Source of the DNA: Spartobacteria bacterium
GTDB taxonomy: Bacteria > Verrucomicrobiota > Verrucomicrobiia > Chthoniobacterales > UBA10450
Length of the DNA: 64,000 bases
Direction: 5' to 3'
Assembly: GCA_003134765.1 (NCBI GenBank)
Contig: PLCM01000015.1
Span: forward strand, 127,421 to 191,420
In this document: positions 1-64,000 of the stretch, piece after piece
How the letters are laid out: each line of letters opens with the position of its first letter
Position numbering within the stretch: position 1 is the first letter of the stretch
Notes under the pieces: model-generated
Databases searched by the model: none
Seen by the model: the letters and a program-made list of their open reading frames with translations, nothing else
Told to the model about the DNA's origin: nothing
Translations under genes and position numbers: made by a program

Positions 1-1271
1 TCGTCGACGCCGTCATCGATTATCTGCCGAGCCCGCTTGATATTCCGCCGGCGGTGGGAATGGAACCGGATACTCACGAGAAAATGGAAGCGGCGACCGA
101 CGACAATGGGAAATTTTGCTCCCTCGCTTTCAAACTCTGGAGCGATCCCTTCGTCGGAAAACTGGTTTTCTTCCGGGTTTATTCCGGGTCACTCAGCAAG
201 GGCGACAACGTCTACAATCCCCGCACGAACAAGCGGGAGCGGATCAGCCGGTTGATTCAAATTCAAGCGGATAAGCGCGAAGACATCGACACCTGCTACT
301 CGGGTGACATCGCGGCGATTGTTGGCATCAAGAATATCACGACGGGCGACACGCTTTGCGACGAGGATTTTCCGATCCTGCTCGAGCCCCCTTCATTCCC
401 TGATCCGGTTATCTCGATGGCGATCGAACCAAAGACGAAACAGGACCAGGAAAAGATGGGTATCGCGCTCCAGCGACTCTCCGAGGAGGATCCCACCTTC
501 AAGGTCTTCACCCACGAAGACACGGGCCAGACGATCATCGCGGGAATGGGCGAGCTCCACCTGGAGATCATCCGCGATCGCATGCTCCGCGAATTCAAAG
601 TGGACGCGAACGCGGGCAAGCCGCAGATCGCCTATCGCGAAACCATTACCGCGCCCGCGGACGGCGAAGGCAAACTGATCAAGCAATCCGGCGGTCGCGG
701 TCAGTATGGCCACGTCATTATCAAGGTGCAGCCGAACGAGCGCGGTAAAGGCATCACGATTGAGAATAAGGTCGTCGGCGGCAATATCCCGAAGGAATAC
801 ATTCCGGCCTGCAAGAAGGGGATCGAAGAAGCCATGCTCAACGGCGTGGTCGGTGGCTATGAGGTGATCGACGCGAACGTGGATATCGTCGACGGCTCGT
901 ACCACGACGTCGATTCGAACGAAATGGCGTTCAAACTGGCGGCGATTTTTGCGGTGAAGGACGCTTTCAAGAAAGCGAAGCCGATTCTGCTCGAGCCGAT
1001 CATGAAGGTCGAGAACGCGACCCCGGAAGAATATCAGGGCGACATCATGGGCGATTTGAACCGTCGCCGCGGCAAGATCGGGAGCATCGAGGTGAAAGGG
1101 AACCTGACGATGGTTCAGGCCGAAGTTCCGCTCGCGGAAATGTTCGGCTACGCCACTGCCATCCGCTCACTTTCAAAGGGCCGTTCGAGTTACTCGATGG
1201 AGCCGTCCCATTTTGAACAGGTGCCGCAGCAGCTGATGGCGGCCGTTCTTGATCAGAAGGAAACCAAATGA
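1..1271 (+). CDS. fusA: Elongation factor G, C-terminal part (5' end outside window)
   Basis: EF-G is the GTPase that drives ribosome translocation. The window edge removes the start, so about 422 residues are visible, in frame from base 3. The segment begins with [15 protein letters not shown], the linker from the G domain to domain II. Domain III ([14 protein letters not shown]), domain IV (GGRGQYGHV) and domain V follow. The P-loop lies outside the window. The stop overlaps the rpsJ start as ATGA, which suggests translational coupling. In many bacteria a tuf gene sits between fusA and rpsJ; here there is none. Confidence 0.97.
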
Positions 1272-1579
1272 CGAACGGTCAACGCATCCGCATCCGCCTG
1301 AAGGCATTCGACCACCGCATGCTCGATCAGTCCGCGATCGACATCGTGGAGACGGCGAAGCGCACCGGCGCCCGCGTGGCGGGACCGATTCCGCTCCCGA
1401 CCTTGATCGAGAAATTCACGGTGAACCGTTCCCCTCACGTCGACAAAAAGTCGATGGACCAATTTGAAATTCGGACCCACAAACGCCTGCTCGACATCAT
1501 CGAGCCGACTGCGAAGACGGTCGATGAGCTGAAGAAATTGAACCTGCCGGCGGGCGTGGACATTACCATCAAAATTTGA
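1268..1579 (+). CDS. rpsJ: 30S ribosomal protein S10
   Basis: S10 is a small-subunit head protein, also known as NusE for its role in antitermination. The 103-residue product has the family length. It contains [14 protein letters not shown] near the N-terminus and the conserved PLPT and RTHKRLLDI segments. The ATG overlaps the fusA stop by four bases. It is the first gene of the S10 block, and a dispersed inverted repeat separates it from rplC. Confidence 0.98.
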
Positions 1580-1589
1580 AATTTTACCT

Positions 1590-1683
1590 GTCATTCTGAG
1601 CGAAACGAAGCGCAGTCGAAGAATCCCGGAGAGTTACCTTCAAGGTGGCGCAACGGGATCCCTCGACTTCGCTCGGGATGACG
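1590..1683. repeat. Dispersed inverted repeat, copy 1 of 3
   Basis: The element starts with GTCATTCTGAGCGAA and ends with TTCGCTCGGGATGAC, an imperfect inverted pair about 95 bases across. An internal GATCCCTCGACTTCGCTCGG block is shared with copies at 45731-45824 and 54667-54754. It lies between rpsJ and rplC. It opens a spurious upstream in-frame extension of rplC from base 1645. Confidence 0.85.
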
Positions 1684-1692
1684 AACCTAACA

Positions 1693-2343
1693 ATGAGCAT
1701 CGGTTTACTAGGACAAAAAATCGGCATGACCAGCGTTTACGACGCGAACGGTCGGATGCGTCCGGTGACCGTGATTGCGGCCGGCGATAACGTGCTGCTG
1801 CGCCGGGTGACGGCGGAGAACGACGGGTATTCCGCCATCAAGGTGGGATTCGCCGTCCAAAAAGAATCGCGTGTCACGAAAGCGCTGCTGGGCGAATTCA
1901 AGGCGGCTGGTTCCGAGCCCAAGAAGCTGATGAAGGAATTTCGCCTGAAGGCGGATGCGCCGGAAGGCGAAATCAATCTGAGCGTCACCCAATTTCAGCC
2001 AGGCGACTGGGTGGACGTGATCGGCAAGTCGAAGGGCAAGGGCTTCCAAGGAGTGATGAAGAAGCACAATTTTGCGGGCCAGGGCGCGGCGCACGGCTCG
2101 AAAACGCATCGCCGAAATGGAGCCATCGGCAATCGTTCCACGCCGGGACGCATCTGGAAAAACATGGGCATGCCGGGTCACATGGGCGACGAGCGCGTGA
2201 CCGTGCAAAACCTGCAGGTGATGCAGGTGCGCGAAGCCGAGAAAGTGATTTTGATCAGCGGGGCGGTCCCGGGCGCGAATGGCAGTTATGTCGTGGTTCG
2301 GCCGGCTATCAAGAAGCCCGCGACGGAGGGCGCGAAGAAATAA
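1693..2343 (+). CDS. rplC: 50S ribosomal protein L3
   Basis: L3 is an early large-subunit assembly protein near the peptidyl transferase centre. It begins MSIGLLGQKIGMTSVYD, the usual bacterial N-terminus, so the ATG at 1693 is chosen over a frame-open codon at 1645 that lies in the upstream repeat. The 216-residue product has the central KGKGFQGVMKKHNF motif and the GSKTHR/GS(T)PGR loop. The stop overlaps the rplD start (TAATG). Confidence 0.98.
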   Translation: MSIGLLGQKIGMTSVYDANGRMRPVTVIAAGDNVLLRRVTAENDGYSAIKVGFAVQKESRVTKALLGEFKAAGSEPKKLMKEFRLKADAPEGEINLSVTQFQPGDWVDVIGKSKGKGFQGVMKKHNFAGQGAAHGSKTHRRNGAIGNRSTPGRIWKNMGMPGHMGDERVTVQNLQVMQVREAEKVILISGAVPGANGSYVVVRPAIKKPATEGAKK

Positions 2344-2957
2344 TGAGCGCGAAAGTTTTGACTGCGGCGGCGGCGAAGGAAGCGAAGATCGAATTGATCG
2401 AGACTGGGCGCGGAACGCAGGCGTTACACGACGTGGTCGTGGCGATGCGCGCGGCGCGCCGTTCCGGTTCGGCCAGCACCAAGACGAAAGCTACGGTGAA
2501 TCTTTCCGGCGCAAAACCGTGGCGGCAAAAGGGAACAGGCCGGGCGCGTGCGGGCTATAAGTCGTCGCCGGTCTGGCGTGGCGGCGGCGTCGTCTTCGGA
2601 CCGCATCCGCGCGATTATTCCAAGAAGACCTCGAAGACGTTGCGTCGTCTTGCCTTTCTCAAGGCGCTCAGCGAGCGGATCAAGGCCGGGGACGTCCTGA
2701 CGGTCGATAAATTTGCGGTTTCGGAAGTGAAGACGAAGGCGTTCGTCGCGATGCTGAAAAAGCAGACCGATGCGCGAAAGGTCTTGGTGCTCTCCGATTC
2801 GTTCGATGAGAACACATATAAGTCGGCGCGGAACGTGAAGCCGGTCCTGCTCGCGACCGCTGCGAACGTGAACGCGGAGCAGTTGCTCGCCTTTGACAAA
2901 ATTTTGGTGACGCCCTCGGCGTTGGAACATCTGGCCGAAAGGATCAATCGCGAATGA
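2343..2957 (+). CDS. rplD: 50S ribosomal protein L4
   Basis: L4 lines the exit tunnel and in some bacteria represses its own operon. The 204-residue product has the tunnel-loop signature KPWRQKGTGRARAG followed by SPVWRGGGVVFGP. It shares one base with rplC and overlaps rplW by four bases. The first 20 residues are alanine- and lysine-rich and less typical than the rest. Whether S10-operon autoregulation exists here cannot be judged because the leader is outside the window. Confidence 0.97.
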   Translation: MSAKVLTAAAAKEAKIELIETGRGTQALHDVVVAMRAARRSGSASTKTKATVNLSGAKPWRQKGTGRARAGYKSSPVWRGGGVVFGPHPRDYSKKTSKTLRRLAFLKALSERIKAGDVLTVDKFAVSEVKTKAFVAMLKKQTDARKVLVLSDSFDENTYKSARNVKPVLLATAANVNAEQLLAFDKILVTPSALEHLAERINRE

Positions 2958-3238
2958 ACGAACCTTACGATCTCATCCAGACGGTCCAGTTGACCGAAAA
3001 AGCGTCGCTCCTGAGCGAGAAGCTGAACAAGTATGTGTTCCGCGTCTCGCCCCGGGCGAACAAAATCCAGATCAAGCAGGCGATCGAGCGGTTGTTCAAA
3101 AAAACGGTCGTCGCTGTGAACACCTCCAATTACGCCGGGAAAAAGAAGCGCGAACGCCGCGCCGATTTCGGCCGCAAGCCCCATTGGAAAAAGGCAATCG
3201 TGACTCTGAAGGAGGGCGAGAAGATCGATCTCGTCTAG
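2954..3238 (+). CDS. rplW: 50S ribosomal protein L23
   Basis: L23 sits at the exit-tunnel mouth and docks trigger factor and SRP; tig is in this window at 40952. The 94-residue product has the expected TEKASLLSEKLNKYVFRVSP N-terminal strand and the KIQIKQAIERLF helix. It overlaps rplD by four bases (ATGA) and precedes rplB by six bases. Confidence 0.97.
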   Translation: MNEPYDLIQTVQLTEKASLLSEKLNKYVFRVSPRANKIQIKQAIERLFKKTVVAVNTSNYAGKKKRERRADFGRKPHWKKAIVTLKEGEKIDLV

Positions 3239-3244
3239 TCCGTT

Positions 3245-4084
3245 ATGGCTCTCAAAACTTTTCGTCCACTCACTCCCGTCCTCCGTTTCAAGTCTCTCCC
3301 GGCTTTCACCGAGATCACGAAATCGAAGCCGCATAAGGGATTGACCGAGATCAAGACGCGCAGCGGCGGCCGGAACAACAACGGCCGGCTGACGGCGCGC
3401 CACATTGGCGGCGGCCATAAGCAGAAGTATCGCAAGATTGATTTCAAACGCCGCAAATACGGTGTCGCCGCTGAGGTGATGGCGATCGAGTACGATCCGA
3501 ACCGTTCGGCGCGCATTGCTCTTATTAAGTACGCGGACGGCGAGATGAGTTACATCCTCGCCCCGGATGGCCTGGCCGTGGGGGCGACGGTCATGTCCGG
3601 GAGCGAAGCGCCACCGGATCTGGGAAATTCATTGCCGCTCAGCGTCATCCCGCTCGGCGCAAACATTCACAGCATTGAGATCGCGCCGGGTCGGGGCGGA
3701 CAGATCGCGCGCAGCGCCGGCCAGCAGGCCACGCTCAGTAACCGGGAAGCTGGTTATGCGCTCGTGAAGCTTCCTTCCGGTGAAATTCGCCGAATTCATG
3801 AGACCTGTTTTGCGACGATCGGACAGGTGGGCAACGTCGATCACATGAACGTGTCGAGCGGCAAAGCCGGGCGCACCCGCTGGCAGGGCCGGCGACCGCA
3901 TGTCCGCGGCATGGTCATGAACCCGATCGATCATCCGATGGGCGGCGGCCAGGGAAAATCCAAGGGCGGCGGTGGACGGCATCATCCGGTGAGCCCGTGG
4001 GGCCAGCTCGCGAAGGGATTCAAGACCCGCTCAAAACACAAGCCGAGCGATCGCTTCATCATGCAGGACCGCCGCAAGAAATAA
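3245..4084 (+). CDS. rplB: 50S ribosomal protein L2
   Basis: L2 is needed for subunit joining and peptidyl transferase activity. The 279-residue product matches the family length. It has the RGGGHK-type N-terminal region ([16 protein letters not shown]), an OB/SH3-like core, and a C-terminal [13 protein letters not shown] loop containing the conserved histidine. It is closely spaced between rplW and rpsS. Confidence 0.98.
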
Positions 4085-4093
4085 TTTTTCGTT

Positions 4094-4372
4094 ATGGCCA
4101 GATCATTAAAAAAAGGACCGTTCGTCGCCCCGCATCTCCTCGAGAAAATCGACAAGATGAATGCGTCGGGCGTGAAGAAGCCGGTCAAGACCTGGGCCCG
4201 CCGCTCGATGGTGACACCCGATTTCGTCGGTCACACCTTCATGGTGCATAACGGCAAAACTTTTATCTCCGTGTTTGTGACGGAGAACATGGTCGGCCAC
4301 AAGCTGGGCGAATTTTCGCCGACGCGTATCTTTAAGAAACACGGTTCGCACACCGCGAAGGTGACGAAATAG
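4094..4372 (+). CDS. rpsS: 30S ribosomal protein S19
   Basis: S19 pairs with S13 in the 30S head and contacts the A-site tRNA. The product is 92 residues and starts [19 protein letters not shown]. It retains the [15 protein letters not shown] and [11 protein letters not shown] blocks. In most bacteria rplV follows directly; here a heptamer-array hairpin and an unrelated ORF come between them. Confidence 0.98.
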
Positions 4373-4380
4373 TGAAGAAA

Positions 4381-4460
4381 GTTGAGGGTTGAGAGTTGAG
4401 AGTTGAGAGACGCGGAGCTGCAAAAGTGCGGCTCTCAACTCTCAACTATCTGCTCTCAAC
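4381..4460. repeat. Period-7 inverted array (GTTGAGA type)
   Basis: The left arm at 4381-4410 reads as four consecutive heptamers GTTGAGG, GTTGAGA, GTTGAGA, GTTGAGA. The right arm at 4433-4460 is in strict 7-base phase: TCTCAAC, TCTCAAC, TATCTGC, TCTCAAC. The arms are reverse complements separated by about 22 bases, so the transcript can form a long hairpin between rpsS and the next ORF. Confidence 0.9.
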
Positions 4461-4494
4461 TTCTCTGCTGCTCGCAGCAGAGAACGGTAGTTCT

Positions 4495-5205
4495 TTGACA
4501 GAATCCAAAATTGAAAACGCGGACACGAAAGTGACCGCGGCGGAGTTGCTCTCGCAAAACGAGGCGCTCCGGAGAGAACTGTCGCTGGCGCGCGAATCGG
4601 TCCGGACATTGACGGATAGCCTGGCAGAGTCGAACCTCCAGGCCGAAATTTTTCGCCGGAAGTATTCGGATCTCGAGCTGCGAATGGAAGCGCTCGGGCT
4701 GGAATCAGCCGACAAGGATCGGGCGAAGCTCGAACAGCGATTGCTGAGCGCGGTCTCCGATCTGCAATTGTTGCAGAAGGAGCGCGAACAGTATCGCGAG
4801 CAGAGTTTGCGGATGAGCGAAGTAATTTTGCACCTGCTCAAAACCTCGACCGGAGGCGACGCGCAGGCGCGAATGGAAGTAGAGACGCAGTTGCGCAGCC
4901 TGAACGAGTTGATTGCGAAAGCGGACAATCCGCCGCCCGAAACGGCGACGTTGATGGACGGGAGCGTGATCAGTGTGAAGGACGAATGGTCGCTCGTGGT
5001 GGGCAACATCGGGGAGAAGCAGGGCGTGAAGATGGGGATGCCGATGCGGGTGATGCGCGGTGACCAGCCGATCGCGACGCTTCGAGTGGTGGATGTGCGG
5101 CAGCGGATTTGCGGGGCGGTGATTCAAAAAATGGATTCTGAAAAAGAGAAGATAAAAGTGGGTGATCGCCTCCAGGCGGACGCCCGCAATGTGAGTTCAA
5201 AATAA
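4495..5205 (+). CDS. Coiled-coil protein of unknown function inserted between rpsS and rplV
   Basis: The family is not recognised. From a TTG at 4495 the product is 236 residues. The frame is open back to a TTG at 4396, but that start lies inside the heptamer repeat. Roughly residues 10-125 are charged heptad-like sequence predicted to be coiled coil (SLARESVRTLTDSLAESN, RAKLEQRLLSAVSDLQLLQ). The C-terminal 75 residues look like a compact beta domain (VVGNIGEKQGVKMGMPMRV, then KVGDRL). No ribosomal-protein motif is visible. The stop abuts the rplV ATG with no spacer, so it is cotranscribed with the ribosomal genes. Confidence 0.8.
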   Translation: MTESKIENADTKVTAAELLSQNEALRRELSLARESVRTLTDSLAESNLQAEIFRRKYSDLELRMEALGLESADKDRAKLEQRLLSAVSDLQLLQKEREQYREQSLRMSEVILHLLKTSTGGDAQARMEVETQLRSLNELIAKADNPPPETATLMDGSVISVKDEWSLVVGNIGEKQGVKMGMPMRVMRGDQPIATLRVVDVRQRICGAVIQKMDSEKEKIKVGDRLQADARNVSSK

Positions 5206-5694
5206 ATGCAAGTTAGATCGACATATCGGTACGCGAAGATTTCGCCCTTCAAGGTGCGCGAAGTCACCCGCGCCATTCAGGGTCTGCCGGTTTCGGCCGC
5301 GCTCGACCTGGTTGCGTTCAGCCCCAAGAAGGCCGCGCACCTGATCGCGAAGACGCTGAAGAGCGCGGTCGCGAACGCGGAGAACAACGCGAACCTGCGG
5401 GTGGACGGGCTGGTCGTGAAGGAAGCGACGGTGGGTGAAGGCCCGACCATGAAGCGGCTGATGACCCGGGCCCGCGGAAGCGGCAGCCGGATCCTGAAAC
5501 GGAGCAGCCATATCCGAATCATTTTGACCGACGAGATCGAAATCAAGACGCGGGATAAGAAAAAGGGCGGAAAGAAAGCGGGAGCGAAGAAGAGCGGGGG
5601 CAAGACCAAAGGGAAGACGAAGCGGCCACCGAAGGCGGAAAAGGCTGAGAAGAGCGAACCCGCAGCCGAATCGAAATCAGAAACCAAAGAATAA
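5206..5694 (+). CDS. rplV: 50S ribosomal protein L22 with lysine-rich tail
   Basis: L22 lines the exit tunnel opposite L4. The core (about residues 1-110) has YRYAKISPFKVREVTRAIQG and the hairpin region MKRLMTRARGSGSRI. The protein is 162 residues against roughly 110 usually. The extra part is a C-terminal run of Lys, Gly, Ala and Glu from about residue 118. The ATG directly follows the preceding stop, and rpsC begins three bases after its own stop. Confidence 0.96.
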   Translation: MQVRSTYRYAKISPFKVREVTRAIQGLPVSAALDLVAFSPKKAAHLIAKTLKSAVANAENNANLRVDGLVVKEATVGEGPTMKRLMTRARGSGSRILKRSSHIRIILTDEIEIKTRDKKKGGKKAGAKKSGGKTKGKTKRPPKAEKAEKSEPAAESKSETKE

Positions 5695-5697
5695 TTT

Positions 5698-6378
5698 ATG
5701 GGACAGAAAGTTAATCCAATTGGTTTTCGTCTCGGGGTGAACCGCGACTGGCGCTCGAAATGGTACGCCTCACCGCAGGAAATGCCGGCGTTCCTCCACA
5801 GCGATCTCAAGATTCGCAGTTACGTGAAGAAGAAGCTCCAGTTTGCCGCGGTCTCGAAGATCGTGATTGAGCGTGCCTGGAACAGCATCCGGGTGACCAT
5901 TTACACGGCGCGGCCGGGGATTGTGATCGGCCGCAAAGGCGCCGAGATCGAGAAGATGACCGAGGAAATCTCGAAGATGGCTCAGGGCAAACAAATCAAG
6001 ATCGACATCCAGGAGATCAAGACGCCGGAGCTCGACGCGCAGCTGGTGGCGGAAAACGTGGCGCTCCAGATCGAGCGGCGGATCGCTTACCGCCGGGCGA
6101 TGAAGAAGGCGGTGCAGGTGGCGATGGATTTTGGCGCGCAGGGAATTCGGTTGCGCAGCTCGGGACGCCTGAATGGCGCCGAGATCTCGCGTTCGGAATG
6201 GTATCGCGAAGGCAAGGTGCCGTTGCACACGTTGCGCACCCCGATCGATTACGGCTTTGCGGAAGCCAACACGGTTTACGGAAAGATCGGCGTGAAATGC
6301 TGGCTTTGTAAGAAGGAAGAAGTGGCTCCGACCGAAGTGCCGACCTCTCTGCCGCCACCGCCCGAAGTCGAGGCTTAA
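5698..6378 (+). CDS. rpsC: 30S ribosomal protein S3
   Basis: S3 forms part of the mRNA entry channel. The 226-residue product begins [18 protein letters not shown]. It contains a KH domain with the [13 protein letters not shown] loop and the C-terminal [12 protein letters not shown] segment. A GTAG-type inverted repeat follows before rplP. Confidence 0.98.
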
Positions 6379-6401
6379 TGATGTCGAAAACGAGAACCAT
6401 A

Positions 6402-6464
6402 GCTGTAGTGACGGCGCTTTGTCGCCGTTCCGTCAGCGCGTCGGCAGAGCGACGCGGCTACAGC
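6402..6464. repeat. GTAG...CTAC inverted element (REPIN-like)
   Basis: The outer arms GCTGTAGTGACGGCG and CGACGCGGCTACAGC are inverted copies. Inside is a second short palindrome (GGCG-CTTTGT-CGCC). The tetranucleotide GTAG is at 6405-6408 and CTAC at 6458-6461. Two REPs in inverted orientation with a GTAG foot are what defines a REPIN. It interrupts the rpsC-rplP spacer of the ribosomal operon. Confidence 0.7.
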
Positions 6465-6494
6465 GCGTAGAAATTTTACCAAGGAAATATTGCC

Positions 6495-6920
6495 ATGGCC
6501 TTAATGCCAAAACGCGTGAAGTATCGGAAGACCCAGCGGGGAAGCCGCAAGGGAACGGCTTCGCGTAATCTGCGGATCGACTTCGGCGAGTTCGGCCTCC
6601 AGACGCTCGAACGCGCCTGGATCACCAACACCCAAATCGAAGCCGCGCGCGTGGCCCTGACCCGCAGCATGAAACGCAAGGGCAAGCTTTGGATCCGGAT
6701 TTTCCCGGATAAATCGGTGACCGCTCGTCCGCCGGAAACGCGAATGGGTAAGGGTAAAGGCCAGCCGGAATACTGGGTGGCGACGGTCCGGCCAGGCAAC
6801 ATTTTGTTCGAACTCGACGGCGTGCCGGAATCGGTCGCACGTGAATCCCTGCGGCTGGCCGCGGATAAATTGCCGGTGCGAACGAAGTTTTTGACGCGGC
6901 ACCACGTGGCCGCGGCGTGA
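6495..6920 (+). CDS. rplP: 50S ribosomal protein L16
   Basis: L16 contacts the A-site tRNA elbow. The 141-residue product begins [16 protein letters not shown], one residue longer than the common MLMPKR start. It has the [22 protein letters not shown] motif region. The last four bases overlap the rpmC start. Confidence 0.98.
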
Positions 6921-7144
6921 CGGATATGAAGTTCAAGGAGATAGCCGAAATGAGCAGCGAGGAGCTGCAGACGAAGAAGCGCGATATGCGCCAGGAAAGT
7001 CTGCATCTGCGCCTGCAGCAGCAGAGCGGCCAGCTGGAACAGCCGAGCCGGTTGCGATTGCTGCGGCGGGATGTGGCAAAGGTCGAGACCGTGCTCTCGC
7101 AGCGCGTTGCGAAGACTGAAGCCGCGAAAGCGGAGAAGAAATAA
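6917..7144 (+). CDS. rpmC: 50S ribosomal protein L29
   Basis: L29 is a helical-hairpin protein next to L23 at the tunnel exit. The frame gives 75 residues from a GTG that overlaps the rplP stop (GTGA); an ATG three codons in is the alternative. [14 protein letters not shown] and the [14 protein letters not shown] second helix fit the family. The C-terminus is Lys/Ala-rich. Confidence 0.94.
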
Positions 7145-7150
7145 ATTTTT

Positions 7151-7435
7151 ATGGCCGAAGAGACTAACGAATCGAGCCCGAGCACAATTTCGCGCGGCGC
7201 GCGGAAGACCCGCACGGGCGAAGTGATTTCGAGCGGGATGAACAAGACAATCGTGGTGCGGACGGTGACGCGAGTGCCGCACGCGAAGTTTGGCAAGATC
7301 GTGAAGCAGATGAAGAAATTTTACGCCCACGACGAGGAGAACAAGGCGAAGGCGGGCGACACGGTTCGGATCATGGAGACGCGGCCGTTGAGCAAGCTCA
7401 AGCGGTGGCGCCTGGTGGAGGTTGTCCAAAAGTAG
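7151..7435 (+). CDS. rpsQ: 30S ribosomal protein S17
   Basis: S17 is a primary 16S rRNA-binding OB-fold protein. The 94-residue product has the diagnostic GEVISSGMNKTIVVRT strand, HAKFGKIVKQMKKFYAHDE and the RPLSKLKRWRLVEVV end. About 15 extra N-terminal residues (Ser/Glu/Asn-rich) precede the usual start of the fold. Confidence 0.97.
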   Translation: MAEETNESSPSTISRGARKTRTGEVISSGMNKTIVVRTVTRVPHAKFGKIVKQMKKFYAHDEENKAKAGDTVRIMETRPLSKLKRWRLVEVVQK

Positions 7436-7447
7436 AGGAAAAATTTT

Positions 7448-7816
7448 ATGGTTTACCTGCGATCCAGACTCGATGTGGCCGACAATAGCGGCGCGCGCAT
7501 GGCGACGATGATTGGCGTGATTGGCAAGGGCAGCGCGCAGTCGGCCGGCATTGGTGACGTGATCGTTGCGAACGTAAAGGAAGCGAGCGCGACCGGCACG
7601 GTGAAAAAAGGCGAAGTCATACGGGCCGTGGTGGTGCGGACGCGACAGCCCATCAAGCGCAGCGACGGCTCGATCCTTCGCTTCGATAACAACGCGATCG
7701 TCGTGATCGACAAGGATTTGAACCCGCGCGGCACCCGTATTTTCGGACCGGTAGCGAGGGAGCTACGGGAGCGGAACTTCATGAAAATCGTCTCATTAGC
7801 GCCGGAAGTTTTATGA
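7448..7816 (+). CDS. rplN: 50S ribosomal protein L14
   Basis: L14 forms part of the intersubunit bridge and is the binding site of the silencing factor RsfS, which is encoded at 48239. The product is 122 residues with [12 protein letters not shown] and [28 protein letters not shown], both typical. A heptamer array follows the stop before rplX. Confidence 0.98.
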
Positions 7817-7950
7817 ATGACAAGGCACGAATGACGAATGACGAAGGAATGACGAAGCACGAAGCTCGAATGGGCGTCTCGGCGGCGCTTCGTCATTTGA
7901 TCACTGGTCATTCATTCGAGCTTCGTCATTCGTCATTCGTCATTTTTTTC
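7815..7950. repeat. Period-7 inverted array (GAATGAC type)
   Basis: The left arm at about 7815-7872 consists of GAATGAC-related units (GAATGAC, GAATGAC, GAAGGAATGACGAAGC). The right arm at about 7906-7943 is its complement: GTCATTC, then three TCGTCAT units. A GC-rich centre separates them. It fills the rplN-rplX spacer. A second copy of this heptamer class is at 58370-58490. Confidence 0.88.
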
Positions 7951-7952
7951 TT

Positions 7953-8282
7953 ATGAATCGAATCAAGCTGCACGTCAGGAAAGGCGATAACGTCGAGGTC
8001 ATCTCGGGGAACTTTCGCGGTTCGTCCGGGAAGGTGCTCGAGGTAATGGCGCGCAAACAGCGTGTGCTGATCGAAGGCGTGCGGATGATCAAGAAGCATC
8101 TGAAGAAATCGCAGGACAATCCGCAGGGCAAGATCGCGGAACGCGAAGGCCCCATCCACATCTCGAACGTGCGGGTGCTCGAGCGCGGGGAACGCGCGGC
8201 GAAGGGCAAGGGTTCGAAGAAGAAGGCGACGAAGGAAAAAACGCCGAAGACCAAAGCTTCGAAGGAAGCGAAAGAGGAATAG
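7953..8282 (+). CDS. rplX: 50S ribosomal protein L24
   Basis: L24 is an assembly-initiating KOW protein. The core starts MNRIKLHVRKGDNVEVISGNF, with GKVLEVM and the RMIKKHLKKSQDNPQGKI segment. It is 109 residues, slightly long, because residues 75-109 form a Lys/Ala/Glu-rich tail. The start follows the heptamer array; rplE begins four bases after the stop. Confidence 0.97.
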   Translation: MNRIKLHVRKGDNVEVISGNFRGSSGKVLEVMARKQRVLIEGVRMIKKHLKKSQDNPQGKIAEREGPIHISNVRVLERGERAAKGKGSKKKATKEKTPKTKASKEAKEE

Positions 8283-8285
8283 TCA

Positions 8286-8864
8286 GTGAAGAACGAATTT
8301 TACGATCATTACAAGGAGCGCGTGGTGCCGGCGTTGCAAAAGCAGCACGGCTACAAGAACCCGCACCAGGTCCCAAAGGTTGAGAAGGTTGTCATCAACA
8401 CCTCCGTCGGGTCGCAGTCGGACGTAAAGCAGGCGCTGGAAGACGCCAAAGCCGAGCTGGCTTTGATTAGCGGCCAGAAACCCGCCGAAACGAGGGCCAA
8501 GAAGAGCATTGCCAATTTCAAGCTCCGCAAAGAGCAGGCCATCGGCGCGAAGGTCACGCTCCGGGGGGAACACATGTATGAGTTCCTCGAGCGCCTGATT
8601 AAGGCGTCGCTGCCGCGGATCCGCGATTTCCGGGGTGTCTCGCCGAAGGGTTTCGACGGGCATGGCAACTACACGCTCGGAGTTTCCGATCAGTCGATCT
8701 TTCCCGAGGTCGAGCTCGATAAAATCAAGCGCAACATCGGATTTGATGTTACCATCGTCACCACCGCGCAGACGAACGAGGAAGCCAAATCGCTCTTGAG
8801 CGAAATGGGAATGCCGTTCAGCGACCGGGCCAAGAAGCCAGTCGCAGCCGCGCCAGCCGCCTAA
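8286..8864 (+). CDS. rplE: 50S ribosomal protein L5
   Basis: L5 binds 5S rRNA in the central protuberance. The frame uses a GTG start and gives 192 residues. Recognisable blocks are [35 protein letters not shown] and [17 protein letters not shown]. An Ala/Pro tail ends the protein. rpsN (S14) normally follows; here rpsH starts five bases downstream. Confidence 0.97.
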
Positions 8865-8869
8865 CCAAG

Positions 8870-9268
8870 ATGAGCACAGTTACAGATCCTATTGCCGACC
8901 TTCTCGCCCGCGTGCGTAATGCCGCTGCCGCGCAGAAAGTCGAGATGTTTGTTCCCTATTCCAAGATCAAGGCGGAGATCGTGCGCATCTTGAAGGACGA
9001 AGGCTACATCATCGATTACTCCGTCGACACGGAAGCGGCGCATCCGCGGATCAAGATCACCAACAAGATTGCGAACCGGACGAGTACAATCACCGGTTTG
9101 AAACGGGTGAGCCGCCCCGGGCTTCGGCGTTATGTCGGCGCGCAGGAAATTCCGCGCGTCCTTGGCGGCATGGGCATATCCATTCTTTCCACGCCCCGCG
9201 GCATCCTTTCGGGACGGGAAGCAAAGAAACAAAACGTGGGAGGCGAGCTCCTGGCTTACGTCTGGTAG
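8870..9268 (+). CDS. rpsH: 30S ribosomal protein S8
   Basis: S8 binds helix 21 of 16S rRNA and in Escherichia coli represses the spc operon. The 132-residue product begins with TDPIADLLARVRNA. It ends with the conserved GGMGISILSTPRGILSGREA and GGELLAYVW blocks. Confidence 0.98.
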   Translation: MSTVTDPIADLLARVRNAAAAQKVEMFVPYSKIKAEIVRILKDEGYIIDYSVDTEAAHPRIKITNKIANRTSTITGLKRVSRPGLRRYVGAQEIPRVLGGMGISILSTPRGILSGREAKKQNVGGELLAYVW

Positions 9269-9283
9269 GGCGCTCCATTTTTT

Positions 9284-9823
9284 ATGTCACGAATCGGAAA
9301 TAAAGCTGTCGAGATTCCCGACAAGGTGAAGGTGAACATCGGCAACGATGGCGCCGTCGCCGTGGAAGGACCGAAGGGCAAGCTGCATTGGACGTTGCCG
9401 CGCGAAATCAAGGCGAGTGTGAAGGACAATCGGGTCTCGCTCGTGCGGGACGCGGAGACGCGCAGCGTAAAGGCGCTCCATGGCCTCTCGCGCAGCCTGG
9501 TCCACAACATGGTCCAGGGCGTCAGCGAGGGCTTCTCGAAGAACCTCGAGATCGAAGGCGTCGGTTTTAAGGCGGCAGTCCAGGGATCAAACCTGAACCT
9601 CAGCCTCGGGAAATCGCACCCGATCCTGTTCCCGATTCCGAAGGAAATCAAAATCACGGTCACGGACAACACCAAGATCGCGATCGCCGGCATCGACAAG
9701 AAATTGGTCGGGCAGGTGGCCGCGGACATCCGCCGCTATTACCCGCCGGAGCCTTACAAGGGCAAAGGCGTCCGTTACGCGGGCGAAGTCGTGCGGCGCA
9801 AGGAAGGAAAGACCGTTCAATAG
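9284..9823 (+). CDS. rplF: 50S ribosomal protein L6
   Basis: L6 sits near the GTPase-associated centre. The product is 179 residues, the family length. It begins MSRIGNKAVEIPDKVKV, and the second repeat ends with RRYYPPEPYKGKGVRYAGE and VVRRKEGKT. It is packed tightly between rpsH and rplR. Confidence 0.98.
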   Translation: MSRIGNKAVEIPDKVKVNIGNDGAVAVEGPKGKLHWTLPREIKASVKDNRVSLVRDAETRSVKALHGLSRSLVHNMVQGVSEGFSKNLEIEGVGFKAAVQGSNLNLSLGKSHPILFPIPKEIKITVTDNTKIAIAGIDKKLVGQVAADIRRYYPPEPYKGKGVRYAGEVVRRKEGKTVQ

Positions 9824-9825
9824 TT

Positions 9826-10191
9826 ATGGCACTGCTCGATCGCAAGATAATCAGGCATCGCATCCACACGCGGATCAGGAAACGCGTCAGCGGGACGGCG
9901 GAACGTCCGCGCCTCGCCGTGCATTTCTCCGGCAAGCACGTTTACGCGCAGGTGATCGACGACGATGCGGGTAGGACGCTCGTCTCGGCGGCGACGACGG
10001 AAGAAAAGCTCGTGGGCAAATCAAAGGCGGGCGCGAACCGCGCTTCCGCCGAGAAAGTTGGCAAGGCAATCGCCGAGCGCCTCCTCTCGAAGAAGGTCGA
10101 CAAGGTCATCTTCGATCGTGGCGGCTTTCTCTATCACGGAAAAGTGAAAGCCCTCGCGGATGCAGCGCGCGAAGGCGGATTGAAATTTTAG
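9826..10191 (+). CDS. rplR: 50S ribosomal protein L18
   Basis: L18 binds 5S rRNA. The 121-residue product has an N-terminal basic arm (RIRKRVSGTAERPRLAV), FSGKHVYAQVIDD in the fold, and the C-terminal FDRGGFLYHGKVKALADAAREGGL signature. It is two bases from rplF. Confidence 0.98.
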   Translation: MALLDRKIIRHRIHTRIRKRVSGTAERPRLAVHFSGKHVYAQVIDDDAGRTLVSAATTEEKLVGKSKAGANRASAEKVGKAIAERLLSKKVDKVIFDRGGFLYHGKVKALADAAREGGLKF

Positions 10192-10197
10192 AACATC

Positions 10198-10755
10198 ATG
10201 GCACAGCAACACAGCGGCGGCGGACGACGGCAGGAACGCCAGACAGACAAGAGTTCAGCAGCGCGGGGCGACACGACCGAGAAGGTGGTGTTCATCAATC
10301 GCTGCGCGAAGGTCGTTAAGGGCGGCCGGCGTTTCAGCTTCAGCGCCTTGATCGTCGCGGGCGATCACGATGGCCAGGTCGGCGTCGGGTTCGGCAAGGC
10401 AAACGAAGTCGCGGAAGCGATTCGGAAGGCCTCGGAAGCCGCGCGCAAATCAATGGAGAAAATGTCGCTCCACGGGAATACAATTCCGCACGAAACAATT
10501 GGCGAATTCGGAGGTGGTCGCGTTTTATTGCGCCCGGCCTCACCTGGGACCGGTGTTATCGCCGGCGGCGGCGTCCGCGCGGTGGTGGAAGCAGTCGGTA
10601 TTCGCGACGTCCTCGCGAAGTCTTTGGGCTCCAGTAATCATTCCAACGTGGTCAAGGCGACGATCGCGGCGCTGCGCGCCTTGCGCCGGCGCGATGAGAT
10701 TTTGAAGTCGCGCGGCATTCGCGTGACGGAAGGAAAGGACGGGCAGCAGCCATGA
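10198..10755 (+). CDS. rpsE: 30S ribosomal protein S5
   Basis: S5 maintains decoding accuracy and mRNA unwinding. The 185-residue product contains [19 protein letters not shown], the [17 protein letters not shown] motif and a [21 protein letters not shown]-terminal half. Its last four bases overlap rplO. That leaves no room for the rpmD (L30) gene that often sits here. Confidence 0.98.
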
Positions 10756-11363
10756 TCCGGCTCCACAGCATGCGGACGCGGCCTGGCTCGAAACACCGCG
10801 TGAAACGCCTCGGTTGCGGCGAAAGCTCCGGGCACGGCAAAACGAGCGGCAAAGGCCACAAGGGCCAGAAGGCGCGCTCCGGCGGCAGCATCCGCCTCGG
10901 ATTTGAAGGCGGCCAGATGCCGCTCATTCGTCGTCTGCCCAAGCGCGGTTTCAACAACGCTGCCTTCCACAAGAATTATGCGATCGTGAACCTGAGCGAC
11001 TTGAGTTCACTCAAGGAAGGCACGGTCGTGAACGAACAAGTGTTGCGCGCGGCGAACCTGCTTCGCGGCAATGGCGCCGGGCTGAAGATCCTCGGAGACG
11101 GCGAAGTGAAACATGCGCTCACGATTGAGGCCGACAAGGTCAGCGCTTCGGCGCGGGAGAAGATCGAGAAGGCCGGGGGCAGCGTGACCTTGCGGCAAAA
11201 GCCGGTCCAGGGTCCGCGCGATGCCGAGTCGACATCGCCCGTAATAGAAGCTGCGGAAAGCGAATCAGCGGCCAGGCCAAAAGCGAAGCGGAGCAAGAAA
11301 CCGGCGGCGAAGAGGAAAGCGCCGGCCAAGTCCGCCTCGAAGAAGAAACCGCGAAAGAGCTAG
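10752..11363 (+). CDS. rplO: 50S ribosomal protein L15 with basic tail
   Basis: L15 is a late assembly protein in the 50S core. The core shows the glycine-rich [20 protein letters not shown] region and [17 protein letters not shown]. At 203 residues it exceeds the usual ~145. The extension from about residue 150 is Ala/Lys/Ser-rich ([17 protein letters not shown]). It overlaps rpsE by four bases and is followed by secY. Confidence 0.97.
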
Positions 11364-11394
11364 CGCCTTGCGGTTAATCACCAGGTTTTAGTCG

Positions 11395-12900
11395 ATGGTT
11401 TCGGCGTTCTTAAATACGGTCAAGATACCGGAACTCCGGCGGCGCATTCTGTTTACGCTCGCCGTGATCGTGATCGTGCGCCTCGGCGCTGCGATCACCA
11501 CGCCCGGGGTGAACCAGGCGGTCCTGCAGGAGTGGTTCCGCCATTCGCTCACGGAAAAATCCGGCGGGAATTTTACCGCGATGCTGAACCTGTTCAGCGG
11601 CGGCGCGCTGGAGAATTGCGCGATCTTTTCTCTCGGCATCATGCCTTACATCAGTGCGTCGATCATGATGCAGCTCCTGACTGCGGTCATTCCGCAGCTC
11701 GGCCGGCTGGCGAAGGAAGATGGCGGCCGGCAGAAGATCATGCAGTACACCCGCTACATGACGGTGATCTTGTGCATCGTGCAGGGGTATCTCTATGCAG
11801 TTTCATTTCAGCACCCCGAATCGGCGCCACTGTTGACCGGAATTACCGACACGATCGCCAAGCTTGGGATCCCCCTGGTGGAGGACCTGGGCATGGCCTT
11901 CCGGATCATTACGGTCGTCTCCCTGACCACTGGGACGTTGTTCCTGATGTGGTTGGGCGACCAAATCACCGAGCGGGGCATCGGCAACGGAATTTCGCTC
12001 ATCATTACGATCGGCATCGTGGCGCGCCTGCCCGCTGCGCTCGTGCAGGCATGGAAGACTTTTGTCCCGACCGCGGAGAATGGCGCGAACCCGGCCAACC
12101 CGGCGGTCCTCGTGGCAATGATTCTGTTTCTGTTCATCGTGATCGCGGGCGTGGTCGCCATTACGCAGGCCGTGCGAAAAATCACGGTCCAATACGCGAA
12201 GCGCGTGGTGGGCCGGAAAATGTACGGCGGGCAGACGCAGTACATGCCATTGAAGGTGAATTACGCGGGCGTCATGCCGATCATCTTTGCCTACGCATTG
12301 CTGATGTTCCCGAGCATGATTGTCGGTTACGCGTTTCCGGTTTCGCGCACGGCGCGGACGATCGCGCAGGCGCTGTCGAACGGCTGGCCCCATTACGCGG
12401 TGCTCGCCGGCATGATCTTTTTCTTCAGTTATTTCTGGGTGGCTACGCAATTTCAACCGACCCAAATCGCCGACGATCTGAAGAAATACGGCGGCTATAT
12501 CCCCGGGGTGCGGCCGGGTAAACCGACGGCCGAGTTCCTGGACTACACGATGACGCGACTGACCTTCGCCGGCGCGATTTTCCTGACGCTGATCGCGGTC
12601 CTGCCGAGTCTCCTCAGCCAGTGGTTGCAGGTTCCGCCCATCACGGCGCAATTTTTCGGCGGCACCAGTCTGCTCATCATCGTCGGCGTGATTCTCGATA
12701 CGATGCGGCAGGTGGAGACACACCTGATTCAACGGCATTACGACGGTTTTCTTCGCAAGGGGCGCATTCGTGGTGGCCGTTTCGATCGCGCGAGTTATGC
12801 GCGGGGCGACGCGGCGCGCAGTACCACGTTGATGTGGCTTTATGTCGGCATTGCGATCCTGGTCATCGGTGGTGTGGCGATTTTCCTCTACGGGCATTAA
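11395..12900 (+). CDS. secY: Protein translocase subunit SecY
   Basis: SecY is the pore of the Sec translocon. The product is 501 residues, somewhat longer than the common ~440. About ten hydrophobic segments are visible. Typical motifs include ALENCAIFSLGIMPYISASI in TM2 and GDQITERGIGNGISLII in TM4-5. Cytoplasmic loop 4 is YAKRVVGRKMYGGQTQYMPLKVNYAGVMP, and the RPGKPTAEFLDYTMTRLTF region follows. adk begins on the base after the stop. Confidence 0.97.
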   Translation: MVSAFLNTVKIPELRRRILFTLAVIVIVRLGAAITTPGVNQAVLQEWFRHSLTEKSGGNFTAMLNLFSGGALENCAIFSLGIMPYISASIMMQLLTAVIPQLGRLAKEDGGRQKIMQYTRYMTVILCIVQGYLYAVSFQHPESAPLLTGITDTIAKLGIPLVEDLGMAFRIITVVSLTTGTLFLMWLGDQITERGIGNGISLIITIGIVARLPAALVQAWKTFVPTAENGANPANPAVLVAMILFLFIVIAGVVAITQAVRKITVQYAKRVVGRKMYGGQTQYMPLKVNYAGVMPIIFAYALLMFPSMIVGYAFPVSRTARTIAQALSNGWPHYAVLAGMIFFFSYFWVATQFQPTQIADDLKKYGGYIPGVRPGKPTAEFLDYTMTRLTFAGAIFLTLIAVLPSLLSQWLQVPPITAQFFGGTSLLIIVGVILDTMRQVETHLIQRHYDGFLRKGRIRGGRFDRASYARGDAARSTTLMWLYVGIAILVIGGVAIFLYGH

Positions 12901-13554
12901 GTGAAAAGACGACTCGTGCTCCTGGGCGCGCCGGGTTCCGGAAAGGGAACTCAAGCCGAGATGATCACTCGGCACTTTGGGATTCCAGTGACCTCGCCGG
13001 GCGCGATCCTGCGCCGGGAGCGCGATTTGGGAACGGAGCTCGGGTTGGAAACCGCCGATATCACTCAGCATGGCGGCTTGGTGTCAGACGACATTATTGT
13101 CCGGCTTATCGAGGATTGGCTTCGGCTCCATGGCAGCCACGGTTTCGTTTTCGACGGATTCCCGCGCACCATTCCGCAAGCCGAGAGCCTGCAAAACATT
13201 CTCGCACGGCATCGGACGCCACTCGATCTCGCGATCTGGCTAGACGTCTCCGAGAAAACTGTCGGCGAGCGAATCGCGAGCCGGCTCCAGTGTCAGGGTT
13301 GCGGATTTACGACGAGCCTGAGCAGCGCAACTTTTGCTGAGCGGCCGGTGTGCCCTTATTGCGATGGCCCGCTCGTGCGCCGGAATGACGACGCCGCGGA
13401 GGTCCTTAAGCATCGCCTGCAGGAGTTCAACGCCAAGACTCAGCCGCTGGCCGAGTCTTACCAGAAGTCGGGCGCGCTGCGAAGGATCGATGGCAACCGC
13501 GATCGCGAAGCGGTCTTCGGCGATATCTCGCGGTTGATTGAACAAGCGGCATGA
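12901..13554 (+). CDS. adk: Adenylate kinase, zinc-lid type
   Basis: This enzyme interconverts ATP + AMP and 2 ADP. It is 217 residues from a GTG that abuts the secY stop. The P-loop is GAPGSGKGTQ at residues 9-18. The AMP-binding GFPRT motif is at 86-90. The lid carries four cysteines (131, 134, 151, 154), the zinc-binding version. The secY-adk-map order is the common bacterial arrangement. The end overlaps map by four bases. Confidence 0.95.
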   Translation: MKRRLVLLGAPGSGKGTQAEMITRHFGIPVTSPGAILRRERDLGTELGLETADITQHGGLVSDDIIVRLIEDWLRLHGSHGFVFDGFPRTIPQAESLQNILARHRTPLDLAIWLDVSEKTVGERIASRLQCQGCGFTTSLSSATFAERPVCPYCDGPLVRRNDDAAEVLKHRLQEFNAKTQPLAESYQKSGALRRIDGNRDREAVFGDISRLIEQAA

Positions 13555-14327
13555 TTCCGATCAAGAGCGCGAAGGAGATCGACCGAATGCGGCAGGCTTG
13601 CCGCAGCGCGAGCGAGATTCTCGATCGCGTGACCGAGCTTGTTCGTCCGGGCATTTCGACCAAGGAAGTAGACCAGGCCGCCGCCGATCTGATGCACGAA
13701 GCTGGTGTCCAAAGCGCTTTTCTCGGATACCGGCTCGGACACCGAGTTTTCCCGGGTAATATTTGCATTTCACTGAACGACGAGATCGTCCACGGGATCG
13801 GGAGTCAACGCCGGATTCAATATGGCGACATTGTGAAACTCGATATCGGAGTGGTCCAAAACGGCTGGGTAGGGGATACCGCCTTCACGGTCCCGGTCGG
13901 CATGATTGACGAACGAACGGAGCGATTGCTCCGCGTGACGGAAGTGGCATTGCGGCGCGCGATTGAAATGATGCACGAGGGTGTCCGCCTGGGCGATGTC
14001 TGCGCGACCATCGAGGAAATTGCCATGCGCGATGGGTTTAACGTCGTGCGCGAATTCGTCGGCCACGGCGTCGGCCGAAAATTACACGAAGAACCGCAGG
14101 TGCCGAACTACGGGAAGCGCGGAAGCGGACCGCGTTTGAAGGCCGGTATGACCCTGGCGATCGAGCCGATGATTAATTCCGGCGCGGCCGCCGTCAAACT
14201 CCTCGACGATGGCTGGACAGTTTGCACGGCGGACGGAATGCCGTCGGCCCATTTCGAGCACACGGTTCTGATCACACCAGGCGAGCCGGAAATCCTGACA
14301 TGGCGCGGAAAGACGCAATTGAGGTAG
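13551..14327 (+). CDS. map: Methionine aminopeptidase, type I
   Basis: This enzyme removes the N-terminal Met from nascent proteins. The 258-residue product shows the pita-bread fold motifs: [20 protein letters not shown] (His), DIVKLDIGV and [10 protein letters not shown] (metal Asp residues), [20 protein letters not shown] (His) and MTLAIEPM plus FEHTVLIT (Glu residues). No N-terminal SH3-like zinc region is present. infA starts inside its last 28 bases in another frame. Confidence 0.96.
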
Positions 14328-14518
14328 AGGGCACGGTCGTCGAGCTCCTCCCCAATACCATGTTTCGCGTTGCGCTGCCAAATGGGCACCGGGTCCTGGC
14401 CCACATTTCGGGGAAAATGCGGCTGCACTTCATTCGTATCTTGCCAGGCGACAAAGTTATGCTAGAGGTTTCCCCCTACGATTTGTCGAAGGGGCGGATC
14501 ACTTACCGCCAGAAGTGA
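14300..14518 (+). CDS. infA: Translation initiation factor IF-1
   Basis: IF-1 is a small OB-fold factor that occupies the A site during initiation. The product from the ATG at 14300 is 72 residues ([20 protein letters not shown], then [20 protein letters not shown] and [21 protein letters not shown]), exactly the family length. The frame extends upstream to 14222 inside map, but that part does not match IF-1. It overlaps map by 28 bases. Confidence 0.97.
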
Positions 14519-14519
14519 C

Positions 14520-14545
14520 ACGCGGAAATTGATTCCGCGTTTTTC
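14520..14545 (+). terminator. Rho-independent terminator-like hairpin after infA
   Basis: The stem CGCGGAA (14521-14527) pairs with TTCCGCG (14533-14539) around a 5-base loop, followed directly by five T. It lies between infA and rpmJ, so it may partly terminate or attenuate the long ribosomal transcript at this point. Confidence 0.65.
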
Positions 14546-14566
14546 GTTTCGCCAAATCCTTGAGTT

Positions 14567-14680
14567 ATGAAAGTACGACCATCAGTAAAAAGACTTTGTG
14601 TAGCGTGTAAGATCGTGAAGCGGAAAAATGTTGTCCGCGTGATCTGCACGAATCCGCGGCATAAGCAGCGGCAGGGTTAA
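14567..14680 (+). CDS. rpmJ: 50S ribosomal protein L36
   Basis: L36 is the smallest ribosomal protein. The frame encodes 37 residues: [20 protein letters not shown] then [17 protein letters not shown]. It is the zinc-binding C+ form, with the CxxC pair at residues 11 and 14, Cys 27 and His 32. The position between infA and rpsM is the standard one. Confidence 0.97.
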
Positions 14681-14692
14681 CCATCGATTTAT

Positions 14693-15088
14693 ATGCCAAG
14701 ACTTTTGGGAGTTGAGATACCGGCGGACAAGCGCATCGAAGCGTCGTTGACCTATATTTACGGCATCGGGCCGAGCACGGCGAAACGGGTGCTCGAACAG
14801 ACCAACATCGATCCCAACCTGCGGGCGAAAGACCTTACGCCGCACCAGATTAACGAGATTATCCAGACGATCACCGGCAACAAGATGCTGATTGAAGGCG
14901 ATCTGCGCCGGGAGTTGCAGGGCAACCTAAAACGGCTTCAGGCGATCAATTGTTATCGCGGCATCCGGCATCGGCGCGGCCTCCCGGTTCGCGGCCAGCG
15001 CACGTCGACGAACGCGCGCACCCGCAAGGGGCCCCGCAAAACGGTCGGCGTCATCCGGAACAAGGATGCGAAGGCCGGCAAGGTTTAA
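14693..15088 (+). CDS. rpsM: 30S ribosomal protein S13
   Basis: S13 bridges the head of 30S to L5. The product is 131 residues, starting [26 protein letters not shown]. It has the helix-two-turn-helix region and the C-terminal [19 protein letters not shown] tail that reaches the P-site tRNA. Confidence 0.98.
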
Positions 15089-15107
15089 CGCTTAAGGACT
15101 TTCAGCC

Positions 15108-15764
15108 ATGGCAGACTCAGACGAAAAGAAACCCGCCGCGAAGGCAAAGATTCCAAAGGCAAAAACGGCCGACTCAGACGCCGCTCAAACGCCTGCCGTG
15201 GAAACTCCCGCTCCAGTTACCGAGACTCCCGCCCCGGCCACGGAAGCGGCTCCGGCCGCTGTGACCGCCGCCGCCGACGCGCCCGCGAAGCCGGCCAAGA
15301 AACCGGCGAAAGCGAAAAAGGAAGAAGCCGCGCCAGTTGAGCCGCCGAAGGAAAATCTTTCGTTGGATCCGAACGATGTCGAAAAGCCGAAGATCGTTAA
15401 AGCGAAGGGAAGCAAAAACGTTCACACCGGCATTGCGCATGTCCTTTCCACTTTTAACAACACCATCGTCACCATCACCGACCTCAAGGGGAACGTGATC
15501 GGCTGGTCGAGCGCCGGCAAGGTCGGCTTCAAAGGCTCGCGCAAAAGCACTGCTTACGCCGCCCAAATGGTCGCGCAGGACGCGTCCCGCCAGGCCATGG
15601 GTCACGGTCTGAAGGAAGTCGAAGTCCTCGTCCGCGGCCCCGGCGCCGGCCGCGAATCCGCCGTCCGTGCACTCCAGGCGATCGGTCTCGACCTCACCGT
15701 CATCCGCGACGTCACCCCCGTCCCGCACAATGGCTGCCGCCCGCCGAAACAGCGCCGCGTTTAA
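15108..15764 (+). CDS. rpsK: 30S ribosomal protein S11 with long N-terminal extension
   Basis: S11 forms part of the platform and E-site mRNA path. The conserved core starts near residue 100 ([20 protein letters not shown]) and ends CRPPKQRRV. The frame encodes 218 residues, against about 125-130 usually. The first ~95 residues are low-complexity Ala/Pro/Thr/Lys. The ATG at 15108 is the plausible start; no start codon just upstream of the core is better placed. Confidence 0.95.
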
Positions 15765-15802
15765 GTTTCTACTTCCTACTTTCACCTTTCTACTTTCTTC
15801 AA

Positions 15803-16414
15803 ATGGGCAGATACACCGGACCGAAAACAAAAGTGAGCCGCCGCTACGGTGTGCCGCTCTTTGGACCAGCCAAAGCACTCGAGCGAAAGAATTACCCTCC
15901 CGGCATGCACGGGCCAAAGGGGTCGCGTCGAAAGCAATCCGATTACGCGATCGCTTTGGGCGAAAAACAGAAGCTTCGCTATCAATACGGTTTGCTGGAG
16001 AAACAGTTCCGCCGGATTTTCCAAAATGCGCTGCGCAAGCGCGGCGTCACGGGCGAAACCCTCCTCCAGCTTTTGGAAACGCGCCTCGATAACGTTGTCT
16101 TCCGCCTCGGCCTCGCGAATACGCGGAGCGGAGCGCGACAGTTGGTTTCCCACGGCCACGTCCAGGTGAATGGCCGGAATGTAAACATCGCTTCCTTCAA
16201 CGTCAAAGCCGGCGACGAAGTCATGGTGAAAGACAAACCAAAGTCCCGCCAGCTCGCTCTGCGCAATCTCGAGCTCACCCAGATCGCCCCCGTTCCGGGC
16301 TGGCTTGTCGCCAATCGAGACGCGCTGAGTGGCAAGGTTTCGCGCATTCCCACGCGCGACGAAATGCAGCCGATGGTCAACGAACAGCTGATCGTCGAGT
16401 TGTATTCCCGTTAA
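15803..16414 (+). CDS. rpsD: 30S ribosomal protein S4
   Basis: S4 nucleates 30S assembly. It is 203 residues, starting MGRYTGPKTKVSRRYGVPLF. The S4 RNA-binding domain has RLDNVVFRLGLANTRSGARQLVSHGHVQVNGR. The N-terminus lacks the zinc-ligand cysteines of the C+ form. It ends the ribosomal run: rpoA and rplQ, which usually follow, are not here. Confidence 0.97.
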   Translation: MGRYTGPKTKVSRRYGVPLFGPAKALERKNYPPGMHGPKGSRRKQSDYAIALGEKQKLRYQYGLLEKQFRRIFQNALRKRGVTGETLLQLLETRLDNVVFRLGLANTRSGARQLVSHGHVQVNGRNVNIASFNVKAGDEVMVKDKPKSRQLALRNLELTQIAPVPGWLVANRDALSGKVSRIPTRDEMQPMVNEQLIVELYSR

Positions 16415-16425
16415 TTACTCGGCGC

Positions 16426-16671
16426 TCACCGCGGCGAACGCCTCTCCATCTCCAGGAGCTCGAGCGCCTTGCTGTAACTGCGGCGCTGGAGAAAGTGGCG
16501 GAGCTGAGGATCGACGACGGGAGGAAGGTTCTGCTCAAGCCGCTCGATCTTTTCCGAAATTTCGCGGAGGCGTTGAGTGTGCCGATCGGGATCCTGGCGG
16601 CTTTCTTCGTCGCCGATGATCGTGAGGCGCTCTCGAAGCGCGGTGGCCAGCTCGGTCAGCATTGCGTCCAT
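16426..16671 (-). CDS. Small helical protein of unknown function
   Basis: The family is not recognised. The 81-residue product is charged and probably alpha-helical (TALRERLTIIGDEESRQD, then REISEKIERLEQNLPP). It ends with a helical stretch LRHFLQRRSYSKALELLEME. It is convergent with rpsD and divergent from the response regulator, whose start lies 44 bases away. The coding assignment rests on frame length, composition and gap fit; chance remains possible. Confidence 0.55.
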   Translation of the reverse strand: MDAMLTELATALRERLTIIGDEESRQDPDRHTQRLREISEKIERLEQNLPPVVDPQLRHFLQRRSYSKALELLEMERRSPR

Positions 16672-16715
16672 CGGAAAAGCTTGAAACGTGGAACGCTTTG
16701 GCGCAAGCGTCCGTT

Positions 16716-17135
16716 ATGAGCGATGCACCGCCAAAGAGAATTCTGATCGTGGACGACGATGTGGCGTTGATGCGCGTAATGCGGGAAGCGCTTACGTCGT
16801 TTTTGCAATGTGAGGTGGATACGTCGCCCAGGCCCGAGTACGGCTTCGAGCTGGCCCTGAAGAAAACCTACGATCTGATGCTGTTCGATTTCCAGATGCC
16901 GATGATCGACGGCGCGATGCTCTTTTTTCTGATCGGGAAGGTTTACAATCATTCCATTCCACCCCGCATCGTCCCACCGTTGCTGCTGGTGACCGGCAAA
17001 GGCGATGAGAAACGGGCGCAGGAGTTACTTCAGGAAGCGGGGGTGCGCGGATTAATCCCGAAGCCGTTTGCGATCAATCGGCTGATCGAAAAGGTGAAGG
17101 AGAGTGTACCGGGAATTGAGTCGACGGGCCCTTAG
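16716..17135 (+). CDS. Single-domain response regulator
   Basis: This is a receiver-only CheY-like protein of 139 residues, without an output domain. The acidic pair is Asp13/Asp14 (ILIVDDD). The phosphoacceptor is Asp58 (MLFDFQMPMIDG), with Thr93 (LLLVTGKG) and Lys116 (IPKPF) completing the switch. The ATG at 16716 is preferred over an upstream in-frame codon at 16662 because the receiver fold starts immediately after it. No histidine kinase lies nearby, so the partner is unknown. Confidence 0.88.
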   Translation: MSDAPPKRILIVDDDVALMRVMREALTSFLQCEVDTSPRPEYGFELALKKTYDLMLFDFQMPMIDGAMLFFLIGKVYNHSIPPRIVPPLLLVTGKGDEKRAQELLQEAGVRGLIPKPFAINRLIEKVKESVPGIESTGP

Positions 17136-17136
17136 C

Positions 17137-17270
17137 AGGTGGATCGAGTCCCGCGTCCGCGGGACGGATCGATGGCGGAAAATGCCGGTGGGCCGGAAAG
17201 ATTAAGCCTCGTGCGACGGAGCGCTCGATCCACCTCGAGGAGACTGCATCCTGGATGAACGATCCACCTA
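17137..17270. repeat. Inverted repeat between convergent genes
   Basis: AGGTGGATCGAG at 17137 is inverted as CTCGATCCACCT at 17223-17234, and again as CGATCCACCTA at 17260-17270. A nested GTCCCGCG/CGCGGGAC hairpin follows the left copy. The element sits between the stop of the response regulator and the stop of the convergent DUF2934 gene, whose TAG is formed by the last copy. Confidence 0.65.
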
Positions 17271-17693
17271 GCGGCCGGCTTCTTCAATGAGCTGGCGCCG
17301 GGCTTCGATCCAATCGTGGGCGGAATCGCCGGGAAGCGAAAGTTTGTGCCGGCGTTCGGCGATGAAGTAGGCGCGAAGCCGAATCTCGTCGTCGGAAGGT
17401 TCGCGGAGCGGGGCGGGCGATGGAGCTTTCCCGGAGGCGCTCCCGCCGCTCGCCGTTTTTTTCGAAGCCGGTTTTTTTGCCTTGGGTTTGTCGGCAGCCG
17501 AACGAGACTTCCTTTTCGGCGCACCATTTTCGCTTCCATTGACGGGAGCGGGGTTTGAGCCCGCGGAGTCAGTTTCAATTTTTTTCGGTTCGTTCTTGGA
17601 TTTTCTGGGCACGTTTTTTGTCTTTTGAATGTTGCCAGAGCGAATACCGCATGCCCCCTCGCTGCAAGTGGATTTTGCAAACCGGTTGCGCAA
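17268..17693 (-). CDS. DUF2934 domain protein
   Basis: The last ~45 residues match the DUF2934 pattern (SDDEIRLRAYFIAERR, then GDSAHDWIEARRQL), a short helical domain often found in stress-associated or plant-associated bacteria; its function is unknown. The rest is Lys/Ser/Ala/Pro-rich and probably disordered. The frame from 17693 gives 141 residues. A GTG at 17610-17612 would give a shorter protein that keeps the domain, so the start is uncertain. Confidence 0.7.
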   Translation of the reverse strand: MRNRFAKSTCSEGACGIRSGNIQKTKNVPRKSKNEPKKIETDSAGSNPAPVNGSENGAPKRKSRSAADKPKAKKPASKKTASGGSASGKAPSPAPLREPSDDEIRLRAYFIAERRHKLSLPGDSAHDWIEARRQLIEEAGR

Positions 17694-17721
17694 CGAGCGG
17701 GAGTTCGCCTACCGTGCGGCA

Positions 17722-18150
17722 ATGCGAAACTTTGTTTTCCGCTGGCTCGTCACGACGGTCGGAGTAATGGTCGCCGCGGCCTTCATCAGGCGGATTCATT
17801 ACGACACAACCGGAGCGCTCATCGGGGCGGCGTTGCTCCTCGGAATCCTTAACGCCTTCGTCCGACCTGTCCTGCTGATTCTCGGAGCGCCCTTGATTCT
17901 GCTGACGCTGGGAATCTTTATCCTGATTGTGAACGGTCTGATGCTTTACTGGGTGCCAGGCATCGTGACCGGATTTCACGTTGATACCTACGGCAGCGCG
18001 TTCTGGGGCGCGCTCGTGGTCAGTCTCATTAGCTGGATGCTGAGCGCCTTCTTTCGCGGAAGCGACGGCCGTGTCCATGTCCTGACCCATCACACTCAAA
18101 TCAAGCGGGTACAGGGCCGCGTGATCGAACCGGGAAGCAGAAACGGATGA
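17722..18150 (+). CDS. Phage holin family 4 / membrane protein
   Basis: The 142-residue product has four hydrophobic segments: WLVTTVGVMVAAAFI, ALIGAALLLGILNAFV, LLILGAPLILLTLGIFILIV and FWGALVVSLISWMLSAFF. The NAFVRPVLLIL-PLILLTLG arrangement is typical of the holin-4_2 (PF04020-type) family. That family is mostly chromosomal, and a lytic role is not established. The ATG at 17722 precedes MRNFVFRWLV. It is divergent from the DUF2934 gene, and its stop overlaps the Anbu start (ATGA). Confidence 0.82.
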   Translation: MRNFVFRWLVTTVGVMVAAAFIRRIHYDTTGALIGAALLLGILNAFVRPVLLILGAPLILLTLGIFILIVNGLMLYWVPGIVTGFHVDTYGSAFWGALVVSLISWMLSAFFRGSDGRVHVLTHHTQIKRVQGRVIEPGSRNG

Positions 18151-18917
18151 CCTACTGCCTTGGAATGCTCTGCCGCGCCGGGGCGGTGTTTCTGTCCGAT
18201 TCACGGACCAGCGCGGGGATGGACAACATCACGATGTGCAGCAAGATGCGGGTCTACGAAAAACCGGGTGACCGTGTGCTCTGCATTCTCAGCTCCGGGA
18301 ACCTTTCGCTGACGCAGGCGACGATCGCGTTAATCGACGAAGAACTGCACCTCGGAAAACAGGACCCGGGCCGCGAGCAACTGATGAACCGGCAGACGCT
18401 TTATGAGACGGTGCGCTACATCGGATCGAAGGTTCGCGAAGTCGAAAAGCGGGACCGGGAGGCACTCGAGGCGGACGGCTTCGATTTCAATATCCACCTT
18501 ATCGTCGGTGGCCAGATCGCCGGGTTCCCGCCGGAGGTGCACCTCGTGTATCCCCAGGGAAACAGCATTCACGCCACGCGCGATTGCCCGTTCCTCCAGA
18601 TCGGTGAACGCAAATATGGCAAACCGATCCTTGATCGCGGATTCACCTACGAGACGGGGCTCGCGGACGCGGTGAAGGTCGGCATCATTTCAATCGATTC
18701 AACGATGACCAGCAATGTCGCGGTCGGTCCGCCGATCGATATTCTTTGCTACGAAGCCGATTCGCTTCAGGCGCGATTGCGCGCTCATCTCGACGATGAC
18801 GATCCGTATCTGCAAACGATCAGCCAACGCTGGCAGGACGGCATCGTGAAGCTCGTGAACGAGATGCCGGCGCCCGATTTCAGCAAGCCTGCGCTCGGTT
18901 TCGCGACGGCGGCCTAG
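18147..18917 (+). CDS. Anbu proteasome-like peptidase
   Basis: Anbu is the ancestral-type beta-subunit homologue of proteasome and HslV. It starts MTYCLGMLCRAGAVFLSDSR, so removing Met would expose Thr as the N-terminal nucleophile, and it has no propeptide. TSAGMDNITMCSKM and the later NIHLIVGGQIAGFPPEVHLVYPQG also fit the family. The length is 256 residues. Anbu genes usually sit with a transglutaminase-like protease, an ATP-grasp protein and an alpha-E protein; here the neighbours are a membrane protein (overlapping by four bases) and trpF. Confidence 0.88.
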   Translation: MTYCLGMLCRAGAVFLSDSRTSAGMDNITMCSKMRVYEKPGDRVLCILSSGNLSLTQATIALIDEELHLGKQDPGREQLMNRQTLYETVRYIGSKVREVEKRDREALEADGFDFNIHLIVGGQIAGFPPEVHLVYPQGNSIHATRDCPFLQIGERKYGKPILDRGFTYETGLADAVKVGIISIDSTMTSNVAVGPPIDILCYEADSLQARLRAHLDDDDPYLQTISQRWQDGIVKLVNEMPAPDFSKPALGFATAA

Positions 18918-18939
18918 CGCCGGGGGCGGAGGGCAACCT

Positions 18940-19569
18940 ATGCTCCGCGTGAAAATCTGCGGCCTCACTCTCGCCGCGGACGCGGCCGCAGCCGTAGCGT
19001 TTGGCGCTAACGCGTTGGGGTTTAATTTTTTTCCGGGCAGTAAACGGTATCTCTCGACCGGTGTGGCCCGGGAATGGATCGCTGCCTTGCCAGGGGACAT
19101 CGAAAAGGTCGGGATTTTGGTGAATCCGAGCTGGGAGGAGGCGAACGCCATTGCGGCTCTTCCCGGTATCACGGCTCTGCAATTGCACGGATCTGAAACG
19201 CCTGAATTTTGCGGGCGATTGATGGATACAGGCGTTCGGTTCGAGAAGGCGGTGCCGGTGACCGGCCCCGATTCTGTGGCGAATTTGCCGGACTTTCTTA
19301 CGCGAACGGTGCTTTTGGATTCCGGTGGATTGGGAGAATTCGGAGGCACGGGTCGAACCTTCCCCTGGGAAATCGCGCGCGACTTTGTGCAGGCCAATCC
19401 GGATCTCCGTGTCATCCTCGCGGGCGGATTGACGCCTGAGAACGTCGCGGAAGCCGTCGCCCTGGTGGGGCCATTTGGCGTGGATGTGACCAGCGGGGTG
19501 GAGTCTTCGCCGGGGCGCAAGGATCACGGCCGGATGCGGGCATTCGTAGCCGCCGCGCGGGGCAGCTGA
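18940..19569 (+). CDS. trpF: Phosphoribosylanthranilate isomerase
   Basis: This is a tryptophan-pathway TIM barrel that isomerises phosphoribosylanthranilate to CdRP. The 209-residue product has the N-terminal VKICGLT motif with its catalytic Cys (residue 7). It also has GFNFFPGSKRYL, the second catalytic Asp in LLDSGG and the phosphate loop ILAGGLTPENV with DVTSGVE. No other trp gene is nearby, so the pathway is dispersed in this genome. Confidence 0.96.
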   Translation: MLRVKICGLTLAADAAAAVAFGANALGFNFFPGSKRYLSTGVAREWIAALPGDIEKVGILVNPSWEEANAIAALPGITALQLHGSETPEFCGRLMDTGVRFEKAVPVTGPDSVANLPDFLTRTVLLDSGGLGEFGGTGRTFPWEIARDFVQANPDLRVILAGGLTPENVAEAVALVGPFGVDVTSGVESSPGRKDHGRMRAFVAAARGS

Positions 19570-19666
19570 AGGGTATCCCTCGCCGGGGCGGGCCCGCAGC
19601 GACCGCGGGAGGGCTGGTCTGCTTCCTGCTTTTACGGCTGGTGCACTCTTCAACTTCACATCATCT

Positions 19667-21484
19667 ATGCCTAATCGCCTTAAAACCTTCCTCTGTGCCG
19701 GAGCGGCGTTGCTGACCGCTCTTACCGTCGGGAACGCGCAGACCATCTCGCCCTCGCCGGCGCCCAGTTCCAGCCCGGCAGAATCCACCCAGAAAGCTCC
19801 CTTGGCGGACACAAAGACCAAGCCGGCTACAGTGCCGCTTCCGACCGAACCTTCGACCAAGAGCGACAACCTTCTTCTCGTGCAGGCGTCGACCTCAAAC
19901 GCCGCCACATCACCCAGCGCTCCTAAAACCTCGACCACCACCACCACCACGACCGCCCCCGGCCCGGTGGAACCCGATAGCGTGACCGACAACGGTGGAG
20001 TCGGCGTTCGTGAATTTCAGGGTGACGACGTGGGCGCGGTTCTGCGCCTCCTCGCCCGCCAGGCGAAAATCAACATGGTGGTCAGTGAAGCGGTCACTGG
20101 CACCGTGACGATGCGCCTCGAAGATGTGACGGCGTTGCAAGCGGTCGCAATCATCGTGAAAGCCAAGGGCCTGTTCCTCGATAAAATCGACAACGTTTAC
20201 TACATCAAGACCGGTGCCGAACGCACCGCCGAGCCCACCGAAAGTGACAGCTTTCAATTCAGCTATGCCCGGGCGAAGGAAACCGCGCCGCTTATCGCCG
20301 CCCAGCTCTCCAGCAAAGACGCTCCTCAGGTGGACGAACGCACCAACACCATCTTTTTCCGCGAGACCCGCGGCAATATCGACAAAATCCGGCAGCTCCT
20401 GGCTCAAATCGATAAACCGACCAAACAGGTGATGATCGAGGCTCGCCTCGTCGAGGTGAATGCCAATCCGAAACAGGCCTACGGGATCAACTGGTCAGGG
20501 GTGATGGGCGGAACGGGCAGTGCGAAAACCGTGAAATACGGCGGTGGCTCTCTGGCCACAACGACCACAGGGGGCCCGGCGGCTACCGGCAGCGGGAGCA
20601 CGACCACTGGGACTTCGGTTACTACTTCGGATTTTGCTCACACGGTTAACAGTGCCTTCGGCAATCTCCTGGGCCAGGTCGCCATCCTGTCGATCCCGCA
20701 GATGTCCGTTACCTTGCAGGCGCTTAACGAAGATTCCGACGCGGAATTTCTCGCGAACCCTCGCATCGTGACGGCGGATAATATGCAGGCGAAGATCGAG
20801 ATCGTCCGCAACCAGCCGGTGCCGCAGCTTAATTTCAACGAGCAGACTGCCACTTCGGTCTTCGGAGGTTTCCAGGACAAGAAGTTCGGAAATACCCTCG
20901 TCGTCAAACCGCTCGTGAATAAGGACAACTTTATCACGCTGAGCGTGAAGCCGGAGATCAGCAACAAGGTGTTCGACCAGCCCTTTACCTTCGCCGGCGC
21001 CACCGTCACCAGTCCGGTCATCGACACCCGGTCACTTGATTCCAATGTGCTGATCAAGAGTGGTGATACCCTGGCGATCGGCGGATTGCTCCAGGACGAA
21101 CTGAGCAAAAACCGGACAAAGGTGCCGATCATGGGCGACATTCCCGTCCTCGGCTATTTGTTTCAGAGTCACGAAAACGCTCGGGTGAAACGCAACTTGT
21201 TAGTCTTCGTAACCCCGACGATTCTTGACCAGCATTACGGGACGGGTTTGGAGGATCAGGTCAGCGGCGTGCATCATTCGGGCGACGAATACGCGGACCC
21301 GAACGGATGGCGAAACAATGCCAAGGGAGCCGTACGGCTGGTGCCTACTTCAAATCGACAGGTTGCGGCGGATTATCCCAAGCCCGGAACACCGCCGTCG
21401 CCGGCCCGGACGGAATCGGAAACCAGCACGACGACCACGAAGTCGGTAGATTTCAAGACCTCCGCGAACGAGCGGGGATTTTAG
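19667..21484 (+). CDS. Secretin (type II/IV secretion outer-membrane channel family)
   Basis: A Sec signal peptide (FLCAGAALLTALTVGNAQ) is followed by a Ser/Thr/Pro-rich stretch to about residue 105. An STN/N0-like domain (VREFQGDDVGAVLRLLARQ) and a NolW-type N-domain (SFQFSYARAKETAPLIAAQL) come next. The secretin core has NPRIVTADNMQAKIEIVRNQPVPQ and the hallmark VPIMGDIPVLGYLF. Length is 605 residues. It stands alone, with no ATPase or pilin genes beside it, so PilQ, GspD or a lone homologue cannot be told apart. A terminator hairpin follows. Confidence 0.92.
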   Translation: MPNRLKTFLCAGAALLTALTVGNAQTISPSPAPSSSPAESTQKAPLADTKTKPATVPLPTEPSTKSDNLLLVQASTSNAATSPSAPKTSTTTTTTTAPGPVEPDSVTDNGGVGVREFQGDDVGAVLRLLARQAKINMVVSEAVTGTVTMRLEDVTALQAVAIIVKAKGLFLDKIDNVYYIKTGAERTAEPTESDSFQFSYARAKETAPLIAAQLSSKDAPQVDERTNTIFFRETRGNIDKIRQLLAQIDKPTKQVMIEARLVEVNANPKQAYGINWSGVMGGTGSAKTVKYGGGSLATTTTGGPAATGSGSTTTGTSVTTSDFAHTVNSAFGNLLGQVAILSIPQMSVTLQALNEDSDAEFLANPRIVTADNMQAKIEIVRNQPVPQLNFNEQTATSVFGGFQDKKFGNTLVVKPLVNKDNFITLSVKPEISNKVFDQPFTFAGATVTSPVIDTRSLDSNVLIKSGDTLAIGGLLQDELSKNRTKVPIMGDIPVLGYLFQSHENARVKRNLLVFVTPTILDQHYGTGLEDQVSGVHHSGDEYADPNGWRNNAKGAVRLVPTSNRQVAADYPKPGTPPSPARTESETSTTTTKSVDFKTSANERGF

Positions 21485-21507
21485 ACAACCAAAAGATGTG
21501 GGGTTGA

Positions 21508-21546
21508 GAGGGGGCGGATTCTCGCGAGAGGTCCGCCCTCTTTGTC
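21508..21546 (+). terminator. Terminator between convergent secretin and sigma factor genes
   Basis: A GC-rich stem (GAGGGGGCGGA against TCCGCCCTC) around TTCTCGCGAGAGG is followed by a T-rich run. The complement is also purine-rich on the other side, so it could serve the convergent minus-strand gene as well. Confidence 0.7.
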
Positions 21547-21592
21547 TTTTGGATCGTCTCCCGTGGTCGTGATCGAGGGAGGAGGCGATCGA

Positions 21593-22198
21593 TCACGACG
21601 AGAGATAGCGCTGCAGGCTCTGGCGCAACGCGGTGCGCGCGCGAAACAGCAGGCTTTTCACCGCCGAAACCGATTGGTCGAGCGCCTCCGCGATCTCCTC
21701 GTAGCTGAGTTCATCGTAGCGCCGCAGGATCACCGCCATGCGTTGGGCCTCAGGCAGGTTCGCGATGGCTGTGTCAACGGCTCGTTGCAATTCGCCCTCG
21801 AGGAGCGAAGCGTCCGGCGCGATCGCGTGGTCATCCTTGAGGGGGCGTTCTTCTTCGTCCGACTCCGATTGCAGCGGCACCTGCGGATGCCGCGAGCGGC
21901 GCCGTAATTCATTGAAAACGAGATTGCGCGTGATCTTCAGGAGCCAGGTGGTGAACTTCGCCCTCGGCACGTAGCGTTTCACGTTTTTCCAGACCCGCAC
22001 GAAGACCTGCTGCGCGATGTCCTCCGCGTCCGAATTGGTTCCCAGCATGCGGCCCACGGTTCCGATAACCAGCCGTTGGTGCCGCTCGACGAGCTGCTCG
22101 AAAGCGGCCGTGTCGCCCTCGCTGGCCAGGCCCATCAACCGAATATCTTCGGCGTCTTCGGGAGTGCGGCCTGGCGGGGCCGTTTCGTGATCGGGCAT
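21593..22198 (-). CDS. RNA polymerase sigma factor, ECF (sigma-70) family
   Basis: The 201-residue product has region 2 (AFEQLVERHQRLVIGTVGRM, DAEDIAQQVFVRVWKNVKRY, FTTWLLKITRNLVFNELRRR). Region 4 is LPEAQRMAVILRRYDELSYE then IAEALDQSVSAVKSLLFRAR. The ATG at 22196-22198 (MPDHETAPP) is preferred to an upstream in-frame codon at 22261. No anti-sigma factor gene is adjacent, so the signal is unknown. It is transcribed divergently from mqnE. Confidence 0.93.
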   Translation of the reverse strand: MPDHETAPPGRTPEDAEDIRLMGLASEGDTAAFEQLVERHQRLVIGTVGRMLGTNSDAEDIAQQVFVRVWKNVKRYVPRAKFTTWLLKITRNLVFNELRRRSRHPQVPLQSESDEEERPLKDDHAIAPDASLLEGELQRAVDTAIANLPEAQRMAVILRRYDELSYEEIAEALDQSVSAVKSLLFRARTALRQSLQRYLSS

Positions 22199-22333
22199 GT
22201 TAATGAAAAACGGAGGCGGTTCCGTCGTTAGGGATGAAAGCTTCAATTGTGACCGATTCAACCTTCATCCGTGCTTTCGGTTGCAAGCCAACACCAGCAT
22301 GTGCATCATGGATTCGAAATTTGCCGCCTCTCC

Positions 22334-23485
22334 GTGAACCTATCGCTCATTCCCGCTGATCTTCGACCGATTGCCGAAAGGGTCGAGAGCCGGCAGCGCC
22401 TTTCCGATGCCGAGGCGCTCCAATTATTCCGTTCCGACGACATCAATGCCCTGGGCGTCATCGCCAGCAGGGTGCGGGAGCAGAAAAACGGAAACGTCGC
22501 AACCTATATCCTGAATCGCTACATTAACTATTCCAATCTCTGCCTTCTCTCCTGCCAGTTCTGCGCGTTCGCGGCGAAGAAGCGGGACGCCCACGCGTTC
22601 GAACGCTCGATCGACGATATCGTGGCCGCGGTCGAAGAGTCGCTCTCATCTGGGATCACCGAGGTCCACATGGTGGGAGGCCTGCATCCCACGTTGAAGA
22701 AGGATTGGTATCTGGACTTGCTGCACCGTCTGCGTGCTCTCGATCCGCAGATCACCATCAAGGCATTCACGGCGATTGAAATTCGCCATCTCGCCCAGCG
22801 GATTTTTAAGTTGTCGATTGCCGACACGCTCGCGATTTTGCGCGACGCCGGCCTCGGAGCGCTCACCGGTGGCGGGGCCGAGATCTTCGACGCCCAGGTG
22901 CGCGACGAACTCTGCCGTGGCAAGGAAAGCGCCGAGGAATGGCTCGATGTCCACCGGACCTGGCACAAAATGGGGGGCCGGAGCACCTGCACGATGCTTT
23001 ACGGACATATCGAGACGCTCGAACAACGCGTCGATCACCTCCGCCAGCTTCGCGAATTGCAGGATGAGACCGGAGGGTTCACCGGTTTTGTCCCGTTCGC
23101 CTTTGAACCGCAGACCACCATTCTCGCGCACGTGAAGTCGGCCTCGGCCGTCGAGCAGCTACGGAGCCTGGCGGTGAGCCGCATCTATCTGGATAATTTC
23201 GATCACATCACGGCTTACTGGGTTTCGATGGGCTTGCCGCTCGCGCAGGTGTCCCTCAACTACGGCGTGGACGATTTGCACGGCACGATCATGGAGGAAA
23301 AAATCTTCCACATGGCCGGGGCCAAAACGCCGCAGGAACAAACGGTGGCAACGCTCGAAAACGTTATCTGCGAAGCCGGTCGAGACCCGGTCCAGAGGGA
23401 TAGCTTTTATCGGCATCTACCCCGGCAGCGTCCGACCGTCGCGCCGGCCACTCCCGCGGTCGAGTCCGAACTGGTTTGCGCCTGA
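22334..23485 (+). CDS. mqnE: Aminofutalosine synthase (radical SAM)
   Basis: MqnE joins SAM and the chorismate-derived enolpyruvyl benzoate to form aminofutalosine in the futalosine menaquinone pathway. The cluster motif CLLSCQFC binds a 4Fe-4S. Further blocks are ITEVHMVGGLHP, GGGAEIFDAQVRDELCRGKE and the C-terminal VSLNYGVDDLHGTIMEE. The frame is open to an ATG-like codon at 22271, but family similarity begins only near LIPADLRPIAERVESRQRL, so GTG at 22334 is favoured (383 residues). mqnA follows three bases after the stop. Confidence 0.92.
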   Translation: MNLSLIPADLRPIAERVESRQRLSDAEALQLFRSDDINALGVIASRVREQKNGNVATYILNRYINYSNLCLLSCQFCAFAAKKRDAHAFERSIDDIVAAVEESLSSGITEVHMVGGLHPTLKKDWYLDLLHRLRALDPQITIKAFTAIEIRHLAQRIFKLSIADTLAILRDAGLGALTGGGAEIFDAQVRDELCRGKESAEEWLDVHRTWHKMGGRSTCTMLYGHIETLEQRVDHLRQLRELQDETGGFTGFVPFAFEPQTTILAHVKSASAVEQLRSLAVSRIYLDNFDHITAYWVSMGLPLAQVSLNYGVDDLHGTIMEEKIFHMAGAKTPQEQTVATLENVICEAGRDPVQRDSFYRHLPRQRPTVAPATPAVESELVCA

Positions 23486-23488
23486 CGC

Positions 23489-24265
23489 GTGGCTGAAGGC
23501 GGGCTGTTACGGATCGGTTGCGTTAAGTATCTCAACGCCCGTCCTCTCATTCACGGGTGGCCGGGCGAAGTCGTATTCGACCACCCGAGCGTGCTCTGCG
23601 AACGGCTGGCTGCCGGGGCGCTTGACGTCGCGCTTGTCTCCAGTTTCGAATTTCTCCGCAACCCGGTCTACACGCTCGTCGACGGCATCTCGATTTCATC
23701 GCACGGCCCGGTCCATAGTGTTTTCGTTGCCCACAGCGGCGAACTGGCCGAGATCGAGGAAATCGAAGTCGATCCCGCGTCGCAAACGGGGATAAATCTC
23801 CTGCGTTGTCTCTTGGCCGAGATGGGTCTTGCGCCAAAGTTCGTCGTTCGGTCGCGCCTCATCCAGCGCGCGATTACACCAAGGCTCGCGAAATTCTTTA
23901 TTGGCGACCAGGCGATTCGCTTCCGGGACGAAAGCGAAAAAACATTTCAGTTTTGGGACCTGGGCGAGGAATGGCAAAAGCGGATTCAACTTCCCTTTGT
24001 CTATGCCCTCTGGCTCATCCGGCCGGAGGTTGGATCGCCCAAGGCGATCGCCGACAGTCTCCGGGCCTGCCGCGACAGCAACCTGCGCGAGCTCGATCCG
24101 CTCATCGCGACGGAACGCGAATTCAGCCCGGATTTTTGCCAATTTTATCTGCGCGAATGTTTGCGCTATCAATTTGGACAGCAGGAAAAAGAGGGCCTCT
24201 CGACGTTCCGAAAACTCTGTGAGAAGCACGGAATTTTGTGGCACGACTCCCGGCTGATCATCTGA
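23489..24265 (+). CDS. mqnA: Chorismate dehydratase
   Basis: MqnA dehydrates chorismate to 3-enolpyruvyl benzoate, the first step of the futalosine route and upstream of MqnE. The 258-residue product starts at a GTG. It shows RIGCVKYLNARPLIHG, ALDVALVSSFEFLRNP and IGDQAIRF, a periplasmic-binding-protein-like fold without a signal peptide. The mqnE-mqnA pairing supports both assignments. MqnD could look similar, but CVKYLNARPL is the MqnA N-terminus. Confidence 0.92.
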   Translation: MAEGGLLRIGCVKYLNARPLIHGWPGEVVFDHPSVLCERLAAGALDVALVSSFEFLRNPVYTLVDGISISSHGPVHSVFVAHSGELAEIEEIEVDPASQTGINLLRCLLAEMGLAPKFVVRSRLIQRAITPRLAKFFIGDQAIRFRDESEKTFQFWDLGEEWQKRIQLPFVYALWLIRPEVGSPKAIADSLRACRDSNLRELDPLIATEREFSPDFCQFYLRECLRYQFGQQEKEGLSTFRKLCEKHGILWHDSRLII

Positions 24266-24325
24266 CAGAGCGGGTCACCATTGGCTGCTCCTTGTCAGCC
24301 GAATCCTCCCCCAATAAACTACCCG

Positions 24326-26029
24326 GTGGAACGGCGTTGGATTGTTGCTCAAACAGGCGCGGAAGCGGCCAGGAACATTCCGTGGGATGAGATCTGCGGC
24401 CTTCCGTGTATTGCCGAGCTCTTGAAGCGGAAAGGATTCACCTGTTCCGATGAAGTCAATGCGTTCCTCGATCCGCGTTTGCGGTCTTTGGGCGATCCAT
24501 TTCTGCTGCCGAACATGGCGGCGGCAGTTGAGCGCGTCCTCCAGGCGATCGATCGCGCCGAACGTATCGTGCTGTTCGGCGACTACGATGTCGACGGTGT
24601 CACCTCGGTGGCGTTGCTCTCCGAGTTGCTGCGAAGCTACGGCGCCACGCCGGAGTTATTCCTGCCCTTGCGGATGGAGGAGGGTTACGGGCTGAGTCCC
24701 GAGAGCGTCGAGCGCTGTTGCGAACAGCATCAGCCCCAGTTGCTGATCGCGGTAGACTGCGGCACGTCGTCGCTCAACGAAATTGCGGCGCTCAAGGAAC
24801 GCGGCATCGATGTCATCGTTCTCGATCATCACGAGCCGAAGTCCGCCCTGCCGGATTGTGTGGCGGTGGTGAACCCGAAAGCGGAAACGGACTGTCCGTT
24901 CGACTATCTTTGCAGTGTCGGAATTGTCTTCAAGCTCTGCCACGCGTTGCTGAAGACGCGCCCGGCCCCCGGCTTTGACCTGAAGGCAAATCTCGATTTG
25001 GTCGCGCTCGGAACCGTGGCCGACATTGTGCCTTTGGAAAAAGAGAATCGCATTCTTGTCCAGCGGGGCATGCGAGCATTGGGCGCTTCGAAGCGGCCGG
25101 GCCTGCGGAAGTTGATGGAGGTAGCCGCGGTTCGGTCCCCGATCGCTGCCCAGGACATTGGGTTTCGTCTGGGGCCGCGTCTCAATGCGGCGGGGCGACT
25201 GGCCACGGCAGAGAAAGCATTACGGCTCCTGCTCACCGGGGATGAAAACGAAGCCGAAGAGCTGGCCGCGCTGCTTGATGCGCAAAACCGCGACCGACAG
25301 GCGGTCGAGCGAAAGATTTGTGACGAAGCCGAACGCACCCTGGAAAAAGATTTCGACCCCGTCCGTGACGCGGCGATCGTGCTCGGGTCGCGCGACTGGC
25401 ATCCGGGCGTGCTTGGCATCGTCGCCTCACGGCTCGCGCGAAAATATCATCGACCCACGATCCTGGTAGGCTTTGATTCCTCCGGGCTCGGAAGGGGGAG
25501 CGGTCGGAGCATCGCGGGCCTTTCTCTTGTCGAAGCTCTCGGCCATTGCGCCGCTTATCTTGAAAAATTTGGTGGCCACGAAATGGCAGCTGGCCTGGCC
25601 ATTCGCGAGAAAAATTTCACAGGATTCGCGGACGCGTTTCGACAAGCGTCGCGCGAGCGCCTGTCGGCTGAAGATCTGCAGCCGCGATTGCACCTCGACC
25701 ATGAGCTCACCTTTTCGCAGCTCAACGGCGACCTGCTCCGCTGGCACCAGGCACTCGAACCTTTCGGCAACGGCAATCTCCAGCCAATGTTTTTTGCCCG
25801 CGCCGTGGAACCGGCGGTCGAGCCCCAGGTCCTGAAGGAAAAGCATCTCGCCTTGCGCTTGCGCCAGCAGAGCCAGTTTCGGCGGGCAATCTTCTTTGAT
25901 GGCGCCCTGACGCCCCTGCCAAGGCCGCCATGGGACATCGCATTTCGCGTAAACGCGGATGAATACGAGGGCGAAACGCGGCTCCAAATTCAAATCGAAG
26001 CGCTGCGCGCTACAGTCCCCGTTGAATGA
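24326..26029 (+). CDS. recJ: Single-stranded-DNA-specific exonuclease RecJ
   Basis: RecJ is the 5'-3' ssDNA exonuclease of RecFOR recombination and repair. From the GTG at 24326 it is 567 residues. DHH-family motifs are present: VLFGDYDVDGVTS, AVDCGTSS, VLDHHEPKS and GTVADIVPL. The DHHA1 domain GGHEMAAGL is near residue 420. The frame is open upstream to a TTG at 24281 with no extra family sequence. Its stop overlaps the recG start (TGATTG/ATGA), so the two repair genes are coupled. Confidence 0.95.
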   Translation: MERRWIVAQTGAEAARNIPWDEICGLPCIAELLKRKGFTCSDEVNAFLDPRLRSLGDPFLLPNMAAAVERVLQAIDRAERIVLFGDYDVDGVTSVALLSELLRSYGATPELFLPLRMEEGYGLSPESVERCCEQHQPQLLIAVDCGTSSLNEIAALKERGIDVIVLDHHEPKSALPDCVAVVNPKAETDCPFDYLCSVGIVFKLCHALLKTRPAPGFDLKANLDLVALGTVADIVPLEKENRILVQRGMRALGASKRPGLRKLMEVAAVRSPIAAQDIGFRLGPRLNAAGRLATAEKALRLLLTGDENEAEELAALLDAQNRDRQAVERKICDEAERTLEKDFDPVRDAAIVLGSRDWHPGVLGIVASRLARKYHRPTILVGFDSSGLGRGSGRSIAGLSLVEALGHCAAYLEKFGGHEMAAGLAIREKNFTGFADAFRQASRERLSAEDLQPRLHLDHELTFSQLNGDLLRWHQALEPFGNGNLQPMFFARAVEPAVEPQVLKEKHLALRLRQQSQFRRAIFFDGALTPLPRPPWDIAFRVNADEYEGETRLQIQIEALRATVPVE

Positions 26030-28728
26030 TTGAGTACTCGCAACCGCTCAGCGAGTTGGAATGGATCCCGCGGCCGAAATTGACCGCGCTCCGGCGGCTC
26101 GAGATCGAAACCGTCGAAGATCTTCTGACCCACTATCCGCGGCGCTATGAGGACCGGACCCAGTTTGCGGCGTTTCCCCGCGAGGAAAGCGAAACGCCAG
26201 TTTGTGTTTGTGGTGAGGTCGTAAAGACCCGGATTGTTCGTTTCGGAGGATGGAAAAAGATCTTCGAAGCGACTTTGGAGGAAGCGAATGCGAACGCGCT
26301 CAGTCAGCCAATTGTGCTACGCTGGTTCAATCTTCATTACGTCCAGAAGATGATCGCCACCGGACAGCGCGTGGTCGTTTTTGGAAAACCGCGTCTGCGC
26401 GGGAAGCGGCTCTGCATGGAGCATCCGGAATTTGAGGTAATCGAGAACGACGAGGAGATGTCGGTCCATTTTCGTCGCATCACTCCGATTTACCCGGCCA
26501 CCGAAGGACTTTCGCAGCGCGTTTTTCGCGGAATGATTTTCCAGGTGCTGGAGAACCTCGGGGCGGGATCCGTCCCAACCCTGTTGCCGAAAGGCGTGAA
26601 TCTCGGAACACGGGAACACGCCCTGCACGAGATCCATTTTCCGACAACGACCGGCCAATGCGAGGCCGCGCGCAAGCATCTCGTCTTCGCGGAGTTCTTT
26701 GCGATGCAGTTAGTGATTGGATCGCGGCGAGCGGAAGCCACGTCGCGAACTGGCCAGGCGCATTCCGCGGCGGGCGAGTTGCTGGAGAGATTCCTGCGCG
26801 GATTACCGTTCGATCTGACTCCCGCCCAGGAGCGGGTCATCGAAGAATTGCGACGGGACCTCGCCTCCCGTCACCCGATGAATCGGCTGCTCCAGGGCGA
26901 TGTGGGCTCGGGGAAAACCGTGGTGGCGATTGCCGCCATGCTGCTCGTGGTTGAATCCGGTTCTCAGGCGGCCCTCATGGCGCCGACGCAAATTCTCGCC
27001 GAACAACATTATGCCGTCCTCTGTCGGTGGCTCGAGCCGCTGGGAGTGCGGCTGGCGTTGCGGACCGGCACGCGGCAGGAGGAAACGCTGCCGCTCTTCG
27101 CTCCGGGTCGAAAACAAACGCTGGGGAGCGCAGGCTGCCAGCCTGCCGTGTCCGGCAGCTTGCCGGACACACCTTCGGGAGTTAGCGAAGCTCGCTATCA
27201 CCGTCGGCGCCTCCCCCATTTTGACCGCCCGTGGGCAAAGTACATGATCACGATGTCCACGCGAAACCACCGGGTCCTAACCACTAGATCTCGCGACGCA
27301 GTCCTCGAATCTATTCTTCGTTGGAGGAATCATCGTTACGGACTCTATGCGGCGTGCGTGATGCCGGATCATGCGCATATGCTGATCGAACCCATGGTTG
27401 AGCGGGAAGGCGACGAGGGAAGTGCGGTGTTCTTTTCGCTGTCGAAGATTCTGCATACCATCAAATCCTTCACGGCGAATCGAGTGAACAAGTTCGAGAA
27501 GACCACGGGGGCCGTCTGGGAGACAGAATCTTTCGATCGGCTGATTGGGTCCGAGAGCGATCTGCAGGAAAAATTTCAGTATATCGCGCGCAATCCATGG
27601 GATTCTGGCGCTGTGAATCCGGGGGTAGATTATCCCTGGGTTTGGTGGCCGGAGATCGAGACGGAGGCGCGGCCGTCAAAGAACACGCCGCCGAACTTCG
27701 CGGCAGGCTGCCGCGAAGAGCAGGCTGCCAGCCTGCGATCCCCAGCGAAGAGCGATGCTCCGCACATCATCGTGGGGACGCATGCGCTGCTTTACGAAGG
27801 GGTATCGTTCGAGAATCTCGGGCTCGCGGTGATTGATGAGCAACACAAGTTTGGGGTCTCGCAAAGGGCGCGCCTCACGGCGCGCGAGCCAGCGCCGGAC
27901 GTCCTCGTCATGACGGCAACGCCGATTCCACGCACGTTGACCATGACTTTCTACGGCGATCTTGATGTGTCGGTGATCGATGAGATGCCGGCGGATCGGG
28001 GCAGGATTGTCACGGCAGTGCGTGAGCGAGGCAAACTTCCGGAAGTGCTCGTGTTTCTGCGCGGACAACTCGAGGCGGGCCGGCAGGCCTATGTCGTTTA
28101 TCCGCTTATCGACGAGAGCGAGAAATTGGACGCAAAAGCGGCCGCTGCGGAGTTCGAGGAATGGGAGGAACGACTGCGCCCGTTTCGTTGCGAGCTGTTA
28201 CATGGAAGGATCGCTGGTCCCGAAAAACAGTCCATCATGGAACGGTTTCGGCGCGGCGAAACGAGCGCCCTCATCAGCACGACTGTGGTCGAGGTGGGCG
28301 TGGACGTGCCGAACGCGACCCTGATGCTGATTGAGAACGCGGAGCGGTTTGGCCTTGCCCAGCTCCATCAATTGCGCGGCCGGATCGGACGGGGGAGCCA
28401 CAAATCGTATTGCGTCCTCCTCAGCGATGAGAAAGAACCTTGGACGGTCGCGAAACTGGCCGTCCTGGAAAAGACCAGCGACGGATTTGCGGTGGCGGAA
28501 GCGGACTGGGAGATGCGCGGCCCTGGGGATCTGCTCGGCACCGCGCAGAGCGGTCTGCCGGCCTTAAAGCTGGGTGATTTGAAAAAGGACGCCGATCTGA
28601 TGCGCCAGGCGCGCGGGGCTGCTACCTCGATTCTGGCCATCGATCCCGGGCTCGAATCGAAGGAAAATCAACAATTTCGGCGATTGATTGTCGAAGAACA
28701 GGGACGAACCTTCTCGAACGTTAGCTGA
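26026..28728 (+). CDS. recG: ATP-dependent DNA helicase RecG with in-frame RAYT insertion
   Basis: RecG regresses stalled forks and migrates Holliday junctions. The wedge/OB domain fills the first ~250 residues. Helicase motif I is GDVGSGKT (291-298), motif Ia is LMAPTQILAEQHY, motif II is DEQH (604-607), then VMTATPIPRT, VVEVGVDVPNA and QLRGRIGRG. The frame is 900 residues, against about 690-700 for the family. The excess (about residues 365-575) is a REP-associated transposase element inserted between the LALRTGTRQEE segment and HIIVGTHALL. Both junctions keep the frame open. Whether the helicase still works is unknown. Confidence 0.93.
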   Translation: MIEYSQPLSELEWIPRPKLTALRRLEIETVEDLLTHYPRRYEDRTQFAAFPREESETPVCVCGEVVKTRIVRFGGWKKIFEATLEEANANALSQPIVLRWFNLHYVQKMIATGQRVVVFGKPRLRGKRLCMEHPEFEVIENDEEMSVHFRRITPIYPATEGLSQRVFRGMIFQVLENLGAGSVPTLLPKGVNLGTREHALHEIHFPTTTGQCEAARKHLVFAEFFAMQLVIGSRRAEATSRTGQAHSAAGELLERFLRGLPFDLTPAQERVIEELRRDLASRHPMNRLLQGDVGSGKTVVAIAAMLLVVESGSQAALMAPTQILAEQHYAVLCRWLEPLGVRLALRTGTRQEETLPLFAPGRKQTLGSAGCQPAVSGSLPDTPSGVSEARYHRRRLPHFDRPWAKYMITMSTRNHRVLTTRSRDAVLESILRWRNHRYGLYAACVMPDHAHMLIEPMVEREGDEGSAVFFSLSKILHTIKSFTANRVNKFEKTTGAVWETESFDRLIGSESDLQEKFQYIARNPWDSGAVNPGVDYPWVWWPEIETEARPSKNTPPNFAAGCREEQAASLRSPAKSDAPHIIVGTHALLYEGVSFENLGLAVIDEQHKFGVSQRARLTAREPAPDVLVMTATPIPRTLTMTFYGDLDVSVIDEMPADRGRIVTAVRERGKLPEVLVFLRGQLEAGRQAYVVYPLIDESEKLDAKAAAAEFEEWEERLRPFRCELLHGRIAGPEKQSIMERFRRGETSALISTTVVEVGVDVPNATLMLIENAERFGLAQLHQLRGRIGRGSHKSYCVLLSDEKEPWTVAKLAVLEKTSDGFAVAEADWEMRGPGDLLGTAQSGLPALKLGDLKKDADLMRQARGAATSILAIDPGLESKENQQFRRLIVEEQGRTFSNVS
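27119..27170. repeat. Left REP pair of the RAYT element
   Basis: GGGGAG leads into a hairpin GCAGGCT-GCC-AGCCTGC (27130-27146). A second hairpin follows with a perfect 10-base stem, GTGTCCGGCA and TGCCGGACAC, around GCT (27148-27170). GGAG/GTAG-type feet next to REP hairpins are a known RAYT recognition feature. Confidence 0.8.
27696..27747. repeat. Right REP pair of the RAYT element
   Basis: The order mirrors the left end. First comes a perfect 10-base stem CTTCGCGGCA/TGCCGCGAAG around GGC (27696-27718), then GCAGGCT-GCC-AGCCTGC (27720-27736) followed by GATCCCCAGCG, the inverted counterpart of CGCTGGGGAGC on the left. Confidence 0.8.
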
Positions 28729-30233
28729 TGAAAAATCTGATCAAATTCCTCTTCTTTGTCTTGCTGGTGAGTGCCGGCATTTCGGCGCTTTACGACTACC
28801 GGCTCAAGACCGGCGGTCTCAATTTTCTCGCGGTCACATCCGAGAAATATTCCCTGGCCACAAACCCCACCGTGGATCCCAAGGACGTCGCGGGGCTGGA
28901 GAGTCTCAACCGCGAGCGACGGGCGCTGGTCAGCTCCGTCATCCCATCGGTTGTCAGCATCAAGACTTCGAAGAAGGTGCCCGTCCGGCGGCAATATCAG
29001 CTCGATCCCTCGGATTTTTTTAATCGCAATCCGCGCCAATTCCGCAACCCGAACGAGGAAGCAATGGTGCAAAACTCTCTCGGCTCGGGCGTGGTCGTGA
29101 CCTCAGAGGGCCACATCATCACGAACAATCACGTGGTGGACCAGGTGGATGAGATCGAGGTCCAGTTGAGCGATGGACGAACGAAAAAGGCCCGGCTGGT
29201 GGGAGCCGACGCGGTGGTCGATTTGGCGGTGCTGAAAGTGGACGAAGCGGGTCTCAAGCCGCTGAAGTTCGGCGACTCCGACGCCGTCCAAGCGGGAGAT
29301 TTCGTGGTCGCGATCGGAAATCCGTTCGGCTTCGAGGAGACAGTAACGGATGGAATCATCAGCTCGAAAGGCCGGCCAAATCGCGTGGATGGTTTCGGCG
29401 ATTACCTGCAGACCAACGCGGCCATCAATCCCGGGAACAGCGGCGGGCCGCTGGTGAATTTGCGGGGCGAGATCATCGGCATCAACACCGCGATCATTTC
29501 GCGCAGCGGCGGATCACAGGGAATCGGGTTCGCGATTCCGTCGAACTCGGTGAAGACGGCCCTGGAGAGCTTGCTTAAGAATGGCCGCATTATTCGCGGA
29601 TATCTCGGCATCCAGGCGCGCCCGACTACTCAGGGAGTGGCCGAGACAGATGGGGTGATCGTCGATGACGTGATCCCGAACTCGCCCGCGTCGGATGCAA
29701 AATTGAAGCGGGACGACGTGATCAAAAAATTTAACGGACACACGGTGCGAAACATCGCGGAATTGCGCAGCCTGGTCTCGCAAGTAGAGCTGAACAAAAA
29801 GGTGGACCTGGAAGTGATCCGAAGCGGAAACACACTCAATGTCACTGCGGAGATCAAGGAACAACCGGCGGATTATCTGACCTCGCGGAGCAATCCTCTC
29901 GAGCCTCAGACGCCGCAGCAACCCGATGACCAGCAGCAGGACGAACCGGACGAAGCGAACGCGCTGGCCTCGGTGCAAGTGGCAGAGCTTACGCCAGACG
30001 TTGTGAAGCGACTCGACCTCCCAACCCGAATTCGGGGCGTTCTCGTGGCGAAAATTGACGGGGAAGCAGGTGAATTGCGCGCTGGCGACGTGATTGAGGA
30101 AGTGAACCAGCAACCGGTGAACTCCGTGTCGGATTACAAGAAAGTCGTTTCTTCGCTCGATCCGAACGGTACCCAGGTGCTTTCGGTCTGCCGGCATCGC
30201 ACGCGATCCTTCGTCGTTTTGCGGCCTCGCTGA
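28728..30233 (+). CDS. HtrA/DegP-like periplasmic serine protease
   Basis: This is a trypsin-fold protease and chaperone for misfolded envelope proteins. An N-terminal hydrophobic segment (FLFFVLLVSAGISAL) works as signal or anchor. The triad is His135 (TNNHVVD), Asp165 (VVDLAVLKV) and Ser238 (NPGNSGGPL). PDZ1 follows (GYLGIQARP) and PDZ2 is at the C-terminus (RIRGVLVAKI). A Gln/Asp-rich linker joins them. Length is 501 residues. The ATG overlaps the recG stop (TGATG). Confidence 0.93.
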   Translation: MKNLIKFLFFVLLVSAGISALYDYRLKTGGLNFLAVTSEKYSLATNPTVDPKDVAGLESLNRERRALVSSVIPSVVSIKTSKKVPVRRQYQLDPSDFFNRNPRQFRNPNEEAMVQNSLGSGVVVTSEGHIITNNHVVDQVDEIEVQLSDGRTKKARLVGADAVVDLAVLKVDEAGLKPLKFGDSDAVQAGDFVVAIGNPFGFEETVTDGIISSKGRPNRVDGFGDYLQTNAAINPGNSGGPLVNLRGEIIGINTAIISRSGGSQGIGFAIPSNSVKTALESLLKNGRIIRGYLGIQARPTTQGVAETDGVIVDDVIPNSPASDAKLKRDDVIKKFNGHTVRNIAELRSLVSQVELNKKVDLEVIRSGNTLNVTAEIKEQPADYLTSRSNPLEPQTPQQPDDQQQDEPDEANALASVQVAELTPDVVKRLDLPTRIRGVLVAKIDGEAGELRAGDVIEEVNQQPVNSVSDYKKVVSSLDPNGTQVLSVCRHRTRSFVVLRPR

Positions 30234-30361
30234 TCTTCACCATCGCCGCGGCTTCTTCCCCGGAGAGCGGGAAGCACGTAGGAGTCTGGTGGGCTTCGAA
30301 TCATTTCCGGGTGAATAACCCGTGCTTCGAGCCGGTCTAACTCACCCAGCCCATCAAACTT

Positions 30362-32031
30362 ATGAAACGAATACTCCTGGCAGCGGCGATATTGGCCATT
30401 GTCTTTCCGACTCCGCGGCAGGCCGAAGCACGGACCGATGTCTCGATCGACTTCTTTTACGATAATCTCGGTGACGGGGGCAACTGGGTATAGGTCGGCG
30501 ATTACGGGTATTGCTGGCAGCCGGACGTAGCGGTGAGCAATTCGAATTGGCGACCGTACTCGGACGGATATTGGGCCTATACGATGTCGGGTGGACCTGG
30601 GTGTCGTATGAGGATTTTGGCTGGGCGACCTATCATTACGGACGGTGGATGCGGTTACACGGTCGCGGATGGGTCTGGGTGCCAGACCGCGAGTGGGCGC
30701 CGGCCTGGGTTTCCTGGCGCACCGGCGGGGACTATGTTGGCTGGGCGCCGCTTCCCCCGCGACGTGCCGGCGACTATTACGACAATAGCCCCATCACCGC
30801 GCGGGTGGACATCGATTTCGACATCGGCCCGGCGTCCTATAACTTCATCGACGTTCGCTATATTGGGGAGCCAGTTCTCCGGGAGCGAATCTTCGCGGCC
30901 GATCAGAATGTCACCTACATCACCAAGACGGTGAACGTGACCAATATCACTTACACCAACTCGACGGTTTACAACCACGGGCCGGATTACGATACGCTCA
31001 GCCGTTACTCGACCCGGCCCATTCAGCGCCTGACTTTGCAGCGGGAGACGAACGTCGATCCGGCCGCGGCCGCCCGTTCGAAGTCGCTCATGAAGGTGCA
31101 GGGCGACAGACTCGTGGTCGCTGCCCCGCAGCAGTTCCAAAAACCCACGAAGAACCTCGCGCCAAAAGTCGTGAAGGAGAAAATCGCGCAAGCGCCGGTG
31201 GAACGCGGTTGGGAACCGGTCGGCGACCAGAAAGCGCAGACAGAATTGAAGGAAAAAATGAAGAAGGAAGACCCGAAGTCGGTGCCACCGCCGACCGTGC
31301 AGGCTTCGGAGAAGGCTGGAGCCAGCCCGGCCGCTACGCCGCCCGGCGCGACAACTGCCAGCGCGACCCCCGCAAGAACGGCCACCCCGGCCGTGTCGGC
31401 GAGAGCCGCGGCGAGCCCGACTCCGGCGACTCGAGCCTCTCCTTCGCCGGCCAAGGACAAGAATAAACGTCCCGACAAGAATTCGCCGCTGCCAGGCGCG
31501 TCCGCAACCCCGGCGATGAGTCCCGCAATGACGCCGGAGAAAAACAAAAATAAGCGCGACGAAAAAGTTTCACCGCTGACCACGCCATCGGCCTCGATTC
31601 CGGCGGCGACAAGCCCCGCGCCAACTCGCGACATGGGCAAGAACAAGCAGCGGGAAAAGGCGGCGCCGACTGCAACGGTGCCGCCTGCCTCCGGGACGAC
31701 AGATGCCGCCGCTCTCACTGCTCCTCCGAAACCGCCCAAGGAAAAGTCGGACAAGCGCAAGATGGAACCCGTTCCTCCGCCACTCGCCCCAATGGAACAG
31801 AGCGCTCCAAGGGTAGAGCCGCCGTCGACGCCAGAAGCCAGGAAGAATCGGCTGGAGCCGGATTCCGTAAAGCCTGAAGCCACGGTCGAAAAGCCGAAGC
31901 ATGAACCGGCGACGCAGGACCCAGCCAAATCGCTGAGGAAGGAACCGCCGCAGGAGCGTGTTGCGCCACCACCACCGGCTCGAGATGAAGGCAAAAAGAA
32001 GAACGAGCCGGCGGCTTCACCGACGCCGTAA
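30362..32031 (+). pseudogene. DUF6600-like secreted protein gene, broken by a stop and a frameshift
   Basis: From ATG 30362 the frame encodes a signal peptide (LAAAILAIVFPTPRQAEA) and then [17 protein letters not shown], followed by an in-frame TAG at 30491-30493. Reading continues in frame as [20 protein letters not shown] and PYSDGYWAY. It then shifts by one base near 30580-30584 into the downstream frame [20 protein letters not shown]. That frame stays open to 32031, with [20 protein letters not shown] and a long Pro/Ala/Lys-rich tail. The matching pattern across both breaks shows one ancestral gene. An internal start at 30511 could still make a truncated product without a signal peptide. 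Confidence 0.8.
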
Positions 32032-32053
32032 TCGAGTTTGATTCGCTAGGAAA

Positions 32054-32085
32054 GGCCGGCCCCGGAGGAATCCGGGGCCGCCTTG
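32054..32085. terminator. GC-rich hairpin between convergent genes
   Basis: GGCCCCGGA (32059-32067) pairs with TCCGGGGCC (32072-32080) across a short loop. The T-run after it is weak on either strand (GCCTTGTT on plus, GGCCTTTCC on minus). Its position between the DUF6600 pseudogene and asd fits a bidirectional terminator. Confidence 0.45.
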
Positions 32086-32188
32086 TTAGGCCTTCTTGCT
32101 CCTGCTCCTGCTCCTGATCTTTCCCCAATCGGGTTCCGTGACCGATCAAAATTAGGATTAAGAACGTGAGGAAGAAGAATCTGCGAAT

Positions 32189-33196
32189 TCAAAGCAGTTC
32201 CGCGATCTGGACAGCGTTCAGGGCAGCGCCTTTCAGGAGCTGGTCGCCCGAAACCCAAAAGGAAAGCCCGTTCTCGAACGCACAATCGCGCCGAACGCGA
32301 CCGACTTCGCAGTTGTCTTTGCCGGCGGTGAAAAGCGGCATGGGATAACGATTATTCTGCGGTTCGTCCACCAGCTCCAGCCCCGGTGCCTTGGCGAGAA
32401 CTTCATGCGCTTCCTCGACGGAAACAGACCTCTCGAACTCAGCGCTCATCGCAACCGAGTGCGCTCGGTAGACCGGGACCCGGACGCAGGTGACTGACGC
32501 GCGAAACTCTGGCAGGTGCATAATGCGCCGTCCTTCGTTCTGCATCTTCATTTCCTCCTTGGTATAGCCCCCCGGCAAAAAGGAGTCGACTTGGGGCAGA
32601 AGATTGAAGGCGATCGGATGCGGGTAGATCTCCGCAACCGGGGGCTGATTCGTGGCTGCGGCATGGACTTGCGACCGCAACTCGTCGATCGCGCGGGCCC
32701 CACTGCCCGAGACGGCCTGGTAGCTCGAGGCGATCACTCGCCGAACCCCGAATGCGCGGTGCAGCGGATAAAGCGCCATGAGCGCTACGGCGGTGGTGCA
32801 ATTTGGATTGGCAATCAATCCTTTGTGCTGCCGGACGTCATCGCCGTTTATTTCCGGGATGATCAGCGGGACGTCCGGGTCCATTCGAAAAACCGAGGAA
32901 TTGTCGATCACCACCGCACCTGCCGCTCGGGCGATCGGGGCGAACTCGCGGGAAATATTTCCGCCGGCGCTGAAGAACGCCAGGTCGATTCCCTCGAACG
33001 ACTTCTCGGAGAGCTGCTGCGCCGTGATCTTTTGGCCGCGAAAGGTAACGCTCCTGCCGGCTGAGCGGCCCGAGCACAGGGGAAGTAATCGTTCCACGGG
33101 AAAGACGCGCCGCTCCAGCACCCGCAGCAATTCGTCGCCGACGGCGCCGGTCGCGCCGACGATGGCAACGTGATAGCTTTTCTTTTCGTTGATCAC
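32189..33196 (-). CDS. asd: Aspartate-semialdehyde dehydrogenase
   Basis: This enzyme reduces aspartyl phosphate to the semialdehyde for lysine, threonine, methionine and diaminopimelate synthesis. The 335-residue product has the NADP loop AIVGATGAVGDELL, the catalytic Cys133 in NPNCTT, SSYQAVSGSGARAIDEL, and the histidine-bearing VPVYRAHSVAMSAEF. It stands alone and is divergent from an L,D-transpeptidase. Diaminopimelate is the residue such enzymes crosslink, but a functional link is only suggestive. Confidence 0.95.
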   Translation of the reverse strand: MINEKKSYHVAIVGATGAVGDELLRVLERRVFPVERLLPLCSGRSAGRSVTFRGQKITAQQLSEKSFEGIDLAFFSAGGNISREFAPIARAAGAVVIDNSSVFRMDPDVPLIIPEINGDDVRQHKGLIANPNCTTAVALMALYPLHRAFGVRRVIASSYQAVSGSGARAIDELRSQVHAAATNQPPVAEIYPHPIAFNLLPQVDSFLPGGYTKEEMKMQNEGRRIMHLPEFRASVTCVRVPVYRAHSVAMSAEFERSVSVEEAHEVLAKAPGLELVDEPQNNRYPMPLFTAGKDNCEVGRVRRDCAFENGLSFWVSGDQLLKGAALNAVQIAELL

Positions 33197-33219
33197 GGCG
33201 CATCCTACCGCCGTTTCCG

Positions 33220-33684
33220 ATGAAAAAAAGTCCCGACCCGAAGATCGATATCTCTGCCCGCAAGCAACAGCTCGCCCTGAAATCCGGGCGGAAAACCGTG
33301 GCGCACTATCCGGTCTCCACTTCCCGATTCGGATTGGGATCGGAGGAGGGCAGCTTTAAAACGCCCACGGGCAAGTTCCGCATTGCGGAGAAGATCGGCG
33401 ATGGCATGCCGCTTGGGACCGTCTTCAAAAGCCGCCGCCCGGTGAAGGCGACGAAGAAGCTATTACGAGAAGAGGACCTGGTAATGACGCGCATTCTCTG
33501 GCTGGATGGGCTCGACCGGAGCAATGCCAATACGCACGGGCGCTACATCTACATCCATGGCACAAACCACGAGGAGAGCATTGGCGTGCCGGCAAGCCAT
33601 GGTTGTGTCCGGATGAGGAATGCCGATTTGGTGGAGCTGTTCGACCGAGTCGCCGTGGGCACCCCTGTCCAGATCAGGCCCTAA
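33220..33684 (+). CDS. L,D-transpeptidase (YkuD family)
   Basis: These enzymes form 3-3 crosslinks in peptidoglycan or attach lipoproteins. The 154-residue product has a complete YkuD core: SRFGLGSEEGSFKTPTGKF, HGTN with His113 and SHGCVRM with His127 and the catalytic Cys129. No signal peptide is visible, which is odd for a periplasmic enzyme; the ATG at 33220 is the only reasonable start. A second family member is at 45835. Confidence 0.9.
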   Translation: MKKSPDPKIDISARKQQLALKSGRKTVAHYPVSTSRFGLGSEEGSFKTPTGKFRIAEKIGDGMPLGTVFKSRRPVKATKKLLREEDLVMTRILWLDGLDRSNANTHGRYIYIHGTNHEESIGVPASHGCVRMRNADLVELFDRVAVGTPVQIRP

Positions 33685-33769
33685 CGAAGGGCCGCGAGCA
33701 CTGGAAAAAAGTCGAGAAAAGCGTTGCGTCAGGGGTCTTAACTGCCTAAATGACGGCTGCAACTTGCAG

Positions 33770-33779
33770 GGAAAGGAGG
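33770..33779 (+). promoter_or_regulatory. Strong ribosome binding site for the small lipoprotein gene
   Basis: GGAAAGGAGG lies about 11 bases before GTG 33791. It decides that start over the internal ATG at 33812. Confidence 0.6.
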
Positions 33780-33790
33780 CGAAATATTAC

Positions 33791-33904
33791 GTGAAGATTT
33801 TCAAAGCAATCATGATTGTGGCCATCGCGGCCAGTGCGCTGAGCCTGGGGGCTTGCGCCCAGAAAAAAGAGGCCGCGACGACGACTTCTACCTATTCGAA
33901 ATAA
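33791..33904 (+). CDS. Very small lipoprotein
   Basis: The 37-residue product from GTG 33791 is almost all signal sequence: KIFKAIMIVAIAASALS followed by the lipobox LGAC. The mature peptide would be CAQKKEAATTTSTYSK, about 16 residues. The size is reminiscent of entericidin-type lipoproteins, but no homology is visible. A strong Shine-Dalgarno and a good terminator directly behind support it as a real, independently transcribed gene. Confidence 0.75.
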   Translation: MKIFKAIMIVAIAASALSLGACAQKKEAATTTSTYSK

Positions 33905-33941
33905 CCGTCCAGTTGTCCGTCTGCGGATAGCTTTAACCCTA

Positions 33942-33976
33942 AAAGGCCAGGTCGTTTCGTCGGCCTGGCCTTTTTT
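33942..33976 (+). terminator. Rho-independent terminator after the small lipoprotein gene
   Basis: AAAGGCCAGG (33942-33951) pairs perfectly with CCTGGCCTTT (33964-33973) over a 12-base loop, and the T-run extends to 33976. It separates the lipoprotein from hutH. Confidence 0.85.
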
Positions 33977-34026
33977 CCGTGCCGTCCTCCACGGGTCGGC
34001 TTTCTTTTCCGTCTTGAATTCATAAA

Positions 34027-35547
34027 ATGCGAGCCGTGGAACTGACCGGCCAACCCTTGTCCCTCTCCCAGGTCGCGGAGATCGCCCGCGGAGGCACCTC
34101 GATTCAGATCGGGACGGGGGTCCATGGGCGCATCGAAGCCTCACGAAAAGTGATCGAGGAAATCGTCGCGAGGGGTGGCGTCGTTTACGGAGTCAGCACC
34201 GGGTTCGGCAAGCTGGCGGACGTTCACGTCGCCGCCGGCGAACTGCGGCAGCTACAACTGAATCTCGTCCGCAGCCACGCCTGCGGAATTGGAAACCCGC
34301 TCTCCCCGCCTGAGGTGCGTGCGATGATCCTGCTTCGAGCGAACGTGCTCGCCCTCGGATTGAGCGGCATTCGGCTGGAAGTAATCGAGCAGCTGTGTGG
34401 CCTTGTTAATCACGACATCATTCCGGTCATTCCCGAAAAAGGCTCGGTCGGAGCGAGCGGGGACCTGGCACCCCTGGCTCATTTGTCGCTGACGCTGATT
34501 GGGGAAGGGGAGGCTTTTTACAAGGGGGCGCGGTTGCCTGGCGGCGCCGCGCTTAATAAAGCCGGACTGCGGCCGGTGGTGCTTGAAGCAAAGGAAGGGC
34601 TCGCGCTCTTGAACGGCACCCAGGCCATGCATGCGGTCGGCGGCCTGGCGCTGTTTCGTGCGAAACGGCTGGCACGCTTGGCGGACATCGCCGGGGCCAT
34701 GAGTCTGGAGGCTTTGAAGGGAACGCCGACCGCCTTTGATCGGCGCATCCAGGAGGCGCGACCTCATCCCGGGCAACTGGCGGTGGCCGAGCACCTCCGT
34801 CATCTTCTGCGCGACAGCGAGATTCGCCAATCCCATCTCGCGAATGATCCCCGGGTGCAAGACGCCTATAGCCTGCGGTGCATGCCGCAGGTGCATGGCG
34901 CTGTGCGCGGCGCGTTGGATCATTGCGAAGCGGTTTTGGAAATCGAATCCGCCTCCGCGACGGACAACCCACTTGTGTTCGCGGAGAACGGTGACGTCCT
35001 GTCCGGCGGAAATTTTCACGGCGCGCCGCTCGCCCTGGCGCTCGACTATGCTGCCATTGCCCTGACCGACTTGATGAGTATCAGCGAACGCCGAACCGAT
35101 CGCCTCGTGAACCCCGATTCGAGCGAAGGCTTGCCGCCGTTCCTGACGCCGCATGCCGGGACCCATTCCGGATTCATGATTCTCCACGTGGCGGCGGTCG
35201 CATTGCTAAACGAAGCGAAGGTCCTCGCGCATCCCGCGAGCATCGACAATCTCCCGACCTCCGGCGGTAAAGAAGATCATGTCTCGATGGGAATGACGGC
35301 AGCGCTCAAGCTCCGGACGATCGTGGAGAACGCCGAGCACCTCCTGGCCATTGAGCTGTTGACGGCCGCCGAGGGGATCGAGTTCCGCAGACCTTTGAAA
35401 GCAGGCGTCGGCGTGGAAGAAGCGTACGCGCGCGTTCGCTCGATTTCCCCGGCGGTGGATACCGATCGATCCATGTCGGCCGATATCGCACTGGTGGCGG
35501 CGGCGATCCGCGACGGGATCTTCGACAGCGACACCCAGAAGCTATGA
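34027..35547 (+). CDS. hutH: Histidine ammonia-lyase
   Basis: HutH deaminates histidine to urocanate, the first step of histidine breakdown. The MIO cofactor forms from Ala143-Ser144-Gly145 in [27 protein letters not shown] and the C-terminal [16 protein letters not shown] motif are present. Length is 506 residues, as usual. The stop overlaps hutU by four bases. No HutC-type repressor gene is beside it. Confidence 0.96.
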
Positions 35548-37211
35548 GCGGGCCTCGAATCATTCGCGCTCCGCGGGGGAGCGAAAAGAGCTGCAAAGGC
35601 TGGCATCAGGAAGCCGCGTTACGGATGTTGATGAACAACCTTGATCCCGATGTCGCGGAGAACCCGGACCGCCTGATCGTTTACGGCGGGACGGGTCGGG
35701 CGGCGCGCAGCTGGGAGGCGTTCGACGCGATCGTGCGGTCGCTCCGCGAACTGGAGAACGATGAAACGCTGCTCGTTCAAAGCGGCAAGCCCGTCGGCGT
35801 GTTCCGGACCCACGATCAAGCGCCAAGGGTTTTGATCGCGAATTCGAATCTGGTTGGCCATTGGTCCAACGCCACCGAGTTCAACCGCCTCGAGCGCCTT
35901 GGCCTGACCATGTACGGGCAAATGACCGCCGGCTCCTGGATCTACATTGGCAGCCAGGGAATCGTCCAGGGCACTTTCGAGACCTTCGCCGCGGCCGCCG
36001 TGAAGCATTTCGGCGGAACCCTGGCGGGCAGACTGATTGTCTCGGGGGGGATGGGCGGAATGGGCGGCGCGCAACCGCTCGCCGCGACCATGAACGGCGC
36101 GCGCTTTCTCGGCGTTGAGGTCGACGCGGCGCGGATCGAGAAACGGTTGAAGAGCGGCTACTGCGACGAAATTGCGCATTCCTTGGACGACGCGCTGCGC
36201 CGGTTGGAGGAAGCGGGCAAGAACAAGAAGGCGATCTCGGTTGGTCTGGTCGGGAATTGCGCGGATGTCCTGCCGGAACTGGTGCGACGTGATTTCGTTC
36301 CAGACATTCTGACTGATCAAACGAGCGCGCACGATGCGCTCAATGGCTATGTCCCAAACGGCATGACCCTGAAAGAAGCGCTCGCGCTTCGAACGAGCGA
36401 TCCTGAGAAATACATCGAGCGCGCGATGGATTCAATGGGTGCGCATGTGGAGGCAATGCTGGCGCTGCAAAAGAAAGGCGCGATCACATTCGATTACGGG
36501 AACAACATCCGCACCCAGGCGAAAAAAGCGGGGGTGGCGACCGCGTTTGATATTCCAGGCTTTGTTCCGGAATACATCCGGCCGCTTTTTTGCGAAGGGA
36601 AAGGGCCGTTTCGCTGGGTCGCGCTCAGCGGCGATCCGGAAGACATCGCGCGCACCGACCAGCTCGCGCTCGAAATGTTTCCGAAAAACAAAACGCTCGC
36701 GCGTTGGATGAAGCTGGCGAAGGAGCGCATTCATTTCCAGGGATTGCCCGCGCGCATTTGCTGGCTCGGGTTCGGGGAGCGCGCTGAATTTGGCATCGCC
36801 ATGAACGACCTGGTCAAACGCGGCGAAATCAAAGCGCCCATCGTCATCGGCCGCGATCATCTCGATACCGGCTCGGTCGCATCGCCCTTCCGCGAGACCG
36901 AAGGAATGATCGACGGTAGCGATGCGATTGCCGATTGGGCGCTATTGAATGCGCTCGTGAACACTGCGGCCGGGGCGTCGTGGATTTCCATCCACAATGG
37001 CGGTGGCGTCGGCATCGGCTACTCGCAGCACGCCGGCATGGTGGTGGTCGCGGATGGAACCGAGGAGTCTCGCCGCCGCCTCGAGCGCGTGCTCACGAGC
37101 GATCCCGGCGTGGGCGTTCTGCGTCATGCCGACGCCGGTTACTCCCGCGCGATCGAGTTCGCGGGTAAGCACGAGATCGATATTCCAATCCCACCGCCAA
37201 TTCGGGATTGA
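35544..37211 (+). CDS. hutU: Urocanate hydratase
   Basis: HutU converts urocanate to imidazolonepropionate using tightly bound NAD+. The 555-residue product starts [20 protein letters not shown]. It has [18 protein letters not shown], the NAD-binding [21 protein letters not shown] and [17 protein letters not shown]. It overlaps hutH, so the pair is translated together. Confidence 0.97.
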
Positions 37212-37292
37212 AGGCGGATTATCCAAACGCGGCTACGCCCAGGAAAGTCGGATACTTGCTCCTCTAGATGCCACCCGGTATACTTGCGTGTC

Positions 37293-37517
37293 ATGGCGAC
37301 AATGATTGAAGTCGAGAGACTGGGGCTGGATTTGCCCGAGAGCCAGAGAGCAGTTCTGGCCGCCCATTTGCTCGGATCGCTTCCCTCTGTTTTGCACGAC
37401 GAAGACGAAGGGATCGCGGAGGCTCTCCGGCGCGATGCCGAATTCGGTGAGAACCCGGCGGTGGGTATGTCGGTCGAGCAACTCGATCACGAAATCGCAC
37501 GCCGCCACCGCAGCTAA
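37293..37517 (+). CDS. Addiction-module component (antitoxin) protein
   Basis: The 74-residue acidic, helical protein (ATMIEVERLGLDLPESQRAV, HLLGSLPSVLHDEDE, ending VEQLDHEIARRHRS) resembles the small addiction-module component family found upstream of RelE/ParE toxins. It overlaps the toxin start by one base (TAATG). An internal ATG at 37302 is an alternative start. It lies between hutU and ftcD. Confidence 0.75.
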   Translation: MATMIEVERLGLDLPESQRAVLAAHLLGSLPSVLHDEDEGIAEALRRDAEFGENPAVGMSVEQLDHEIARRHRS

Positions 37518-37765
37518 TGCGGCTCGTCCTTCAGCAAGCCGCTACGCGAGAACTCGCAGACGAATTCTATGCGGAGTTGCGCTTTGTGATGGGACAGGCC
37601 GCGATGAAGCCCGCACAGTTTTCAGTTCGCGAGCGAGACATTCGGCGCGCGAATCTGCGGCGATTTCCCTATCATTTTCTTTTCCGTGTCGTTGGAGATG
37701 TCGTTCGCATTCTGGTCGTCCGACATCATGGCAGGGACCCTGCCGTCGGAACCATGCGCCGATGA
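37517..37765 (+). CDS. RelE/ParE-type toxin, possibly shortened
   Basis: The C-terminal half matches the ParE fold (IRRANLRRFPYHFLFRVVGD then VVRILVVRHHGRDP). RelE-type toxins block translation by cleaving mRNA, while ParE types inhibit gyrase; this sequence does not decide between them. It is 82 residues. The first helix seems to run straight into the second (ATRELADEFYAEL), so about 15 residues may be missing. The end overlaps ftcD by four bases. Confidence 0.72.
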   Translation: MRLVLQQAATRELADEFYAELRFVMGQAAMKPAQFSVRERDIRRANLRRFPYHFLFRVVGDVVRILVVRHHGRDPAVGTMRR

Positions 37766-39447
37766 AAAAGGTCATCGAGTGCGTGCCGAATTTTTCCGAG
37801 GGGCGGGACCTCGATGTGATTCGGCCGATCACCGCGGCGATCGAATCAGTCGAAGGTGTCTCGCTCCTGAATGTCGATCCCGGCGCGAGCACCAATCGGA
37901 CGGTGATAACTTTTGCCGGAACCCCGGAGGCGGCAGTAGAGGCGGCTTTCCGCGGGATTCAAAAGGCCGCCGAGCTCATCGACATGCGCAAGCAAACCGG
38001 CGCGCATCCCCGCATGGGTGCGACTGACGTTTGCCCGTTCATTCCGGTGAGCAACGTTTCCTGGGAGGAAGCGATCGCGTGCGCGAAGGAATTGGGAAAA
38101 CGGGTGGGGGGTGAACTGAAAATTCCGGTCTACCTCTACGAAAAGGCGGCGAGCGGTCCCGCGCGTTCCAATCTCTCGATCATCCGGGCCGGTGAGTACG
38201 AAGGTTTCTTTGAGAAGATCAAGGATCCGGCGTGGAAGCCGGATTTCGGACCGGCCGTCTTCAACGAAAAATCCGGCGCGACGGTGATTGGCGCTCGCGA
38301 TTTTTTGGTCGCTTACAATGTGAACCTGAACACGAAAGCAGTTCGCCGGGCGACTGCGGTTGCCTTCGACGTGCGCGAGAACGGAAGGATCAAGACGGAG
38401 GGCGGCACGCCCACCGGCAAACCGGTGCTCGATTCGAACGGAGAACCGATGCGGGAGCCGGGAATGCTGAAGCATGTGAAAGCGATTGGCTGGTACGTCG
38501 AAGAATATGGTTTGGCGCAGGTCTCGATGAATCTGACGAATCTGGAGGAAACGCCACTCCATGCGGCATTTGATGCGTGCGTCGAATCGGCGAGCAAGCG
38601 CGGTTTGCGAGTGACCGGATCGGAAGTTGTCGGCATGCTACCGAAGAAATGCCTGATCGACGCGGGTCGATATTTTTTGCGAAAACAGAAATGGTCGGAG
38701 GGCGGATCGGAGGAAGACCTGATCGCCGTGGCCATCCGCTCGATGGGATTGAGTGAGTTGAAACCGTTCGATCCCAAAGAGAAGATTATCGAGTTCAAAA
38801 TGGAATCCGCCGTTACCAAGTCGCTGGTGAAAATGGACCTGCGAGAATTCTGCAACGAGACGTTGAGCGATTCGCCGGCGCCTGGCGGCGGCTCCGTCGC
38901 CGCCTTGATGGGCGCGCTCGGGGTTTCGTTAGGCGGGATGGTGGCCAATCTTTCCGCCGGTAAACGTGGCTGGGACGACAGGCTCAGCTACTTCAGTGAC
39001 TGGGCGGTGAAAGCACAGCAGCTCAAGGACGAATTGCTTTTCCTCGTGGATGAAGACACGGCGGCCTTCAACAGAGTCATGGCCGCGTTCGGCCTGCCGA
39101 AAGATTCCGCGGAGGAGAAAACAGCGCGTTCCGCCGCGATCCAATCCGCCAACACCTATGCGGCTGAGATCCCACTGCGGGTCATGGAAACGGCCTTCAA
39201 GGGCTACCTGCTCCTCGGGGAAATGGCCGAGAAGGGTAATCCGGCCTCGATCTCCGATGTCGGCGTGGGCCTCCTCGCCCTGCGCGGCTGCATCGAAGGC
39301 GCTGCCATGAATGTGCGAATCAATCTCGCCGGACTGAAGGACGATGGTATCAGATCGTCGCTCCAGGAAAAGGTGCGACGAATCTCGGGCGAATCGGAAA
39401 GCGAATTCAAACGGCTCCACGCGATCGTTGAAAGCAAGCTAGGCTGA
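37762..39447 (+). CDS. ftcD: Bifunctional glutamate formimidoyltransferase / formimidoyl-THF cyclodeaminase
   Basis: The N-terminal ~300 residues are the transferase that moves the formimino group of formiminoglutamate to tetrahydrofolate ([44 protein letters not shown]). From about residue 358 a cyclodeaminase domain ([20 protein letters not shown]) releases ammonia to give methenyl-THF. The 561-residue fusion is like the animal enzyme. The frame is open far upstream through the toxin gene, but family similarity starts at the ATG at 37762. It supplies the step missing between hutU/hutI and glutamate. Confidence 0.94.
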
Positions 39448-39458
39448 TCGTTTTTGCG

Positions 39459-40700
39459 ATGCTCGTCGCAATTCTTCACGCGGCCCAATTAGTGACGCTC
39501 GCCGGGCCCAAACGGCCACGGATCGGCGGCGAGATGCGTGATCTCGGAATCGTCGGCGATGGTGCCATGCTCGTTGAAGACGGCCAGGTCGTGCGAACCG
39601 GACCGTCGGGCGCAATTCAGAAAGTTTTGCCGCCCCAAACGCAGATCATCGACGCGAGTGGGAAAGTGGTCCTGCCCGGTTTCGTCGATGCGCACGCACA
39701 TCCGGTCTTCGCCGGGGATCGGGTTGACGAGTTCGAGATGCGCGCCCAAGGGGCGACGTATGAGGAGATCGCGGCGAGCGGCGGTGGCATCCGCTCAACG
39801 GTGCGCAAGACGCGGGCGGCGTCGGAAGATGAGTTGCTGGCGCAGGCGAAAAAACACGCCTCGTGGTTTCTCAAAGGGGGAACAACGACGGTCGAAGCGA
39901 AGTCCGGCTATGGGCTTACGGTCGAGGACGAGCTTAAGATTCTGCGCGTGATTCGCCGGTTGAACGCGGAAACGCCCCTAGAATTCGTGCCTACGTTTCT
40001 GGGCGCCCACGCGATTCCGGACGAATTCCGAGGCGCGCCGGAACAATATGTGGCGCTCGTCATTCACAAGATGTTGCCGCAGGTGGCCGACGAGCAACTG
40101 GCGGAAAACTGCGATGTTTTTTGCGAGCGGGGTTACTTCGACATAAGCGATTCGGAGAGGATCCTGCGCGCCGCCCAGGAACATGGGTTGCGACTGCGAA
40201 TGCATGTGGATCAGCTCACGAACTCGGGAGGAGCGTTCCTGGCGGCGCGACTGCACGCGGCAACTGCGGATCACCTGGAACAAATCCACGCAGCGGAAAT
40301 CGCGGCGCTCGCCGAGGCGGGCGTGCAGCCGGTGCTCCTGCCGGGTTCGGTTTACGCGTTGGGCAAAACTCGGTATCCCCCCGCGCGGGAGATGATCGAG
40401 GCCGGTCTCGCGGTCGTCATCGCGACCGATTTCAATCCCGGTTCGTCGCCGACGCCGTCGATGCCAATGGTGTTGTCGCTCGCTACGACCCAAATGAAAA
40501 TGACGCCGGCGGAAAGCGTGACCGCGGCAACGATTAACGCGGCCTACAGCTTGAATCGTGGCGACCGGATCGGCTCGCTCGAAACCGGCAAGCTGGCGAA
40601 TTTTGCGCTCCACGATTGCGTGGATTACCGGGAACTCGCCTACTATTTCGGGGTGTCCCACCTGCATTCAGTCTACGTGAGGGGCGAACAGGTCCTGTAG
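39459..40700 (+). CDS. hutI: Imidazolonepropionase
   Basis: HutI hydrolyses imidazolonepropionate to formiminoglutamate. The 413-residue amidohydrolase has the metal-binding HAHPVF (His79, His81), [28 protein letters not shown] and [20 protein letters not shown]. It closes the histidine operon. Its TAG stop is part of the GTAG foot of a downstream inverted repeat. Confidence 0.96.
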
Positions 40701-40817
40701 CCGCTTCGCTGGGCGAAATGTGGGCGGCGACAGTCGGGGCGCAAAGGCCCCTCCCACATTGGCGTCGCCCACCCGCCTTCGCGTTGCTTCGGCGCGGCAG
40801 GCAGGGTGACGGCTACA
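40696..40817. repeat. GTAG...CTAC inverted element after hutI
   Basis: The ends are TGTAGCCG and CGGCTACA, 122 bases overall, with an inner inverted pair GTGGGCGGCGAC/GTCGCCCAC. GTAG at 40697-40700 contains the hutI stop codon. This is REPIN-like architecture. Confidence 0.7.
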
Positions 40818-40838
40818 TTCGCGGCGAACGTATCCACT

Positions 40839-40912
40839 GGTAGGGACGGCGCGCCGCGCCGTCCGCAACGCGTTGGCAATTCCAACGGACGCCGCAGCGC
40901 GGCGTCCCTACC
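40839..40912. repeat. GTAG...CTAC inverted element, second copy
   Basis: GGTAGGGACGGCGCGC and GCGCGGCGTCCCTACC are near-perfect inverted ends, 74 bases apart overall. Inside is GTCCGCAACGCGTTGG/CCAACGGAC. It is 21 bases from the preceding element, so two different elements share the hutI-tig spacer. Confidence 0.75.
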
Positions 40913-40951
40913 TTGCGCGGTGCCCCGTGCGCCCGTAACGTCGCTCCGCAA

Positions 40952-42292
40952 ATGAAGGTAGAAGTTGAAAATGAGCCGCCGGGCATGGCGACGTTGCGGA
41001 TCGAATTGCCGCCGGAGGATGTGCGCAAGGAATGGGACGCCATTGCGAGCAATTACTCGCGGTACGCGCGGATTCCGGGCTATCGGGCGGGCAAGGCTCC
41101 GCGCCAGGTCATCGAAAAGAAGTTCCGCAAAGAGATTCAGGACGAACTGACGAAAGCACTCGTCTCGAAAAGCTATCACGAAGCGATCGCCGAAAAACAG
41201 TTGCGAGTGGTTTCGCTGGCCGATGTGGGCGACGTCGAATTCGGGGAGGACCGCTCGATGCGATTCCGTGCGACGGTGGTAACGGCTCCGGAGTTCGAGC
41301 TTCCCGATTACAAGGCCATTCCCGTCCAGTTGCCGGCGACGGCGGTGAACGAGGCGGAAGTGGATGCGGCGGTGGAGCGTCTACGCGACCAAGCAGCGGA
41401 TTTCGTTGATGTAAAAGAACGCGACCTCGCGATGGGGGATTTTGCCGTGATCGATTTCACCGGGGCGATCGATGGCGTGCCGATCAGCGAAATCGTGCCG
41501 GAAGCGAGCAAGAACCTGCATGGTGGAAAGAAGTTCTGGCTGCATCTGGCGCCGGAAAATTTCCTTCCGAAATTTTGCGAACAGATCGTGGGGATGAAAT
41601 GGGGCGACACCCGGAGCGTCCAGGTGGAATTCCCGGCTGATTTTCCGGTCGCCGAGCTGGCGGAGAAAAAGGCCGATTACGCGGTCACTCTGAGCGAAAT
41701 CAAGGAGAAGGTCCTGCCAGCGGTCGATGATGCCTTCGCGGCAAAAATCATGCCCGAGAAAACGCTCGCGGAATTGCGCCATGCGATTGAGCACAATCTC
41801 GAGCGCGAAAAGGAACATGAGGTCGATCGGGCAAAGGAGCAGCAGATCGTGAAGTTTTTGCACGAACGCATCAGCTTCGATCTTCCGCCGCCGCTCCTGA
41901 AGAACGAAACGCGGCGGGCGCTGAATGAGTTGGTCCATCGCAATCGCGAACGCGGTGTGCCGGATGAATTGCTAAAAGGCAAGGAGAAGGAACTGATCGA
42001 AGGCGCCGGTTCGCTGGCCGCCCATCGGTTGAAGACGAACTTTATCCTGCATCGCATCGCCGAGGCGGAGAAGCTCGAGGTGACGCGTGATGAAATCGAC
42101 GACCGCATTCGCGAGCAGGCCGCGCACTACAATGTTTCGGTCGAAAAAATGAGGAAGGAATTTGAGGAAAACGACCGGATTAACGGTCTCGCGGAAGAGA
42201 TCCTGCTGGGTAAGACTCTTGATTTCCTGAAGGCGAATGTTACCGTCGAACCGACTCCCGAAACGGCGGCGGCCGACGCACCGCCACAATAA
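40952..42292 (+). CDS. tig: Trigger factor
   Basis: Trigger factor is a ribosome-bound chaperone docking on L23. From ATG 40952 it is 446 residues. The ribosome-binding signature is GYRAGKAPRQVIEKKF. The FKBP-like PPIase insertion starts near DLAMGDFAVIDFTGAIDG. The helical C-terminal arms run to the end. An upstream in-frame start at 40913 overlaps the repeat and is rejected. The tig-clpP-clpX order is common. Confidence 0.95.
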   Translation: MKVEVENEPPGMATLRIELPPEDVRKEWDAIASNYSRYARIPGYRAGKAPRQVIEKKFRKEIQDELTKALVSKSYHEAIAEKQLRVVSLADVGDVEFGEDRSMRFRATVVTAPEFELPDYKAIPVQLPATAVNEAEVDAAVERLRDQAADFVDVKERDLAMGDFAVIDFTGAIDGVPISEIVPEASKNLHGGKKFWLHLAPENFLPKFCEQIVGMKWGDTRSVQVEFPADFPVAELAEKKADYAVTLSEIKEKVLPAVDDAFAAKIMPEKTLAELRHAIEHNLEREKEHEVDRAKEQQIVKFLHERISFDLPPPLLKNETRRALNELVHRNRERGVPDELLKGKEKELIEGAGSLAAHRLKTNFILHRIAEAEKLEVTRDEIDDRIREQAAHYNVSVEKMRKEFEENDRINGLAEEILLGKTLDFLKANVTVEPTPETAAADAPPQ

Positions 42293-42295
42293 AGA

Positions 42296-42991
42296 ATGAC
42301 TGTTCCGAACAAAAATTTCTCACAATCCGTACTCATTCCGATGGTGGTCGAGCAGACCGGCCGGGGCGAACGGAGCTATGATATTTATTCCCGGTTGCTC
42401 AAGGACCGGATCATTTTCATCGGGACCTCAATCGACGACCACATCGCAAACCTCGTGATCGCGCAGTTGCTCTTTCTCCAGATGGAAGATGGAAAGAAGG
42501 ACATCAGCATCTACATCAACTCGCCGGGCGGCGTCGTAACGGCCGGGCTGGCGATCTATGACACAATGCAGTTCCTGACCTGCGACGTGAATACCTACTG
42601 CCTTGGAATGGCGGCCAGCATGGGCGCGGTCCTGCTTTGCGCCGGCACCAAAGGGAAGCGGTTCGCGTTGCCGAATTCCGACATCATGATCCACCAGGTC
42701 TCGGGTGGTGCCCAGGGCCAGGCAAGCGATGTTGAGCGCCAGGTCGAATACATGTTCAAGCTTAAGAAGCGCCTGATCAGGATCATCTCGCAGCATACCG
42801 GCAAGCCGGAGGACCAAGTTCGCCTCGATTCCGACCGCGATTATTACATGTCGGCGGCGGAAGCGAAGACCTACGGCCTCGTGGACGAGGTGATCAAATC
42901 ACGGAAGGAATCCAAGCTCCTCGACGGGGCCAGCCCCGAGGGTTCAACGGCGATCGCGGAGGCCGCTTTGCCCCGCAAAATCGAGGAATAA
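42296..42991 (+). CDS. clpP: ATP-dependent Clp protease, proteolytic subunit
   Basis: ClpP is the barrel protease fed by ClpX. The 231-residue product includes the catalytic Ser108 ([11 protein letters not shown]), His133 (MIHQVSGG) and Asp183 ([11 protein letters not shown]). The N-terminus [20 protein letters not shown] is typical. The C-terminal ~30 residues are longer than in the Escherichia coli enzyme. It sits four bases after tig and 24 bases before clpX. Confidence 0.97.
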
Positions 42992-43015
42992 AAGCTGCTC
43001 TTTTAGCCCCCTGAT

Positions 43016-44293
43016 ATGGCGCGCGCCTCCAACCTCACCATGTGCTCCTTCTGTGGCAAAAGCCACGCTGAGGTGCGCAAGCTCATCGCCGGCCCCGGCG
43101 TCTATATCTGTGACAGTTGCATCAACGTCTGCAAGAGCATCCTCGACAAGGAGCTGAACGAAGATGCTCGCCGCCAGTCATCGACTATTCGCGTTCCGAA
43201 ACCGGTGGATATCCGCCGTTCGCTGGACCAGTACGTCATCGGCCAGGACATCGCCAAGAAGACGCTGTCGGTCGCCGTCCACAATCATTTCAAACGGGTT
43301 TTGCAAAGCGTTCCGGCGGACTCGTCGGCTGCCTTTCAGCCGGACCCGTTTGCCGATGTCGAGATTGAGAAGAGCAATATCCTCCTGATCGGCCCGACTG
43401 GGTCGGGTAAGACTTTGCTGGCGAAAACCCTCGCGAAGATTCTCGATGTGCCGTTCTGCATCGCGGATGCGACCACATTGACCGAAGCCGGCTACGTCGG
43501 CGAAGACGTGGAGAATATTATCCTGCGGCTCTTGCAGAATGCCGATTACGACGTCAAACGCGCGGAGATCGGCATCGTTTACATCGACGAGATCGACAAA
43601 ATCGGGCGCAAGACAGACAACGTCAGTATCACCCGCGACGTTTCCGGCGAAGGGGTGCAACAGGCGCTCCTCAAAATTCTCGAAGGCAGCACCTGTAACG
43701 TCCCGCCCCAGGGCGGACGCAAGCACCCGCACCAGGAATATATTCAGGTCAACACGGAGAAGATTCTGTTTATCTGCGGCGGCGCTTTCGTGGGACTCGA
43801 CAAGATCGTGCAGAAACGGATTGGGCAGCGGACGATGGGGTTCAACAGCCCGACGCTCGAAGTGGAAGCAGCCCTGGCGCGGGAAGCGGTGCGGCATGTT
43901 GAGCCGGAAGATCTGCTTAGCTTCGGCATGATCCCGGAATTCATCGGGCGCTTGCCGGTCCTCAGCGCTCTCGACGCTCTCACTGAGGAAGAATTGGTCG
44001 CGATTTTGACGGACACCAAGAACGCGATGATCAAGCAGTACACCAAACTTTTTTCTATGGAGGGTGTTACCCTCAGCGTGGATAAGGGTGCTTTGAAGGC
44101 GCTTGCAGCCCAGGCTGTGACGAAAGGGACTGGCGCGCGCGCTTTGCGCTCGATGCTCGAGCGGATCATGCTCGAAATCATGTACGACGTTCCGAGCCGA
44201 GAGGACATCGCCGAGGTAACGATCACTCGCGCGGTGGTCGAAGGGAAGAAGCCGCCGATCATTCGCTTGAAGAAGCAGGAAAAAGCGGCGTAA
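43016..44293 (+). CDS. clpX: ATP-dependent Clp protease, ATPase subunit ClpX
   Basis: ClpX unfolds substrates for ClpP. The N-terminal zinc-binding domain has Cys10, Cys13, Cys32 and Cys35. Walker A is GPTGSGKT (126-133), Walker B is VYIDEIDKI, and a GFNS-type ClpP-docking loop ([11 protein letters not shown]) and [15 protein letters not shown] follow. It is 425 residues. A heptamer array follows the stop. Confidence 0.97.
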
Positions 44294-44310
44294 GGAAGGA
44301 GCGCTTCGCG

Positions 44311-44475
44311 CTCAACGTCCAACGTCCAACGTCCAACGTTGAAGGAGACATGCTATTTCATTTCTCGGCTTAGTACGTCCTATTGAGACGTAGCGTCTCC
44401 GATCGAAGCCGCTCTTTCTGAAGTTGAACGTTGAACGTTGAACGTTGGACGTTGAGCGTTGGACGTTGGACGTTC
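44311..44475. repeat. Period-7 inverted array (AACGTCC / GTTGAAC type)
   Basis: The left arm at 44313-44341 reads AACGTCC, AACGTCC, AACGTCC, AACGTTG. The right arm at about 44423-44475 reads GTTGAAC three times, then GTTGGAC, GTTGAGC, GTTGGAC, GTTGGAC, GTTCC. The two arms are complementary around an ~80-base centre. It lies between clpX and cinA and is the longest array in the window. Confidence 0.92.
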
Positions 44476-44501
44476 CAATCGCAACAAGTCGACAACGCGC
44501 G

Positions 44502-45728
44502 ATGCGAACAATCGTCATAAATACCGGCACCGAGCTTCTTCTCGGCGACGTTCTCAATTCCCATCTCGCGTTTATTGCCCGCGAAATCTTTCCGCTCGGG
44601 CTGCGGATCGAACGTCAGGTCACCGTTCCCGATGGTTCGGCGATTCGTGATGCGATCGCGGAATCATTGGATCGGGCCGATATCATTTTGATTACCGGCG
44701 GGCTGGGGCCAACCACGGACGACATCACCCGCGAGATCACGGCTGATTTGCTCGGGCTGAAATTGCAACATGATCCGGCGATCATGAAGTCGATCGAAAC
44801 CCGTGCCGCCCGCCGCGGCTTTCGCCTGACGGACAGGGTGGCGCGCCAGGCGGATGTGCCGGAGGGCGCGACGGTCCTGCCCAACGAACATGGGAGTGCG
44901 CCCGGTTTATACCTCGCGGCGAACCAAACGAAGAAATGGCCGCATTTGTTTTTGCTGCCGGGACCACCGCGTGAGTTGCATCCGATGTTCCAGACGTCGG
45001 TGCTGCCGATCTTGCGGGCGATTGTCCCGCCCGAATCTGGAATTGGGCGCCGGACGTTTCGGATCGCCGGCCTGGGCGAATCGCTCGTCGAAGAAGCGAT
45101 CGGCGCGCAATTACTGGAAATCCCGGGACTGGAGCTTGGCTATTGCGCGCGCCCCGGAGAGATCGATCTGCGCCTGATTGGTGAGGCATCGATTCTTGAT
45201 CAGGCGGAACGAATCATCAGGGAAAAGCTGGGTCCCGCGATTTTTTCGACCGATGGCGGCGACTTGGAAGATGCGGTCGTAAAGCTGCTCACCGAACGCA
45301 GGAAGACCCTGGCGATTGCCGAATCGTGCACCGGCGGCTATCTCGCCCATAGAATCACGAATGTGCCCGGTGCATCGGCCGTTCTGCTCGCGGGTCACGT
45401 CACGTATTCGAATCAGGCTAAAAGAACGATGCTGGGGATTGATCCGCGCCTGATCGTCGAACACGGTGCGGTGAGCGAGAAAGTTGCACAGGCCATGGCG
45501 GAAGGCGCGCTCGTCGGCGCGAACGCGGATTTCGCCCTTGCGACGACCGGCATCGCCGGGCCTGGTGGCGGCACGGAAGAGAAACCGGTCGGCACTGTTT
45601 TCATTGCGCTGGCTGCCCGAGGTCGTGCAACGAAAGTAGAGAAGCGTTTTTTTCCCGACGATCGGCCGACGTTTAAGGTGCTGACGACGCAGACAGCGCT
45701 GGAAATGCTCCGACGCGAGCTGATGTAA
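44502..45728 (+). CDS. cinA: CinA-like competence/damage-inducible protein
   Basis: CinA proteins combine an N-terminal molybdopterin-binding-like domain (NTGTELLLGDVLNSHLAFI, ITGGLGPTTDDITRE) with a C-terminal nicotinamide-nucleotide amidase domain (LAIAESCTGGYLAHRITNVPGAS, ATTGIAGPGGGTEEKPVGT). Activity is probably pyridine-nucleotide salvage. It is 408 residues from ATG 44502. The frame is open back into the repeat at 44445, but that part is not family sequence. Confidence 0.93.
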   Translation: MRTIVINTGTELLLGDVLNSHLAFIAREIFPLGLRIERQVTVPDGSAIRDAIAESLDRADIILITGGLGPTTDDITREITADLLGLKLQHDPAIMKSIETRAARRGFRLTDRVARQADVPEGATVLPNEHGSAPGLYLAANQTKKWPHLFLLPGPPRELHPMFQTSVLPILRAIVPPESGIGRRTFRIAGLGESLVEEAIGAQLLEIPGLELGYCARPGEIDLRLIGEASILDQAERIIREKLGPAIFSTDGGDLEDAVVKLLTERRKTLAIAESCTGGYLAHRITNVPGASAVLLAGHVTYSNQAKRTMLGIDPRLIVEHGAVSEKVAQAMAEGALVGANADFALATTGIAGPGGGTEEKPVGTVFIALAARGRATKVEKRFFPDDRPTFKVLTTQTALEMLRRELM

Positions 45729-45730
45729 CA

Positions 45731-45824
45731 GTCATCCCGAGCGGAGCGCAGCGACGTCGAGGGATCCCGAGGCGAAAACCTTTGAGCTGGCAATTCGGGA
45801 TCCCTCGACTTCGCTCGGGATGAC
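45731..45824. repeat. Dispersed inverted repeat, copy 2 of 3
   Basis: GTCATCCCGAGCGGAGCGCA opens the element and TTCGCTCGGGATGAC closes it, with a CGAGGGATCCC/GGGATCCCTCG pair inside. Same family as 1590-1683. It lies between the convergent cinA and L,D-transpeptidase genes. Confidence 0.85.
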
Positions 45825-45834
45825 GGCGTTTTTT

Positions 45835-46509
45835 TTACGGATCGACGCGCACGGGCGCGCCGACCTTTACGTGGGCGTAAAACTGTGCGGCGGCCGGCTC
45901 GGGCATTCGGATGCAGCCGTGCGAGGCCGGATAACCCGGCAGAATTCCCACGTGCATCCCCACGCCTTCACCGGTCAAACGCATGAACCATTTCATGGAT
46001 GCGCCGACAAAATGAGTCCCGCTCGGGGCCGAATCAATCTGCGAGCTAATTCCGCCGCGGACGGTCCGTCCCGCGGAATCCTTGTAGTCGCCGTAAAGGC
46101 TGGAGTGATGGTCCTTGTCCTTTTCCAGGACGGTGAAGCTGCCATTCGGGGAAGTGTGGCCGCGCTTTCCGGAGGAGATTGGGCTGTCGATCGCGATTTC
46201 CTCGCCGGTCATCAAATAAGCGCGCTGTTTGGTGAGTGAAACAATGACGTGCGCGTTCTCCGGTGTGACCGTCTGAAGAATCGCCGCGTTTGTGGAGGTC
46301 GGCGCCTGTTTCGAGATCAACTCGCTCGCCTTCTTCATCGGTTGCGATGCGGTCGGCGAGGCGGAGGGCGACGGCTTCGGGCGACTCTGCGGTTGGTTCG
46401 CCTTCACGGTTGGAGAACGGGTGGGACGGCGGATCTGCGCGTGGGCCGACATCAGGCCAACGAGCAACATCGCGAGAGTTAGACTGGGTCGAAGAAAAAA
46501 AGAACTCAC
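45835..46509 (-). CDS. Secreted L,D-transpeptidase (YkuD family)
   Basis: The 224-residue product starts at a GTG. It has a signal peptide (LTLAMLLVGLMSAHAQ), a Pro/Ser-rich linker to about residue 70 and a YkuD core. The core has SPISSGKRGHTSPNGSFTVL, His186 (GMHVG), His197 and catalytic Cys199 (ASHGCIRMP). It is likely a periplasmic peptidoglycan crosslinking enzyme. The secreted protein gene at 46516 ends just upstream on the same strand. Confidence 0.9.
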   Translation of the reverse strand: MSSFFLRPSLTLAMLLVGLMSAHAQIRRPTRSPTVKANQPQSRPKPSPSASPTASQPMKKASELISKQAPTSTNAAILQTVTPENAHVIVSLTKQRAYLMTGEEIAIDSPISSGKRGHTSPNGSFTVLEKDKDHHSSLYGDYKDSAGRTVRGGISSQIDSAPSGTHFVGASMKWFMRLTGEGVGMHVGILPGYPASHGCIRMPEPAAAQFYAHVKVGAPVRVDP

Positions 46510-46515
46510 GGTGAT

Positions 46516-47352
46516 TTAGCTTCCAACATACGTGTTCACGCGTTTCAGCCAACCGGGCACCCAGCGTGCCTCATTTCGGCCGGGCGGCGAATTGCGAACC
46601 CGGTTCTTTAAGACGGTTTTTGCGGACTCGGCGAAGCTTTTTAGCGCGTCGCGTCCGGTCGCGTCCTGCGTCATTCCTTCGAGCACTTGCAACAAGCCCC
46701 AACCCTGTCCTGCGTAGCGCTCCGTGGCAAGAACACCTTCACCTTTGAAATTCACATAATCGACCAGCGCGTAACAGCCCATCGCGGTGCTGGCGACGCG
46801 ATCAAAGCGTTCCTGCACCTGAGCGTGATTCGAAGCGCCGCCTTCCGCCAGCATTTTTGGAAGTGCATCGCGCAGTCGGTGGACCAGAAATTCGGCCTGG
46901 AGATCGACGGTGCGGGCAAGAAAGGCGCGCAGCTCTTTCATCGGCGGACTTTGCGAGGCGTGATCAAATTCCGTGCGACTTTTCCACGGGCAACCTTCGA
47001 GTGGGGACAAGACTACCGGCAGCTTCACACCGTGCGAGCGGGCGAACTCGACGAACTTGGGAAAACTTTCGTCGAACGGCCCGCGCACGTCTTTCGGGTA
47101 CCAGATGAAGTGACCGATCCCGAGCGACGCGAAGTTTTCGCCGGCATTCCAGGAGGTGAGCCCAGCTACGGTCCCGCCGCATTCGTTCTGCCAGATTCGG
47201 TTTCCAATTCGGCGGGTTTCGGCCGGAGTCAGATTGATCGCCGCCCGTGCGCTGTCGGCCATCGCGATCAGCCCCAGAGTCAGCCCGAAAGCCAGCTGGG
47301 TCGCAATGGATGGGCCCGAACGGCTTGACGAGGGAGGTTTCTTCTCTAGCAT
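46516..47352 (-). CDS. Secreted protein of unknown function
   Basis: The family is not firmly recognised. From 47352 it is 278 residues, with a hydrophobic N-terminal segment (QLAFGLTLGLIAMADSARA). The mature part has conserved-looking blocks rich in Trp and Gly: WQNECGGTVAGLTSWNAGEN, FASLGIGHFIWYP and GQGWGLLQVLEGM. Glu followed by a Gly-rich turn is suggestive of a lysozyme-like fold, but that is inference only. The L,D-transpeptidase start is 7 bases after its stop, so the two probably share an envelope role. It is divergent from the FKBP gene. Confidence 0.8.
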   Translation of the reverse strand: MLEKKPPSSSRSGPSIATQLAFGLTLGLIAMADSARAAINLTPAETRRIGNRIWQNECGGTVAGLTSWNAGENFASLGIGHFIWYPKDVRGPFDESFPKFVEFARSHGVKLPVVLSPLEGCPWKSRTEFDHASQSPPMKELRAFLARTVDLQAEFLVHRLRDALPKMLAEGGASNHAQVQERFDRVASTAMGCYALVDYVNFKGEGVLATERYAGQGWGLLQVLEGMTQDATGRDALKSFAESAKTVLKNRVRNSPPGRNEARWVPGWLKRVNTYVGS

Positions 47353-47410
47353 GGCAGTTCTCGCGGCGCTCAGATTCAATATCCCAACCGCGCCCGGCCT
47401 CATTTTTCTT

Positions 47411-48235
47411 ATGAAACGTCTCATTATTTGCGTTAGCGCGGCTTGTGTTGCTTCGATCGGTCTGGCGGAGGATAAACCACAGCTCAAAGATCAAAAAGAC
47501 AAGGCCAGCTACAGTATTGGCTATGATATCGGGGAGACTTTCAAGAAACAAAATGTCGACCTGAACCCCGACGCGCTCTTTACCGGATTGAAGGAAGCGC
47601 TTTCCGGCAAGGAAGCGGCGTTGAGCAAGGAGGAACGCGAGAAAACGCTCCAGGCTTTCCAGAAGGAAATGATGGAAAAACAGATCGCGGCCAGCAAGGA
47701 AGCGGCCACGAAAAATGCGGCGGAGGGGGAAAAATTCCTGGCCGAAAACAAAAAGAAAGATGGCGTGAAGACCACGGCCAGTGGGTTGCAATACAAAGTG
47801 CTGAAGGAAGGATCTGGTGCCTCGCCGAAGGAAACCGACACGGTCGTGACGAACTACCGCGGCACCCTGATTGACGGCACCGAATTCGACAGCTCCTATA
47901 AACGAAACGAGCCTGCGAGCTTCCCGGTCAATCGCGTCATCAAAGGCTGGACTGAGGCGCTGCAGCTCATGAAGCCGGGCGCGAAATACCAGCTCGTCAT
48001 TCCCGCGGCGCTGGCCTATGGCGAGCGCGGCGCCGGCCAACTCATTGGGCCCAACGCGACCCTTATTTTTGACGTGGAATTATTGAGCATCAAGCCGCCC
48101 GAACCCGTCGCCACCGTGGCGCCGGGTGCGGCCGCTCCGGGAACAACTCCGGCGGCGAAGCCTTCCCCGTCCGTCTCTGCTGCTGCGACGGCACCGGCCA
48201 AGCCGTCGCCATCGGCGTCCGCAAAGCCGAAATAA
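47411..48235 (+). CDS. FKBP-type peptidyl-prolyl isomerase, secreted
   Basis: This is a Mip/FkpA-like folding helper of 274 residues. A signal peptide (LIICVSAACVASIGLA) is followed by the dimerising helical FKBP_N domain (SYSIGYDIGETFKKQ through EMMEKQ). The catalytic FKBP domain has TVVTNYRGTLIDGTEFDSSY, GWTEALQLMKPGAKYQLVIP and YGERGAG. An Ala/Pro/Ser tail ends it. ATG 47411 is preferred to a frame-open upstream codon inside the divergent gene. Confidence 0.93.
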   Translation: MKRLIICVSAACVASIGLAEDKPQLKDQKDKASYSIGYDIGETFKKQNVDLNPDALFTGLKEALSGKEAALSKEEREKTLQAFQKEMMEKQIAASKEAATKNAAEGEKFLAENKKKDGVKTTASGLQYKVLKEGSGASPKETDTVVTNYRGTLIDGTEFDSSYKRNEPASFPVNRVIKGWTEALQLMKPGAKYQLVIPAALAYGERGAGQLIGPNATLIFDVELLSIKPPEPVATVAPGAAAPGTTPAAKPSPSVSAAATAPAKPSPSASAKPK

Positions 48236-48238
48236 GGA

Positions 48239-48688
48239 TTAGCGACTCGTTTCCGCCGGCTCCCATGCCAGGCGAGGGGCATCGCCCCAGAGATCTTCGA
48301 GGCTGTAGAACTCGCGTTTTTCCTGCCGGAACACGTGGACGATGACCTGCATGTAATCGAGCACAATCCATTGGCTCGCGGGAAAACCGTCCACGGAGAC
48401 GGCGCGAGTGCCGTGATCCTTGTTTAGCCCGTACTCGATCTCACCGGCGATCGCTTTAAGATGGGGCTCCGAGGTTCCCGAGCAGATCACGAAGAAATCG
48501 GTGAAGCTAGAGATGCCCCGGAGATCGAGGACCACGATATCTTCCGCCTTTTTGTTGGCCGCGAGATGGGCGCAGGTTCTGGCTAGATTTTCGGCGGTGA
48601 TTCTAAGGCTCCCGGTATAGCTGGCGTTCGTGGATGATTTTCTCGACCACTGGCGGTACGAGATAACGAATGGATTGCCCGCTGGCAA
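48239..48688 (-). CDS. rsfS: Ribosomal silencing factor RsfS
   Basis: RsfS binds L14 and blocks subunit joining in starved cells. EDIVVLDLRGISSFTDFFVI and CSGTSEPHLKAIAGEIEYGL, ASQWIVLDYMQVIVHVF and YSLEDLWGDAPRL are the family blocks. The family N-terminus should begin near ITAENLART. No ATG, GTG or TTG exists there in frame. The first normal start (48688) lies 86 bases inside nadD. An ATC codon at 48599-48601, just behind the nadD stop, would give the right length. The stop-side coordinate is firm and the start is uncertain. Confidence 0.88.
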   Translation of the reverse strand: MPAGNPFVISYRQWSRKSSTNASYTGSLRITAENLARTCAHLAANKKAEDIVVLDLRGISSFTDFFVICSGTSEPHLKAIAGEIEYGLNKDHGTRAVSVDGFPASQWIVLDYMQVIVHVFRQEKREFYSLEDLWGDAPRLAWEPAETSR

Positions 48689-49166
48689 CCCTGTTTCTGA
48701 TCTCGGTCGCGGAAATGTCGAGATGCCGGCGGACGACAGGGTAAGGATGAGCGGTCGTCAAACCGGTGCGATCCAGGATGGCGAACTGGACCATTTTGGA
48801 AAGCTCGTCAAAGCGATGCCAGGTGGAAAGCCGCGCGACGTTGTCTTCACCGACCAGGCAAACGAAGCCGGTCTCTGGCTCACGCGCCCTCAACGCTTCG
48901 ATGGTCTGAACTGTGTATGAGGGCATGGGACGTTCCAGCTCCATGACGTCCAGGCAAAAACGCGGCTCGCCCTCGATGGCCGCCCGCAACATCTCCAGGC
49001 GGATCTCCGGCCCGGTCGGTTCTCGATCGAGTTTATGCGGTGAAATTGCGGCCGGAATAAAGATGACGCTGTCAAGACCCAGCTGCTCAATCGCATCGCG
49101 GGCCAGGATCAGATGCCCGTAATGGATCGGGTCGAAAGTGCCGCCGAAAATTCCGATGTTTCTCAA
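48603..49166 (-). CDS. nadD: Nicotinate-nucleotide adenylyltransferase
   Basis: NadD makes deamido-NAD from nicotinate mononucleotide. The 187-residue product begins at a TTG with RNIGIFGGTFDPIHYGH, which includes the HxGH nucleotidyltransferase motif (residues 15-18). It ends with the ISATEIRNRVASGQSIRYLV block, where the ISxTxIR signature appears as ISATEIR. rsfS follows in the common nadD-rsfS order. Confidence 0.95.
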   Translation of the reverse strand: MRNIGIFGGTFDPIHYGHLILARDAIEQLGLDSVIFIPAAISPHKLDREPTGPEIRLEMLRAAIEGEPRFCLDVMELERPMPSYTVQTIEALRAREPETGFVCLVGEDNVARLSTWHRFDELSKMVQFAILDRTGLTTAHPYPVVRRHLDISATEIRNRVASGQSIRYLVPPVVEKIIHERQLYREP

Positions 49167-49194
49167 ACGCTCCTTCGCGCTTGGGCGCGGGCGG

Positions 49195-49296
49195 CCCTCA
49201 CCCCAGCCCTCTCCAGGGGGGAGAGGGAGTTATGGGACGCGGCAGGGCTGTTGAGGATCAGTTTCTTCTCCCATTGGGAGAAGGTTAGGATGAGGG
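49195..49296. repeat. CCCTCA...TGAGGG inverted repeat element
   Basis: The left end CCCTCACCCCAGCCCTCTCC is inverted as GGGAGAAGGTTAGGATGAGGG on the right (49276-49296). Inner hairpins CTCTCC-AGGG-GGGAGAG and TTCTCCCATTGGGAGAA are present. A half copy is at 53171-53203. Confidence 0.8.
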
Positions 49297-49368
49297 TAAT
49301 GCGCGTGAGGCTTGTCGAAGAGACTAGTTGCTTGTTTCCGGCGACGAACATGAATGTAACGTCACGTT

Positions 49369-50469
49369 ATGGAGACAAATTCGCTGGGTCAATTAATCCT
49401 CACCGGGGTTTCCGGGTACGAACTTGATGCGGAATCGGCGGCGTTGTTTCGCCGCGTCCAGCCGGGTGGATTCATTCTCTTCGGGCGCAACATCCAGAGC
49501 GCGACACAGCTTCGGAAATTGATCGACGATCTGCGCGATGTCAGCGGCGTCGAGCCGATCATTACGATCGATCAGGAAGGTGGCCGCGTTTCGCGGCTGC
49601 GGCTAATTGGGAACGAGCCGCCGAACGCGCAACAGTTGAGGGACCGCGACGACGTTTCCCTCGTCAGGCGCCATGGTGAGATCACGGGCCGGCTCCTGCG
49701 CCTTTTCGGTTTCAACCTCGATCTTTGCCCGGTCCTCGACATTTCCTTCGATGACGACGCGGATAACTCGCTCCGGGGGCGTTGCTACGGTAAGAGCGTC
49801 GAACAGGTGGCTCGCCTCGCGGCCGCGTTCAACGATGGCCTGCGCGGCGAGGGGATTCTCAGTTGCGGCAAACATTTCCCCGGGTATTCGGCCGCAACGG
49901 TGGACGCGCACCATGATCTTCCGAAAATCGACCGTGCGCGCGTTGAGTTGGATGGGGAAGAGCTGGCGGTATTTCGCCGGTTCGTCAACACAGTCGATAG
50001 CATGATGATTTGTCACGGCTGGTATCCAGCATTCAATGCCGCGAAACGACCCGCCTCACTTTCTCATGCGATCGTCACTCAACTGTTGCGGGAAGAATTT
50101 CGATATGGCGGCCTGATCATGACCGACGACCTCGATATGGGTGCAATCCTGAATGAGTACGGCCTGGAAGATACCATTCGATTTGCGATCGAGGCCGGGA
50201 ACGACTGGGTGATGATTTGCCATCGCGTCGCGTCGATCGGCGAGGTCCATTCCGTTCTCGGCCATCTTCCGCGGGTGCAAATCGACCGCGCGCTCGAAAG
50301 CGTGGCGCGTACTAAAAAGAAACTGGCGGCGCCAGACGAGTTCTCAGAGGCGCGATTCAAAGAAATCGACGGTGAAATCTGGGATTTGCGCGTGGCCGTC
50401 CTCGGCGAAGAAGAAGCCGCAAAACGAAGTCCGGAGGACGGAAAACGGTCTCCGGTCGAGACCTACTGA
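49369..50469 (+). CDS. Glycoside hydrolase family 3, beta-N-acetylhexosaminidase-like
   Basis: This is a NagZ-type TIM barrel of 366 residues that probably removes GlcNAc from peptidoglycan fragments. The GH3 markers are ITIDQEGGRVSRL, KHFPGYSAATVDAHHDLP (Lys168, His169 and the acid/base Asp179-His181 dyad) and the nucleophile Asp253 in MTDDLDMGA. No signal peptide is visible, which suits cytoplasmic recycling. The C-terminal ~25 residues are not family sequence. Confidence 0.88.
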   Translation: METNSLGQLILTGVSGYELDAESAALFRRVQPGGFILFGRNIQSATQLRKLIDDLRDVSGVEPIITIDQEGGRVSRLRLIGNEPPNAQQLRDRDDVSLVRRHGEITGRLLRLFGFNLDLCPVLDISFDDDADNSLRGRCYGKSVEQVARLAAAFNDGLRGEGILSCGKHFPGYSAATVDAHHDLPKIDRARVELDGEELAVFRRFVNTVDSMMICHGWYPAFNAAKRPASLSHAIVTQLLREEFRYGGLIMTDDLDMGAILNEYGLEDTIRFAIEAGNDWVMICHRVASIGEVHSVLGHLPRVQIDRALESVARTKKKLAAPDEFSEARFKEIDGEIWDLRVAVLGEEEAAKRSPEDGKRSPVETY

Positions 50470-50470
50470 C

Positions 50471-50532
50471 AAGGAGCGGCGATTTGAAATCGCCGATCCA
50501 ACTACAACGGCGATTGAAAATCGCCGCTCCTT
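50471..50532. repeat. GGAG...CTCC double-hairpin element (REPIN-like)
   Basis: GGAG (50473-50476) is followed by the hairpin CGGCGATT-TGA-AATCGCCG. A 12-base spacer leads to CGGCGATT-GAA-AATCGCCG and then CTCC (50527-50530). The two halves are inverted copies, the exact layout of a REPIN. The GGAG foot matches the foot at the left end of the RAYT element in recG. Confidence 0.8.
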
Positions 50533-50560
50533 GAGGCGCGTTCGCGGCTCGAGAGCTCGC

Positions 50561-52153
50561 TCACCCTCGCCGCCCAATCTTCGCCAGCACCTCTTTCGCG
50601 GCGCGTTCGCCGCTTTCGGCGGCGCCCTCCATGTAGCCGTTGAAGTCGGCGCTGGTGTGTTCGCCCGCGAAGAACATGTTCCCGACGGGAGTCGCAATTG
50701 CCTCTGAAAGCGTAGAATACTGGCCCGGTTTGAAACAGGTGTAGGAGCCGAGTGTAAACGGCAGGCTAGGCCAATGCTGGCGCACAACTTTCTTCGTCAA
50801 AGCGTCGCGGACCCCCGGATAAATTCGCTCGGCCTGCGTGGCGAAGGCAGTGGCCCGATCTTGCAGTTCTCCTTCATTGAGGTGTTGGCCGAGGTTGCCG
50901 CCGGCGAAATTCGTCAGGATCCCGTGGCTGCCGGGCTGACCGCGGCTGGTTTCCCAGCAACATTGGAATTCCAAATCGGTGAAGGTGTAGCCGGTGCTGT
51001 GCGCCTCTTCCCAAACTTTTCTCGAAAATCCGGCGATCAATTTCGCATTGGTGCCGTAGCCCAATTCATCGATCGCCTTTCGTTTCGCTTCGGGAAGTTT
51101 CACGCTCAAATCGATCTGACGAAGAACCGTGAAGGGAAGAGCGAGGACTAAAATATCCGCTTTCGCTTCCGGCGCGGCGTTGTCCCGCTGCAGCCCCAGG
51201 CGAAATCCGCGACCGTTGCTGCTGATGGATTCCAGGCGGGTGCCGAACTCGACCGGATTCTTGAGGCGTTCGGCGAGCCGGGTAGGGACGCGGTCGTTTC
51301 CTTCCGCAATATGAAAACGCTCATCGCTCGGGCCGAAGATGCGAAACTCGTCCGGCGGCGTTTCATCACCCATCGTGAGAAGCAGGTTGAGCACGCTCTG
51401 CTGGTCGATTTCCAAACCATACTCGCCCACATAAGCGGCCCGCAGCACGTGGGTAGCCAAGCCGGTGACGCCTCGCTTTTCGAACCATTCCGGAATGCTG
51501 AGGCGATCGGTCGCCCGCGCATGCGGCGTTTCGTAGCTGATCTCGCCACGGACTTTCATTCGCTTCAGGTCTTCTGCGATGGCCCTGGCCACCGGCCGAA
51601 ACAGGTCGATGAAATTCGAATCCACCGGGACCAACCGGTTATTGAAGAAATAGGCGTGTTCACCGGCCGAGTTTTTTTCGTTGCCCAGATCGTTCAGAGT
51701 CAGCCCAAGTTCTGTCACCAGCCCGCGCATCGTGGCGTGCCCAGAGTCGATGTATTCACCGCCGAGCTCCGTGAGCTGATCGTCTGGAAAGAAATTTCGC
51801 AGGCTGAACATGCGCCCGCCGGGGCGGGTGCTTGCTTCCAGCACGCGGGAGGAGATGCCGTTTTGTTGCAGCCGATAGGCGCACGTCAATCCCGCCGTCC
51901 CGGCGCCGATGATGACAACCTGGGGTGCCTGTGGTCCGCGCGCGCTTGCTTTGAAAAACGGCGTGACGCTTGCGCCGGCAGCGGCGGCTCCAACCGTCTT
52001 GAGAAACCGGCGACGGTCCCAGCGAATTTCATGGGCGCGTTCGAGACCTTCGCCGGTGCTGGTGCCGGTGTGTTCCAACCACGAGGCCATTCGCAGGGCG
52101 CGTTGCAGGTCATTGAATAGCGGTGAGCGGGCCATGGGGATGCGGGGACGCAT
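50561..52153 (-). CDS. Flavin-dependent amine oxidase, Tat-exported
   Basis: This is an FAD monoamine-oxidase-fold enzyme of 530 residues. A twin-arginine motif (DRRRFLKTVG) at about residues 46-55 precedes a hydrophobic stretch, suggesting folded export. The FAD loop is VVIIGAGTAGLTCAYRLQ, then EASTRPGGRM and ELGGEYID. The C-terminal GNMFFAGEHTSADFNGYMEG closes the flavin site. The substrate is unknown; bacterial relatives oxidise polyamines or aromatic amines. An ATG six codons in (52135) is an alternative start. Confidence 0.9.
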   Translation of the reverse strand: MRPRIPMARSPLFNDLQRALRMASWLEHTGTSTGEGLERAHEIRWDRRRFLKTVGAAAAGASVTPFFKASARGPQAPQVVIIGAGTAGLTCAYRLQQNGISSRVLEASTRPGGRMFSLRNFFPDDQLTELGGEYIDSGHATMRGLVTELGLTLNDLGNEKNSAGEHAYFFNNRLVPVDSNFIDLFRPVARAIAEDLKRMKVRGEISYETPHARATDRLSIPEWFEKRGVTGLATHVLRAAYVGEYGLEIDQQSVLNLLLTMGDETPPDEFRIFGPSDERFHIAEGNDRVPTRLAERLKNPVEFGTRLESISSNGRGFRLGLQRDNAAPEAKADILVLALPFTVLRQIDLSVKLPEAKRKAIDELGYGTNAKLIAGFSRKVWEEAHSTGYTFTDLEFQCCWETSRGQPGSHGILTNFAGGNLGQHLNEGELQDRATAFATQAERIYPGVRDALTKKVVRQHWPSLPFTLGSYTCFKPGQYSTLSEAIATPVGNMFFAGEHTSADFNGYMEGAAESGERAAKEVLAKIGRRG

Positions 52154-52227
52154 TATGCAGGGTTCGATGTGGAGGGATCAAGCGGCCAGCGATTGACGAT
52201 GGTTCTGTCCGCCCATAACATGCGCGC

Positions 52228-52929
52228 GTGCAAGCTGAGCTGGAGCAATTACTCGTTCTTCAAAACCGGCAGCAGAAGATCAGGCACATCCAGACGGAGA
52301 TAAAGACGGTGCCGCAACAGCGCCAGAATCTGGAGGCGCAATTGGCGGCCAGCGTGGCGGCCCTGGGGGCATTGAAAAGCAAGGGGCAACACCTCGAGAT
52401 GGACCGCAAGAAACTGGAACTGGATGCCGGGACGCGCCGGGAGAGCATCAACCGGCTCAAGACCCAGCAATACGAGACGCGGAAGAACGACGAGTTTCGC
52501 GCGATGGGCAATGAGATTGAGCGCTACGAGAAAGAGATCCAGCAGATCGAAGATCAGGAGCTCGAGCTAATGGATCAGGCGGAGAAATTGAAGGGCGAAC
52601 TGGCGGTCGAGGACAAGAAGGCTTCAGCCGCGCGTGATTCGATCGGTCGGCAGATGGCGGACCTGGAGGAAAAAGGCAAAACGTTGGAGAGCCAGCTGAA
52701 TCAATTGACCGCGGAGCGGACCGAGCTGGCCGGAAAGGTGGAAGAGGAGTTGCTCAGTCGTTTCGAGCGTTTGTTCGCGAGCAAGGGCGATGCTGCCGTG
52801 GTGGCGCTCGAGCACGAAGTTTGCACCGGTTGCCACATGAAGGTCACCGCCCAAACCGCGCACCGGGTTAAGAACGGCAAAGAGATCGTGAGCTGCGAAC
52901 AGTGCGGCCGGATCCTCTACGTCGAATAG
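52228..52929 (+). CDS. Coiled-coil zinc-ribbon protein (DUF164/C4-type)
   Basis: The 233-residue product from a GTG is a long helical hairpin (EQLLVLQNRQQKIRHIQTEI to about residue 175). A C-terminal zinc ribbon carries CTGC and CEQC pairs (VCTGCHMKVTAQ, VSCEQCGRILYVE). The family is a nucleic-acid-binding candidate seen in many bacteria, such as the chlamydial CT398 type, but its role is not settled. It is monocistronic here. Confidence 0.88.
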   Translation: MQAELEQLLVLQNRQQKIRHIQTEIKTVPQQRQNLEAQLAASVAALGALKSKGQHLEMDRKKLELDAGTRRESINRLKTQQYETRKNDEFRAMGNEIERYEKEIQQIEDQELELMDQAEKLKGELAVEDKKASAARDSIGRQMADLEEKGKTLESQLNQLTAERTELAGKVEEELLSRFERLFASKGDAAVVALEHEVCTGCHMKVTAQTAHRVKNGKEIVSCEQCGRILYVE

Positions 52930-53029
52930 CTGCCGCCGTCTGCGCTCTCTCTTAGGCCGAGCGCCTTTTGAGCGCAGAAGGCGCGATTCATTTGAGACCG
53001 TCTGGGGTCGTGTTGACGGCGTACTAGTG

Positions 53030-53203
53030 CAGTGAAGCGCAGCTTTCAGCGCTTGCTTCACTGTCCGATGAGAAACCTGGGGCGATGCCCCAGGCTTTGA
53101 TGAGAGTGCCCCTTTGGCGCGTAACAGAATCTCGCCGTACCAAACCGAGCGCCTTGTTTTGCCGGAAGTTCCTTCTTCCTGAGGGAGAAGGTTAGGATGA
53201 GGA
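53030..53203. repeat. Degenerate repeat cluster upstream of ychF end
   Basis: The 282-base gap between the zinc-ribbon gene and ychF holds three hairpin remnants. They are GTGAAGC/GCTTCAC at 53030-53063, CCTGGGG-CGAT-CCCCAGG at about 53076-53094, and CCTTCTTCCTGAGGGAGAAGG with TTAGGATGAGG at 53171-53203. The last is half of the 49195 element. No gene is visible. Confidence 0.6.
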
Positions 53204-53211
53204 CAGGCAAA

Positions 53212-54342
53212 TCAAACATTGAAACGAAACTCGACGACGTCGCCGTCTTTCACGACGTATTCTTTTCCTTCGATCCGCAATTTTCCGGATTCCCGGGCTT
53301 TCGCGAACGATCCCAACGCCACGAGATCGCCGAAGTGAACCGTTTCAGCGGCGATGAACCCGCGCTCGAAATCTGAGTGAATGACGCCGGCTGCGGCGGG
53401 CGCCTTATCGCCGGCGTGGATGGTCCAGGCGCGCGTTTCTTTCTCGCCGGTTGTCAGGTAGGTGCGCAAGCCGAGCAGGTGATAGACGGCCCGGATAAGA
53501 GCGCCGACGCCGCTGCCTTCGACGCCCAGATCGCGCAAATATTCCTGCGCTTCGGCTTCGCTCAGGTCAACCAGTTCACTTTCGATCTGCGCGCTGATCA
53601 CGACGGCCTCCGTCGCGAAGTGATTGCGGGCGTAATCCTGCACGGCGCGCACATATTGGTTTCCGCTGGGGCCCGCATCGCCAATACCCGATACAGAGGT
53701 CGCAAGGTCGGCCTCGGCGACGTTGCAGGCGAAAAGAGTGGGCTTGGAGGACAAAAGAAAAAACTCCCGCGCGATCACCTTTTCTTCCGGCGTGAGCTCG
53801 AATGTGATCGCGGGCTTCCCCGCATCGAGATGCGGGAGCAGCTTGTCGATGACGGCCGCTTCGGCTTTCGCGCTCTTCGATCCGGCGCGGACTTCTTTTT
53901 GCAAACGATCGTGCCTTTTCTGGAGCGACCCCAGATCGGCCAGGACCAGTTCCGTATTGATCACCTCGATGTCGCGGATCGGGTCGATCGTTCCGCTGAC
54001 GTGATGGATGTCGGGGTTTTCAAAACAGCGCACCACCTGGACGATCGCGTTCACCTCGCGGATGTGGCTGAGAAATTGGTTGCCCAATCCTTCCCCGGCG
54101 CTCGCCCCCTTCACCAGGCCGGCGATATCAACGAACTCGATCGCCGCCGGGATGATCTTTTGCGAATGTGACAGCTTCGCCAGCGTTTCCAGCCGCGGAT
54201 CGGGGACGGTAACCACCCCGAGATTTGGATCGATCGTGCAAAAAGGATAATTGGCCGCCTGCGCTTTTCGCGTGCGCGTGACGGCGTTGAAGAGCGTGGA
54301 CTTACCCACGTTCGGCAGGCCGACGATTCCAGCGCTTAACAT
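53212..54342 (-). CDS. ychF: Redox-regulated ATPase YchF (Obg/OLA1 family)
   Basis: YchF is a ribosome-associated P-loop NTPase that prefers ATP. The 376-residue product has G1 GLPNVGKST (8-16), [15 protein letters not shown] in switch I, the G3 Asp in [12 protein letters not shown] and G4-like CNVAEADL. The TGS domain is at the C-terminus ([20 protein letters not shown], then [10 protein letters not shown]). A heptamer array lies between its start and tRNA-Pro. Confidence 0.95.
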
Positions 54343-54350
54343 ACGACAAG

Positions 54351-54425
54351 GATGAGGGATGAAGGATGAGGGATGAACATTTGAATTGTTCGTTTTTTCA
54401 TCCCTTAGCCTTCATCGTTCATCTT
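54351..54425. repeat. Period-7 inverted array (GATGAGG type)
   Basis: Left: GATGAGG, GATGAAG, GATGAGG, GATGAAC (54351-54378). Right, in strict phase: TCATCCC, TTAGCCT, TCATCGT, TCATCTT (54398-54425). The arms pair around a 19-base AT-rich loop. It lies between the ychF start and the tRNA. Confidence 0.9.
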
Positions 54426-54431
54426 TTCTTA

Positions 54432-54505
54432 TCGGGCCGCCGGGATTCGAACCCGGGACCTCTTGAACCCCATTCAAGCGCACTACCAAGCTGTGCTACG
54501 GCCCG
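54432..54505 (-). tRNA. tRNA-Pro (anticodon GGG)
   Basis: Reading the minus strand, the acceptor CGGGCCG pairs with CGGCCCG, leaving discriminator A at 54432. The D arm contains AGCACAGCTTGGTAGTGC. The anticodon stem CTTGA/TCAAG closes the loop ATGGGGT, giving GGG. The T arm is CCGGG-TTCGAATCCCGG. CCA is not encoded. Length is 74 bases. Confidence 0.95.
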
Positions 54506-54587
54506 ATTTAGAGGCGAACTATTGACCAATTGCGGAGAAATGGCGAGTCGCAAACCTGCGGAACGCGACCTGTCGCCGCGGCGACTG

Positions 54588-54612
54588 CACTACCAAGCTG
54601 TGCTACGGCCCG
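54588..54612 (-). pseudogene. Duplicate of the tRNA-Pro 5' half
   Basis: The 25 bases match 54481-54505 exactly. That is the acceptor strand and D arm of tRNA-Pro. The copy begins 107 bases further on, in the same orientation. The anticodon and T arms are absent. Confidence 0.8.
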
Positions 54613-54666
54613 CTGAATCGTCCACTATTCACTTTCGAGCCGGGCAATGCCAACGAACTTTTCCGG

Positions 54667-54754
54667 GTCATCCCGAGCGAAGTCGAGGGATCCCGCGGCG
54701 CCAGCTTTACGGTTCCAACACGGGATCCTTCGACTTCGCTTCGCTCTGGATGAC
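54667..54754. repeat. Dispersed inverted repeat, copy 3 of 3
   Basis: GTCATCCCGAGCGAAGTCGA opens and TCGCTCTGGATGAC closes the element, with GGGATCCC and GGGATCCTTCGACTTCGCT inside. It shares its core with 1590-1683 and 45731-45824. It lies directly upstream of the aldo/keto reductase. Confidence 0.85.
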
Positions 54755-54791
54755 GAGGTGGTCCGCCGCGAATGAGATGGTAGCGTTCCCC

Positions 54792-55754
54792 ATGAAATAT
54801 CGCCGACTGGGGAAATCGGGTTTGCAGGTGAGCGAGCTTTCCTTTGGCGCCTGGGTCACGTTTGCGCAACAAATCACCGAAAAGACCGCCGAGAAATTAA
54901 TGACGATCGCGTACGATGCGGGCGTCAATTTTTTCGATAACGCGGAGGCGTATGCGGACGGCAAGGCCGAGATCGTCATGGGCCGAATTCTAAAACGAAG
55001 AGGCTGGGGGAGGGACAGCTTTCTTGTTTCAAGCAAAGTGTTTTGGGGCGGCGATCTCCCGAACCAGGAGGGGCTCAGCCGCAAGCACGTGATCGAAGCG
55101 TGTCACGCGGCGCTGCGCCGGTTGCGCGTGGATTACCTCGATCTCTATTTTTGTCATCGGCCCGATCCAAACACGCCGATCGCGGAAACCGTCCGCGCCA
55201 TGAGCGACCTGATCGCGCAAGGCAAGGTCCTCTACTGGGGCACATCCGAATGGAGCGCGGCGGAAATCAGCGAGGCCCATCGCGTCGCGCGCGAGCTGCT
55301 GCTCGTGCCGCCGACCATGGAGCAGCCGCAGTACAACATGTTTCACCGGGAGAAGGTCGAAAAGGAATTTGCGCCGCTCTACGATTCGATCGGTCTTGGC
55401 CTGACGACGTGGTCGCCGCTCGCTTCCGGTTTGTTGACGGGAAAATACAACGAAGGCGACCCTGGTGGAACGCGGATATCGTTGAAAAATTACGAATGGT
55501 TGCGGGAGCAGTTTGAGACCGCCGAGGCGCGGAAGCGGCTGACCAAAGTGAAAAAGCTGGCGGCGGTCGCCAGCGATCTCGAAACGACGTTGCCGCAGCT
55601 CGGGCTCGCCTGGTGCTTGAAAAACCCGCGCGTCAGCTCGGTAATCACCGGTGCCTCCAAACCAAAGCAGGTGAATGAAAACATGAAGGCTTGCGAGCTG
55701 GCGGACCGACTGACCGAAGAGGTGATGGCGCGTATCGAAGCGATTCTTGGGTAG
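54792..55754 (+). CDS. Aldo/keto reductase (Kv-beta/YghZ-like subfamily)
   Basis: This is a TIM-barrel NADPH oxidoreductase of 320 residues from ATG 54792 ([20 protein letters not shown]). Expected residues are Asp and Tyr in [15 protein letters not shown], Lys in VSSKVFWGG and His in [11 protein letters not shown]. The cofactor region is [14 protein letters not shown]. The substrate is unknown. An in-frame ATG at 54777 is possible. The frame stays open far upstream through the tRNA, which is an artefact. The TAG stop forms part of a GTAG repeat foot. Confidence 0.92.
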
Positions 55755-55873
55755 CGCGCGCGTCTCGCCGTCGCGGACTTTCCACTGGGTGTTGATCGCA
55801 AGGAAATCGAACGCGCAATGAAAAGCTTGTTGTGGCGAGACACCGCAACCAACGCGCGAGACGCGCGCGCTAC
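55751..55873. repeat. GTAG...CTAC inverted element providing stop codons for both flanking genes
   Basis: GTAGCGCGCGCGTCTCGC at 55751-55768 is inverted perfectly as GCGAGACGCGCGCGCTAC ending at 55873. GTAG contains the TAG stop of the aldo/keto reductase. On the other strand, CTAC contains the TAG stop of the deacetylase. It is 123 bases long between convergent genes. Confidence 0.85.
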
Positions 55874-56742
55874 GCTGCACCGGTCCACGCGCTCAAGAAC
55901 GCGTCGATGAGGCCTGGCAGCTCGTCGCTGTAGCCACCTTCGAGGATCGCGCCGGACGGAATATTTGTCTCGCGAAGCCATGTCCCGAACGTGGCGAAGT
56001 CCTCCAATTCGAGAGTCATCTCCGTGATCGGATCGCCGGCATAGGCATCGAACCCTGCGGAGACCAGGAGAAGATCCGGCTTGAACGCGACCAGATGATC
56101 CAGCGCCCGCCGGACTTCGTCGACATGGTCTACTCGCGGCGTGAACGGCGCGACCGGGAAATTATGAACATTGCCAAACGACCGCGTCCCAGTGCCGGGA
56201 TAACCAGGGAATTGATGGATCGAGGCGAACGCGATCCGCGGAATGCCAGCCACGATATCCTCGGTGCCGTTGCCGTGGTGCGCGTCGAAATCCCAGAGCG
56301 CAACGCGCTCGGCGCCATTCTCCAACGCGTCCAGCGCGGCCACCGCGATGTTGCTGAAATAACAAAATCCCATCGCGCGTTCCCGCGTCGCGTGGTGGCC
56401 CGGCGGTCGCATAAGGCTAAATGACCGGTTTCCCTGGAGCGCTTCATGGGCGACATCAATCGCGGCGCCGACCGCGCGCAAGGCATGCTCGTAGATTCCC
56501 GGGTACGCAGGCGTGTCGGCATCGAAATCGCGCGACGAACCTTGAATGCGCTCCACGTGCTCGCGCGAATGCGCCCGCCAAAGCGCCGCTTGAGCCGCCG
56601 AAATCGGTTCACGCCATCCCCAATCAGGATGGCGTGCTTTCAGCAACGGAACCGCAGGCATGATTCGTGCCGGCCGCTCCGGGTGACCGGGCATGGAATA
56701 GTCGAGGCAACGCGGATCGTGAAAAATAATCACAAGGCTCAA
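55870..56742 (-). CDS. Histone-deacetylase-family protein
   Basis: These are zinc-dependent deacetylases; bacterial members act on acetylpolyamines or acetyl-lysine. The 290-residue product has PGHPERPARI, the paired His116/His117 (RPPGHHATRERAMGFCYF), the zinc ligands Asp151/Asp153/His155 region (LWDFDAHHGNGTEDI) and the catalytic Tyr in ILEGGYSDELPG. The frame opens at a TTG (56742); GTG a few codons in is possible. It is convergent with the aldo/keto reductase. Confidence 0.93.
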   Translation of the reverse strand: MSLVIIFHDPRCLDYSMPGHPERPARIMPAVPLLKARHPDWGWREPISAAQAALWRAHSREHVERIQGSSRDFDADTPAYPGIYEHALRAVGAAIDVAHEALQGNRSFSLMRPPGHHATRERAMGFCYFSNIAVAALDALENGAERVALWDFDAHHGNGTEDIVAGIPRIAFASIHQFPGYPGTGTRSFGNVHNFPVAPFTPRVDHVDEVRRALDHLVAFKPDLLLVSAGFDAYAGDPITEMTLELEDFATFGTWLRETNIPSGAILEGGYSDELPGLIDAFLSAWTGAA

Positions 56743-57123
56743 GTCTCCGGGAAACGGGTTGTCGTTTCAACTTGAAGGGACTTCCGCCGCTTTAAGCAAC
56801 CAGCTCGCGGGTGACGCGCGAGGTTTAATTAACGGACGAGGTACCCTGCTCGATCGCCGATTTCCTGAGGTGAAGAACACTAATCAAAGAAAGGGACAAA
56901 ATGAAAAACCGCCATGCACGGTTCGCCTGAACATCACGGGTACCACCAAGTTGGTTACTTTTGCGACTATCACCGGGAACATGCGACTTTTCGGCGATTA
57001 ATATTGGCGAGGGATTTTCTCGTCGCCAAACCAGCAGGTTCACAAAAGCGTCGCGGCCCTGATCGGCGATGGTCAGGGCCGGTGCCCAACTGATCCAGCC
57101 CGCACGGCTGGTGCGGATCTCGC
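56743..57123. other. Gap without a convincing gene
   Basis: The 381 bases between two minus-strand genes contain an open + frame (56759-57001, 80 residues) with no recognisable motif. There is also a short start with a good ribosome site, GAAAGGGAC before ATG 56901, that stops after nine codons. A hairpin at 57055-57080 is listed separately. An RNA or regulatory role for the AT-richer centre cannot be excluded. Confidence 0.5.
57055..57080 (-). terminator. Hairpin downstream of the GYF_2 gene
   Basis: GGCCCTGA and TCAGGGCC form a perfect 8-base stem around TCGGCGATGG. Read on the minus strand, a short CTTTT follows a few bases later, so it may be a weak terminator for the gene ending at 57124. 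Confidence 0.4.
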
Positions 57124-58332
57124 CTAATTGTCGTCGTCGTCCGGCGATTTCTCCGGGGTCGCGCCGGGAGATTCGCGTGGATACTGGCGGCCTTGTTTCA
57201 ATCCGCCCGATTTTTCGGAGTCCGACGGCTTTTCTGCAGGCGATTGGCGCGGGCCATTACGCGGCGCGAATTTGGCCGAGGGCGACGGGCGAGAGGAAGG
57301 TGAATCCTCCTGTTCCTCGCTTTGCCGCGGAGAGATCAACGAGTGTGGCGTTGAGCTCGACTTGGGCGCAGTCGAAGGCTTGGGCGAAACGGTTTCGCTT
57401 GGAGCCGCACTTGGCTTCGGTGAGGCCGCGGGAGCAATCGACGGAGCAGCCGTGGGAGTTGGACTCGTCCCTCCCAGCGACCAGGTTGACGATTTTTTCG
57501 AGTACCAGGAAAAGGCGGCGTTCGCCAGGTCCTTTTCGATGCTCGCTGCGGTCATGACTTCGCCGCCTTTGAAGTTGCCGAGTGTCGTTGTTGCCGGAAG
57601 CGTTGCGGTCGGCTCCTCGCCCACGGGTCTCGGGTCGTATTGTTCGCCAACGACCGGCTTGATTTCTTTCGCGCTCAAATAACTCGTCAGGCTTGCCATT
57701 GTGATGGGGGCGCCGTTGCTTGGATTTTTGTCGAGGACCAACTGGTTCTTGGCCGTGTCGATCGCGCGCAGGTTCGTCATGATCTGAGTTTCTTTCGCCC
57801 GGTCCGCGCTGCCGAGCAGGGCCGTGGTAATAATCGGTGCGACCAGCGCCACGGGCACGAGTACGATTGAGGCGATGATGAGCGCGATACCGTGGCCCGT
57901 TCCGCCGCGTGTCATGACAACGATGCCCAGGATGATCGCGGCGACGGCCACGGGCCAGACCAGGATCCAGCTTCCGCAGCCCAGCAGCGGAATGAACGAA
58001 ATGAGCAGCGTGATGCCCAGCAGGGCCCAACCGATCCGCGCCATGGTCTTATAAGATTTTCCCGCGGGGGCTTGGACGCTGGGAACATTCGGGCGAACAG
58101 GAATTGCGGCCGGAGCAGCCACCGGAGCAGGCGTTACCGCTGCGGGGGCGGGGGTTGTCGGAGCCGGGGGAATAATTACGCCGGCTACGCCCGAGAGCGG
58201 TGCCCAGCCCGCGGCCCCTTCATACCACGCCAGGTCGGTGCCGGCGAAAGTGCCGTCCGCCAGTTTGTGATTGATTTCCTCGAGGGAAAAAGGCCCGAGT
58301 TGTTGGCCGCCTTTGCCGACATAGATTTGCAT
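57124..58332 (-). CDS. GYF_2 domain membrane protein with pseudopilin-like segment
   Basis: The 402-residue product starts MQIYVGKGGQQLGPFSLEEI, a GYF_2 (DUF4339) domain with LAWYEGAAGWAPL. A Pro/Ala linker and three hydrophobic segments follow (IGWALLGITLLISFIPLLG, ILVWPVAVAAIILGIVVM, GIALIIASIVLVPVALVAP). Residues ~215-270 (TNLRAIDTAKNQLVLDKNP, then LTSYLSAKEIKPVVGEQYD) resemble the globular head of Verrucomicrobia type II pseudopilins. A disordered Ser/Pro tail ends it. Function is unknown. A frame-open start at 58419 overlaps the heptamer repeat and is rejected. Confidence 0.85.
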   Translation of the reverse strand: MQIYVGKGGQQLGPFSLEEINHKLADGTFAGTDLAWYEGAAGWAPLSGVAGVIIPPAPTTPAPAAVTPAPVAAPAAIPVRPNVPSVQAPAGKSYKTMARIGWALLGITLLISFIPLLGCGSWILVWPVAVAAIILGIVVMTRGGTGHGIALIIASIVLVPVALVAPIITTALLGSADRAKETQIMTNLRAIDTAKNQLVLDKNPSNGAPITMASLTSYLSAKEIKPVVGEQYDPRPVGEEPTATLPATTTLGNFKGGEVMTAASIEKDLANAAFSWYSKKSSTWSLGGTSPTPTAAPSIAPAASPKPSAAPSETVSPKPSTAPKSSSTPHSLISPRQSEEQEDSPSSRPSPSAKFAPRNGPRQSPAEKPSDSEKSGGLKQGRQYPRESPGATPEKSPDDDDN

Positions 58333-58369
58333 TCCGACCCTTCTGAAGGAAACGCCGGAGAAGATCAAG

Positions 58370-58490
58370 GAAATGACGAAATCCGAATGACGAAATAATT
58401 TCGAATGACGAATGATCAAAAAGCGATCGCGCGGTGTCTCGTTCGAGCTTCGTCATTGTTTCGGCATTCGACATTCGGATTTCGTCATTG
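58370..58490. repeat. Period-7 inverted array (GAATGAC type, second copy)
   Basis: The left arm at 58370-58416 contains GAAATGAC, GAATGAC, GAATGAC, GAATGAT units. The right arm at 58450-58490 contains CGTCATT, GCATTCG, ACATTCG, CGTCATT units. It has the same heptamer class as 7815-7950 and lies between the two paralogous genes. Confidence 0.85.
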
Positions 58491-59216
58491 TTCTTCGGGC
58501 GTTGGCGAAACCGTCGCTGTCGTAGCGGGACTTGGAGCCGCTTTCCAAAATCTTGGCAGCCACTGACCCGAAGGGTGGAGAAACTCTCCGCTCGCCATGT
58601 TAGAGGGGTTGTACGAACGCTGCGAGAGAATCTGTTCCAGGCCGGCGGCGGTGTAGGCAGCGCCGCCAGTAGGATAATCCCAGAGATGTTTCCCCTCCGG
58701 AAGCGTTGCCGTCGGATCCGTTCCCACCGGCCTCGGATCATATCGTTCGCCCACGACCGGGATTATCTCTTTCCCGCCCAAATAACTCGTTAGGTTCGCC
58801 AGGGTCACGGGTGCGGTTTTCGTGGCTTCTGTTTCCGCGACCCAGGCTCCCTTTGCCCTGTCGATTGTGCGCAAATTCTCCAGCATCTGGGTTTCCTGCC
58901 ATTCCTGCTCCTTCATCGCGGAAGTACCGTAGACCGCGAGCGAAACAAACTGTGCCAGGAAGGAGAATGGCACGATCAGGATCGCCGCGATGATAAGTGA
59001 GATTCCTTGAGCCTTTCCACCGCGTTTCACAACGATGATGCCCATGGTGAGAACGGCAACCGCCACCGGAAACGGGAGAAGCCAGATTCCGAACGAAAGA
59101 AAGGAAGTGAAAGACAGCGCCAGAGTCACTCCCAGAATGATCCAGCTCACAAGGGACAACATTTTGCGATCGCTCGGTGGGGCCACGCGCGGAACGACGT
59201 CTGTGTCCATCACCAT
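58485..59216 (-). CDS. Membrane protein paralogous to the GYF_2 protein, without the GYF_2 domain
   Basis: The 243-residue product repeats the architecture of its neighbour. It has three hydrophobic segments (SWIILGVTLALSFTSFLSF, PFPVAVAVLTMGIIVV, GISLIIAAILIVPFSFLAQF). The pseudopilin-like segment is LENLRTIDRAKGAWVAETEA then LTSYLGGKEIIPVVGERYD, with RPVGTDPTATLP aligning with RPVGEEPTATLP. The N-terminal GYF_2 domain is missing. The start is either ATG 59216 or ATG 59210. A local duplication is the simplest origin. Confidence 0.82.
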   Translation of the reverse strand: MVMDTDVVPRVAPPSDRKMLSLVSWIILGVTLALSFTSFLSFGIWLLPFPVAVAVLTMGIIVVKRGGKAQGISLIIAAILIVPFSFLAQFVSLAVYGTSAMKEQEWQETQMLENLRTIDRAKGAWVAETEATKTAPVTLANLTSYLGGKEIIPVVGERYDPRPVGTDPTATLPEGKHLWDYPTGGAAYTAAGLEQILSQRSYNPSNMASGEFLHPSGQWLPRFWKAAPSPATTATVSPTPEEQ

Positions 59217-59263
59217 CCTTCTGAAGGAAATGCGGAGGAAGATCAAGAATGCGCCGGCTGGGA

Positions 59264-59412
59264 AATTTGTAGGGCGCCTGTGTCAGACGCCAGTCCTCGC
59301 GGAAAAGGCGGCGTTTCACAGAATGGAGCCGCGCGGACGCGAGCGACATGGACGGGAAAGCCCCGCGAGGGGTAAGCTTTCGGGAGAAAGCGAATCAAAC
59401 GCCCTACAAATG
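59264..59412. repeat. GTAG...CTAC inverted element
   Basis: AATTTGTAGGGCG at the left is inverted as CGCCCTACAAAT at the right, about 147 bases across. The middle has GCGGACGCGAGC and CCCCGCGAGGGG hairpins. GTAG is at 59269-59272 and CTAC at 59404-59407. It lies between divergent genes. Confidence 0.75.
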
Positions 59413-59471
59413 TGTTCAGCGCCGCTTCTAATGGCTTGTGTTTTGCGGAGTCCCGCGCCAACGATCGACGG

Positions 59472-60698
59472 ATGAAACTGGTTCTTTCTGTGTTCGTTGC
59501 CGGCTTGACCATTCTGATCCTCCCTCCCGTCTTCGGGGCGGAGGAAGTCGATTGGAAACCGGAGGCGAACATGGACCATCAGCTCTTCCCCGCGCTGCTC
59601 ATCGCCACCGCTTCCGTTCGCCCGGTCGAACCCGATGACCAGGAAGCGGAGAAGCCTGATCCCTACCTGCTCGGCGAACGTTTTGGTTTGGTCGGCGTTT
59701 CAATGAAGGCCCCGGCCGCGAACGCGAAGGTGAAAGTGACCGTGAAAGAAAACGATCTCATGGCCGCGAGCTCGTGGAGCGGCGACCTGGCCGAGGCCGG
59801 AAAGGATTATTTCATCGCGCCGAAGGTGAATTACAAATTCGACCGACTGCGCAAGATGACGCAGCAGGTGCCGTTAAACATCACTTTCGAAGTCGAGGTC
59901 GATGGCGAACCAGCCGGCGAGAAATACGAGACCCTCCAGGTGCGGTCGATTAACGATTGCCCCTTCGGCGTGAGCAACGCCGAAGAAACGCTCAACGACG
60001 AAAACTTCATCGCCGGCAACGCCGCGCTCGGATGGATGTTCGCTGCCTACGTGAACGAGAACCACCCGATGCTGGACAAGGTTTTGCAGGAAGCGCTCGA
60101 GACCAAAATTGTCGGTGCCTTTCGCGTTACCACCCATGAACACGACGAAACGCTCAAGCAAGTTTTCGCGGTGTGGTCCGCTCTGCAAAAGCGCGGTCTC
60201 CAATACAGCTCCACCACCGCGACTCCGGGTGGCTCAGAAACCGTTCAAAGTCAGTACATCCGCTTCATTGATCAATCGCTGACCAACACCCAGGCGAATT
60301 GCGTGGATGGCAGCGTTCTTTTTGCCTCCCTCCTTCGCAAGATTTCGGTCGAGCCCTTCCTCGTCACCGTTCCCGGCCACATGTACGTCGGTTTCTATCT
60401 CGGCGCCGGCAAATCGCAGTTCATCGGGCTCGAAACAACCGTCCTCGGCGTTCCCGATGTCGCCGATGAAAAGAAGCCAGCAGACCCCGCCGCCCTGACG
60501 GCGTTACGCGACAAGCTGGACCCCGCCGTCCGCGCTCGCCGCGATTGGAAGACCTTCGCGAAAGCGATTCAAGTTGGCACCGAAGACCTCACCAAGAACA
60601 AAGAAAAGATGGACGCCGGCGACCCCAACTACCAATGGATCGATCTCGCCGAAGCCCGCACCGAAGGCATCATGCCCATCCCCTATTCCGCCCCGTAA
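59472..60698 (+). CDS. Secreted transglutaminase-like protein
   Basis: The 408-residue product from ATG 59472 has a signal peptide (LVLSVFVAGLTILILPPVFG). An N-terminal beta domain covers about residues 45-165. A segment resembles the transglutaminase/cysteine-protease core: Cys277 in ANCVDGSVLFASLLRKI, then His303 in VPGHMYVGFYL, then LETT. A third catalytic residue is not obvious. It could process or crosslink envelope proteins; this is inference from the Cys-His spacing. ATG 59412 lies in the repeat and is rejected. Confidence 0.75.
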   Translation: MKLVLSVFVAGLTILILPPVFGAEEVDWKPEANMDHQLFPALLIATASVRPVEPDDQEAEKPDPYLLGERFGLVGVSMKAPAANAKVKVTVKENDLMAASSWSGDLAEAGKDYFIAPKVNYKFDRLRKMTQQVPLNITFEVEVDGEPAGEKYETLQVRSINDCPFGVSNAEETLNDENFIAGNAALGWMFAAYVNENHPMLDKVLQEALETKIVGAFRVTTHEHDETLKQVFAVWSALQKRGLQYSSTTATPGGSETVQSQYIRFIDQSLTNTQANCVDGSVLFASLLRKISVEPFLVTVPGHMYVGFYLGAGKSQFIGLETTVLGVPDVADEKKPADPAALTALRDKLDPAVRARRDWKTFAKAIQVGTEDLTKNKEKMDAGDPNYQWIDLAEARTEGIMPIPYSAP

Positions 60699-60803
60699 TT
60701 CCTCGTGCTCGTGATCGTTTGTCCATAATAAGCTGCCGCTGCGCGGTGCTTGCAGCTTGCGCAAGCTCGTCCCGCGCCGCAAAGTTCACCGTCCCTAGTG
60801 AAG

Positions 60804-62615
60804 ATGGCACAACCTACGAAAATAGATTTCGCAGTCGGCATTGGTGGCGAGAATGGCCAGGGCATCGCCTCCACGGGGGATATTCTCGCCCGCATCTTCG
60901 CGCGCCGCGGGCTCCATCTCAATGCCTACAACGCCTATCAATCGATCATCCGCGGCGGACATACCTTCCTGACCATTCGAGCGAGCGATGCCCCAGTGCG
61001 CAACATGGGTGACAAGATCGACGTGTTCATCCCGCTCAATCAGGACACGATGGATCGCCACCTCCATTTGTTGAAGTCCGGCGCCTGCGCCATCTACGAC
61101 AGCGAGAAAATTACGCCCGGGCAGGCCGCTGACGGCGTGCAGCTTTGCCCGATGCCCATGAAGGAGTTGACCCAGGGCAACAAGCTGGCGATCAACACGG
61201 CCGCGCTCGGCGCCACGCTTCAGTTGCTCGGCATTGAATCGGAGCCGCTCGAATCGGTCGTTACCCGACAGTTCAAGAAGAAAGGCGACGCAGTCGTGGC
61301 CCAGAATATTGCGATCGCCCGGGCTGGATACGATTATGCGGCGCAGAACTTCAAAGCGTTTCCCTGGAAGACACCGATGGGAGCCAAGCCGCTGGGGGTC
61401 ATCACCGGCAACCAGGCCACTGCCATGGGCGGCGCGGCGGCGGGAGTAAAATTTTACGCTGCTTACCCGATGAGCCCATCCACCGGGGTGTTGATGTGGA
61501 TGGCGGCGCACGCACGGCAGCTCGGCATCATGGTCCGGCAGGTCGAGGACGAGATCGGCGTGATGAACATGGTCATCGGCGCGGCCCATACCGGTTGCCG
61601 CTCGATGTGCGCGACCAGCGGCGGCGGCTTTGCTTTGATGTCGGAGGCCATCGGCATGGCGGGAATGATCGAAACGCCTATCGTCTGCATCGATGTGCAG
61701 CGCGCCGGCCCGGCCACCGGAGTGCCGACCAAGACCGAGCAGGGCGATCTCTGGCAAGTGCTTGGCGCCGGCCAGGGCGATTATCCGAAGTTGGTCGTGG
61801 CGCCGTCGAGCCAGCTCGATTTGTTCCGGACGATTCCGGAGCTGTTCAACCTCTGCGACAAGTACCAGTGCCCCGGTCTGGTCCTCGCGGACCTGCTCAT
61901 CTCCGAAGGAACGTCGAGCATTGATCCGGACGAGCTCGACTTCAACGTGAAGATCGACCGCGGCGAATTGATTCTGCCTAATGGCAACATAGACGGAGCA
62001 AATGCCGCCAGCGGTTACAACGACAAGGCCTACCTGCGTTTCAAGAACACCGAGAGTGGCATCTCTCCGCGCGCGGTGCCCGGCGTTCCCGGCCACATCT
62101 TTACCGCCGCCACGGACGAGCACGATGAAGACGGCACGATCATCAGCGACGAATTCACCAACCCGCACAAGCGCCGCATGATGGTGGAGAAACGTGGTCG
62201 AAAAATGCAGGCTGCGATCGACGATATCGCCCCGCCAAAACTTTTCGGGCCCGAAAACGCCGCCGTCACCCTGGTCGGGTGGGGTTCGACCGAGGGCGTG
62301 ATTCGCGAAGCCGTCGAAAAGCTCGCCGGCGAAGAAGGTATCGTGGCCAACCAACTTCAGATCCGATGGATCGTTCCCTTCCACGCCGCTGAGATCAGCC
62401 GGATTCTTTGGCAGAAGAATGTCATTGTGGTTGAGAACACTTACAGCGGCCAATTCGCCCGATATCTACGGAGCGAGACCGGCTTCGACGCGCAAGGCCA
62501 CATCCGCAAGTACGACGGCGAACCGTTCATGCCCCATCACATTGTCGAAGCCGTTAAAGACCAACTGGCCGGCAAGACTCGCCTCTCCGTGCCGGTGCAT
62601 GAGGTTCTCGCATGA
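60804..62615 (+). CDS. korA: 2-oxoacid:ferredoxin oxidoreductase, fused gamma-alpha subunit
   Basis: With KorB this enzyme oxidatively decarboxylates 2-oxoglutarate or a related 2-oxoacid to acyl-CoA, reducing ferredoxin. Residues 1-190 are the gamma domain (VGIGGENGQGIASTGDILAR, NAYQSIIRGGHTFLTIRAS). The alpha/pyrimidine-binding domain follows (GNQATAMGGAAAGVKFYAAY, SPSTGVLMWMA, VQRAGPATGVPTKTEQGDLW). It is 603 residues from ATG 60804. The substrate (2-oxoglutarate versus branched or pyruvate-like) is not decided by the sequence alone. Confidence 0.9.
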   Translation: MAQPTKIDFAVGIGGENGQGIASTGDILARIFARRGLHLNAYNAYQSIIRGGHTFLTIRASDAPVRNMGDKIDVFIPLNQDTMDRHLHLLKSGACAIYDSEKITPGQAADGVQLCPMPMKELTQGNKLAINTAALGATLQLLGIESEPLESVVTRQFKKKGDAVVAQNIAIARAGYDYAAQNFKAFPWKTPMGAKPLGVITGNQATAMGGAAAGVKFYAAYPMSPSTGVLMWMAAHARQLGIMVRQVEDEIGVMNMVIGAAHTGCRSMCATSGGGFALMSEAIGMAGMIETPIVCIDVQRAGPATGVPTKTEQGDLWQVLGAGQGDYPKLVVAPSSQLDLFRTIPELFNLCDKYQCPGLVLADLLISEGTSSIDPDELDFNVKIDRGELILPNGNIDGANAASGYNDKAYLRFKNTESGISPRAVPGVPGHIFTAATDEHDEDGTIISDEFTNPHKRRMMVEKRGRKMQAAIDDIAPPKLFGPENAAVTLVGWGSTEGVIREAVEKLAGEEGIVANQLQIRWIVPFHAAEISRILWQKNVIVVENTYSGQFARYLRSETGFDAQGHIRKYDGEPFMPHHIVEAVKDQLAGKTRLSVPVHEVLA

Positions 62616-62622
62616 AGCGAAG

Positions 62623-62720
62623 TTATTAGTTACTGGCTAATGGTTATTAGGTCAGATGAAAAACCGTACCCCGAGCGCGAATTGGCGTTACCAAATAACT
62701 AATAACAAATAACTGATAAC
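62623..62720. repeat. Period-7 inverted array (TTATTAG / AAATAAC type)
   Basis: Left: TTATTAG, TTACTGG, CTAATGG, TTATTAG (62623-62650). Right, in strict phase: AAATAAC, TAATAAC, AAATAAC, TGATAAC (62693-62720). The arms complement each other around a GC-rich 42-base centre. It separates korA from korB within one operon. Confidence 0.88.
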
Positions 62721-62727
62721 CCGGCCC

Positions 62728-63651
62728 ATGAGCGCAACAACTGAACCAGCCGTCACAACCACCGAAAAGCCCGGTCAACTCACTAAGGACACCTACCGCG
62801 GCCGCATCCATCCGGATTGGTGTCCCGGCTGCGGCGATTTCTCCGTGCTCGCCGCGCTCCAAACCGCGATGTTCGAGCTAGGCCTCCAACCGCATCAGGT
62901 CTGCGTCGTCAGCGGCATCGGCTGCTCGTCGAACCTGCCTGGCTACGTCAATACCTACGGCATGCACACACTCCACGGCCGCTCCCTTGCCGTAGCCACC
63001 GGGGTAAAGCTCGGCAACCACGAATTGAAAGTCATCTGCACCGGCGGCGATGGCGACGGTTTCGGCATTGGCGGCAACCATTTCGTCCACACCATGCGCC
63101 GCAACGTCGATCTGACTTACATCGTGATGGACAACCAGATTTACGGCCTCACGACCGGCCAATGCTCGCCCACCAGCGTCAAGGGGATGAAGACCAAGAG
63201 CACGCCTCACGGCAGCGTCGAGAACCCGATTAACCCGATCCCGATGGCGATTGTTTGCGGCGCGACCTACGTGGCCCGCGCCTTCAGCGGCAAACAGAAA
63301 CACATGGTCGAAATGTTCAAGGGCGCCATTCAACACAAAGGCTTTGCACTGGTGGACGTGTTCAGTCCCTGCGTCACCTACAACAAGGATAACACCTACC
63401 AGTGGTTCAATCCGCGCGTGAAGATCCTGGAAGAACAGGGCCACGACCCGACGGATCTGCACAAGGCAATCGACCGCGGCTACCAATGGGGCGAAGAAAT
63501 CCCCATCGGCCTCTTCTGGCGCCGCACCGATTTAGAGACGCTGGAAGAACAAGAGCCCGTGCTCCACACGGGCGAAGGTCCGCTGGCCTTCCGCAGCAAC
63601 CTCGGCATCCCGTCAGAACAGGCGAAAGCACTGATCAACGAGCTGCTATAA
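62728..63651 (+). CDS. korB: 2-oxoacid:ferredoxin oxidoreductase, beta subunit
   Basis: KorB is the thiamine-diphosphate subunit paired with KorA. The 307-residue product has the cluster-ligand region HPDWCPGCGDFSVL and GIGCSSNLPGYVNTYG, the TPP/Mg motif GGDGDGFGIGGNHFVH, and DNQIYGLTTGQCSPTS. A later Cys (FSPCVTYN) is also usual. There is no ferredoxin domain in either subunit, so a separate ferredoxin is needed. Confidence 0.92.
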   Translation: MSATTEPAVTTTEKPGQLTKDTYRGRIHPDWCPGCGDFSVLAALQTAMFELGLQPHQVCVVSGIGCSSNLPGYVNTYGMHTLHGRSLAVATGVKLGNHELKVICTGGDGDGFGIGGNHFVHTMRRNVDLTYIVMDNQIYGLTTGQCSPTSVKGMKTKSTPHGSVENPINPIPMAIVCGATYVARAFSGKQKHMVEMFKGAIQHKGFALVDVFSPCVTYNKDNTYQWFNPRVKILEEQGHDPTDLHKAIDRGYQWGEEIPIGLFWRRTDLETLEEQEPVLHTGEGPLAFRSNLGIPSEQAKALINELL

Positions 63652-63702
63652 TTTGGTGGCGCGCGACTGGGAGTCCCGTTTCTTCGGTGCCCAGGTTATT
63701 TG

Positions 63703-64000
63703 TTACCCGCCTTGATCCATGGCTTCGGCGGTGCCGAAACTATCGCGTTCTCCGCTGAGTTCGCCTTTCGGGGCGGGGGCGCCGGAGCGTTGCTCGCCGG
63801 GACGCGGCTCGGCTTTCGTCAGTTTCTGGCCCTGGCGGGAGAAGCCGGTTTTGCCGACGCCGACGCAGGTGCAACCGGTGCCTTCGGCGCAACCCTGGCA
63901 GCAGTAGGTTTGGCCCGCGTGGGTGTAGCCTTCGCCCGGCCACTCGTTCTTCTTCATTCGGCAGCCGGGGCACGCCGGCGCCGGAATCGATTTCCGCAAA
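63703..64000 (-). CDS. Cysteine-rich protein, metallothionein-like (start at or beyond window edge)
   Basis: About 98 residues are visible, possibly not the full N-terminus, because the first codon is a TTG at the edge. CPGCRMKKNEW and the block QTYCCQGCAEGTGCTC hold seven cysteines in a pattern like bacterial metallothioneins (GKxYCCxxC...). The second half is Pro/Gly/Glu-rich without cysteine. Metal binding is inferred; other small zinc-binding families remain possible. Confidence 0.6.
   Translation of the reverse strand, partial: LRKSIPAPACPGCRMKKNEWPGEGYTHAGQTYCCQGCAEGTGCTCVGVGKTGFSRQGQKLTKAEPRPGEQRSGAPAPKGELSGERDSFGTAEAMDQGG

Follow-up and report, generated by a model that had tools for sequence, protein, structure and literature searches.

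In the window, that is, the whole stretch of 64,000 nucleotides of DNA that was analysed, a 900-codon frame that is open throughout (26026..28728, plus strand, from ORF reading of the sequence) encodes a RecG helicase with a REP-associated tyrosine transposase (RAYT) lodged inside it. Judged from its sequence, the insert is an IS200/IS605-related HUH tyrosine transposase between inverted REP palindromes, and a RAYT between two inverted REPs is the arrangement described as a REPtron (PMC2817692). We consider it probable that the cassette is a mobile REPtron that is translatable from end to end and is hosted, as an unspliced domain, in conserved proteins. The features of the fused gene are as follows.

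26026..28728, plus strand: whole fused ORF, RecG-RAYT-RecG, 900 amino acids (open frame; Pfam and NCBIfam).
26026..27099, plus strand: N-terminal part of RecG, wedge and helicase domain 1, to just past motif Ia (Pfam; the 1gm5 alignment stops at query residue 349).
27121..27170, plus strand: 5' REP unit, translated in frame, with CT-GGGGAGC, core palindrome GCAGGCTGCCAGCCTGC (27130-27146) and a second palindrome at 27148-27170 (repeat search; core match).
27214..27672, plus strand: RAYT domain (HUH-Y1 transposase), residues 397-549 (NCBIfam NF047646; profile of 12 relatives against 4er8; AF2 model).
27370..27378, plus strand: HUH motif codons H449, A450 and H451 (sequence; alignment column counts).
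27580..27582, plus strand: catalytic tyrosine codon Y519 (sequence; Tyr in 66 of 71 family RAYTs).
27697..27745, plus strand: 3' REP unit, inverted, with palindrome TTCGCGGCAGGCTGCCGCGAA, core palindrome 27720-27736 and end CCCCAG (inverted repeat; core match).
27746..28728, plus strand: C-terminal part of RecG, from motif Ib on, with motif II DEQH, helicase domain 2 and domain 3 C (Pfam; the 1gm5 alignment restarts at query residue 569).

The initial annotation had read this frame as a RecG interrupted in frame, between motifs Ia and II, by a RAYT of about 210 residues, and Pfam, NCBIfam and alignment to T. maritima RecG (1gm5) bore this out. Pfam matched RecG_wedge, DEAD (split in two stretches), Helicase_C and RecG_dom3_C; the wedge, two helicase domains and domain 3 of RecG are all present, and the motif columns are invariant in the recG alignment. 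Against 1gm5 the query skips from 349 to 569 while the chain advances only from 454 to 462, and the query therefore holds about 210 extra residues. No stop interrupts the insert, both junctions are open across 26026-28728, and the alignment columns placed H449, H451 and Y519 exactly where the annotation had put them. NCBIfam REP_Tyr_transpos (NF047646) matched residues 399-538 with an E-value of 1.7e-18 and 66.9 bits, below the curated cut-off of 80 that the RAYT of a relative (L099, 85.0 bits) exceeds, and Pfam Y1_Tnp at residues 407-520 fell slightly short of its gathering score (21 versus 23 bits). A profile built from 12 RAYT relatives matched E. coli TnpA-REP (4er8) at 5.5e-5. In the AlphaFold (AF2) model the RAYT is folded, its tethers are disordered and the helicase stands intact alongside, the insertion point, just before motif Ib, being a loop. 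Structure comparison of the fused model gave the RecG part as a fold match to 1gm5; since the matches listed were helicases and their kin only, the assignment of the RAYT fold rests on sequence and the model. A long translated RecG-RAYT fusion is likely.

The edges of the insert, which had escaped the initial annotation, are inverted REP palindromes (27119-27165 and 27701-27747). Exact matches to the REP core in the window's genome number 30 forward and 32 reverse, compared to 0 and 0 for the reversed control, and allowing up to 2 mismatches gave 77 and 73 matches on the two strands, which amounts to about 75 places because the core is nearly self-complementary. Matching REPs are commoner where the matching RAYT is present, a comparison that is not controlled for shared ancestry and for which RAYT types A and B, like the genome sets of the REP-count and type tests, were assigned by hand from the RAYT tree. 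Within the window's genus, three genomes with a type A RAYT have 62, 88 and 44 exact type A cores, versus 1, 0, 1, 7 and 0 in five genomes without one. The REP counts fit RAYT presence only partly, however: the window's genome (G000) has 34 type B hits and no type B RAYT, four g5 genomes without a type A RAYT (G014, G016-G018) have 7-16 type A cores, and two genomes with a type A RAYT (G073 and G078) have just 4 and 2. Just outside the REP foot stand two pyrimidines, most often CT, at 47 of the 52 5' ends and 41 of the 46 3' ends that could be read; we do not claim this as a target motif because the pair may belong to the REP itself. The second hairpin stem of the REPs of the window's genome (L033-L062, whose first palindrome was set by the search pattern) varies and is often still self-complementary, with 31 different sequences as judged by eye.

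Relatives share the insertion site. A scan of their contigs, which mostly come from multi-contig drafts, returned 25 recG loci with a same-site insert in L001-L011 and a short REP-like remnant in L012, the remaining listed loci being without insert. A recG match was found in 77 of the 83 genomes of the window's family, and the 70 distinct family loci comprise 34 that are RAYT-filled, 30 that are empty, the uninterrupted allele sought in relatives, and six with a scar, that is, with in-frame REP-derived residues only. Counting duplicates, 95 recG loci have both anchor motifs, a set that leaves out loci whose contig stops short of one of the two. Reading across the site is in frame and stop-free in 94 of the 95; the sole exception, L176, has several stops, comes from a 59%-complete draft and was dropped from later recG analyses. 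At the site itself the relatives speak against decay; two filled loci have damage further on in recG, L084 (a TAA inside the match) and L091 (a frame that ends early; its twin is L008). The cassette is real, recurrent, in frame and apparently non-disruptive. Two loci with recG 96-100% identical beside the site, L068 and L158, differ in that one is filled and the other empty; an exact cassette junction was not derived from them because a linker of about 30 nt beside the cassette also differs. Two genomes (G053 and G059) have two recG genes each, on different contigs, one filled and one empty; the second copy is perhaps contamination of the metagenome-assembled genome, which is likely since the tree puts no distance between the empty copies of G059 and G060.

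RecG is one host among several. Searching with the RAYT alone gave 77 matches in 51 of the 83 family genomes, and none of these matches has an internal stop. The fetched family loci comprise 77 RAYT domains once one repeat is removed (L120, at the same place as L179, was dropped). Of these domains 67 are hosted in the frame of another protein, which in 55 cases continues for 100 codons or more to either side; most of the other hosted copies run into a contig end or the limit of the sequence read. The earlier premise that RAYTs are normally free-standing is thus untrue of this subfamily here. In the fetched family loci the hosts are recG (39), metH (15), alaS (6), carB (3), sua5 (3) and thrS (1), and 10 RAYTs are free-standing, two of these being pieces of one frameshifted copy; hosts were named by Pfam and NCBIfam on representatives, and unscanned metH, alaS, carB and sua5 copies by blastp clustering of their flanks. 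Two hosts are broken, a metH (L144) that ends 15 codons past the RAYT and a carB (L143) that ends inside it. In MetH the RAYT can occupy two positions, the first between the homocysteine and pterin-binding domains, the second between the B12-binding and activation domains. Inserts can be stacked, with RAYTs at both sites of the MetH of L093 and two RAYTs in one 717-aa frame of L215, and in L126 repeated REP-coded stretches surround one RAYT. A gene for AlaS is present in 70 of 83 family genomes, and that of the window's genome is without a RAYT (963-aa frame). Cassettes also sit between operon genes. By eye, the free-standing RAYTs of L125, L129, L131, L132, L133 and L145 directly precede another gene, with ATGA- or TGATG-type stop/start overlaps as if translationally coupled.

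Hosting extends beyond the family. An order-wide search matched 108 of 213 genomes (and also listed ORFs of about 1325-1388 aa), and all 17 matches listed outside the family at E <=1e-58 lie in frames of 463-1287 codons, with Pfam hosts RecG (5), AlaS (8), ThrS (2), PriA (1) and MmeI (1); the PriA and MmeI frames are truncated where their contigs end. The hosts of a second, more distant RAYT group, chosen for its long frames, are LeuS, ValS, CarB, Sua5, HsdR, a Clp-type AAA protein, a methylase of Eco57I type, a protein of menaquinone biosynthesis and a methyltransferase frame. Members of this group (L200, L203, L210, L216 and L218) occur in CarB in several family genomes and elsewhere in LeuS or ValS, and may be a separate instance of this way of life. 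Further AlaS hosts come from a different family within the class (L220) and from the phylum beyond that class (L222), and a further LeuS host from L221. A RAYT match was present in 204 of the 387 genomes of a phylum sample and, as judged by eye among the matches listed, most were in frames of free-standing size, so that hosting is a habit of some subfamilies and not of all RAYTs. The family recG and RAYT matches and the 17 matches outside the family at E <=1e-58, all fetched, are unselected sets; 3 + 20 + 10 further loci were selected for long frames and demonstrate the existence of such hosts but not their frequency.

The distribution of the cassette on the recG tree combines inheritance with exchange. 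RAYT presence requires 17 changes, at least 12 of them on starred branches, and all 500 shuffles gave higher numbers (mean 23.7); presence is therefore partly inherited. RAYT type requires 15 changes, compared to a shuffled mean of 14.7, a number that 356 of 500 shuffles did not exceed, and the Mantel r between the distances of RAYT and those of recG is 0.06 (p 0.12, 33 loci). Within types the two distances correlate with r 0.48 for type A (11 loci) and, weakly, r 0.19 for type B (19 loci), and this correlation, together with the clustered presence, makes part of the pattern inheritance. RAYT trees cluster by host gene (15 changes versus 31.5 shuffled; 17 versus 40.4 in the wider tree), with L145 left out of both trees and L179 and the Sua5 group out of the wider one. 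Homing elements characteristically group by the site that they occupy, but the recG site alone hosts at least two distant RAYT clades, and inserts could also be swapped when conserved genes undergo ordinary recombination. Homing-like spread is plausible as a hypothesis.

A version of the hosted REPtron reading without self-driven homing has a real, if less than even, chance of being right. According to it the cassette is passively carried, RAYTs long kept for REP upkeep moving with recG alleles by homologous recombination and descent. The clustered presence and within-type distance correlation speak for it, as does the allele swap between the similar recG flanks of L070 (type A) and L090 (type B), whose blocks are 87-100% identical with one at 74%, and RAYTs elsewhere are described as single-copy, vertically inherited genes (PMC8049555). 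By contrast, the hosted RAYT lies inside RecG and its type is independent of the recG tree, though its presence is clustered. Against passive carriage, presence changes at least 12 times at the single recG site, and the cassettes have reached new sites, as shown by the many unrelated genes that host them and by their occurrence between the genes of operons.

It is unlikely, in our estimation, that RecG and RAYT are made as separate products, whether by splicing of the insert at the RNA or protein level, by ribosome bypass or from an internal RAYT start. An in-frame start codon does lie near the RAYT in 43 of 59 hosted copies (ATG in 12 of 59, with an SD-like motif in 10 of 59), but it is missing in 16 of 59, and no conserved internal start was found among these 59 copies. 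Moreover, splicing or bypass would not demand an in-frame insert. No intein family appeared among the 7 Pfam families matched at E up to 0.01 or among the 25 of 34 NCBIfam families listed, and no intron family in the Rfam search of window positions 26900-27900 at E up to 1. The lone Rfam match, Ysr141 (26900-27085, minus strand; 31 bits versus a gathering score of 196, E 2e-6), is not an intron and overlies recG coding sequence outside the insert.

In the fused gene, host and RAYT alike carry the signature of constraint. The dN/dS comparison proposed at the outset gave omega values of 0.099 and 0.098 for the two types of recG-hosted RAYTs (about 0.10) and 0.093 for metH N-site RAYTs, and the approximately 200 recG codons after the site gave 0.065 in filled, 0.065 in empty and 0.055 in scarred loci; these figures are rough, as dS is probably saturated in the codon model. 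As estimated from these codon alignments, recG and RAYT are both constrained, recG equally so with or without the RAYT. Of the 71 family RAYTs examined (71 of the 78 found, pieces of <130 aa being left out), 63 retain each of the three catalytic residues and eight lack one of them; 19 of 19 RAYTs from other families retain all three. Of the two outcomes that the initial annotation had envisaged, tolerance of the insert by RecG and a fresh knockout, the second is excluded, 34 of 70 loci being filled in frame with host constraint unchanged; RecG evidently tolerates the RAYT.

Purifying selection on the RAYT, and the HUH and Tyr residues that are intact in 33 of 37 recG-hosted copies, would also suit a domesticated RAYT that works as part of RecG, giving a fork-remodelling helicase with a tethered hairpin nickase; regressed forks do expose ssDNA. 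We regard this as very improbable. Two facts make a fork-specific fusion, which the initial annotation had thought mechanistically sensible, unlikely: metabolic enzymes and tRNA synthetases (MetH, AlaS, CarB, ThrS, Sua5 and others) host related cassettes, and 30 of 70 recG loci are empty; a further six are scarred, RAYT type is independent of recG phylogeny, and the insert leaves host constraint unchanged. Most of the genomes are drafts and a few hosts are broken, yet an assembly chimera or a decaying knockout is refuted by the more than 30 family genomes that share the recG site, by the unchanged recG omega and by the window's genome having only this one recG match.

Several known systems resemble the cassette in part. 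Inteins and homing endonucleases occupy, in frame, fixed sites of conserved proteins, carry a nuclease domain and have a phylogeny that follows the site. Our inserts are alike in being in frame, at fixed sites of conserved proteins and in having a nuclease domain, but no splicing domain was found in them, the insert seems to stay in the protein and the nuclease is an HUH ssDNA transposase; the fixed site, type turnover and host-gene clustering seen here would suit a homing element, whereas clustered presence and the at least two distant clades at recG would not. Rep/UvrD/XPD-type helicases have an inserted subdomain between motifs Ia and II as a fixed ancestral part. The present extra domain lies between the same motifs but is gained, lost and exchanged. 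REPtrons and RAYTs (TnpA-REP) of the IS200/IS605 superfamily share with the cassette HUH and one Tyr, two flanking inverted REPs whose foot is GTAG or GGAG, further REPs of matching sequence dispersed through the genome and kinship to E. coli TnpA-REP (4er8), which is described as cutting at CT adjoining a GTAG-tagged hairpin (PMC8266576); they differ from it in that the cassette is coding throughout, resides inside host proteins and is exchanged by type at a fixed site. The nearest precedent is provided by intragenic REPs ("REP-decorated proteins") and Rickettsia palindromic elements, which are likewise translated palindromes in conserved genes, including those for DNA repair and tRNA synthetases, but span tens of residues and have no transposase, whereas here the transposase itself is in the host frame (PMC3733652). 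In the same source Opitutus terrae is the richest in intragenic GTAG repeats, and the sections on intragenic REPs and Rickettsia elements make no mention of a RAYT inside a host frame (PMC3733652). One superfamily survey discarded "unexpectedly long proteins", taking them for fusions or errors of annotation (PMC6006769). Our search of the open-access literature yielded no description of housekeeping proteins that host a transposase in frame and, in agreement with the initial annotation, no described RecG-RAYT case.

We propose that one long polypeptide is made from the fused gene and that RecG would work with the RAYT looped out on disordered, REP-encoded tethers, while the RAYT domain may act on its cognate REPs, in single-stranded form, across the genome. 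The cassette would persist by lodging in genes that the cell keeps and could move between species, at fixed sites, via recombination of conserved flanks, its own nicking possibly aiding the transfer in a homing-like manner. More tentatively, there may exist in the window's phylum a class of HUH transposons that live as unspliced, translated domains in protein loops and home to fixed codons of RecG, MetH, AlaS, CarB, LeuS and others, intein-like but with no splicing, the REP hairpins serving both as transposon ends and as flexible linkers. The usual view is that transposons either stay out of important genes or destroy them; our data suggest that mobile DNA may live inside such genes without destroying them, conserved genes appearing to serve as a refuge for an element that is readable throughout and located at positions that tolerate it in the protein. 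The precedent of intragenic REPs and Rickettsia elements would be extended to a complete element, and the picture of RAYTs as quiet, vertically inherited genes is put in question. The sites form a natural catalogue of insertion-tolerant positions in enzymes and a testable case of possible homing without splicing, and for annotators a long RecG, MetH, AlaS, CarB, LeuS or ValS with a RAYT inside need not be an annotation error.

Two further observations concern the window. An inverted pair of GTAG-type REPs, with 3 mismatches each, lies at 55750-55874 between the convergent ORFs 54366-55754 (plus strand) and 55870-56742 (minus strand), and, going by the coordinates, the ORF that meets each REP has the TAG of that REP as its stop codon. 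The fused recG overlaps both of its neighbours in an operon-like manner, by 4 bases upstream (24281-26029, by eye a recJ-like gene) and by 1 base downstream (28728-30233, by eye a DegP-like protease gene).
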